Positions 1 to 39,725 of a DNA stretch of 39,725 bases are shown here, piece by piece. A program made the position numbers and the translations under genes. The notes below the pieces were generated by a model that was not told the DNA's origin, did not search any database, and saw only the letters and a program-made list of their open reading frames with translations. The stretch comes from Lachnospiraceae bacterium (lineage in GTDB: Bacteria > Bacillota > Clostridia > Lachnospirales > Lachnospiraceae). Position 1 is the stretch's first letter; each line of letters starts with the position of its first letter. The stretch spans positions 1-39,725 of the forward strand of contig JAFZLB010000012.1 in the NCBI GenBank assembly GCA_017551665.1. Direction: 5' to 3'.

Positions 1-2
1 TG

Positions 3-533
3 CATTTTGCAGGATGTAATCCCTGGCAGAGCGGACCGAAGAATGGCTTATATCGCTTATGGTGGAAATACGCCAAGAAAACCCCTTTTTATGTTGAACT
101 TATGGAAGAACAGTTGTGGCGTGCAGAGGGAATTGAATCGGATGGTAATGCTATAGGCATGCGTGAGATTGAAATTAGAGCGATATATGAGGTTGCCTTC
201 TCATTGAAAGGGAAAGGGTTAATAAAGAGGTGGCTGATTAATAATCACAAGGTGATTTGTATTTATGGCGCGGGTGCTATGGCAGAGGTTTTATACGAAT
301 TGTTGGAAGCGGAGGATGCTTGGTGTTTGGTTACGGGTGTTTTTGATAGGTCAAAAAAAGGAGAAATGCATGGAATTCCAATCGAGAATGAGGTAACACG
401 TAAAGACAATGCGATACTGGTAATTACTCCCGCGTTAAAGCCTAATGAGATCGTAAAGTTGATACGTAAGGATACGGATTGGCCTTATGATATATATATA
501 CTTAGAGAGTTTTTGTACAAGGTGATACTATGA
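3..533 (+). CDS. Glycosyltransferase family 8, C-terminal part with Rossmann-like tail (5' end outside window)
   Basis: The frame is open from the window edge, so this is the C-terminal 176 residues of a longer protein; the first internal ATG (102) is not the true start. The opening residues HFAGCNPW, then WWKYAKKTPFY, resemble the C-terminal signature of GT8 enzymes (H-x-x-G...PW), which transfer sugars from nucleotide donors. After a linker, a separate module begins with VICIYGAGAMAEVLYELL, a glycine-rich beta-alpha-beta like NAD/nucleotide-binding Rossmann folds, and runs to the end. The catalytic DxD lies upstream and is not visible. It ends in an ATGA overlap with the next glycosyltransferase, so the two are probably translationally coupled in a polysaccharide operon. 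The family is well supported; donor and acceptor are unknown. Confidence 0.75.
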   Translation, partial: HFAGCNPWQSGPKNGLYRLWWKYAKKTPFYVELMEEQLWRAEGIESDGNAIGMREIEIRAIYEVAFSLKGKGLIKRWLINNHKVICIYGAGAMAEVLYELLEAEDAWCLVTGVFDRSKKGEMHGIPIENEVTRKDNAILVITPALKPNEIVKLIRKDTDWPYDIYILREFLYKVIL

Positions 534-1738
534 GCACTGTATCAATTGTGATACCGATTTATAATTCTTCGCCATTCTTACGAATGTGCATAGGGTCAAT
601 TGTTCGCCAGACCCATGATGACATAGACGTTGTTTGCGTGGATGACGGGTCAACAGATGATTCGGTTTTGGTATTAGAAGAATTTGCAAAAAAAGATTCC
701 CGCATAAGGATTATTTGTAACGATAACGAACATAAAGGTGCTGCTGGTGCAAGAAATCGCGGGCTAGAAGCTGCCAGGGGACAGTATGTGATTTTTTTAG
801 ACAGTGATGATTTCTTTGATTCTCGTATGATCGAGACGTTGGTTCAGAAAGCAGAGGATACGAAAGCGGAAATTGTAGTATGTACTGGGCAGGCGTATGA
901 TAATGAAAGAGAAAGGGTGGTTGGTAAAATGCCCCATCCCGATTTGGAATACGTTCCAGAAGGGAGTTATTTTAACTGGAAATCGTGCGCAGAGTACATA
1001 TGCGAGATTGTTGATAACTACTCGTGGAACAAATTGTATAAAAGGTCTTTTTTGACTGAAAATAAATTGGATTTTACACCGATTCCTGTCTCTGAGGATC
1101 AGTATATATCTATGATAGCTCCTGTTTTGGCAAAAAGAATTGCGGTAGTAAAAGAAGCGTTCATCAACTATCGAATCAATACGGGGAATAGTTTATGTGA
1201 TTCAAAAGCCAGTTTTCCCACAGGAGCATATGAAGGAACATATAGGGTACTGAAACAATATAAAGAACTGGGTGTTTGGAGGCATGTCAAGCAGAGTTAC
1301 CTTAACGTGGCACTCCGGCTGATGAGAGAATACTTTGACAGTATGCCGGAGTATTCAAAGGCACTGTTCTTGTATAATAAATATCGGGATGAGATCTTTC
1401 CGATGTTGGAGGCAACTGACTTACCGGAGGATTATTTTCATGATAACAGGGTCGGGGATTGGTATCGCATGATCACAAACGCGTCATTCGGTGAAATAAT
1501 GTTTGAAGCAGCAAGAGCGTCTGGGAGCATAATGACGACAGCGTCTTTACGATTCCGGGTACCATATGAGAGAATAAAGAAGAATAGTCGGGTTGTTCTT
1601 GTCGGTAAAGGACTGGAAGGAAGATATTGGTACTCTCAATTATTGCTATCAAATCATTGTGAGGTGGTTTGTTGGATAGATAAAATGGACGAGATTCCAA
1701 AGGGCGTTGTATTTGATGAAGTCATCGAGGTGGGGTAA
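530..1738 (+). CDS. GT2-family glycosyltransferase with short Rossmann-like C-terminal tail
   Basis: 402 residues. The N-terminus VSIVIPIYNSSPFLRMCIGS, then VDDGSTDDS and FLDSDDFF (DxD-type metal/nucleotide-sugar site near residues 90-93), is the classic GT-A fold of family 2, so it probably adds a sugar to a growing surface polysaccharide on the cytoplasmic membrane face. No membrane segment is evident. From about residue 349 there is a second module (VVLVGKGLEGRYWYSQLL) resembling the start of a Rossmann fold, but it stops after about 50 residues and is shorter than the equivalent module in the gene before. The start overlaps the preceding stop (ATGA). The stop is followed one codon later, in the same frame, by the TTG start of the next gene. 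Substrate cannot be inferred. Confidence 0.85.
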   Translation: MSTVSIVIPIYNSSPFLRMCIGSIVRQTHDDIDVVCVDDGSTDDSVLVLEEFAKKDSRIRIICNDNEHKGAAGARNRGLEAARGQYVIFLDSDDFFDSRMIETLVQKAEDTKAEIVVCTGQAYDNERERVVGKMPHPDLEYVPEGSYFNWKSCAEYICEIVDNYSWNKLYKRSFLTENKLDFTPIPVSEDQYISMIAPVLAKRIAVVKEAFINYRINTGNSLCDSKASFPTGAYEGTYRVLKQYKELGVWRHVKQSYLNVALRLMREYFDSMPEYSKALFLYNKYRDEIFPMLEATDLPEDYFHDNRVGDWYRMITNASFGEIMFEAARASGSIMTTASLRFRVPYERIKKNSRVVLVGKGLEGRYWYSQLLLSNHCEVVCWIDKMDEIPKGVVFDEVIEVG

Positions 1739-1741
1739 ACA

Positions 1742-2836
1742 TTGTCATATTATATTTTTGGCGCGAAAGCAACAGCTACCGGATTGTACAAGGCGTTATC
1801 TGTGTTGAGACCGGAAATAACCATAAAGGCGTTTCTGGTATCCAAACAGGACGAAAACTTGAATTCTATTTGGGGCTGTCCAGTAAGGTCAATATTTGAT
1901 GTTTCAGATGGCCTCTCCGATGTTGAGAAACAGCAAGCTCAAGTTTTTGTTGCTGTGCCTGAACTAATACATACCGAGATAGAGGCTGTTATCAATCAAT
2001 GCGGTTTTTACAACCTAATAATGATTGATTCCCATTTGGAAGCGAAGATCATGGGGGAGTATTATGATGTTGAGGGAAGGTTTCGATCGGTTAGAAAACT
2101 GGATGCGGTTCAATCGAAACCATTACCGGCGGTGACGATGTATCAGGCGTGTTTTTATCTTGATAAGCCGCTGAAAAACCAACCATCACTCCTAGAGTTT
2201 CACAAAACGCTATATCTGGGGTGTTATGGTGCAAAAGAAAGCGGTGTCGATATTAATGGAAAAGCAGATTACTATGATAATACAGGGGATAATATTTCCC
2301 AACTTAACCATCTCCGTTGTGAGATGACAGCTCATTATTGGATATGGAAGAATAAGCTGGATACATTGGATGAATATGTTGGAGTATGCCATTACAGGAG
2401 GCTTCTTGATTTGACGGATGATGATATAAGGCGAATTAAACAAAATGATGTGGACGTTGTATTACCTTATCCTATGCTACATTATCCCAATTCACAAATC
2501 CAGCATACATGGTACGTGGAAGAAAAGGATTGGATATTGACAAAAAAAGTGGTGAAGGAATTATATCCAGAATATGGAGAAAAGTTTGACGAAGTTTTTT
2601 CGCAACACTATTTTTACAACTACAATATACTGCTCGCAAAAAAGAAAGTTTTTTCTGATTACTGTTCTTGGCTATTTCCGATTCTTGACAGGATTGAGAA
2701 GCTATCGAATCCAAGAGGAGAGGAGCGGAATGACAGGTATACTGCCTATCTGAGCGAAAGCCTTGAAACGCTCTATTTTATGACAAATATGAATGATCTG
2801 TGCATTTATCATACTGGAAAACTGTTGTTTGTATAA
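1742..2836 (+). CDS. DUF4422-family glycosyltransferase with N-terminal Rossmann-like domain
   Basis: 364 residues. Residues 1-105 form a Rossmann-like module (YYIFGAKATATGLYKAL, then FVAVPELIHTEI). From about residue 130 the sequence matches the DUF4422 glycosyltransferase type: LYLGCYGAKE, DNTGDNIS near residue 180, YWIWKN, and the HYRR motif in VCHYRRLLDL. Such proteins occur in capsule and exopolysaccharide loci and are thought to transfer hexoses. The start is TTG, three bases after the preceding stop, with GAGGTGGGG as a good ribosome site; the next ATG would remove the N-terminal fold, so TTG is preferred. A truncated relative with the same domain order lies at 12213-12905. Donor sugar unknown. 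Confidence 0.8.
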   Translation: MSYYIFGAKATATGLYKALSVLRPEITIKAFLVSKQDENLNSIWGCPVRSIFDVSDGLSDVEKQQAQVFVAVPELIHTEIEAVINQCGFYNLIMIDSHLEAKIMGEYYDVEGRFRSVRKLDAVQSKPLPAVTMYQACFYLDKPLKNQPSLLEFHKTLYLGCYGAKESGVDINGKADYYDNTGDNISQLNHLRCEMTAHYWIWKNKLDTLDEYVGVCHYRRLLDLTDDDIRRIKQNDVDVVLPYPMLHYPNSQIQHTWYVEEKDWILTKKVVKELYPEYGEKFDEVFSQHYFYNYNILLAKKKVFSDYCSWLFPILDRIEKLSNPRGEERNDRYTAYLSESLETLYFMTNMNDLCIYHTGKLLFV

Positions 2837-2864
2837 TCTGGAGAACGTTGCGGAGGAAAAAAGG

Positions 2865-4226
2865 ATGAGAATAGCTGTTATTGGAACAGGATATGTAGGG
2901 CTTGTTACTGGCACGTGTTTTGCAGAGATGGGAAATACAGTTTGGTGCATAGATGTTGATAAAGAGAAGATAGGGAATCTGAAGAAGGGAATTATTCCTA
3001 TATATGAGCCGGGTCTGGCAGAAATGGTTCAGAAGAATCAAGAGCGTGGGAGTTTGAAATTCACAACTGATATTGCAGAAGCATTGGAAACGGCGAACAT
3101 TGCTTTTGTAGCAGTTGGAACTCCAATGGGAGAGGATGGATCGGCTGATCTTCAATATGTGCTTGTTGCTGCAAAGGAAATCGGCGCGAATATGAAGCAT
3201 CATATGTGCGTGGTGAATAAGTCCACGGTTCCGGTTGGTACAGCAGTAAAGGTGAAAGAGAGTATACAGGCGGAGCTTAATAGGAGAGATTCAAATCTGA
3301 CTTTTGATGTGGTCTCAAATCCGGAGTTTTTGAAGGAAGGGAACGCGGTTACAGACTGCATGAAGCCGGATAGAGTTGTAATCGGCGTGGATTCTGATAG
3401 GGCAGAAGCTATTATGAGAGAACTATATAAGCCGTTTTTTATGAACAACGATAACCTCATCTTCATGGACATCCCCTCTGCAGAAATGACGAAGTATGCG
3501 GCAAATTGCATGCTGGCGACAAAGATATCGTTCATGAATGAGATTTCCAATATTTGCGAGAGGGTTGGCGCAGACATAAACAAGGTGCGCCGAGGCATTG
3601 GATCTGATCGGCGAATAGGTTTTTCGTTTATCTATCCAGGTTGCGGTTATGGTGGGAGTTGTTTTCCTAAGGATGTACAGGCATTGATCAAAACCGCAGG
3701 AGACTTTGGATACGAGTCAAAGCTTCTTCAGTCGGTGGAAGATGTGAACCATGCACAAAAGAGCGTGATAGTCCGAAAGGTGAAAGAGAGGTTCGGGGAA
3801 GACTTGAGCGGAAGGGTGTTTGCTGTTTGGGGATTAGCGTTTAAACCGGATACGGATGATATGAGAGAATCGCCTGCAATTACAGTTATTACGTTATTGA
3901 CATGTGCGGGGGCGAGGATTCAAGCTTACGATCCCAAGGCGATGAAAGAAGCTAGGGAGTGTTATTTGAAAGGTAATGAGTATATTACGTATTGCAGTAA
4001 TAAATATGAGGCATTAAAGGAAGCGGATGCGTTAATTCTTATTACAGAGTGGAAGGAGTTTCGCAGTCCGGATTTTTATGAAGTAGGGAGATTGCTTAAA
4101 ACACCCATTATTTTTGACGGAAGAAACCAGTATGACAAAAAACGTGTTGCGGAATATGGCATAGATTATTATCAGATAGGGGTAAAACCGTATGTCACAG
4201 ATAAGGTTGAAGGGGGTGTGAGATGA
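2865..4226 (+). CDS. ugd: UDP-glucose 6-dehydrogenase
   Basis: 453 residues. It oxidises UDP-glucose to UDP-glucuronate with two NAD+. The N-terminal NAD-binding motif [10 protein letters not shown], the KSTVPVGT and NPEFLKEG segments, and the catalytic loop [10 protein letters not shown] with the active-site Cys at residue 266 are all present, and the length fits the family. The ATG at 2865 follows GGAGGAAAAAAGG and starts exactly at the nucleotide-binding strand; the longer frame from 2793 would overlap the preceding gene. It overlaps the UDP-xylose synthase gene by ATGA, so UDP-glucuronate made here is probably consumed at once by the next enzyme. A second, differently diverged dehydrogenase of the same superfamily lies at 18680. 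Confidence 0.93.
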
Positions 4227-5167
4227 GAAAAAGAATACTTGTTACTGGCGGAGCGGGGTTTATAGGATCGCATCTGTGCACCCGACTGGTGGACGAGGGA
4301 AGTGATGTCATTTGTGTAGACAATTTCTTTACTGGCTCTAAGGAAAATGTTAAGCCACTGTTGGATAAGCATAATTTTGAACTGATCCGCCATGATGTTA
4401 CGAAGGAGCTTCTGTTGGAGGTGGATCAGATATATAATTTGGCGTGTCCGGCATCTCCTGTGCATTATCAGTATAATCCGGTAAAGACGATAAAGACTTC
4501 AGTTATGGGGGCAATCAACATGCTGGGTTTAGCAAAAAGGGTGAAGGCAAGGATATTACAGGCATCTACAAGTGAGGTTTATGGTAATCCCGTTGTTCAT
4601 CCTCAACCGGAGGAGTATTGGGGAAATGTGAATCCTATTGGCATTCGTTCCTGCTATGATGAGGGAAAAAGAGTTGCGGAAACCCTATTTTTTGATTATT
4701 ATAGGCAGAATGGAGTGGACATCAAGGTAATACGCATATTTAATACCTATGGCCCGAATATGAGTGCAGAGGATGGCCGCGTTGTATCCAACTTTATTGT
4801 GCAAGCGTTAAAAGGGGATGATATCACTGTTTATGGAGATGGGACACAAACGCGAAGCTTCTGCTATGTGGATGACTTGGTAGAAGGAATGATCCGAATG
4901 ATGAACAGCAGAAAGGGTTTTACTGGACCGGTAAATCTGGGCAATCCCGGGGAATTCACAATGCTGGAGTTAGCAGAAAAGGTGATCAAATTAACAGGGA
5001 GTAATTCAAAAATTGAGCATAAGCCATTACCTCAGGATGATCCTGCACAGAGAAAGCCTGAAATTGCCTTGGCGAAGAAAGAATTGGGATGGGAACCGAT
5101 GATAGAACTGGATAAAGGATTAGAGAAGACAATAGACTATTTTAGAGTAAAGGTGGCTTTGCAGTAA
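4223..5167 (+). CDS. UDP-glucuronate decarboxylase (UDP-xylose synthase)
   Basis: 314 residues, short-chain dehydrogenase fold. [10 protein letters not shown] (residues 7-16) is the NAD site and Y145-x3-K149 (CYDEGK) the catalytic pair. Further UXS-type motifs are [30 protein letters not shown] and [13 protein letters not shown]. The enzyme decarboxylates UDP-glucuronate to UDP-xylose, a donor for xylose in the surface glycan. It shares an ATGA overlap with the UDP-glucose dehydrogenase gene, giving a complete two-step route. It is the last gene of the + strand polysaccharide run; a convergent terminator-like hairpin follows at 5344. Related epimerases (GalE, RmlB) lack the [10 protein letters not shown] signature, so the call is firm. 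Confidence 0.9.
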
Positions 5168-5227
5168 AGCATGGGCTTTCTGTTAGGCTATAAATGCTAA
5201 TCTAAAAGTGAGCTACTTTGCATCGTA

Positions 5228-5251
5228 GCCGTTTTGCTTCGCAAAACCGGC
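5228..5251. other. Small intergenic hairpin
   Basis: GCCGTTTTGC and GCAAAACCGGC pair with one bulged base around a TTC loop. It is in the 253-bp gap between UDP-xylose synthase and the convergent dehydrogenase. No T-run follows directly, so terminator function is doubtful; it may be part of a dispersed intergenic repeat. Nothing else in 5168-5343 is recognisable. Confidence 0.3.
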
Positions 5252-5343
5252 TTATGTAGGCCGCCATATGCAATCATGTATGCAAAAAACAGACGTTCTC
5301 ATAAGGGAAGTGGAAACGATCATTTTTGGTTTATTTGAGAGAC

Positions 5344-5377
5344 GAGTCCATATTTTTTGCGCAAAAAGTATGGACTC
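5344..5377. terminator. Convergent terminator-like hairpin
   Basis: GAGTCCATA pairs perfectly with TATGGACTC. The 14 bases inside (TTTTTGCGCAAAAA) are themselves palindromic, so one long hairpin with a tiny loop can form on either strand. It lies between the + strand UDP-xylose synthase (ends 5167) and the - strand dehydrogenase (ends 5421), as expected for a shared terminator. The tail after the stem is only moderately T-rich. Confidence 0.5.
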
Positions 5378-5420
5378 ATTTTGGAAATATGTCGTTTTTT
5401 GCAGAAAAAACAAAAGGAGT

Positions 5421-6575
5421 CTATAAAAGAGAAGATGCCGAAACCATTATCTTCCCGTAAGGCTCCGTCTTGTCCCGCATAAGGGAGAGTCCCTTTGGCA
5501 AATCCGCAAGCGGAAGGCGGTGTGTGATCAGTTCCGCAGGGTGGATCCTGTGCGTGGAGAGGCGCGCGGAGACATATTGCCAGTCGTCCGTTGCATCGTT
5601 CTGACGGTTTTCTTTCCCTGCTTCCGCTTCCGGGAAGCAGGGGTTGTCCATTAGCGCATGTCTGCCAATCGCGAAAGAGGAATTCCAGATGCCGTGTAGC
5701 GTCAGTTGACGGCGGGGAATCTTCCAGTAGAGCTCCTTGGGTAACAGGATATCGGAGGCAGGATTGCCGACGAGCGTCACCGTGCCCATCGGGGCACAGG
5801 AATCCACGGTCAGCGCAATCACCGGCGCGGTGCCCACACAGTCAAAACAAAAGTCCGTGCCCCTGCCGTCCGTCTGCTCCGCAAGGAAGGCAGCGGCATC
5901 CGTGAAACGCGTGTCACAGAAGCGCTCCGGTGCGAGGCCGAGGGCGATGCAACGTTCTTTTTGAAAACGCTTGTTGCCGATTACGTACAGATTCTTCTGT
6001 CCTGCCTCCAGTAAAAACATTACGAGCAGAAGGCCGATTGTGCCTGCTCCGAAAACAGCGGCGGACGGAGAAGATATATCGTTATTACGAATGCGATTAT
6101 TCAAAATACCGCTCATCCGAAGAGCGTGAACCGCGACTGCCATCGGCTCATACATGGCGGCTTCTTCAAATGACACGGTATCGGGAATGGCAATCAGATT
6201 GGCGGCCGGAACACGGACATATTCCGCGAAGGCACCGTCACAGCGGCTGCCAAGGTAATCATAGTGTGTGCAGGTTTCATAGATGCCCGCCCGGCAGGAG
6301 TCGCATTTCATGCAGGGGAGCAGAGGAAAAACGCTGACTCGTCTGTGCTCCCAGGCGGCATCGACAGCGGAACCTGTCCGTATAACCGTCCCCGAGAATT
6401 CGTGACCCGGGACACAGGGCATGTTGTGTGTGCCGGTGGTAAATACACGTGGTACGTCGGAGCCGCAGATCCCGCAGCATTCCACCTGTAGCAGAACGTC
6501 ATGATTTCCGATGACCGGTTCTTCCCTTTCCTCAAAGCGGAGATCCCCCGGTGCGTACAGAACCTGTGCTTTTAT
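5421..6575 (-). CDS. Zinc-dependent MDR dehydrogenase (GatD/TarJ-like); apparent start codon is ATA
   Basis: Medium-chain dehydrogenase, 384 residues if read from codon 6575-6573. Catalytic zinc ligands Cys37 (CCGICGSD) and His58-Glu59 (PGHEF), the four structural-zinc cysteines 88, 91, 94 and 102, and a nucleotide-binding FGAGTIG are all present. The run LLPCMKCDSC...YLGSRCDGAFAEY is closest in style to galactitol-1-phosphate dehydrogenase GatD; TarJ, which reduces ribulose-5-phosphate to ribitol-5-phosphate, is another member of the superfamily. The neighbouring epimerase and IspD/TarI-like gene favour a pentitol-phosphate role. Oddity: homology clearly extends upstream of the first GTG (6485) to the usual K-A-Q-V-L-Y opening, but the codon where ATG belongs is ATA, seven bases after GGAAAGGA. 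It lies 24 bases after the rpe stop. Confidence 0.8.
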   Translation of the reverse strand: MKAQVLYAPGDLRFEEREEPVIGNHDVLLQVECCGICGSDVPRVFTTGTHNMPCVPGHEFSGTVIRTGSAVDAAWEHRRVSVFPLLPCMKCDSCRAGIYETCTHYDYLGSRCDGAFAEYVRVPAANLIAIPDTVSFEEAAMYEPMAVAVHALRMSGILNNRIRNNDISSPSAAVFGAGTIGLLLVMFLLEAGQKNLYVIGNKRFQKERCIALGLAPERFCDTRFTDAAAFLAEQTDGRGTDFCFDCVGTAPVIALTVDSCAPMGTVTLVGNPASDILLPKELYWKIPRRQLTLHGIWNSSFAIGRHALMDNPCFPEAEAGKENRQNDATDDWQYVSARLSTHRIHPAELITHRLPLADLPKGLSLMRDKTEPYGKIMVSASSLL

Positions 6576-6599
6576 GGCAATGTCCTTTCCGGCAGCGTT

Positions 6600-7322
6600 C
6601 TATCGCCGCCATCCCGCTCGCAGATGCGTGTGTGGCATACTGTCCGTATTGATGCCTTTAAAATCCAGCACACGAATTTTTCGGATGATTTCCGCGTAAG
6701 AAAGCTTCTGCCCAAAGAGCAGTGTTGAGCCAAGCACAAAACCGGCCATCCCTTTCGGCGCATACTGACTGATTTTGTCCGCGCTGCAGGCACCGTCCCA
6801 GTACAGACCAAAGTCCCGCTCCTTTTGTAATTCCAGAAGACTCTCGATTTTTTGTCCGACATAGGGCAGATACATCTGACCGGCATGGCCTGGATTGACG
6901 CTCATGACGAGGACCCGTTTGACAATGTGAAGCATTTCGGTGATGGTCTCGACGCTGGTGGCGGGGTTGATCGCGAGTCCCGGAATCATCCCCGCGTCAA
7001 TGATACGCTGCAGCGTTGTTGACGGATGATACTCCGCCTCCGGATGAATGTAGACTGTGTCGCCCGGCCGCAGGGCATGCAAAAACAGATTGATATTGTT
7101 CAACGGATGCTCAATCATCAGATGCACATCCAGCGGCTTTTTCGTTGCTGAGGCAATATATTCCATGTCATAGAGAGACATGGCGAAGTTCTGGACGTAG
7201 CGGCCGTCCATTATGTCAATATGAAAGCTGTCGATGCCGGCGCTTTCAAGTGCACGTACCTCTTCTTCCAGATGTCCGTAATCGGCACACATCATGGATG
7301 CCATCAGTTCGAATCTTTGCAT
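6600..7322 (-). CDS. Ribulose-phosphate 3-epimerase family protein
   Basis: 240 residues, TIM barrel. It would interconvert ribulose-5-phosphate and xylulose-5-phosphate, or a related ketose phosphate. Visible features: SMMCADYGHLEEEV, metal-site residues in FHIDIMDG (His34, Asp36), DVHLMIEHP (His67) and SVNPGHAGQ. The late catalytic Asp is in WDGAC rather than the usual DGG, so this is a divergent, polysaccharide-locus type rather than clearly the housekeeping enzyme. The ATG at 7322 follows AAAGGA and starts at the conserved strand. It precedes the zinc dehydrogenase by 24 bases and probably supplies its substrate. Its first 67 bases and its promoter are duplicated at 12906-13147. The last ~15 residues are a non-conserved tail. 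Confidence 0.83.
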   Translation of the reverse strand: MQRFELMASMMCADYGHLEEEVRALESAGIDSFHIDIMDGRYVQNFAMSLYDMEYIASATKKPLDVHLMIEHPLNNINLFLHALRPGDTVYIHPEAEYHPSTTLQRIIDAGMIPGLAINPATSVETITEMLHIVKRVLVMSVNPGHAGQMYLPYVGQKIESLLELQKERDFGLYWDGACSADKISQYAPKGMAGFVLGSTLLFGQKLSYAEIIRKIRVLDFKGINTDSMPHTHLRAGWRR

Positions 7323-7382
7323 ACAGGCCGTTTCCTTTCTGTTTGAAACTGGTATCATTCGCAGATCTTTGACACCAATACA

Positions 7383-7391
7383 ATCATATCA
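7383..7391 (-). promoter_or_regulatory. Extended -10 promoter for rpe and the dehydrogenase
   Basis: Read on the - strand, TGATATGAT has the TGn-TATGAT form of an extended -10 element, about 60 bases upstream of the rpe ATG. No good -35 is visible, which extended -10 promoters can tolerate. The same element recurs in repeat copy 2. Confidence 0.4.
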
Positions 7392-7453
7392 CAGTGGCGC
7401 AAAAACGTGTAGTGCGGCGTTTTTGGCGGCAATCTTATTGCGTGGTCCTCTTT

Positions 7454-7482
7454 TTGCGGAAGAGAGGTGTTTTTGGTAAAAT
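7454..7482 (+). promoter_or_regulatory. Sigma-A-type promoter reading into the inserted cassette
   Basis: TTGCGG, 17 bases, TAAAAT, pointing right, ending 24 bases before the small ORF at 7507. An identical element in repeat copy 2 (13113-13141) precedes the cytidylyltransferase, so the repeat gives both the cassette and the original gene a promoter. Confidence 0.5.
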
Positions 7483-7506
7483 AAGGATGATGAGGGGGGA
7501 TAATAC

Positions 7507-7620
7507 ATGAAGCAAACGTATCTAACAAATAGAGCGGTATGGCGAGAAGTATGTATTCATGTTTGGGATCTTAATAAAATAATCAGAGCCGTCATATCAA
7601 AAAGAGGAATATCGCCATGA
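7507..7620 (+). CDS. Small ORF, 37 residues, overlapping the AAA gene start
   Basis: Too short for routine gene calling. ATG at 7507 follows a strong GAGGGGGG ribosome site, and its TGA (7618-7620) overlaps the ATG of the AAA-nuclease gene at 7617. The product begins MKQTYLTNRAVWREVC and contains IIRAVISKRG; no family is recognised and no membrane helix is obvious. It could be a genuine small protein, a leader peptide coupling translation to the ATPase, or the remnant of a larger gene cut by the repeat-associated rearrangement. Only the ribosome site and the ATGA overlap support it. Confidence 0.35.
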   Translation: MKQTYLTNRAVWREVCIHVWDLNKIIRAVISKRGISP

Positions 7621-9212
7621 AACGCTTTAACACAACTGGGGTTTGCATACCGGAAAAACACTATATGGTTGATCTGACGGATCGTGTCCGGGAGATTAAA
7701 AAGCTTGTTGATGACGGTAAGTACTTTACCATCATCAAAGCAAGACAGTACGGGAAGACGACCACGCTGAGTGCCTTAGAGAAAGCACTATGCGAAGAGT
7801 ATGATGTGATTAGCATTGATTTTCAAGACGTTACAGGCATAGATTTTGTAGATGAGTATGGATTTGTCAGGGGATTGGCCGGAGCCTTGTGCGACGTCGT
7901 AAATGGAACGGCTATTTCCGCATCAGAGGAAAATGCCACAGCATTGAATAAAATGGCATTTCAAAATGACGAGGCAAAACTGAGTGATATCTTCAGAATC
8001 CTCGACTCGATATGTAAAGAGGCTCAACGTCCTGTTGTTTTGATGATTGATGAAGTTGATACTGCAGCAAATAATCAGGTCTTTCTTGATTTTCTTGGAA
8101 AGCTGAGATCGGGCTATATAAAAAGAGAAAAGAATCCAACCCATAAAACCTTCCAATCCGTTATCCTGGCGGGCGTGACGGATGTCAAACACCTGAAGCG
8201 TAAGATCCGGGACGAGGATCAGCATAAAGTGAACAGCCCATGGAACATTGCTGCGGATTTTGATATTGACATGAGCCTGTCAGAACCCGGCATCAAGGGC
8301 ATGCTTGATGAATACGAATCCGATCATCATACGGGAATGGACACGGGTGAAATTGCAAAGCAGATCAGAGCCTATACAAGCGGGTACCCGTATCTGGTCA
8401 GCAGAATCTGTCAGAAGATTGATGAGAATCTTGTGCCCGAGGTGTTCGGGACGCTTTCGGAGGTATGGACTGTATATGGCGTGGATGAGGCGGTGAAGCA
8501 GATTGTATCGGAGGAGAATACGTTATTCGATTCCGTCATGGGAAAACTGATCAATTATCCGGAGTTGAAGCAACAGCTTCGCAGGGTTCTTCTCAGGGGT
8601 GAGACGATCGCATATGTGCCGGATAATGAGGAACAGAAACAGCTGAAGATGTATGGTTTCATCGTAAACCATCAAAATTCCGTGGCAATCTCCAACAGAA
8701 TATTTGAGATGCGCCTGTACAATTATTTCATCGGTGAGAGTCGGGCCAATGAAGAATTAAAGCAGAGTGCGGCGGCGTCAAGGTCCATATTTGTCAATCA
8801 GGACGGATGGCTCGATGTTCCGAAGATCATGGACCACTTTATCAGGGAACATAACAGAATCCATGGAGAAAACACGGAGCGGTTCGTTGAGGCGGAGGGA
8901 CGTGAACGCTTTATCACGTACATTTCCGGTATCATAAACGGAACCGGCACCTACAGCGTGGAGGAGCAAACCAGAGATCAGAAAAGAACCGACCTGGTGA
9001 TACACTATCATGGTAGGAGATACGTCATAGAGCTGAAAATCTGGCGTGGGGAGCGATACAACGCCGACGGAGAAAAACAGATTCTGGAATACCTGGATTA
9101 TTTCGGCCTCGATACAGGATATTTGTTGAGCTTCAACTTCAATCAAAAGAAAACACCCGGCGTGGAGCGGATTCAGATCGGCGGTAAGACAATCTTTGAG
9201 GGGATTGTGTGA
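7617..9212 (+). CDS. AAA-like ATPase with C-terminal PD-(D/E)XK-type nuclease motif
   Basis: 531 residues. Residues 41-49 (KARQYGKTT) form a Walker A of the RQxGKT style seen in AAA_35-like domains, and PVVLMIDEVD near 140-149 is Walker B. A helical region with GYPYLVSRICQK follows, as in STAND/ORC-like ATPases. Near residue 458 comes TDLVIHYHGRRYVIELKIW, which fits the Asp...Glu-x-Lys core of PD-(D/E)XK nucleases, so the protein may combine ATP sensing with DNA cleavage. Proteins of this kind are common, poorly characterised accessory genes in anaerobes. GAGGA eight bases upstream supports the ATG. A second copy at 10776-11954, about 3.0 kb downstream, is nearly identical in parts but has lost both catalytic ends. 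A defence role is inference. Confidence 0.75.
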   Translation: MKRFNTTGVCIPEKHYMVDLTDRVREIKKLVDDGKYFTIIKARQYGKTTTLSALEKALCEEYDVISIDFQDVTGIDFVDEYGFVRGLAGALCDVVNGTAISASEENATALNKMAFQNDEAKLSDIFRILDSICKEAQRPVVLMIDEVDTAANNQVFLDFLGKLRSGYIKREKNPTHKTFQSVILAGVTDVKHLKRKIRDEDQHKVNSPWNIAADFDIDMSLSEPGIKGMLDEYESDHHTGMDTGEIAKQIRAYTSGYPYLVSRICQKIDENLVPEVFGTLSEVWTVYGVDEAVKQIVSEENTLFDSVMGKLINYPELKQQLRRVLLRGETIAYVPDNEEQKQLKMYGFIVNHQNSVAISNRIFEMRLYNYFIGESRANEELKQSAAASRSIFVNQDGWLDVPKIMDHFIREHNRIHGENTERFVEAEGRERFITYISGIINGTGTYSVEEQTRDQKRTDLVIHYHGRRYVIELKIWRGERYNADGEKQILEYLDYFGLDTGYLLSFNFNQKKTPGVERIQIGGKTIFEGIV

Positions 9213-9231
9213 TCGAAAACAACGAATTCTA

Positions 9232-9260
9232 TTGACTTGACTGTGGATAAGTGGGATAAT
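9232..9260 (+). promoter_or_regulatory. Promoter for the ATPase/TOPRIM pair
   Basis: TTGACT, 17 bases, GATAAT, close to consensus, 44 bases upstream of the ATG at 9305. The pair therefore appears to be an independent transcription unit inside the cassette. Confidence 0.6.
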
Positions 9261-9304
9261 TAATCAAAATCGCAGGCCAAATCACCGAAAATCGGAGCAA
9301 TCAC

Positions 9305-10630
9305 ATGATCATAAAAAGCATATCCGTTGGGAACTATAAGAACATTCCTGTTACGACATTTTCGTTTTCAGGTATGATTGCGCTTGTTTCAACCAACAAC
9401 TTCGGAAAATCTAATGTATTGGAAGCAATTCAACTTGGGTTCGATTTCATTTCTGCATCGCCAAAAACGCGTGATTCCATGATGCGGTATATACCGGGAA
9501 TACCACTGTCCAATGCACTGGCGGGAAAAGAGTTTGCCTTTTCAATTGAAGTGGATATACCGGAACTGGGGGAGAACCGGTTTGTGCGGTACGGATACCG
9601 GTTTTTCTGGCTGAGCGATGGTGAACGCGGTGCGAGGATTACGGATGAGACACTTGAAATACGTCCGAGTGAGGCGGTACGTTATACGGGTTATCTGAAA
9701 CGGAAAGAGAGTAAGTGTCGTACCAGCAAGTCCAATCAAAACTACCGCCGGATCGGGCTTGCGGATAATGTGTTGGCAATTGATGCGATGCTGTCGATTG
9801 ACGGATTAGAAATTGCAGAAGTGATACGTCGGATTCAGCAGCTAAGCTATCGTATATGCAGTAAACTGGAGTTAAGTAATTCGTTTTTACCCATTGAAGT
9901 CGGCATGCGGGAAGTATCGGACTACCCGACGGACGACAGTGATATTCCAAGGGCACTGCACTATTTGCAACAGGAAAGGCCGGATCAATATGCATTGTTT
10001 TTTGAAGCAATTTATGAGCTGTTTCCCGAGTTTCAGCAGGTGGAGTTAAATGAATACGTTGTCCGGAGAGAAAAGACGGATGTGCCGGATGCATTGCGTG
10101 TGGAGCATATTGATGCAAAGGGTAAAACCGTCAGCGAGGAGATCCCGTTCCGTATCAGAGATGATATATACCGGATTTTGATTTTCAGCAAATACCTGAA
10201 TCAGCCGCTCAGCATGGAGAAAATGTCAACCGGAACCAAACGCATTTTTTGGCTGCTTGCAAATGCGGTATTTGGTAACAGTTACGGTGCAAACCTGATT
10301 GAAGTGGATGAGATAGAAACCAGTATTCATCCGAGGATGATGAGAAATCTCTTGAGGACATTACGGGAATTGATGGGAGATACTGCAATGATGATTACCA
10401 GCCATTCGCCGTATCTTGTGCAATATTTTAAGCCGGAGGCATTGTATATCGGCGTTCCCAATCATGAGGGAATTGCGGTCTTTCGGAGAGTGGACGCTTC
10501 CCGTGTAAAGAAAATGGAAAAAGCCTCCGGAGATATGGGGCTTGCAATTGGCGAGTATATCTTTGAATTATTGTCCGGAGATGAGGATTCCACGGAAGTG
10601 CTGCGCTCGTATATGGAGCGTGCGCAATGA
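9305..10630 (+). CDS. OLD/AriA-like ABC-type ATPase (AAA_15/AAA_21)
   Basis: 441 residues. The N-terminus IKSISVGNYKNI leads to a P-loop STNNFGKSNVLEAI (29-42), a variant of the GxNxxGKSN seen in OLD/RecF/SMC-like ATPases. A signature region MSTGTKRIFWLLAN, Walker B LIEVDEIETSIHP (near 331) and TSHSPYLVQYF (near 365) complete an ABC-ATPase head. Many relatives pair with a TOPRIM nuclease in anti-phage systems (OLD, Gabija, PARIS AriA/AriB). Here the stop overlaps (ATGA) a TOPRIM-like ORF that breaks off after about 85 residues. The ATPase itself looks complete. It could be a sensor left without its effector. CGGAG eight bases upstream supports the start. The defence role is inference from family and layout. 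Confidence 0.75.
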   Translation: MIIKSISVGNYKNIPVTTFSFSGMIALVSTNNFGKSNVLEAIQLGFDFISASPKTRDSMMRYIPGIPLSNALAGKEFAFSIEVDIPELGENRFVRYGYRFFWLSDGERGARITDETLEIRPSEAVRYTGYLKRKESKCRTSKSNQNYRRIGLADNVLAIDAMLSIDGLEIAEVIRRIQQLSYRICSKLELSNSFLPIEVGMREVSDYPTDDSDIPRALHYLQQERPDQYALFFEAIYELFPEFQQVELNEYVVRREKTDVPDALRVEHIDAKGKTVSEEIPFRIRDDIYRILIFSKYLNQPLSMEKMSTGTKRIFWLLANAVFGNSYGANLIEVDEIETSIHPRMMRNLLRTLRELMGDTAMMITSHSPYLVQYFKPEALYIGVPNHEGIAVFRRVDASRVKKMEKASGDMGLAIGEYIFELLSGDEDSTEVLRSYMERAQ

Positions 10631-10896
10631 CAGTTTCATATCGCAGGGGGTATGCGTTTGTGCTGGAGGGGGACACGGAAAAAGTGTTCTACCTTTCTTT
10701 GTTACGGTTTCTGGCGGAAAAACATGGGGCGAAATTGGAAAGAATCGTTGATCCTGATACACCGGATGTTGTTTATTGCATAAAAACAGGAGAAACGACA
10801 GACCTGATAAAGATGCATACCGTGAATGCCATCAGTCAGATGCCAAGAGCCGGGAACTGGGTCAATACACAATGCATCAGGCGTTTTGCCGTTTGA
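10627..10896 (+). pseudogene. TOPRIM-domain effector, 5' fragment
   Basis: An 89-codon frame overlapping the ATPase stop by ATGA. It opens with YAFVLEGDTEKVFYLSLLRF, whose Glu14-Gly-x-Thr-Glu matches the first TOPRIM motif (EGxTEk), and continues plausibly through LIKMHTVNAISQMPRAGNW. The DxD half of the TOPRIM site and the rest of a normal 200-300-residue partner are missing; around 10870-10900 the sequence passes into a second copy of the AAA gene in another frame. In OLD- or PARIS-like pairs the TOPRIM protein is the nuclease, so this system is probably inactive. Too little remains to tell DUF4435-like from other TOPRIM families. Confidence 0.65.
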
Positions 10897-11954
10897 TTAT
10901 AAAACGGAAGAGCACCATCTCCGCGCTTACGGAAGAAATGGAAAACAGGGTGCGCAGATTCGCGGACCGGGAAGATCCGGAGAGCCAGCTGGATGAGTTG
11001 TTTGTTATTCTGCATGACTGGTGTGCGAAATCGGAAAAGCCGATGGTGCTGATGATCGATGAAGTAGACAGTGCAACCAATAATCAGGTATTCCTTGATT
11101 TCCTGGCGCAACTGCGGGACGGATACATTGCCAGGGAATCGGATGGCATTCCGGCCTTCCAATCCGTCATCCTGGCAGGCGTGACGGATGTCAAACACCT
11201 GAAGAGTAAGATCCGGGACGAGGATCAGCATAAAGTGAACAGCTCCTGGAACATTGCGGCGGATTTTGATATCGACATGAGTCTGTCAGAGCCCGGAATC
11301 AAAGGCATGCTGGAGGATTATGAATCCGATCATCACACGGGGATGGATACGGGTGAAATTGCAAAGCAGATCAGAGCCTATACGAACGGGTATCCGTTTC
11401 TGGTCAGCAGAATCTGCCAGAAGATGGATGAGAATCTTGTGCCGGAGGTGTTCGGGACGCTTTCGGAGGCGTGGACGGTATATGGCGTGGATGAGGCGGT
11501 AAAGCGGATTCTGTCGGAAAGCCGGAATCCCCTGTTTGATTCTCTTATGGGGAAACTGGTTAACTACCCGGAGTTGAAAGAAAAACTCAGAGCCATATTG
11601 TTGCGGGGGGAGATACTTCCCTGGCTGCCCTATGATGAAGAGCAGCAACAGTTGTTCATGTACGGCTTTATCCGCAACAATCATAATACCGTTGCGATTT
11701 CCAACCGGATGTTTGAAATGCTTCTGTATACGCACTTTATCGCTGAAAGCGACCGGAACAATGATTTGAGACAGATTGCATTCGGGACAAAATCTGTATT
11801 TGTGGATCAGGACGGATGGCTCGATGTTCCGAAGATTATGGATCACTTTATCAGGGAACGTAACAGAATTCATGGGGAAAACACGGAGCGGTTTGTTGAG
11901 GCAGAGGGCCGCGAACGCTTCATCACCTATGTTTCCGGTATACCAATATACTGA
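10776..11954 (+). pseudogene. Second AAA-ATPase copy, both ends missing
   Basis: The open frame begins inside the TOPRIM fragment, but AAA homology starts only near 10910. From Walker B (KPMVLMIDEVDSATNNQVF) to FITYVSGI it is a close copy of the protein at 7617-9212, shifted by about 3.0 kb. It lacks Walker A and the whole PD-(D/E)XK end, being cut near 11941, where a PIN gene fragment begins and supplies the stop. The middle (DVKHLK...VDEAV) and the last ~45 residues are almost identical between copies, while the stretch between them has diverged clearly. Without P-loop and nuclease it cannot act as the intact copy does. The duplicated ~0.9 kb is a direct repeat able to recombine. Confidence 0.8.
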
Positions 11955-12212
11955 TTTCGTCGCTGATTAGTACAAACGGAACAGCAGCACGTTTTATGAG
12001 GGATGTTTTTGACGGAAAGTATGAAGTGGTCATCACTGAATCCATCTTGTCCGAGTATGAGGAAGTAATGAGACGGCCGCGTTTTCAGATCGATGAAGAC
12101 ATCATCCAATACGCATTGAATTGGTTTGTGAAAAATGCACTTCTTGTGGAAGTGGATGAGACGGATTATCCCGTCAGGGAAATGCCTGATCCTAAGGATG
12201 CGCCTTTTAATG
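11942..12212 (+). pseudogene. PIN-domain toxin fragment
   Basis: Read through the junction the frame gives TNILISSLISTNGTAARFM, then VVITESILSEYEEVMRRPRF and MPDPKDAPF, the pattern of PIN-domain ribonuclease toxins (putative toxin, PIN family). The protein should start with about six residues plus the first catalytic Asp (DTN); the junction with the AAA copy has replaced them, giving Tyr where Asp belongs. The C-terminal half after DPKDAPF is also gone and the frame runs into a glycosyltransferase fragment. An in-frame ATG at 11996 exists but has no convincing ribosome site. No antitoxin gene is next to it. Functionally dead as a PIN nuclease. Confidence 0.65.
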
Positions 12213-12931
12213 GAGAAAACAACCCTGCTGAAATGGACCGGGTATCCGTTTATCATCTTCCGGAACAGAAAAACATACTTCATACGGATGCGGCAGTATA
12301 CCTTGCGATACGGGGGCTATACCACATTGCCGTTGAATCACGTTTAAGGGAGTATGGTTTTACGGAGATCATTCCTGTTACGCCTGAAATGGACATCATG
12401 CTGCGCAACCGGTTTATGGAAGTGGAATTTGCAAGACAGGGACGCTGTTTCGGGAAGTGGAGTGCGGAATCCGGGCTGAACCTCGAACCGGAGTCGTATG
12501 AAAACACGTCCCGCATATATGTTGTAAGATCGGATCAGGACGCAGAGCTTGGAAATGCACCGGAACTGCATCCGTGGGAAGTCATGCTGCAGGCAGGCAG
12601 GTCGCTGAGCGGGACAAACCTTTCCGAATGCCTGCTGGCTGATGATACCGGTGACAACATCTCTCATCGCAACAGACAGTTTTGCGAGCTGACGGCACTC
12701 TACTGGATATGGAAAAACGGGAAAGTGGACATTTCCGGTTTGGAGCATTACAGAAGGCGCTTTCTGCTGCCTCCTGATTGGGAAACGCTGTTTGTAAACG
12801 GGAACGCGGATGTGATCCTGCCTGTACCGCTTTACGTTCACCCTTCGCTTGCGGAAAACTACCGGATGCGTCACACCGTACACACATGGGAGACCATGCT
12901 GCGCTGTACCTCTTCTTCCAGATGTCCGTAA
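12213..12931 (+). pseudogene. Truncated DUF4422 glycosyltransferase
   Basis: In frame with the PIN fragment, so one open frame (11996-12931) spans both. From about VYHLPEQKNILHTDAAVY it shows the end of a Rossmann-like module (YGFTEIIPVTPEMDIMLRNR), then the DUF4422 pattern: DDTGDNIS, FCELTALYWIWKN, LEHYRRRF and HTWETML. Domain order matches the intact gene at 1742-2836, so the two are relatives. The first part of the N-terminal domain and everything after HTWETML are missing. At 12906 the coding sequence is cut by repeat copy 2, and the last residues before the stop are antisense rpe sequence. It is probably the remains of a glycosyltransferase that belonged to the polysaccharide locus. Confidence 0.75.
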
Positions 12932-12972
12932 TCTGCACACATCATGGATGCCATCAGCTCGAATCTTTGCAT
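12906..12972 (-). pseudogene. 5' fragment of rpe
   Basis: The first 22 codons of rpe (MQRFELMASMMCADYGHLEE...) on the - strand, part of repeat copy 2. It retains leader and promoter but runs straight into the truncated glycosyltransferase on the opposite strand, so any transcript is antisense to 12213-12931. Confidence 0.85.
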
Positions 12973-13112
12973 ACAGACCGTTTCCTTTCTGTTTGAAACT
13001 GGTATCATTCGCAGATCTTTGACACCAATACAATCATATCACAGTGGCGCAAAAACGTGTAGTGCGGCGTTTTGGGCGTTTTGGGCGGCAATCTCATTGC
13101 ATGGTCCTCTTT

Positions 13113-13141
13113 TTGCGGAAGAGAGGTGTTTTTGGTAAAAT
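13113..13141 (+). promoter_or_regulatory. Promoter for the IspD/TarI-like gene
   Basis: TTGCGG, 17 bases, TAAAAT, identical to 7454-7482, 92 bases upstream of the ATG at 13234. It is probably the original promoter of the cytidylyltransferase. Confidence 0.5.
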
Positions 13142-13233
13142 AAGGATATCCCGGACATCAGCTTTTGAAATCATGCCGTAATGATGCCGGAGCTGCCGGG
13201 GAAATCAGCAATGAAAACAGTGGGAGACGAGAG

Positions 13234-13986
13234 ATGAACATTGCCATTCTCCTTTCCGGCGGCAAAGGGACACGCGTCCGCTCGGGGATTCCGAAGCAGT
13301 TCATTGAAGTGGAAGGCCACACGATGATCGGTGACTGTCTGAAGACGCTGTTTGCGCATCCGCTGGTGGACGCGGTGCAGGTGGTCGCGGAGGAAAGCTG
13401 GCATGCCTTTATCGAAAAGCAGGCGGCCATCGCTCTGGAACGAAGAAAGGCACCCCGCAGGAAACGGGCGGAAGACAAAGGCCGTTCTCCGGAGGGCAGA
13501 CTTCGCGGCTTTTCCGCGCCCGGCGAAACACGGGCTCTTTCCGTCGTGAACGCGCTGCGTGATTTAAAGAACAGCGCGTCGCCGGAGGACATCGTCATCA
13601 TCCATGACGCCGCAAGACCCTTTGTTTCCGCAGATCTCCTGACGCGGCTCATCGAAGCCGCAGCGGATCATGACGGCGCGTTGCCGGTGCTGCCGATGAA
13701 GGACACGGTGTATCTGCTCCCGGAATCCGGGGAGGAGCAGTTAAAGCTCCTGCCGCGGGAGCGCGTGGTCGCCGGACAGGCGCCGGAGGCCTTTCGCTAT
13801 GGCAAGTATCTTGCCGCGAACGAGGCGCTGTTCCCGGATAAAATCCACGAAATCAAGGGCTCCACGGAGGTGGCGGTGCTTGGCGGCATGGATATCGCCG
13901 TCATCGACGGGGAGGAAGCGGATTACAAGGTCACGAGCGATGCAGACCTGGACCGTTATCGCGGGCAGCTGAGAAGAGATGTATGA
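13234..13986 (+). CDS. IspD/TarI-family cytidylyltransferase
   Basis: 250 residues. Transfers CMP from CTP to a sugar-alcohol phosphate: methylerythritol-4-phosphate for IspD, ribitol-5-phosphate for TarI. The CTP loop LLSGGKGTRVRSGIPKQF (Arg14, Lys21), HDAARPFV, and DYKVTSDADL near the C-terminus are visible. The ending GSTEVAVLGGMDIAVIDGEEADYKVTS resembles the polysaccharide-locus type rather than the isoprenoid enzyme, and the nearby epimerase and GatD/TarJ-like dehydrogenase support CDP-ribitol or another CDP-pentitol as product. An Arg/Lys-rich stretch (RRKAPRRKRAEDKGR) is inserted near residues 70-85. The ATG at 13234 is chosen over the longer frame from 13165 because it follows GGGAGACGAGAG and begins at the conserved strand. 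An isoprenoid role cannot be excluded. Confidence 0.8.
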   Translation: MNIAILLSGGKGTRVRSGIPKQFIEVEGHTMIGDCLKTLFAHPLVDAVQVVAEESWHAFIEKQAAIALERRKAPRRKRAEDKGRSPEGRLRGFSAPGETRALSVVNALRDLKNSASPEDIVIIHDAARPFVSADLLTRLIEAAADHDGALPVLPMKDTVYLLPESGEEQLKLLPRERVVAGQAPEAFRYGKYLAANEALFPDKIHEIKGSTEVAVLGGMDIAVIDGEEADYKVTSDADLDRYRGQLRRDV

Positions 13987-14019
13987 CATTGATGCGAAAA
14001 GTACCGCTGTCGTGCAGTA

Positions 14020-14049
14020 TTGTCCTGCACTTCCGCGATATGATAGAAT
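14020..14049 (+). promoter_or_regulatory. Promoter for the SNF2/SWIM genes
   Basis: TTGTCC, 18 bases, TAGAAT, ending 32 bases upstream of the SNF2 helicase ATG, in the 95-bp gap after the cytidylyltransferase gene. Confidence 0.4.
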
Positions 14050-14081
14050 ATTGGCAATCATAAAAGCCGGAGCCGTAAAAA

Positions 14082-16736
14082 ATGAAAAAGAACAATGAAA
14101 GCACATCCCTGTCCGTAAGGACACAGCCCCTCCATCCCCTCTCCTTCATCTTCACGTCCGATTCCTTCCGCATTGACGAAACCGCTTCTCTTTTGTCGGA
14201 GGAAGATGCGGTACTTCAAAAAGAATTCCTGAAGAACCGGTATAAAGCACTGTTCCGGATCGGGTTCGAAGAAAAAACGACGGGAAGCATGTCCTTCCGT
14301 TTCCTTCAGCGGCTGTCCCTGGCATTTTTGGACGCCCTGTGTGCGCTGCCGGAACTGGAGATCGCAAGGGAACACGCGGAGGTCATACTCACGCAGGAAA
14401 CGGCACAGGAGCTGCTGCGCTCCGTTCCTTTTGTGATCGGTTCGGAGCATATCACGGAAGAGTGGCTGACGGAAATGTTCCGCCGTCTGACCGCCGTCTA
14501 TGCCTACGAAATAACGGAATACGACGGTTCGGTCTCCATGTTCCTTGCGGAGAAGAACGGAAAACTCCGGGTGCCGGAACGTGTCTTTTTTCACCTGGTG
14601 GAAAGCGACGAGGGTCCTGTCCCCTTTGCGTTTCTCGCCACCTATGCCACGAAAACGGAAAGCGGTGCCATCCGGCATATGCCGCTGAAGTATGCCCTCA
14701 CGGAATACAAAAACGAACGGGAAAAGCTGCTTTCCCTGCTGTCCTGCTTAAACAAAGCGGCGGAAGGCTCGGACTTTATCGCGCGGCTTGTGGAAAGCGG
14801 CGAAATGTTTCATCCGCTGCGTTTCACCGCACAGGAAGCCTATACGTTTTTGAAAGACATTCCCGTGATCGAAGAGGCCGGTATCCTCTGCCGCGTGCCG
14901 AACTGGTGGAAACGGCGCACATCTTCCGTATTCATGCGGGTGACAATGGGGGAAAAGAAACCGTCCCTGTTCGGTTTTGAGTCTCTTGTGTCCATGCAGC
15001 CTTCGCTGGTGATCGGCGGTCAGGCCTTGACAAAAAAAGAAATCGAAGCGCTGCTGGAACAGACAGAGGGGCTCCGGTTTTTGAAAGGCAGATGGGTGGA
15101 GGTCAATCACACCCTGCTGAAAGCCATGCTCGATGAAATGGAACAATACAGCGGAGAAATTACGCTGAAGGAAGCGCTGCAGCTTGCGGGAGGCGTACGG
15201 GAAAGTGACGACGCGTTGGATGTCGGACCGCTGATCACAAACGGCAAATGGCTGTCTTCACTGATTTCCGCATTGCAGAAGCCCCAGTCCATGAAACAGA
15301 CGGCCGTACCGAAAACCGTGCGCGCCACGCTCAGGCCTTACCAGAAAACGGGTTACACATGGCTGAAGTATATGTCGGAGCTCGGATTCGGTGCCTGCCT
15401 TGCGGATGATATGGGTCTCGGAAAAACCTTACAGGTGCTGACATTTCTTGACGCGGTTTATCAGAAAAACAAAAAAGCCCGGGTGCTGCTGATCGTTCCG
15501 GCCTCGCTTCTCGGAAACTGGGAGAAGGAGACGGAGAAGTTTGCGCCCCGCCTGCCAATTCAAATTTTGCACGGGCGGCCGAAGCCGGAAATGGAAAAGG
15601 AAATCAAAAGGAAGCCCTGCTTTCTTTCCGTCACAACATACGGGATGGCATTGCGTATGGAAGCCCTGCAGAGCGTCTCCTGGGACTGCCTGATTCTGGA
15701 CGAGGCGCAGGCAATCAAGAACCCGGTTTCCAAACAGACAAAGGCCGTCAAGAAAATGAAGGCGGCGTACCGCATCGCCATGACGGGCACGCCGATTGAA
15801 AACGATCTGTCAAACCTGTGGTCTTTGTTTGATTTTCTGAACAAGGGGCTTCTCGGATCTTCCGCAGAGTTTCAGTCCTTTACCAACCGGCTGGAAAACA
15901 ATCCCGCAGGGTATGACAAGCTGAAATCCATGGTCGCGCCCTTTATTCTAAGGCGTCTGAAGACAGACAAAAGCATCATTGCCGATCTGCCGGATAAGCT
16001 GGAACAGATTGATTATGTCCAGATGACGAAAAAGCAGGTTGTTCTGTACCGGAAGCAGGTGAAGGAATTAGAGGAAAAACTGAATGACAAAAAACTGCAG
16101 GGGATCGAGCGCAGGGGTGTGGTTCTCGGCTATCTGACACGGCTGAAGCAGATTTGCAATCATCCCGACCAGTTGCTTGGCCAAAAGGCATATGAGCCGG
16201 AAGAAAGCGGCAAATTCGTGATGCTGAAAGAACTTTGCGAAACGATCTATGAGAAACGCGAACGTGTTCTTGTCTTCACACAGTACAGGGAAATCACGGA
16301 CTGTCTTTCGGCGTATCTGCAAAAAATATTCGGCGTTGCGGGTCTTGTGATCCACGGAGGGACGCATGTCAAGACGCGGGCAAAGCTGGTGGACGCGTTT
16401 AATGACCCGGATACCTATATTCCTTATATGGTGTTGAGCGTCAAGGCCGCAGGTGTCGGGCTGAACCTGACTGCCGCAAATCACGTCATTCATTTTGACC
16501 GGTGGTGGAATCCGGCGGTGGAAAACCAGGCAACGGACAGAGCCTTCCGCATCGGACAGGAAAAGAATGTTTTTGTCCACAAGCTTGTTTCGGAAGGAAC
16601 GATTGAAGAAAAAATCGACGCATTGATTGAAAGCAAGAAAGAGCTTGCGGAAAACGTGATCGGCGCGGGCGGGGAACGGTGGATCACGGAAATGTCAGAC
16701 GCGGCATTGCTGGATCTCATGCGTCTGGAGGTATAG
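14082..16736 (+). CDS. SNF2-family DNA-dependent ATPase/helicase
   Basis: 884 residues. The C-terminal half holds both RecA-like lobes: LRPYQKTGYTWLKYM (Q-motif region), Walker A DDMGLGKTLQ near residue 440, LIVPASLLGNWEKE, the DEAQ box LILDEAQAIKN near 538, MTGTPIEN, and motif VI QATDRAFRIGQ near 815. About residues 335-370 (LKGRWVEVNHTLLKAMLDE) resemble the SNF2-associated DUF3670 region; the first 300 residues are not recognised. Bacterial SNF2 proteins remodel or translocate on DNA. The partner SWIM-finger gene starts two bases after the stop, a pairing often seen and suggesting a complex. The ribosome site before the ATG is weak. The cellular role is unknown. Confidence 0.88.
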   Translation: MKKNNESTSLSVRTQPLHPLSFIFTSDSFRIDETASLLSEEDAVLQKEFLKNRYKALFRIGFEEKTTGSMSFRFLQRLSLAFLDALCALPELEIAREHAEVILTQETAQELLRSVPFVIGSEHITEEWLTEMFRRLTAVYAYEITEYDGSVSMFLAEKNGKLRVPERVFFHLVESDEGPVPFAFLATYATKTESGAIRHMPLKYALTEYKNEREKLLSLLSCLNKAAEGSDFIARLVESGEMFHPLRFTAQEAYTFLKDIPVIEEAGILCRVPNWWKRRTSSVFMRVTMGEKKPSLFGFESLVSMQPSLVIGGQALTKKEIEALLEQTEGLRFLKGRWVEVNHTLLKAMLDEMEQYSGEITLKEALQLAGGVRESDDALDVGPLITNGKWLSSLISALQKPQSMKQTAVPKTVRATLRPYQKTGYTWLKYMSELGFGACLADDMGLGKTLQVLTFLDAVYQKNKKARVLLIVPASLLGNWEKETEKFAPRLPIQILHGRPKPEMEKEIKRKPCFLSVTTYGMALRMEALQSVSWDCLILDEAQAIKNPVSKQTKAVKKMKAAYRIAMTGTPIENDLSNLWSLFDFLNKGLLGSSAEFQSFTNRLENNPAGYDKLKSMVAPFILRRLKTDKSIIADLPDKLEQIDYVQMTKKQVVLYRKQVKELEEKLNDKKLQGIERRGVVLGYLTRLKQICNHPDQLLGQKAYEPEESGKFVMLKELCETIYEKRERVLVFTQYREITDCLSAYLQKIFGVAGLVIHGGTHVKTRAKLVDAFNDPDTYIPYMVLSVKAAGVGLNLTAANHVIHFDRWWNPAVENQATDRAFRIGQEKNVFVHKLVSEGTIEEKIDALIESKKELAENVIGAGGERWITEMSDAALLDLMRLEV

Positions 16737-16737
16737 C

Positions 16738-17469
16738 ATGGGAAAGAGTTATTGGAGTGATTTTCCGCAATATGACCAGCCAAGCGCGGAGGTGTTGCGC
16801 CGGCGTGCGGAAGAAAGCGCAAAGAAGGCGGAGCAAAAGGGAAAGACCTATGAGCCCGTGCACATACAGGGACGCGCCGTCTGTACGCACTGGTGGGGGA
16901 AGGCCTGGTGCGATAACATGGAGCAATACGCGGATTATGCGACGCGTCTGCCCCGCGGCAAGCGCTATGTGCGGAACGGTACCGTGATTGATTTGAAAGT
17001 GATAAGCGGCAGGGTGAAAGCCCTTGTCCAGGGAACGAAACGTGCGCCGTACAAAGTGACAATCCGCATCAGTCCGCTGGCGGAAGAGGTCTGTGACCGT
17101 ATCATCGGTCAGTGTGCAAGAAAAATCGAAAACATGGAAGCGCTGGTGGGCGGCGAGTTTCCGCAGGAAATGAAAGAGCTGTTCACCGGAAAGGACGGTC
17201 TGTTTCCGACACCGCGTGAAATCAGCTTTCAGTGCTCCTGTCCCGACTGGGCGCTGATGTGTAAGCATGTGGCTGCGGCCATGTACGGCGTGGGCGTCCG
17301 GCTGGATGAGAATCCCTTTTATTTTTTCAGCCTGCGCGGGCTGGATGTGGACCGGTTTATTGATGTCACACTGGAAAACAGGGTGGAGCAGATGCTGGCA
17401 AATGCAGATGTGCGGACGCCGCGCGTGATTGAGGAAGCGGATATGTTTGCGCTGTTCGGGATCGGTTGA
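16738..17469 (+). CDS. SWIM zinc-finger protein, SNF2 partner
   Basis: 243 residues. Near residue 164 the sequence FQCSCPDWALMCKHVAAAMYGVG carries the C-x-C...C-x-H SWIM zinc finger, a DNA- or protein-binding module. The N-terminal part has WWGKAWCDNMEQYADYATRL...GKRYVRNG, typical of the bacterial SWIM proteins encoded beside SNF2 ATPases. The ATG follows CTGGAGGT and lies two bases after the helicase stop. It probably recruits or regulates the helicase, though no substrate is known. The C-terminus (EEADMFALFGIG) is conserved-looking and suggests an intact protein. Confidence 0.82.
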   Translation: MGKSYWSDFPQYDQPSAEVLRRRAEESAKKAEQKGKTYEPVHIQGRAVCTHWWGKAWCDNMEQYADYATRLPRGKRYVRNGTVIDLKVISGRVKALVQGTKRAPYKVTIRISPLAEEVCDRIIGQCARKIENMEALVGGEFPQEMKELFTGKDGLFPTPREISFQCSCPDWALMCKHVAAAMYGVGVRLDENPFYFFSLRGLDVDRFIDVTLENRVEQMLANADVRTPRVIEEADMFALFGIG

Positions 17470-17511
17470 CGGAACAGGACAATGGAGGACGGCAGGAGGA
17501 TATCAGAAAAC

Positions 17512-18624
17512 ATGGCATACACATATGACTATCTGATTGTGGGCGCGGGGCCCTTCGGGGCGGTTTTCGCGCATGAGATGCATGCCGCGGGGAAAAAGGT
17601 GCTTGTCATTGACAGGCGGGATCACATCGCGGGCAACATGTACACCCGGGAAACGGAGGGGATACAGTTTCATGTTTACGGCCCGCACATTTTTCACACC
17701 GCGGACAAAGAGGTATGGGACTATGTGCAGCGCTTTGCGGAGTTCAATCACTTCCGCCTGACGCCGGTCGCGAATTACAAAGGGAAGCTGTATAACCTTC
17801 CCTTCAACATGAACACCTTTTATCAGATGTGGGGCGTGAAAACACCTGCGGAGGCATCTGCGCGCATTGAGGAGCAACGCAGGGAAATCACCGGTGAACC
17901 GCGCAATCTGGAGGAACAGGCCGTCAGCCTTGTGGGCCGGGACATCTATGAGACGCTGATTAAGGGTTACACGGAAAAGCAGTGGGGACGGAAATGCACG
18001 GAGCTTCCGGCCTTCATCATCCGGCGGCTGCCGGTGCGCTTCACCTTTGACAACAATTACTTCAATCATCCCTTCCAGGGCATTCCCGTCGGCGGCTATA
18101 CAAAAATGACGGAGCGGATGCTTGCGGGCATTGAGGTCAGACTGGAGACGGATTATCTGAAAGAACGGGCGGCACTGGAAGAGTTGGCGGAACGCATCGT
18201 TTACACCGGTCCCGTCGATGCTTTTTATGAATACCGCTTCGGCACGCTGGAGTACCGCAGCCTCCGCTTTGAGACGGAGACGCTGGACTGCGGCAATTAC
18301 CAGGGCGTTGCCGCGGTGAACTATACGGACGCGGAAACACCGTACACGCGGATCATTGAGCACAAACACTTTGAATTCGGCGCGGGGAATCCGGAAAAGA
18401 CCGTGATTACAAAAGAGCATCCGCAGGAATGGAAGGAAGGCGACGAGCCCTATTATCCGGTCAACAACGAAAAGAATCAGAAGTTGTATGAACAGTACAA
18501 GGCGCTTGCGGACAAGGAAGAGCGAGTGATCTTCGGCGGCCGCCTCGCGGAGTACAAATACTACGACATGGATCAGGTGATCCGCGCGGCGCTGGACGCG
18601 TTCCGGAATCATTCCTGCACATGA
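17512..18624 (+). CDS. glf: UDP-galactopyranose mutase
   Basis: 370 residues, FAD-dependent. It interconverts UDP-galactopyranose and UDP-galactofuranose, the donor for galactofuranose in surface glycans. [19 protein letters not shown] is the FAD Rossmann motif. [42 protein letters not shown] and [10 protein letters not shown] are family motifs, and the length fits. The start at 17512 (MAYTYDYL) is preferred because it begins at the FAD strand; AGGAGG lies 12 bases upstream, rather far, and an alternative ATG at 17482 would add ten residues. It adds galactofuranose supply to the split polysaccharide locus, next to a nucleotide-sugar dehydrogenase. Confidence 0.93.
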
Positions 18625-18679
18625 CACTGATATCGGATCATGTGATCGGGAGAGAAACGTTCGAAAGGAAGATAAGGAT

Positions 18680-19927
18680 ATGAATCAGTCAGGTATGACC
18701 GTTGCCGTTGCGGGCACAGGTTATGTGGGCATGAGCATGGCCGTGCTTTTGGCGCAGCACAACAAAGTGATCGCGGTTGACATCGTACAGGAAAAGGCCG
18801 ATCTCATCAACGCGAAGAAATCACCGATCGAGGACAAAGAGATCGAGGAATATCTTGCGCAAAAAGAGCTGGATCTGACGGCAACGCTCGACGCGGAGAG
18901 CGCATACGGACAGGCGGATTTTGTCATTATCGCGACACCGACCAATTACGATACGGAAAAATCATTTTTTGACACATCCGCCGTGGAATCCGTCATTGCG
19001 CAGGTGACAAAGGTGAATCCGGAGGCGGTGATGGTGATCAAGTCGACCGTTCCCGTCGGCTTTACGGCGCACGTCCGGGAAAAGAGCGGCAACAAAAACA
19101 TCCTCTTTTCGCCGGAGTTTTTGCGTGAATCCAAGGCGCTGTATGACAATCTGTATCCCTCCCGTATCATTGTCGGTACGGATCCCGGTGACGCGAAGCT
19201 CAAAGAAAAAGCGGAACGGTTCGCGAAGCTCCTTCGGCAGGGGGCGGTGAAAGAGAATGTTGACACTCTGATCATGGGCTTCACGGAGGCGGAGGCGGTC
19301 AAGCTCTTTGCCAACACCTACCTTGCGCTGCGCGTGAGCTTTTTCAACGAGCTGGATACCTATGCGGAAATCAAGGGGCTCAACACGCAGCAGATCATCG
19401 AGGGCGTGTCCCTGGATCCGCGCATCGGGACGCATTACAACAATCCCTCCTTCGGCTACGGCGGTTACTGTCTGCCGAAGGACACGAAGCAGCTCCTGGC
19501 CAATTATGAGGATGTGCCGGAAAACCTGATTCAGGCGATCGTGGAAAGCAACCGCACGAGAAAGGATTTCATCGCCGACCGCGTGCTGCGTCTGGCGGGT
19601 GCGCAGGGCTATAACGAAGCCTACGACGCCAAAAAGGAAAAGGCCGCGACGATCGGCGTCTATCGCCTGACGATGAAAACCGGCTCCGACAACTTCCGCC
19701 AGTCCTCCGTGCAGGGCATCATGAAGCGCATCAAGGCAAAGGGCGCGACCGTGATTGTGTATGAGCCGGTATTGACAGACGGCTCGACCTTCTTCGGAAG
19801 CGAGGTGGTCAATGACCTTGCGGAGTTCAAAAAACGCTGCGGCGCGATCATTGCCAACCGCTATGACGAGGCGCTTGCGGACGTGAAGGAAAAGGTCTAT
19901 ACGCGGGATTTGTTCGGAAGGGATTGA
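18680..19927 (+). CDS. Nucleotide-sugar dehydrogenase (UDP-glucose 6-dehydrogenase type)
   Basis: 415 residues. [20 protein letters not shown] is the NAD site, followed by [39 protein letters not shown], and the catalytic loop [11 protein letters not shown] with its Cys. This is the shorter UDP-glucose dehydrogenase subfamily, clearly different from the protein at 2865 ([10 protein letters not shown]). It probably makes UDP-glucuronate, though a UDP-N-acetylhexosamine substrate cannot be excluded from motifs alone. AAGGAAGATAAGG precedes the ATG. It follows glf by 55 bases and ends the G+C-rich sugar-nucleotide group; the next gene is amino-acid biosynthesis with its own promoter. Confidence 0.88.
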
Positions 19928-19965
19928 GGCGAAGAGGACGGTGTCTGACCGTCGCAAAATTCCCG

Positions 19966-19994
19966 TTTCGAAAAAGCACAAATTGTGCTATAAT
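19966..19994 (+). promoter_or_regulatory. hom promoter with palindromic spacer
   Basis: A perfect TATAAT (19989-19994) lies 26 bases before the homoserine dehydrogenase ATG, with a weak -35 (TTTCGA, 17-base spacing). AGCACAA-A-TTGTGCT (19975-19989) is a perfect inverted repeat filling the spacer and touching the -10, where a repressor would block RNA polymerase. A small GACGGT/ACCGTC hairpin sits just upstream (19937-19953). TTAGGAGAT is the ribosome site. Confidence 0.55.
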
Positions 19995-20020
19995 TTCTTG
20001 GTGTTTTTTTAGGAGATGTC

Positions 20021-21229
20021 ATGAAAGCAGCAATCATGGGATACGGCATCGTGGGCGGCGGAATCGCCAAGGTGCTGACGGAAAACAAAAGCAAGGTGAA
20101 GCAGATTCTGGGCGAGGAATGTGAGCTCGGGTACATCCTGGATCTGCGCGACTTCCCGGAGGATCCTTACGGGGACAGGGTCGTGCGCTCTCTGGACGAG
20201 ATTTTGGCGGACAAGGAAGTGCGCGTGATCTGCGAGACCATGGGCGGGCTGAAGCCGGCCTACGAATACACGAAGCGCATCTTACAGCAGGGCATCAGCG
20301 TCTGCACCTCCAACAAGGAGCTGGTGGCGGCACACGGTGCGGAGCTCTTGACGATCGCGAAAGACCACAACTGCAGTTATCTCTTTGAGGCCAGTGTCGG
20401 CGGCGGCATTCCTTTGCTGCGTCCGTTTTCCACGACGCTCATGCACGAACGCATCGACAGGGTCACGGGCGTGTTGAACGGCACGACAAACTACATGCTG
20501 TCCTGCATGCAGAAGGGGGACACCTTCGACATGGCGCTGACGCGCGCGCAGCAGAAGGGCTACGCGGAGAAAGACCCGACGGCGGATATCGAGGGACACG
20601 ACGCTTGCCGCAAGATCGCAATCTTAGGCTCCCTGGCCGGCGGTGCCCGTGTCAATACGGACGATGTCCAGACGGAGGGCATCACAAAGCTGACGGAGCA
20701 GGATTTTGAGTATGCCCGCTGCAATGATTACACGATCAAACTGGTCGCCGAGGCAAAGCTGGAAGGCGGTGCCGTCGGGGCGGTGGTGGCGCCCTTCCTG
20801 GTGCCGATGAGCCATGCCCTGGCGAGCGTGAACGGCGTCTTCAACGCCTGCATTGTCCACGGCAACATGCTGGGTGACGTGATGTTTTACGGGCAGGGCG
20901 CGGGTCGCGACGCGACAGCCTCTGCCGTGGTGTCTGACATGATTGACGCGCTGCTGCATGACGGGGAGCATGTCTTTGTGAACCTTTCCGCCGTGCCCGC
21001 GCTGCGCATGGATGATCTGCAGATGACCCACCGCTTCTTTGTGCGCGTGGACGAATCCGAGAAAGCGAAGGCGGTGAAGACCTTCGGCGAAGACATTTCC
21101 TTCGTCGAAGCCCGCGGCGTCTTCGGAGAGTGGGCTTTCATCACAGCGCCCATGTCCGAGGCGGACTTCGCTGCAGCGCTGAAGTCGTTAGACGAAGTTC
21201 GGGGATATCTCAGGGTGTTGGAAGCATAA
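20021..21229 (+). CDS. hom: Homoserine dehydrogenase
   Basis: 402 residues. Reduces aspartate semialdehyde to homoserine, the branch point to threonine and methionine. The NAD(P) motif MGYGIVGGGIAKVL, CTSNKELVA, the substrate region FEASVGGGIPLLRP, VLNGTTNYML and EKDPTADIEGHDACRK are diagnostic. From about residue 320 a C-terminal segment (LQMTHRFFVRVDE...) looks like an ACT-type regulatory domain, so feedback control by threonine is plausible. It has a strong -10 promoter with a palindromic operator-like spacer. Aspartokinase follows 34 bases downstream, giving two steps of the same pathway in one unit. Confidence 0.95.
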   Translation: MKAAIMGYGIVGGGIAKVLTENKSKVKQILGEECELGYILDLRDFPEDPYGDRVVRSLDEILADKEVRVICETMGGLKPAYEYTKRILQQGISVCTSNKELVAAHGAELLTIAKDHNCSYLFEASVGGGIPLLRPFSTTLMHERIDRVTGVLNGTTNYMLSCMQKGDTFDMALTRAQQKGYAEKDPTADIEGHDACRKIAILGSLAGGARVNTDDVQTEGITKLTEQDFEYARCNDYTIKLVAEAKLEGGAVGAVVAPFLVPMSHALASVNGVFNACIVHGNMLGDVMFYGQGAGRDATASAVVSDMIDALLHDGEHVFVNLSAVPALRMDDLQMTHRFFVRVDESEKAKAVKTFGEDISFVEARGVFGEWAFITAPMSEADFAAALKSLDEVRGYLRVLEA

Positions 21230-21263
21230 AGCAAGAAATGACGCGGACGGAGTAAATAACAAA

Positions 21264-22619
21264 ATGACCAAAGTAGTAAAGTTCGGCGGCTCGTCCCTCG
21301 CGGACGCCGCCCAGTTCAACAAAGCATGTGAGATCGTCCGCGCGGACCGTGCGCGGCGATTTGTTGTGGACTCCGCGCCGGGCAAGCGCGCGGGGGATGA
21401 CGAGAAGGTGACGGATCTGCTGTACCGCTGCCACGCCGAAGCGTCGGAGGGCGCGGACTTCCGCAAAACCCTGCAAAAAGTCAAAGCGCGCTTTACGGAC
21501 ATCGCGGAGGGTCTGCAGGTGACATCCGTGGACCTCGACAGCGAATTCGCGGAGATCGAAAAGCAGCTGCAAAACGGGATCTGCGCGGACTACGCGGCTT
21601 CCCGCGGCGAATACTTAAACGGAAAGCTCCTGGCGGCGCATCTCGGCTTTGAATTTGTGGACGCGGCGGAGATCATCCGCTTTCTGCCGGACGGCAGCTT
21701 TGACGCAGATACGACAAACGTCCTCGCGGCCATGCGTCTGGAAAACACGGAACACGCCGTGATTCCGGGCTTTTACGGCCTCATCGCGACGCGGGACGAG
21801 GACGCGGACGCGACGGATGAGCCTGCCCGCATCCGCACCTTTTCCCGCGGCGGCTCGGACATCACGGGTTCCATTATCGCGCGCGCCGTGCACGCGGATG
21901 TCTACGAAAACTGGACGGACGTCTCCGGCTTTATGGTGGCGGATCCGCGTGTCGTGGAAAACCCCGCCCGCATTGAGACGATTACGTATCTGGAACTGCG
22001 CGAGCTTGCCTACATGGGCGCTTCCGTGCTGCACGAGGACGCGATTTTCCCCGTGCGCAAGGAAGGCATCCCGATCAACATCCGTAACACAAACGCCCCG
22101 GAGGACGAGGGCACCTGGATTGTGGAATCCACGGCGAAGAAATCGAGATTCACCGTGACCGGGATCGCCGGCAAAAAGGACTTCTGCTGCATCAACATCG
22201 AGAAGGATATGATGAACTCCGAGGTCGGTTTCATCCGCCGCGTGTTGCAGGCCTTTGAGGACCAGAACATCTCTGTGGAGCATGTCCCCTCCGGCATTGA
22301 CACGATGACGGTCTTTGTGCACCAGGACGAGTTCATCGAAAAGGAGCAGCAGGTGGTATCGGAGATTCACCGCCTGGCGAAGCCGGATCTGCTGGAGATC
22401 GAATCGGACCTCGCACTGATCGCGGTGGTCGGACGCGGCATGAAATCCATGCGCGGTACGGCGGGACGCATCTTCTCCGCACTGGCCCACGCCTCGGTCA
22501 ACGTTCGCATGATTGACCAGGGCTCCAGCGAGTTGAACATTATCATCGGCGTCGAGGGGCGTGATTTTGAACGTGCCATCCGCGCCATTTACGACATTTT
22601 TGTGACCACGGTACTCTGA
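21264..22619 (+). CDS. Aspartate kinase
   Basis: 451 residues. Phosphorylates aspartate, the first step to lysine, threonine and methionine. VVKFGGSSLAD is the ATP/aspartate signature, and FSRGGSDITGSIIARA with VYENWTDVSGF complete the kinase core. Two ACT domains follow: FTVTGIAGKKDFCCINIEKD near residues 295-360 and ALIAVVGRGMKSMRGT...GSSELNIIIGV to the end, implying allosteric feedback. Length fits a monofunctional enzyme. Located directly after hom and probably co-transcribed; GGAG lies 11 bases before the ATG. Which amino acid inhibits it cannot be told from sequence. Confidence 0.94.
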   Translation: MTKVVKFGGSSLADAAQFNKACEIVRADRARRFVVDSAPGKRAGDDEKVTDLLYRCHAEASEGADFRKTLQKVKARFTDIAEGLQVTSVDLDSEFAEIEKQLQNGICADYAASRGEYLNGKLLAAHLGFEFVDAAEIIRFLPDGSFDADTTNVLAAMRLENTEHAVIPGFYGLIATRDEDADATDEPARIRTFSRGGSDITGSIIARAVHADVYENWTDVSGFMVADPRVVENPARIETITYLELRELAYMGASVLHEDAIFPVRKEGIPINIRNTNAPEDEGTWIVESTAKKSRFTVTGIAGKKDFCCINIEKDMMNSEVGFIRRVLQAFEDQNISVEHVPSGIDTMTVFVHQDEFIEKEQQVVSEIHRLAKPDLLEIESDLALIAVVGRGMKSMRGTAGRIFSALAHASVNVRMIDQGSSELNIIIGVEGRDFERAIRAIYDIFVTTVL

Positions 22620-22634
22620 GGGAAGTTGAGGGGA

Positions 22635-23333
22635 ATGAAAAAAGAAAAGAAGCAGCAGGCAAACCCGTGGATGTACCGGATGCTGCGCCCCGTGTTTACG
22701 GGACTGATGCATCTGCTGTTCCGTCCGAAGGTCATCGGCAGGGAGCATATTCCGGAGGACGGTGCCGCCGTTCTTTGCGGCAATCACAAACACGCCCTGG
22801 ATCCGATCATGGTGGACATTTCGACAAAGCGCACCGTGCATGCCCTGGCCAAAAAGGAACTGCATGACGGTCCCTTCGGCTTCATGTTCCGCGGCGTCGG
22901 TTCCATTCCCGTGGACTTTTCCAGACAACGCAATCACGACGCCCTGGCTTCGGCCCTTGAGATGCTGCGGCTGGGGGTTCTCGTCAACGTATCCCCGGAG
23001 GGGGAACGCAATTACACGAACGAGCTGCTGCTGCCCTTCAAATTCGGCGCGGTGGCCATGGCGACACGCACGCCCTGTCGCCTGGTGCCCTACGCCATCA
23101 CCGGACGTTACCGCCTGCTTCTCGGCAGACCGGTGATCCGCTTCGGTCCGCCCTTTTCCGTCGAGGGAATGGAAGTGGAAGAGGCCAACAGGCTGCTGTA
23201 CAACAAAATCGCCGCCATTCTCAAGGCACAGCTGACGGAAGAGGAATGGAAGACGAAGAGCGTGCATCCTTACCGCGGCAGAAAGCCCGGGGAGCTGGTG
23301 GAACCGCCGAAGGACAAAAAGAGGAAGGAATAA
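22635..23333 (+). CDS. 1-acyl-sn-glycerol-3-phosphate acyltransferase (PlsC family)
   Basis: 232 residues. Adds the second acyl chain to lysophosphatidate at the membrane. The catalytic HX4D motif (NHKHALDP), the phosphate-binding VSPEGERNYT and the VPYAITGRY segment are all visible. The basic N-terminus (KKEKKQQ) and LRPVFTGLMHLLF could anchor it to the membrane surface. The ATG at 22635 is nine bases after GAGGGAAG; an in-frame TTG at 22626 is less likely. Its stop TAA overlaps by one base the ATG of the CDP-alcohol phosphatidyltransferase, so two phospholipid steps are coupled. Confidence 0.9.
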   Translation: MKKEKKQQANPWMYRMLRPVFTGLMHLLFRPKVIGREHIPEDGAAVLCGNHKHALDPIMVDISTKRTVHALAKKELHDGPFGFMFRGVGSIPVDFSRQRNHDALASALEMLRLGVLVNVSPEGERNYTNELLLPFKFGAVAMATRTPCRLVPYAITGRYRLLLGRPVIRFGPPFSVEGMEVEEANRLLYNKIAAILKAQLTEEEWKTKSVHPYRGRKPGELVEPPKDKKRKE

Positions 23334-24028
23334 TGGAAGAAGAACGGAATGCCCATTTGGAGCAGCAGGAAAAGGTCGAAAAAATCATTATGAGCCCGGT
23401 GGAACGTGCCGTGGCCAAGCTCAATCACGGGCTGATCGGCCCGCGTCTGCCGCAGTGGATGACGGCGATGCGCATGACAGGGCTGGGCGCGCTTGCCAGC
23501 ATTTTTTCCATTGTCTGCACGGTGCTGCTGCGCTTCTCTTATTGGTGGCTGGTCGGCACGGTGCTGGGTCTCATCACGCATCACATTGCGGATGATCTGG
23601 ACGGGTATCTGGCCAGAGAGCGCAAGCAGGGTTCGGATGCCGGTGCCTTTTTTGACCTGATGACGGATGTGGTTTTTTCCACCTTCCTAATTCTCGCCTT
23701 CGGCACGACGCCCTATCTGCACATGGAAGTCTGCGCCTTTATGGCACCGATCTACGGCGTCATCAACGTGGCACTGATGATGAGCGTCATTTACCTGAAG
23801 CAGTTTCCGCTGCCGCTGCTCGGTCCCATCGAGGCACATCTGGCCTATATTACGCTCTGCATCGTCATCCCGATCTTCGGGGAACGGACGTTCTTCACGC
23901 TCCTCGGCGTGCCCTTCACGGCGGGGGATATCCTGATGGGACTCGGCGGTATGGCCATGCATATCGTCACGATTTATACGCTCTTTGACCTCTTCTACAA
24001 GATGAAGAAAAACGGGGAGAAGGTCTGA
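23333..24028 (+). CDS. CDP-alcohol phosphatidyltransferase
   Basis: 231 residues, integral membrane. The family motif D-G-x2-A-R-x8-G-x3-D-x3-D is complete (DGYLARERKQGSDAGAFFDLMTD region, about residues 88-110). Hydrophobic stretches such as FSIVCTVLLRFSYWWLVGTVL, FSTFLILAFGT and INVALMMSVIYL suggest five or six membrane helices. Such enzymes join a CDP-activated lipid to an alcohol such as glycerol-3-phosphate (PgsA), serine or inositol-phosphate; which one cannot be decided here. TAATG overlap with the acyltransferase supports the 23333 start over the longer frame from 23246. The stop codon lies inside a terminator-like hairpin. Confidence 0.85.
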   Translation: MEEERNAHLEQQEKVEKIIMSPVERAVAKLNHGLIGPRLPQWMTAMRMTGLGALASIFSIVCTVLLRFSYWWLVGTVLGLITHHIADDLDGYLARERKQGSDAGAFFDLMTDVVFSTFLILAFGTTPYLHMEVCAFMAPIYGVINVALMMSVIYLKQFPLPLLGPIEAHLAYITLCIVIPIFGERTFFTLLGVPFTAGDILMGLGGMAMHIVTIYTLFDLFYKMKKNGEKV

Positions 24029-24067
24029 CAAACGGACATGCTTGCATGTCACGTTGTCAGACTTTAT
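24023..24067 (+). terminator. Terminator-like hairpin after the phospholipid genes
   Basis: GTCTGACAA pairs with TTGTCAGAC and, inside, GACATGC-TT-GCATGTC forms a second perfect stem, giving one long structured arm followed by TTTATT. The stop codon of the preceding gene (24026-24028) lies in the left arm. Confidence 0.55.
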
Positions 24068-24137
24068 TCCCCGTAACAGACATGAGGAAAAAAGCAGCAC
24101 GAAGCAAAGCGAGTGATGTGATTTCCGAATGGCTGTA

Positions 24138-24179
24138 GGATTGCGGGAGCTGCAAAGCAGCGGAGCAATCCGTGTTTTT
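24138..24179 (+). terminator. Second hairpin with T-run upstream of guaB
   Basis: GGATTGC/GCAATCC and GCTGC-AAA-GCAGC form a nested stem with a small GGGA/GGA internal loop, followed by GTGTTTTT. It lies upstream of the guaB promoter (24194), so it is more likely a terminator or part of an intergenic repeat than a guaB leader element. Confidence 0.45.
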
Positions 24180-24193
24180 CTTCATCGATGTAA

Positions 24194-25727
<1,534 letters not shown>

Positions 25728-25736
25728 GGGAAGCAG

Positions 25737-28445
25737 ATGGATAGTATCCCCTTGTCCGGAGAAAAGTTCACACAGGAATTGCAGGAAACACTGCAGGAAT
25801 GGCAGAACCGTTTCTGTAAGCTGACGGGTGTCTATGCCTTCTGCATGGATGACAGGGGCAACCGTGTCACGGAGGCTTCCTGCTCCGAAACGGACAGCGA
25901 GCTGCTCCGGGATGTATGGACGGCGCGTCATGTCCTGCGCCTGTACACGCGTGTCACGGAATCGCCGATTGAGGACCAGGCGGTGGAGGACACGGATTAT
26001 CCGAACGCGCGCATTGCGGCCTGTGCCATCAAGGACGACGCGGGCAGACCCTTCCTTGTCTGGATTGTCTGCGCGGTGATCGTCAACCGTGACACCGGCA
26101 ACCGCAATTATCCGCAGCCGATGCTGACGGGCACGTCCCAGAGCGTCACGGAATCGAGGATGTTTGATTCGCTGGAACTCCTGCGCAGCTCCATGCAGAC
26201 GCTGTATTCCGTGTCCCTTTCGAGGGACAAGGCATTGGCCGAAAGCGCGAAGAGCTCGGATTCCGCACGCCGCATGACAGGCGCACTCTCCCGGGCGGAG
26301 GCGGTGACGCGCATCGTTTCCCTGCTGGATGCCGACGGTCCCATCGAAGACATCATGTCCCGGGAACTCGGCTATGTCTGTGAGTATCTGGACATTTCCC
26401 ACGCCTTTATGGCGCAGATTCATAAGGGCAACGAACTGATCGATATCGCGACGCAGTGGTGCGCGGAGCGGGAAATGCCGCTGTTCCGCCGTGTGAAGAA
26501 TATTGAACCATACTGGTTTTTGCGGGGCGACACCGCGCAGGTGATCGCGACGGATTCCGCCATGTCGGCGGAAGAACGCGCCCAGATTGATGAGATGCAG
26601 ATCAAGGCACTGGCCGTCATGCCGATTATGATGGATAACGAGCCTGCCTTCTATGCCTGCTTTGCGGAGACGCGCACGGAACGCACGTACAGCATTGACG
26701 ATCTCAAGTTTTTGTCGGACGCGACGCGCATCATGCAGTCCGTCATCACGAAACGTACACAGCACAATTCCCTTGTCGGTTCCTACGCCGCGCTGGAATC
26801 CATGCTGGATAACATCGGCTCCGCCATTTACGTCCGCGACGTAAAGACAAACGGTCTGCTCTTCGCGAACCGCCTGCTGCGCACGAATTTTTCCAGGGAA
26901 CTGCGGGACGGCAGGCTGAAGGAACTCTTTGAGTCCAACGTGCCGGAGGATTCCGACAGCGGCAACCACGAGATTTACCATGAGGACCGTGACCGCTGGT
27001 ATGATCTGTATTACACGCACATCAGCTGGGTGGACTTCCGGCCGGTTTCGCTCATCGCGATCTATGACATCACGGAGAAAAAGGTTTACCAGAAACGCAT
27101 CGAGCAGCAGGCCTATACGGATTTCCTCACGGGCCTTTACAACCGCATGTGCTTTGAGCGTGATCTCGCGAAGCAGCTGGAGGACGCGAAGCGCATGGGC
27201 ACGAAGGGCGCGCTGATGTACATTGACCTCGATGACTTCAAGCACATCAACGACGGCCTGGGACATCAATACGGTGACATTCTCTTAAAGACGATTTCCA
27301 AAGCCATGAGCGCGGTGGACGGTCTGGAGGGCAGCTGCTACCGCATGGGCGGTGACGAGTTTGTCGCCATCGTCAAGAGCGACCAGTATCACCGTCTGGA
27401 GCTGATCCTGGAAGACATACAGGAAATTTTCGCGAAGCCCTGGTATCTCAAGGACGCGGATTATTACTGCACCATGAGCATGGGCACCGTGGAGTTCCCG
27501 ACGGAGGGCAGCACGGTCAGCGAACTGATACAGAAAGCGGACATCGCGATGTACGAGGCCAAGAAATCCGGCAAGAACCGCATCGCGCGGTATTCCGCGG
27601 ATTTCGATGCCGCTTCCGGCAGGCGTCTTGACATGGAGAAAAACATGCGCGACGCGACGGTGGCGGGCTATGAGGAATTTGAAATTTACTTCCAGCCCAT
27701 CGTCGATACGGAGGAAGGCTGCGTCGCGAAGGGCGCGGAGGCGTTGGTGCGCTGGAATTCCAAGCTGGGCTTTATCTCGCCTGCGGAATTCATCCCGCTC
27801 GCGGAATACCTGGGGCTCATCGGTCCCATCGGCAACCATGTGCTGGCGCAGGCCTGCAAGTTCTGTAAATTCTGGAACGATACCGCAAAGCCGGACTTCA
27901 CGATCAACGTCAACCTTTCCGTCGTGCAGCTGTTGCAGCCGGATATCGTGGATGTGGTGAAGGAAGCGCTCACGGACAGCGGTCTGAAGCCCGAGCACCT
28001 GACGCTGGAGGTCACGGAGTCCCTCGCCATCAATGATCTGGACCGCATGAAGGTCATTCTGATGAACATCAAACGCCTCGGCGTACGCCTGGCGCTGGAT
28101 GATTTCGGCACGGGCTATTCCTCGCTCGGCAATATCCGTGCCCTGCCCTTTGATATCATCAAGGTGGACCAGAACTTCGTGAAGGAGCTGGCGGAGGACA
28201 GCTTCTCCCAGGCCTTCATCCGCATGATCGCGGAGCTGGCGGAGGCCATCGGCGCGGACATCTGCGTCGAGGGAATTGAGACACAGGCACAGGTCAATGT
28301 GCTGGAGGATATGAAGGTCAAGCACATCCAGGGCTATTATTTCGGCAAGCCCGTGGCGCGTGAGATTTTTGAAGAGACCTTTATCTTCGGTGACGGCGAA
28401 GAGGAAGGCGAAGGGGAAGAGATTTTAGAGGACATTTCGTTATAA
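25737..28445 (+). CDS. GGDEF/EAL cyclic-di-GMP protein with GAF- and PAS-like sensors
   Basis: 902 residues, no obvious membrane helices, so probably a cytoplasmic sensor. Residues 1-115 are an unassigned sensory-looking domain (RFCKLTGVYAFCMDDRG). About 195-340 resembles GAF, and about 345-455 PAS (MLDNIGSAIYVRDVKTNG). GGDEF spans about 457-625 with intact YRMGGDEF near 538, but the RxxD inhibitory site is absent (GLEG at that place). EAL spans about 640-890 with GAEALVRW, NVNLS, LEVTES, LALDDFGTGYSS, IIKVDQ and VEGIETQ, all expected metal and catalytic residues. Both synthesis and breakdown of c-di-GMP are possible; phosphodiesterase activity looks especially well supported. A Glu/Gly-rich acidic tail ends it. 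It follows guaB by nine bases with GGGAAG as ribosome site. Confidence 0.93.
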   Translation: MDSIPLSGEKFTQELQETLQEWQNRFCKLTGVYAFCMDDRGNRVTEASCSETDSELLRDVWTARHVLRLYTRVTESPIEDQAVEDTDYPNARIAACAIKDDAGRPFLVWIVCAVIVNRDTGNRNYPQPMLTGTSQSVTESRMFDSLELLRSSMQTLYSVSLSRDKALAESAKSSDSARRMTGALSRAEAVTRIVSLLDADGPIEDIMSRELGYVCEYLDISHAFMAQIHKGNELIDIATQWCAEREMPLFRRVKNIEPYWFLRGDTAQVIATDSAMSAEERAQIDEMQIKALAVMPIMMDNEPAFYACFAETRTERTYSIDDLKFLSDATRIMQSVITKRTQHNSLVGSYAALESMLDNIGSAIYVRDVKTNGLLFANRLLRTNFSRELRDGRLKELFESNVPEDSDSGNHEIYHEDRDRWYDLYYTHISWVDFRPVSLIAIYDITEKKVYQKRIEQQAYTDFLTGLYNRMCFERDLAKQLEDAKRMGTKGALMYIDLDDFKHINDGLGHQYGDILLKTISKAMSAVDGLEGSCYRMGGDEFVAIVKSDQYHRLELILEDIQEIFAKPWYLKDADYYCTMSMGTVEFPTEGSTVSELIQKADIAMYEAKKSGKNRIARYSADFDAASGRRLDMEKNMRDATVAGYEEFEIYFQPIVDTEEGCVAKGAEALVRWNSKLGFISPAEFIPLAEYLGLIGPIGNHVLAQACKFCKFWNDTAKPDFTINVNLSVVQLLQPDIVDVVKEALTDSGLKPEHLTLEVTESLAINDLDRMKVILMNIKRLGVRLALDDFGTGYSSLGNIRALPFDIIKVDQNFVKELAEDSFSQAFIRMIAELAEAIGADICVEGIETQAQVNVLEDMKVKHIQGYYFGKPVAREIFEETFIFGDGEEEGEGEEILEDISL

Positions 28446-28459
28446 AGCAAGAGGAAACC

Positions 28460-30163
28460 ATGGCAGAAGAAAACAAAGAAACCGTATCGAGACATTTTAT
28501 TGAGGTCGAGATTGACAAGGACTTGAAGGAAGGCGTCTATGATCATGTGCAGACGCGCTTTCCGCCGGAGCCGAACGGGCTGTTGCACATCGGCCACGCG
28601 AAAAGCATCCTGCTCAATTCCGGCATCGCGAAGGAATATGACGGACGCTTTCTGCTGCGCTTCGATGACACGAATCCTTCCAAGGAAAAGGAAGAGTTCA
28701 TGGAAGCCATCATCAAAGACGTGGACTGGCTGACGGAGGGCTACAAGGAAGAGATCCGTTATGCCTCCGACTGCTTTCAGGAAATGTACGACGCGGCCGT
28801 ACGTTTGATCAAACGCGGCAAGGCATTTATTTCCACGCTCTCCGCGGAGGAAATGCGCGAATACCGCGGGACGCTGACGGAACCGGGCAAGAATGATCCG
28901 GACCGGGAACGTCCGGCGGAAGAAAGCCTCCGGATGTTTGAGGAAATGAAGAGCGGCAGCGTGCCGGACGGGGCGATGACGCTGCGCGCGAAGATCGATA
29001 TGTCCTCGCCCAATATCAACATGCGGGATCCCGTCATTTACCGTGTGGCGCACATCGCGCATCCGCGCACGGGAGAGCAGTGGTGCATTTATCCGATGTA
29101 TGACTTCGCGCATCCGATTGAGGATGCCGTCGAGGGCACGACGCACAGCCTCTGCACGATGGAGTTTGAAGATCACAGACCGCTGTACGACTGGGTCATC
29201 CGCGAGGCCGCGCCGGACGCGGCAGCAGGAGAAAGGCCCTGGGCCTCCGTGCCGCGGCAGATCGAGTTCGCGAAAATGTATCTGACGAATGTCGTGACCG
29301 GCAAGCGTTATATCAAAAAGTTAGTGGAAGACAAGTTGGTGGACGGCTGGGACGATCCGCGCTTGGTCACGATCGCCGCGCTGAGGCGACGCGGCTACAC
29401 GCCGGCGGCGCTGCGCAATTTCATCACGCTCTCCGGCATATCCAAGGCGCAGTCCAGCAGCGACATGGCCATGCTGGAATACTGTCTGCGCGAGGATTTG
29501 AAGCTGACGACGGACCGCGTGATGGCGGTGCTGGATCCGGTGAAGCTGGTGATTGACAATTATCCGGCGGGGCAGACGGAGATGCTCACGGTGGAGAATA
29601 ATAAAGAGGCGCCGGAACGCGGCACGCGTGAGGTGTCCTTCTCCGGAGAGTTGTACATTGAGCGCGAGGACTTCATGGAAGAGCCGCCGAAAAAATATTT
29701 CCGTCTCTTCCCGGGCAATGAGGTGCGCCTGATGAACGCGTATATTGTCACCTGCACTTCCTGCGAAAAGGACGCGGAGGGCAATGTGACCGTGGTACAC
29801 TGCAGCTATGATCCGGACACAAAGAGCGGCATGCCCGGCGCGGACAAAAAGGTCAAGGGCACGATCCACTGGGTGGACGCCGCGACTGCCGTCACGGCAC
29901 CGGTGCGCGTCTACGAAAGCCTGATTGATGAAGAAAAGGGCGTGTATAATGAAGAGGACGGAAGCGTCAACCTCAATCCGGATTCCGTGAAGCTTTGCGA
30001 AAACGCGAAGTTAGAAGCGGCACTCGGACAGGCCAAAGGCGGCGACAGCTTCCAGTTTGTACGCAGCGGATATTTTCACGCGGACGTGAAGGATTCCAAG
30101 GAAGGCGCGCCGGTGTTTCACCGCATCGTCTCCATGAAGAGTTCCTTCCGCCTGCCGGCATAA
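28460..30163 (+). CDS. glnS: Glutaminyl-tRNA synthetase
   Basis: 567 residues, class I. Charges tRNA-Gln with glutamine. TRFPPEPNGLLHIGHAKS holds the HIGH motif at residues 43-46; FDDTNPSKE, DGWDDPRLVTIAALRRRGY and the C-terminal anticodon-binding barrels (VSFSGELYIEREDF, IHWVDAATAV) identify GlnRS rather than GluRS. The KMSKS equivalent appears as VTGKR, weaker than the consensus. Start ATG at 28460 follows AGAGGAAACC, 14 bases after the GGDEF/EAL stop. Having GlnRS implies direct Gln-tRNA formation rather than sole reliance on the amidotransferase route. Confidence 0.96.
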   Translation: MAEENKETVSRHFIEVEIDKDLKEGVYDHVQTRFPPEPNGLLHIGHAKSILLNSGIAKEYDGRFLLRFDDTNPSKEKEEFMEAIIKDVDWLTEGYKEEIRYASDCFQEMYDAAVRLIKRGKAFISTLSAEEMREYRGTLTEPGKNDPDRERPAEESLRMFEEMKSGSVPDGAMTLRAKIDMSSPNINMRDPVIYRVAHIAHPRTGEQWCIYPMYDFAHPIEDAVEGTTHSLCTMEFEDHRPLYDWVIREAAPDAAAGERPWASVPRQIEFAKMYLTNVVTGKRYIKKLVEDKLVDGWDDPRLVTIAALRRRGYTPAALRNFITLSGISKAQSSSDMAMLEYCLREDLKLTTDRVMAVLDPVKLVIDNYPAGQTEMLTVENNKEAPERGTREVSFSGELYIEREDFMEEPPKKYFRLFPGNEVRLMNAYIVTCTSCEKDAEGNVTVVHCSYDPDTKSGMPGADKKVKGTIHWVDAATAVTAPVRVYESLIDEEKGVYNEEDGSVNLNPDSVKLCENAKLEAALGQAKGGDSFQFVRSGYFHADVKDSKEGAPVFHRIVSMKSSFRLPA

Positions 30164-30198
30164 AGGGCAAACGACAGGGACAAGAGAGGGGTTAAGCA

Positions 30199-31065
30199 AT
30201 GGCAATCTTTGACGGACTGGAAAAACTGGGACTGGACGGATTCGGACAGGAGGAACTGTTCGACGGCGAAAAGAAGGGGGCACAGCCGGCGGCTGCTGCG
30301 GCGAAGGTTGCCGCAGGAAAACCCGCGAAACTGAGCTATACGGAGGAGAAGGATTTTCTTTTTGATAAAAAATACAAGTGTCCGATCTGCAGCACTGATT
30401 TTACCTGCAAGACGGTGCGCACGGGCAAGGTGCATCCGGTGAAATATGATTACGATCTCCGGACGGTGTTCGATACGGTGGACAAGCTGAAATACCAGGT
30501 CATTACCTGCCCCTTCTGCGGTTATTCCGTGCATGAGATTTATCAGGGCAAGCAGACGGACAAGCAGCTGAAAATGGTGAAGGAGGCCATCAGTGCCAAA
30601 CTGAAACCCCTGCACTTTGACGGGGATATTTACACGTACGACGAGGCAAAACTGAGATACCAGCTGGCCATTGCCAATGCCGTCGCCAGACAGGCGAGAG
30701 CCAGTGAGAAGGCATACCTTTGCCTGAAAGCCGCCTGGGTCATTCGCGGGGAAACGGAATACATGAAAGCGTCGGGAGATACGCCGGCGGATAAAATCGA
30801 AGAAAACGAGGCGGCGGAGAAGGGGTTGCTGAAGCAGGCGCTGGAGGGCTTTATCCAGGCCCGCCAGAACGAAAACTACCCGATTGCGGAAATGGATGAA
30901 AAGACGGTGGATTATCTGCTGGCGGCGCTCTATTACAGTCAGGATATGCTCCAGGACTGCTCCCGTTTCTTAGGCTCCATCCTCGTCAATCCGAACATTC
31001 AGCCCAATCTGCGCCACAAGGCGCAGGATTTAAAGGAACTGCTGGACGCAAAAAAACAGGCGTAA
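30199..31065 (+). CDS. DUF2225-family protein
   Basis: 288 residues. FDKKYKCPICSTDFTCKTVRT and VITCPFCGYSVHEIYQGK provide two CxxC pairs, probably one zinc site, as in the DUF2225 family of Firmicutes. The rest is helical with TPR-like character (AYLCLKAAWVIRGE...LEGFIQARQNENYPIAEMDE). An Ala/Lys-rich linker occupies about residues 25-45. Function unknown. It has a good ribosome site (AGAGAGGGG) and follows glnS by 35 bases. Its stop codon lies within the stem of a terminator that serves the convergent gene on the other strand. Confidence 0.85.
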   Translation: MAIFDGLEKLGLDGFGQEELFDGEKKGAQPAAAAAKVAAGKPAKLSYTEEKDFLFDKKYKCPICSTDFTCKTVRTGKVHPVKYDYDLRTVFDTVDKLKYQVITCPFCGYSVHEIYQGKQTDKQLKMVKEAISAKLKPLHFDGDIYTYDEAKLRYQLAIANAVARQARASEKAYLCLKAAWVIRGETEYMKASGDTPADKIEENEAAEKGLLKQALEGFIQARQNENYPIAEMDEKTVDYLLAALYYSQDMLQDCSRFLGSILVNPNIQPNLRHKAQDLKELLDAKKQA

Positions 31066-31083
31066 GGAAACTCCTTACGCCTG
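31050..31083 (-). terminator. Rho-independent terminator of the acidic-protein gene
   Basis: CAGGCGTAAGGA and TCCTTACGCCTG form a perfect 12-bp stem with a 3-base loop. On the - strand it is followed by seven T, a textbook intrinsic terminator for the gene ending at 31108. On the + strand the left arm encodes the last codons and stop of the DUF2225 gene and no T-run follows. Confidence 0.8.
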
Positions 31084-31107
31084 CCCGGGATCCGTTCTTT
31101 CGGAAGA

Positions 31108-31539
31108 TCAGTCTTTTGTGTCATCGAAGAAATTTTCTGTCTCGATGTCATCCGCCTGATACACATGATTGGCGGCGTCTTCCGTTTCCTTTGCGATGCG
31201 TGCGCTCTCGGCTGCCATTTTCCTTGCGGCATCCGCCAGGGAGGAAGATGAGTCCTCTTCTTCCTTTTCCGCCGCCGGCTCTGCTTCCGGTTCCGGTTCT
31301 TCTTCCTCCTCTTCCCCGGCACCGTCCTCTTCGCCGTTCAGGTTGACATAATCATGAGAGGAAGACCCGGCGGAAGCGCTGTCCTCCGTGTCCGCGTCAT
31401 CGAAGTCATCGAAATCATCGAAGTCATCGAAGTCATCCGCCAGCTGCTTGTCCTTCTTGTTCATGTAAAAGTAAGCGCCGGCAGCGGCAGCACCTGCTAC
31501 CGTGCAGAGTGTCATGAGTTTTCTGAATCCTTTTGCCAT
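31108..31539 (-). CDS. Small membrane-anchored acidic repeat protein
   Basis: 143 residues. A short basic N-terminus and one hydrophobic helix (about 9-26, TLCTVAGAAAAGAYFYM) suggest a single membrane anchor or uncleaved signal. Then comes a run of DDF repeats (about 35-48), an extremely Glu-rich central region and a C-terminal helical stretch (SLADAARKMAAESARIAKE). No family is recognised; composition resembles low-complexity, YtxH-like envelope proteins. AAGGAAGG seven bases before the ATG and a perfect terminator support a real gene. It is the only - strand gene between 13 kb and the window end. Confidence 0.7.
   Translation of the reverse strand: MAKGFRKLMTLCTVAGAAAAGAYFYMNKKDKQLADDFDDFDDFDDFDDADTEDSASAGSSSHDYVNLNGEEDGAGEEEEEEPEPEAEPAAEKEEEDSSSSLADAARKMAAESARIAKETEDAANHVYQADDIETENFFDDTKD
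31397..31432. repeat. 9-bp tandem repeat, four units
   Basis: TCATCGAAG repeated four times (one unit TCATCGAAA) plus a partial fifth, within the acidic protein gene, encoding the Asp-Asp-Phe repeats. Gain or loss of units keeps the frame, so length variation between strains is likely. Confidence 0.85.
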
Positions 31540-31624
31540 TCTTATTCCCTTCCTTTCGCCGCGATAGAATTACTCGGAACGTCTCTATTTTAATACATCT
31601 TTGCTCCGAATGGAAGAAAAAAAT

Positions 31625-31681
31625 GAAAAAGCGTGGAAAAATCCGAAAAAGCGTGGTAAGATGGAGTAGACCATCATGGTC
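31625..31681 (+). promoter_or_regulatory. Putative tetR control region
   Basis: GAAAAAGCGTGG occurs twice (31625-31636, 31645-31656), exactly 20 bases apart, two helical turns. A weak promoter (TGGAAA, 17 bases, TAAGAT at 31657-31662) overlaps it, and GACCAT-C-ATGGTC (31669-31681) is a perfect inverted repeat just downstream. Either could be an operator for the adjacent TetR protein. Confidence 0.4.
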
Positions 31682-31711
31682 AACACTTGGGGGAGGAGTT
31701 TTTCAGCTATT

Positions 31712-32314
31712 ATGAATGAAAAGTTTTTTGATCTGCGGAAGGAAAAGCAGGACCGCATCATGGGGGCTGCGATGGAGGTCTTTGCGAAAAGCGGCTATGC
31801 CCATGCCTCAACGGACGAGATGGTAAAGCTCGCGCACATCAGCAAGGGTCTGCTCTTTCACTACTTCACATCGAAGCTCGGTCTCTACGGCTTTCTGTAT
31901 GATTATTCCCTGCGTTTTATTTCGCTGGAGTTTCAGCGGAATGTAACGGAAAAGGAAACGGACTTTTTCCGGCTGCAGATCCAGATGCTTGCGGCCTGGA
32001 ACGACGCGATGCGTCAGTACCCTTACATCCGCATGTTCCTGATGCGCGCGGAAGAGGAGACGGATCCGGAAGCGCTTTCGGTGATCAGGGAAAAGCGCGG
32101 AGAATTCACGGAGCTGACGCAGCAGATCGCGGAACGCTATGACCGTACGCCCTTTAAGGACGACGCACCGGTGGAACTGGTTTCCAACATCGTGTGGTAT
32201 GTGCTGACGGGCTTTCTTGCGGAGATCGACAAGACAAGGGAAGACTGGCTGGCGCGCTATGAAGAGGGTTCGCTGGCCTACCTGGAGACGCTCAAACGTG
32301 TGAGTTATAAGTGA
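31712..32314 (+). CDS. TetR-family transcriptional regulator
   Basis: 200 residues. The N-terminal helix-turn-helix (RIMGAAMEVFAKSGYAHASTDEMVKLAHISKGLLFHYFTSK) is typical TetR, with the characteristic F-x-HYF before the first ligand-domain helix. The C-terminal ligand domain is not assignable. The ATG at 31712 begins at the conserved region; AGGAG lies 13 bases upstream, rather distant. An in-frame ATG at 31676 lacks a ribosome site and overlaps the palindrome. It probably represses its own promoter and perhaps the kinase gene 14 bases downstream. Confidence 0.85.
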   Translation: MNEKFFDLRKEKQDRIMGAAMEVFAKSGYAHASTDEMVKLAHISKGLLFHYFTSKLGLYGFLYDYSLRFISLEFQRNVTEKETDFFRLQIQMLAAWNDAMRQYPYIRMFLMRAEEETDPEALSVIREKRGEFTELTQQIAERYDRTPFKDDAPVELVSNIVWYVLTGFLAEIDKTREDWLARYEEGSLAYLETLKRVSYK

Positions 32315-32328
32315 CAGGAGGAAAAAGG

Positions 32329-33249
32329 ATGAGTAAGTTTGTAGTGGCGGGCATTACGCAGATCGAAACCATTGTCAAAGTGGAGAAGATACCGGTGGAG
32401 TACCGGCTGACAACAGCCATGCCCAATTCCATCCACACCTCCGCCGGCGGCGACGCGTACAACGAATCGCTGGCGCTGACCTGGCTTGGCAATGACGTGA
32501 AGTTCTTTTCCATCGTCGGCAAAAACATCGATGACAAGCTGATCAATCCGCCGGACCGGAAGATCACGCTGAACACGGAGCACATGCTCCCGCTGCTCGA
32601 TGAAACGCCGATGGTGGTGATCCTCTACGATGAGGAACGCAGGCAGCAGATTTTCGAGGACATCAAAAACCTGCGTGAGGTCGCCTATGACATGGTTTTG
32701 GCGGACAAGGCGATCGCGGACTGTGACATGGTGGTGCTGGCGAACGCGAACTTCTGCCGTCCCTTCGCCGCGGCTGCACAGAAGGCGGGCAAAAAGATCG
32801 CGGTCAACATCCGTTCCTTCCGCAGGGACAAGGAACAGTTCAACACGGATTTCCTCTCCGCCGCGAACGTCCTGTATTTCAGCGATGACGCGCTGGAGGA
32901 AGATCCTTACGATTTCATCAAATCCATTGAGCAGACCTACGGCACGGACATTATTATTCTGGGGCAGGGTGCCGAGGGTCTCATCCTCTTTGACCGGGAA
33001 AAGGATATCATCGCGCATTACAACACGGTCAAGACCAACGAAGTCGTCAACACGGCGGGCGCCGGTAACGCGCTGATTTCCTGCTTCCTGCATTTTTATC
33101 TGGAGACGGGGGATTCCGTTGCCGCCGTCAAAAACGCGCTGCTGTTTGCGTCCTATAAGATCGGCTATATGGGAACGAGCAACGGCTTCATGACACCGGA
33201 GCAGGTGGCGCAGTGGCGCAATCTGATCTGGGGCATCAGGGGGGAATAA
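32329..33249 (+). CDS. PfkB-family carbohydrate kinase-like protein
   Basis: 306 residues, ribokinase fold. Segments such as FVVAGITQIETIVKVEKIP, SAGGDAYNESLALTWLGNDVKFFSIVGKN (the GG substrate motif) and VNTAGAGNALISCFLHFY mark the PfkB family. The usual anion-hole/catalytic motif is DTxGAGD; here it reads NTAGAGN, with Asn247 where the catalytic Asp is expected. Either this subfamily uses another base or has lost kinase activity. AGGAGGAAAAAGG before the 32329 ATG fixes the start. It sits between the TetR gene and malQ, suggesting carbohydrate metabolism. Substrate unknown. Confidence 0.82.
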   Translation: MSKFVVAGITQIETIVKVEKIPVEYRLTTAMPNSIHTSAGGDAYNESLALTWLGNDVKFFSIVGKNIDDKLINPPDRKITLNTEHMLPLLDETPMVVILYDEERRQQIFEDIKNLREVAYDMVLADKAIADCDMVVLANANFCRPFAAAAQKAGKKIAVNIRSFRRDKEQFNTDFLSAANVLYFSDDALEEDPYDFIKSIEQTYGTDIIILGQGAEGLILFDREKDIIAHYNTVKTNEVVNTAGAGNALISCFLHFYLETGDSVAAVKNALLFASYKIGYMGTSNGFMTPEQVAQWRNLIWGIRGE

Positions 33250-33250
33250 A

Positions 33251-34777
33251 ATGAAACGCGCCTGCGGAGTTCTGCTGCCTGTTTTTTCATTGCCGTCCGC
33301 GTACGGCATCGGCTGCTTTTCCAAAGAGGCTTATGCCTTTGTGGACTTCTTAAGTGCCGCCGGCGTCACGTACTGGCAGGTGTTGCCCATGGGACCGACG
33401 GGCTACGGGGACTCGCCCTATCAGTCCTTTTCCACCTTCGCCGGCAACCCCTATTTCATTGACCCGGAGACGCTGGCCAAGGACGGCTGGATTGACGCGG
33501 CCGCGCTTCGCCGCTATGAGTTCGGCAGGGACAAAACGCGGGTGGATTACGGCATGCTCTATCAAAACCGTCTGAAGATGCTGCGCGAAGCCTACGCGGG
33601 CAGCCCCTTCGGGAAAGGCGGCAGCGGCCTGGAGGTGCGCGAGTTTCACGCCTTCGTACGGAAAAACAAAGACTGGCTGCCGGATTACGCGCTCTTCATG
33701 GCGCTGAAGGAAGCGCATGAGGGAAAGCCCTGGGATACCTGGGAAGAGGATCTGCGTCTGCGCCGCACGCGGGCGATCAACCTAAGCCGCAGGCAGTACG
33801 CGGACGAAATCGCCTTTCATTATTTCCTTCAGTTTGTGTTTGACAAGCAGTGGCGCGCGCTGAAGCTGTACGCGGCAAAGAAGGGCGTGCAGATCATCGG
33901 CGACCTGCCGATTTATGTGGCCTATGATTCCTCTGATGTCTGGGCACAGCCGGAGCTGTTTGATCTGGATGAAGAGGGGCACATGATCGAGGTGGCGGGC
34001 TGTCCGCCGGATGATTTCACGAAGACCGGCCAGCTCTGGGGCAATCCCCTGTACCGCTGGGAGGTGCATAAAAAGCAGCGTTACGCCTGGTGGGCGGAGC
34101 GGCTGCGTTACGCCTTTACGCTCTGTGACGCCGTGCGCATTGATCATTTCCGCGGCTTCGAGGCTTATTACTGCATCAAGGCCTCACGCAAGACGGCGGA
34201 AAAGGGCGTCTGGCGCAAGGGGCCGGGAGCCGCGCTGTTTCAGGCAGTCAAAAAAGCCATCGGCCCGCAGCAGATCATCGCGGAGGACCTGGGCTTTCTG
34301 ACGCCAGCGGTGCACCGTCTGAAGGAAGGACTGGGCTTCCCCGGCATGAAGGTGCTGCAGTTTGCCTTTTATCCGGACGAGGACGGAAAATATTCGAGCG
34401 ATTATCTGCCGTATCAGTACGAAAAGAACTGCATCGTCTATACCGGCACGCATGACAACCACACGACCTGCGGCTGGTGGGAGACTTTGAAGAAAAAGGA
34501 CGCCGCCTGTGTGCTGCGGTATCTGGATGTGCGCGAAACGGAAGAAAAGAAAATTCCGCAGGCGGTGACGGAGGCCATGGTGCGCGCGGCACTCGCGAGC
34601 ACGGCGGACACGGCCGTGATTCCCATGCAGGATCTGCTTGTCCTCGGCGCCGACGCGCGGATCAACACGCCGTCCACGATCGGCAATAACTGGGTCTGGC
34701 GGATGAAGAGCGGCGCGGCGTCAAAGGCTCTGGCCGCAAGACTGCGCGCGCTGGCGGATGTGTACGGGAGAGTATAA
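33251..34777 (+). CDS. malQ: 4-alpha-glucanotransferase (amylomaltase)
   Basis: 508 residues, GH77. Moves glucan segments between maltodextrins, releasing glucose. RACGVLLPVFSLPSAYGIG, WQVLPMGPTGYGDSPYQSFS and FAGNPYFID are the N-terminal signature. The nucleophile Asp is in VRIDHFRGFEAYY (near 296), the acid/base Glu in IIAEDLGFLTP (near 342), and the stabilising Asp in THDNHTTCGWW (near 400). It starts one base after the PfkB stop and ends one base before the DJ-1 gene, so all three are probably co-transcribed. Involved in glycogen or maltodextrin use. Confidence 0.96.
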   Translation: MKRACGVLLPVFSLPSAYGIGCFSKEAYAFVDFLSAAGVTYWQVLPMGPTGYGDSPYQSFSTFAGNPYFIDPETLAKDGWIDAAALRRYEFGRDKTRVDYGMLYQNRLKMLREAYAGSPFGKGGSGLEVREFHAFVRKNKDWLPDYALFMALKEAHEGKPWDTWEEDLRLRRTRAINLSRRQYADEIAFHYFLQFVFDKQWRALKLYAAKKGVQIIGDLPIYVAYDSSDVWAQPELFDLDEEGHMIEVAGCPPDDFTKTGQLWGNPLYRWEVHKKQRYAWWAERLRYAFTLCDAVRIDHFRGFEAYYCIKASRKTAEKGVWRKGPGAALFQAVKKAIGPQQIIAEDLGFLTPAVHRLKEGLGFPGMKVLQFAFYPDEDGKYSSDYLPYQYEKNCIVYTGTHDNHTTCGWWETLKKKDAACVLRYLDVRETEEKKIPQAVTEAMVRAALASTADTAVIPMQDLLVLGADARINTPSTIGNNWVWRMKSGAASKALAARLRALADVYGRV

Positions 34778-34778
34778 C

Positions 34779-35357
34779 ATGAGCAGAATCGCGGTATTCT
34801 TTGCGGACGGATTTGAGGAAATTGAAGCGCTGACGGTCGTGGACATCTGCCGCCGCGCGGAGATTGAAACGGATGTGGTGCGCGTTCCTGTCAAGGACGC
34901 GGAGAACTGCGGCTGCGGACACCGCGTGACCGGTTCGCACGGCATCGCCCTGCGTGCGGACAGCCTCTTGGAAGAAGTGGACTTTGACGCGCTGGACATG
35001 ATCGTGCTGCCGGGCGGCATGCCGGGTACGAAAAACCTGGAGAGCTGCGAAGCGCTGACGGAACAGATCCGGCGCTTTGATAAAGCGGAACGCCGCATCG
35101 CCGCCATCTGCGCGGCACCGGGGATCCTGGGGCGGATGGGGCTGCTTGCGGGACGCAAAGCCGTCTCACACCCGAGCGCGGAGGAAGCGCTTTCCGGCGC
35201 GGAGATTCCGCAGGGAGAGGAAGTGGTTGTGTCCGGTCACATCATCACCTCGCGCGGCATGGGCACGGCGATGGCGTTCGCGCTGAAGATCGTGGAAGTG
35301 CTGGAGGGCAAAGAAAAGGCGGATGCGATCGCACAGGCGATCTGCTACCGGGCGTAA
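34779..35357 (+). CDS. DJ-1/PfpI family protein
   Basis: 192 residues. FFADGFEEIEALTVVDICRRA holds the conserved Glu16, and AAICAAPGIL the nucleophilic-elbow Cys111, as in DJ-1/YajL/ThiJ proteins. VLPGGMPGTKNL and the ITSRGMGTAMAFAL ending are also typical. Members act as protein or metabolite deglycases/glyoxalases or redox sensors; the exact reaction is debated. The 34779 ATG is one base after the malQ stop, with GGGAG upstream. The next 109 bases contain a promoter, so this is the end of the sugar operon. Confidence 0.9.
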   Translation: MSRIAVFFADGFEEIEALTVVDICRRAEIETDVVRVPVKDAENCGCGHRVTGSHGIALRADSLLEEVDFDALDMIVLPGGMPGTKNLESCEALTEQIRRFDKAERRIAAICAAPGILGRMGLLAGRKAVSHPSAEEALSGAEIPQGEEVVVSGHIITSRGMGTAMAFALKIVEVLEGKEKADAIAQAICYRA

Positions 35358-35370
35358 GCCCCTTCCGCTT

Positions 35371-35430
35371 TTGCGTTTCGGGCCTGAATATGCTATATTT
35401 AGAGATTGGTGCGTGTCAGCTTTTGACACG
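35371..35430 (+). promoter_or_regulatory. tig promoter and leader hairpin
   Basis: TTGCGT (35371-35376), 17 bases, TATATT (35394-35399). The leader then contains CGTGTCA-GCTTT-TGACACG (35412-35430), a perfect 7-bp hairpin just after the expected transcription start. It does not match the CIRCE heat-shock operator. AAGGAGAAAGAGG follows as ribosome site. Confidence 0.6.
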
Positions 35431-35466
35431 GCAATATAAATTAAGGAGAAAGAGGAAACAGACAGC

Positions 35467-36864
35467 ATGAGTGTATCGGTAGAAAAACTGGAAAACAGCA
35501 TGGCGAAGCTGACGATCGAGGTCAGCGAAGACAAACTGGAAGAGGCCATCAACGCCGCGTATCGCAAGGAGCGCGGTCGCATTGTCATCCCGGGCTTCCG
35601 CAAGGGCAAGGCACCCCGTGCGGTGATTGAGCGGATGTACGGCAAAGAAGTCTTTTATGAGGAAGCCGCGGACACGCTGGTGCAGCAGGAATATCCCGAG
35701 GCCATGAAGGAGAGCGGAGAGGACATCGTATCCTCGCCGAAGATCTCCGTCGAGCAGATCGAAAGCGGCAAGCCCTTTATCTTTACGGCGGAGGTGGCCC
35801 TGAAGCCGCCGGTGGGTCTTGGCAAATACAAGGGCATTGAGATTGAAAAGATCGATACCTCCGTGACGGACGCGGAAGTGGAAGAAGAACTGGAGCGGCA
35901 GCGCAAGCTCAGCGCCCGCGATGTCACGGTGACGGACCGTCCCGTGCAGGCGGACGATACGGTCAAGCTGGATTACGAGGGCATGATCGACGGCGTTCCT
36001 TTCGAAGGCGGCAAGGCCGAAGAGCAGCTTCTGACCATCGGTTCCGGCACCTTCATTCCGGGCTTCGAGGATCAGCTGATCGGGCAGGAAGCCGGCGCGC
36101 ACTGCGATGTGACGGTTACCTTCCCGGAGAGCTATCACGAGGCCAGCTTAAGCGGCAAGGAAGCGGTCTTCCACTGCTTCATCCATGAGATCCGCGCGAA
36201 GGAGCTGCCGGAGCTGGATGATGATTTCGCCTCCGATGTTTCGGAATACGAAACGCTTGCGGAGTTCCGTGAGGGCCTGAAGAAGCAGCTTTCGGAGAAC
36301 AAGGAAAAGGAAGCGCAGCGCACGCGTGAGGACGAGTGCGTGAAGGCGCTGATTGAGGATTCCGACATCAACCTGCCGGAGCCCATGGTGGAGACGCAGC
36401 AGCGGCAGATGGTCAACGACTTCGCGATGCAGCTGCAGATGCAGGGCATGAGCTATCCGCAGTACATGCAGATGATGGGACAGTCCGAGGCCCGCATGAT
36501 GGAACAGATGCGGCCGCAGGCGATTGAACGCATCAAGGCACGTCTCGTGCTGGAAGCCGTCGCGAAGGCGGAGGGCTTCACGGTCTCCGATGAGGACTTT
36601 AACAAAAAGTTAGAGGAAGTCGCGAAGAACTACCGCCTGGAGCTGGACCGCGTCAAGGAGCTGACCGGCGAAAAGGAAGAGAAGGATCTCCGCGAAGACA
36701 TCCTGATGGAAAAGGCGGCGAAGTTCCTCGTGGACAACGCGAAGGCGACAAAGGAACCGAAGAAAAAGAAGGACGCGGAAGAGGACGCGACGGGCGAAGC
36801 GAAGCCGAAGCGCGCCGTTCCGAAACGGAAAAGGGCCGAAAAAAAGGAGGAAGAAGAAGGATGA
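35467..36864 (+). CDS. tig: Trigger factor
   Basis: 465 residues. Ribosome-associated chaperone and peptidyl-prolyl isomerase for nascent chains. The ribosome-binding signature [19 protein letters not shown] lies near residues 38-56. The FKBP-type domain ([23 protein letters not shown]...[12 protein letters not shown]) spans about 155-240, and a long helical C-terminal domain follows. The final ~45 residues are a charged low-complexity Lys/Glu tail ([12 protein letters not shown]...), an addition beyond the usual end. Its stop overlaps the clpP start (ATGA), the classical tig-clpP-clpX order. Confidence 0.96.
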
Positions 36865-37481
36865 GTCTAATCCCTTATGTTATTGAGCAGACCTCGCGCG
36901 GCGAGCGTTCGTATGATATTTATTCGAGACTGTTAAAGGACCGCATCATTTTCCTCGGCGAGGAAGTGGATGACAATTCCGCCGCGGTGGTTGTGGCGCA
37001 GCTTCTGTTTTTGGAAGCGGAGGATCCGGGCAAGGATATTCACCTGTATATCAACTCTCCCGGCGGCGCCGTCCACGCGGGCCTTGCGATCTACGACACC
37101 ATGCAGTACATCAAATGCGATGTGTCCACGATCTGCATCGGCATGGCGGCTTCCATGGGTGCCTTCCTTCTGGCGGGCGGCGCGAAGGGCAAGCGCATGG
37201 CACTCCCGAACGCGGAGATCATGATTCACCAGCCCTCCGGCGGCAGCCGCGGTCAGGCGACGGAAATCGAAATCGCCGCAAAGCACATTTTGAAGACGAA
37301 GGCCCTGTTGAACCGCATCATTTCCGAGAACACCGGACAGCCGGTGGAGAAGGTCGCGGAGGATACGGAGCGCGACCGCTGGATGGACGCGGAGGAAGCG
37401 CTGGCGTACGGTCTGATTGATTCCGTTGTGACGAAGCGTGTGGAATCGGAGAAAGAGAAGAAAGAAAAAGAAAAGAAGTAA
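36861..37481 (+). CDS. clpP: ATP-dependent Clp protease proteolytic subunit
   Basis: 206 residues. Self-compartmentalised serine protease. [50 protein letters not shown] with nucleophile Ser98, MIHQPSGG with His123, and the Asp in [13 protein letters not shown] complete the triad. The C-terminus ends in a Lys/Glu-rich tail. It overlaps trigger factor by ATGA and precedes clpX, whose product unfolds substrates for it. No propeptide of note. Confidence 0.97.
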
Positions 37482-37492
37482 GAGGAAAACGG

Positions 37493-37524
37493 GCTTCCGT
37501 TGCGGAGGCTGTCCCCGCGGGGAC
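37493..37524 (+). other. Two hairpins between clpP and clpX
   Basis: GCTTCCG-TTG-CGGAGGC (one G-U pair) is followed at once by the perfect palindrome GTCCCCGCGGGGAC, ending 14 bases before the clpX ATG. No T-run follows. They could adjust clpX translation or act as an RNA processing/stability point. Confidence 0.4.
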
Positions 37525-37538
37525 TGATGAGGTGACCA

Positions 37539-38840
37539 ATGATAACGAACATGAACAACAAGAACGGCGAGATTCGCTGCTCCTTCTGCAACAAGACACA
37601 GGATCAGGTGCGCAAGCTGATTGCGGGCCCGGGCGGTGTCTACATCTGTGACGAATGCGTGGATATCTGCGCGGACATCATTGATGAAGAATTCGAGGAC
37701 ATGGAGGAGGAGGTTTATCCCGGTGAGGAGACGCAGATCAATCTGCTGCGCCCGAAGGAGCTCAACGACTTCCTGGACGAATATGTCATCGGACAGGACG
37801 AAGCGAAGAAGGTGCTTTCCGTCGCCGTATACAATCACTACAAGCGCATCCTGACGCCGCTGAACGAAGACACGGATGATGACGTGGATCTGCAAAAGTC
37901 CAACATCATTATGATCGGGCCGACGGGCTCCGGCAAGACCTATCTCGCGCAGACGCTGGCCAAGATCATCAACGTGCCCTTTGCGATCGCGGACGCGACG
38001 ACGCTCACGGAAGCGGGCTATGTCGGTGAGGACGTGGAGAACATTCTCTTAAAGCTTATCCAGGACGCGGATTATGATATTGAGCGCGCGCAGTTCGGTA
38101 TCATTTACATTGATGAAATTGACAAGATCACCAAGAAGGGCGAAAACGTTTCGATCACGCGTGACGTTTCCGGTGAGGGTGTGCAGCAGGCGCTGTTGAA
38201 GATCGTGGAAGGCACGATCGCCAGTGTCCCGCCGCAGGGCGGACGCAAGCATCCGCACCAGGAGCTGCTGACGATTGACACCTCCAACATCCTCTTTATC
38301 TGCGGCGGTGCCTTTGACGGCCTGGACAAGATTGTGGAAGCGCGTCTGGACCGTTCCTCCATCGGCTTCAACGCGGAGATCGCGGACAAGACGGAGCGTG
38401 AGATCGGGGAGATTCTTTCGCATGTGTCTCCGGAGGATCTGGTGAAGTTCGGTCTCATTCCGGAGTTCATCGGGAGGCTTCCGATCACCGTGACGCTCGA
38501 GGGGCTTTCCCGCGACGCACTGGTGCGCATCTTAAAGGAGCCGCGCAACGCGCTGGTGAAGCAGTATAAGAAGCTCTTCCGTTTTGATCATGTGGATCTG
38601 AAGTTTGAGGAAGACGCCATCGAGGAGATCGCGGATCTTGCTTATGAGCGCAAGACCGGCGCGCGTGGTCTTCGCAGCGTCATGGAAGATACGCTGATGG
38701 ATGTGATGTACCGCATTCCCTCGGATGAATCCGTGACGGAATGTGTGATCACGAAGGCCGCGGTGAAGGGGGATTCCTCGCCGCTGCTCGTGCGGGAAAA
38801 CGAGGAAGTGCAAAAACTCCCCCTGCCGAAAAATGCTTAA
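37539..38840 (+). CDS. clpX: ATP-dependent Clp protease ATP-binding subunit
   Basis: 433 residues, AAA+ unfoldase. The N-terminal zinc-binding domain is intact (CSFCNK...CDECVDIC). Walker [16 protein letters not shown] begins near residue 127, Walker [11 protein letters not shown] follows, then [19 protein letters not shown]-like sensor and pore regions and [13 protein letters not shown]. The start at 37539 follows GAGGTG; a second ATG four codons later (37551) is possible. It overlaps engB by eight bases. No lon gene lies between clpX and engB, unlike many Clostridia. Confidence 0.97.
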
Positions 38841-39495
38841 GATTCTGAATGTCGAACTGGAAACCGTCTGCGGCCCGACGAGCGCGCTCCCGTTGAACAC
38901 CTTACCGGAGCTGGCGTTCGCGGGTCGTTCCAATGTGGGAAAATCCTCGCTCATCAATACGCTGATGCAGCGCAAGTCGCTTGCGCGTGTCTCCGGCAAG
39001 CCCGGCAAGACGCAGACGATCAACTTTTACAAGGTTGCGGTGAGACGGGAGGCGCCCGTCGATGATGCTGCCGTGCAGAGTGGGCAGGGCGGCGGCGCGG
39101 GACAGACGGATTCCGCGTTCTATCTCGTGGATCTGCCCGGCTACGGCTACGCGAAGCGCTCGAAGGAAGAAATCGCGAAGTGGGGGCCGATGATCGAGCG
39201 TTACATGAAGCGCACGGCGCAGATGCGCGCGCTCTTTCTTTTGGTGGACGCGCGTCTCGAAGCGCAGGACAGTGATCTTCAGATGCTGGACTTCGCGCGG
39301 CACATCGGGAAGCGCGTTGTCGTCATCGCCACCAAGTCCGATAAGCTTTCCAAAAACGAACTGGCAAAACAGAAGTCCGTTCTTCAGAAAGGTCTCGCCC
39401 TCGAAGCGGACGAGCCGCTGGTCTTTTTTTCCGCCACGGCAAAAACCGGGCGGGAGGAGATATACGAAATTATAGATAATATACTATCGGAATAA
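38833..39495 (+). CDS. engB: Ribosome biogenesis GTP-binding protein EngB/YsxC
   Basis: 220 residues, Era-like GTPase needed for large-subunit assembly. G1 is [12 protein letters not shown] (31-42), followed by [12 protein letters not shown] (switch I), G3 DLPGYGYAK and G4 TKSDKL. Between the switch I strand and G3 there is an additional Gly/Gln/Asp-rich loop of about 20 residues ([19 protein letters not shown]), so the protein is slightly longer than usual. The ATG lies inside the last codons of clpX (8-base overlap), so translation is probably coupled. Confidence 0.94.
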
Positions 39496-39500
39496 AGAAC

Positions 39501-39713
39501 ATGACGGAAGAACCGAACGATCTGCAAAAGCATCTGGCAAAGCTCATTATGCCGCAGGTGGAAACGCTGGCGTCGGAGAAGAAAATCTCCAAACACGCGG
39601 CCTACTACCTCTTTCTCGGCATGTACCTGCGCGACGAAAACGAGTTTACGCCGCGGGAGCTGGAAATCTTAAAGAAGGCGGCGGGTGTGATTGATTTGCC
39701 GGAAAAGAAATAG
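39501..39713 (+). CDS. Conserved-looking small protein, function unknown
   Basis: 70 residues, predicted helical: KHLAKLIMPQVETLASEKK, HAAYYLFLGMYL and FTPRELEILKKAAG. No family is recognised and there is no clear signal peptide or membrane anchor. It starts five bases after the engB stop; the only ribosome-site candidate is GGAATAAAG. Codon usage matches the core genes. The window ends 12 bases after its stop. Confidence 0.6.
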   Translation: MTEEPNDLQKHLAKLIMPQVETLASEKKISKHAAYYLFLGMYLRDENEFTPRELEILKKAAGVIDLPEKK

Positions 39714-39725
39714 TGCGGGAAACAA

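Follow-up and report, generated by a model that had tools for sequence, protein, structure and literature searches.

Genes and repeats between tarJ and tarI

The window, a stretch of 39,725 nucleotides, covers the capsule (CDP-ribitol) locus of a member of the Lachnospiraceae, probably of the genus that includes Butyrivibrio. Its left part holds genes reading rightwards, the last of them uxs (Pfam epimerase matches), preceded by what we take from their translations to be a glycosyltransferase-like gene, a DUF4422-like gene and ugd. These are followed by two genes reading leftwards, a dehydrogenase which no NCBIfam model matched past its cut-off and which we presume to be tarJ, and rpe, whose start, judged from alignment with the relatives G068 and G072, is likely to be the ATG at 7322 and not position 7358 of the longest ORF. 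On the right side tarI and an SNF2 helicase gene (Pfam) read rightwards, followed in the same direction by what are presumably, from their likeness to G068, a SWIM-type gene, glf, a second UDP-sugar dehydrogenase, hom and lysC. Between rpe and tarI lies a cassette whose gene pieces all point one way (Table 1). The G+C content is 41.5% over positions 1-5167, 54.3% in tarJ-rpe, 46.8% in the cassette, 60.6% in tarI and 53.7-56.9% in the right flank.

Table 1. Features of the tarJ-tarI interval, in window coordinates.
Feature	Position	Strand	Basis and remarks
uxs-tarJ gap with strong hairpin (5325-5395)	5287..5408		matches region upstream of rpe in G068
tarJ-like zinc-dependent dehydrogenase	5421..6485	-	Pfam and comparison with relatives
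rpe, ribulose-phosphate 3-epimerase family	6600..7322	-	longer ORF 6600-7358 matches Pfam PF00834 at 3.9e-47
Repeat copy 1	7256..7488		opening 67 nt of the leftward-reading rpe, with 166 bp of upstream DNA
Possible 37-codon leader ORF	7508..7620	+	translation; overlaps AAA1 start
AAA1, full-length AAA_35/AAA-ATPase_like with C-terminal PD-(D/E)XK (PDDEXK_3)	7617..9212	+	Pfam
OLD/AbiL-like ATPase (AAA_21/AAA_15)	9305..10630	+	Pfam, PADLOC; full length against G013
ATPase partner, only residues 5-83 recognisable	10627..10875	+	alignment with G013 (239-codon open frame there); right end approximate
AAA2, second AAA1 copy lacking N-terminal segment (P-loop region) and nuclease domain	10875..11945	+	alignments; ends approximate
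PIN_3 domain fragment	11946..12210	+	Pfam profile 29-97 of 115, 22.2 bits (cut-off 27); ends approximate
DUF4422 gene fragment, right side cut by repeat copy 2	12211..12905	+	Pfam profile 19-81 of 220, 79.7 bits; left end approximate
Repeat copy 2	12906..13147		67-nt rpe stub (22 codons) and upstream block, left of 86-bp tarI leader
tarI-like IspD-family cytidylyltransferase	13234..13986	+	Pfam; 77% identity to G068

Local alignment showed that the 233 bp at 7256-7488 recur on the same strand as the 242 bp at 12906-13147, the two copies differing by 6 substitutions and by 9 bp inserted in copy 2, with 227 of the 233 aligned positions identical and a longest exact match of 96 bp. A match of such length and identity is beyond chance, and statistics are unnecessary. 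Within the block, 67 nt are the start of rpe and 166 bp lie upstream of the gene; direct reading of the sequence showed that both substitutions within the coding part are synonymous. The original prediction had described a 233-bp block that recurs as 242 bp in the same orientation with few differences, contains the 5' end of rpe and flanks an accessory segment; this description stands in every respect, the repeats being a true direct duplication around a segment of different G+C. When 7256-7616 was used as a query, the window's own genome gave matches at these two places only, and of 78 other genomes of the genus 19 gave matches, every one within the query's first 69 nt, the rpe coding start, so that only the coding part of the repeat is recognisable elsewhere. 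The upstream block did not align with G068 or G072 past the ribosome-binding region, and its G+C of 44% is nearer that of the cassette than that of rpe. Neither the cassette leader (7489-7616) nor the 86 bp preceding tarI had a match at E 0.1 in a database of 121 loci, which leaves the possible leader ORF without evidence of conservation.

Both promoter strings that had been pointed out in the repeat are present letter for letter. The leftward one, toward rpe, displays the TG of an extended -10 on reading of the sequence and matches the consensus at 8 of 12 positions, in agreement with the claim. The rightward TTGCGG-17-TAAAAT also matches at 8 of 12, a weak fit below the 9-of-12 limit; the further proposal that the cassette thereby gained a promoter depends on this weak match. 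Hits of at least 8 of 12 number 68 (36 and 32 on the two strands) in the 8.95 kb between 5150 and 14100, a count that includes those in the repeats and takes neighbouring spacings apart. A terminator-like hairpin (-8.8 kcal/mol), which the rightward -35 overlaps, occurs in both repeat copies and is not unusual when compared with shuffled sequences (z -0.99 and -0.84).

Gene content of the cassette and searches for mobility genes

The cassette opens with two full-length genes. The first, AAA1, aligns over residues 1-531 with L006, L010, L133 and L134. The second shares with the OLD-, AbiL- and PARIS-type systems, which pair an ATPase with a small partner gene, a full-length ATPase, and differs from them in that its partner is truncated at about residue 83. 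In PADLOC this ATPase matched HEC-01A (3.5e-21), AbiLi (3.1e-19) and AriA (4.1e-19), and it matches 126 ATPase-type models in all, so no single system can be named. The nearest parallel to the pair lies in G013, where the order is AAA1, another AAA-ATPase, an OLD-like ATPase 47% identical to that of the window and then the 239-codon partner frame, the same order as in the window. The truncated partner gave no match in Pfam or PADLOC, with no second gene of HEC-01, AbiL or PARIS encountered, and the G013 partner likewise gave none in Pfam (E up to 0.01) or PADLOC (E up to 0.1). The pair is thus at most a candidate member of a HEC-01/AbiL/PARIS-type system. Viral contigs searched with the OLD-like ATPase yielded no relatives.

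Downstream of the ATPase the cassette reads as a decaying array, its right third being a chain of truncated gene pieces. This chain is absent from the original account. In the DUF4422 ORF, relatives match from residue 64-74 to about 302. AAA2 is 92% identical to AAA1 over 300 nt, and 60-column windows range from 53% to 95%; this uneven identity suggests past conversion between the two copies.

No transposase, integrase or recombinase was found by Pfam in 13 cassette ORFs (five on the plus strand, E up to 0.01, and eight antisense), the antisense ORFs giving one weak match, to DUF6193 at 0.017. PHROGs searches of the five plus-strand ORFs recovered unknown-function families for the ATPase only. 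ARAGORN found no tRNA, and neither an IS copy nor a tRNA lies at the cassette borders. Among plasmids one partial match turned up, an AAA gene in Butyrivibrio proteoclasticus B316 that aligned with 12% of the query. The window's own genome holds the cassette unit here only, and in the other genomes of the genus just the rpe start and short stretches of the DUF4422 fragment (up to 123 nt) match. The earlier statements that no transposase or integrase is visible and that the cassette is not a classical element thus hold for the ORFs searched.

Orientation of rpe, tarJ and tarI in relatives

We take the flanking genes to represent the rpe-tarI-tarJ (CDP-ribitol) cluster of capsule or teichoic acid loci. 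The same three genes are neighbours in many Lachnospiraceae loci; the window differs in that rpe-tarJ is inverted relative to tarI, with 5.9 kb between them. Of 121 fetched loci, 92 carried rpe at >60% identity, 68 of these with tarI at >30% and 24 without it. In all 68, tarI follows rpe in the same direction; the two starts are <1 kb apart in 58, and the largest distance is 8.0 kb. When L003, L004, L029 and L030 are set aside, 67 of 67 are co-directional and 22 lack tarI. Similarity to rpe was the main criterion for choosing loci (best 80 of 587) and some of them overlap (L030 equals L121), so the 68 do not count as that many separate genomes. If the window's own genome is counted, 78 of the 79 members of the genus gave a tarI match (E 0.001 or better), many of the matches being distant IspD relatives. 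The closest other tarI is that of G068 (77% identity); for rpe, G072 is the nearer of the two by a small margin (82% vs 79% for G068).

The uniform direction in the 68 loci suggests that an inversion is part of the history of this locus. G068 has the order rpe-tarJ-glf-tarI-hom-lysC, and in the window tarI, glf, hom and lysC share one direction. G072 has rpe, tarI and tarJ co-directional, and both L103 (ugd-uxs-rpe-tarI) and L108 (ugd-uxs-rpe-tarJ-tarI) present one contiguous co-directional run. The gene order itself varies among relatives, with glf between tarJ and tarI in G068 and tarI before tarJ in G072. The original prediction held that removal of one repeat and the cassette would restore a simple divergent rpe/tarI layout. 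On paper such a deletion does leave the two genes divergent, but relatives do not support this as the ancestral state, and the comparison with relatives that it had called for found the divergent layout in 0 of 68 loci. Deleting a repeat and an insert on paper need not give the ancestral layout, and relatives must be compared.

The gap between uxs and tarJ bears on the same question. Window positions 5287-5387 match 2387-2487 of L120, which lie upstream of rpe in G068, on the plus strand (69% over 101 nt, E 5e-5). The alignment of the gap with G068 scores 46, whereas none of 500 mononucleotide shuffles exceeds 29, and among 93 rpe upstream stretches in the same orientation the next score after G068 is 25. 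A sequence that stands 5' of rpe in G068 and beyond the 3' end of tarJ in the window is as expected if rpe-tarJ was inverted. The core of the gap is palindromic, the reverse orientation scoring 41 vs 46 with a 35-nt minus-strand match at E 0.026, and a single relative is concerned; because of this core, the orientation depends mainly on the longer plus-strand match and is supported but not secure. The G+C of tarJ-rpe groups with that of tarI and the right flank, positions 1-5167 and the cassette being lower, and this we count for the inversion. Taken together, these comparisons indicate that rpe-tarJ was probably inverted in the window's lineage relative to its relatives.

In G068 an IS, and not uxs, lies left of the matched stretch. 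As a candidate for mediating the inversion this IS was rejected, since the window's genome offers nothing closer to its transposase than a distant match, C103 (26% identity, E 3.5e-6), and IS involvement is not implicated by the sequences compared. A search for the hairpin pattern of the gap with up to 3 mismatches found that hairpin alone in the window's genome and nothing in G068 or G072; as it missed the G068 counterpart found by alignment, diverged copies may remain. By eye, the string TAAAATAAGG resembles the stretch before rpe in G068, a likeness on which we do not rely.

Origin of the arrangement

We favour, with moderate confidence, a reading in which an inversion, a cassette at its break and a repeat left as the scar of host recombination together account for the locus without dedicated mobility machinery. 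Ancestrally rpe, tarJ and tarI would have read in one direction, probably after uxs and the hairpin; rpe-tarJ would then have been inverted, with the accessory block at the break between rpe and tarI, and the 233-bp duplication would be the scar of illegitimate or homologous recombination by the host around that break. The conserved capsule-precursor operon would thereby have been split, and the duplicated gene-start block now stands in front of the detached gene. The second rpe upstream block, now standing before tarI, may act as its promoter region, for which the sequence argues weakly.

A rival possibility, near to the view of the original prediction, is the single-crossover (Campbell-type) integration of a circular DNA bearing the cassette together with a diverged rpe start and originating in a related strain; the crossover would have produced the repeats, and its reversal could release the cassette. 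The direct orientation of the repeats, their identity at 227 of 233 positions with both coding differences synonymous, and the lower G+C of the cassette than of tarJ-rpe and tarI would all suit such an event. Yet the donor would need a 22-codon rpe stub already fused to the interior of DUF4422, the cassette has no recognised plasmid or phage gene beside the partial match to the B316 AAA gene, and the inversion would be left unexplained; we consider this origin unlikely, though it has some claim to attention. An artefact of assembly or strain mixing is improbable. The genome is a draft of 118 contigs at 91.4% completeness, in which the 96 shared exact bases could mislead a short k-mer path, but six substitutions and 9 bp of length separate the copies, so that both sequences are probably in the reads, and the truncated-gene chain and the inversion are independent of the repeat.

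We give hardly any credence to the idea that an unrecognised mobile element bearing long direct repeats has the region upstream of rpe as its target. This region does vary, with the IS in G068 and with relatives of AAA1 close to rpe in both L049 and L075; against such an element, no recombinase was recognised, the 19 matching genomes of the genus share only the rpe coding start with the repeat query, and self-comparison of the fetched rpe start regions disclosed no repeat-cassette-repeat unit, L083 being a related case. Precise loss of the cassette through the repeats is possible in principle. That the rpe-start blocks serve as a reversible recombination pair, such that loss would leave rpe and tarI adjacent and divergent with a single intergenic block between them, has a very slight chance of being correct; if true, the loss would switch CDP-ribitol genes and defence-like genes together.

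Tandem duplication and deletion by illegitimate recombination, like Campbell-type integration, are general mechanisms. What the window has in common with them is an insert that lacks a recognisable transposase and is flanked by directly repeated host sequence; it differs in combining this with an inversion. Under the favoured reading of a host recombination scar, the simplest route would be a partial tandem duplication joining the interior of DUF4422 to rpe codon 23, which would create the DUF4422/rpe junction in one step; it could have preceded or followed the inversion, the surplus copy then being lost. This is one of several routes that would fit. The divergence between the repeat copies could mean that one came from another strain. 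The original prediction had likewise named recombination or duplication, and not a classical element, as the mechanism; with no classical element found, host recombination is favoured here also, and the locus looks like a real rearrangement of an ordinary sort, not like a mobile element of a new kind. It also speaks for the favoured reading that duplications at the rpe start turned up in the self-comparison of the fetched regions, those of L083 and L046 involving rpe copies. In L083 a segment of about 1 kb, made up of one gene plus the DNA preceding rpe, occurs twice, 2.3 kb apart (85-91%), next to a second copy of rpe (77-78%); in L046 rpe is present twice. Short matches were seen besides in L097 (32 nt) and, inverted, in L011 (36 nt).

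AAA1, its truncated copy and the OLD-like ATPase

The full-length AAA-ATPase-like gene (AAA1) resembles its truncated copy unevenly: DNA identity is 85-95% in some patches and 53-78% in the stretches between them, a patchwork that looks like gene conversion. The two also constitute a nested direct repeat, recombination of which could lead to loss of the OLD-like ATPase. In locus L135 an OLD-like ATPase and its 239-codon partner frame, the latter without a match to any Pfam or PADLOC model, possibly represent an undescribed two-gene pair.

Coordinates of the features discussed
Feature	Sequence	Position
Similar stretches in AAA1 / truncated copy	window	8149-8448 / 11155-11454
OLD-like ATPase and partner frame	L135	4075-6125
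Hairpin, uxs-tarJ gap	window	5325-5395
DDE-transposase gene region	L120 (G068)	1-2360
Tandem duplication around rpe	L083	1-5600

The surroundings of rpe in relatives

The uxs-tarJ gap contains a strong hairpin (-23.2 kcal/mol, z -4.87), whose counterpart in the relative genome G068 lies upstream of rpe. In G068 the sequence upstream of rpe also carries a DDE-transposase gene, next to which terminal repeats and small ORFs were recognised by visual inspection alone. The tandem duplication in another locus, L083 (spacing 2.3 kb, 85-91%), repeats one gene and the stretch before rpe, and the locus contains two rpe copies.
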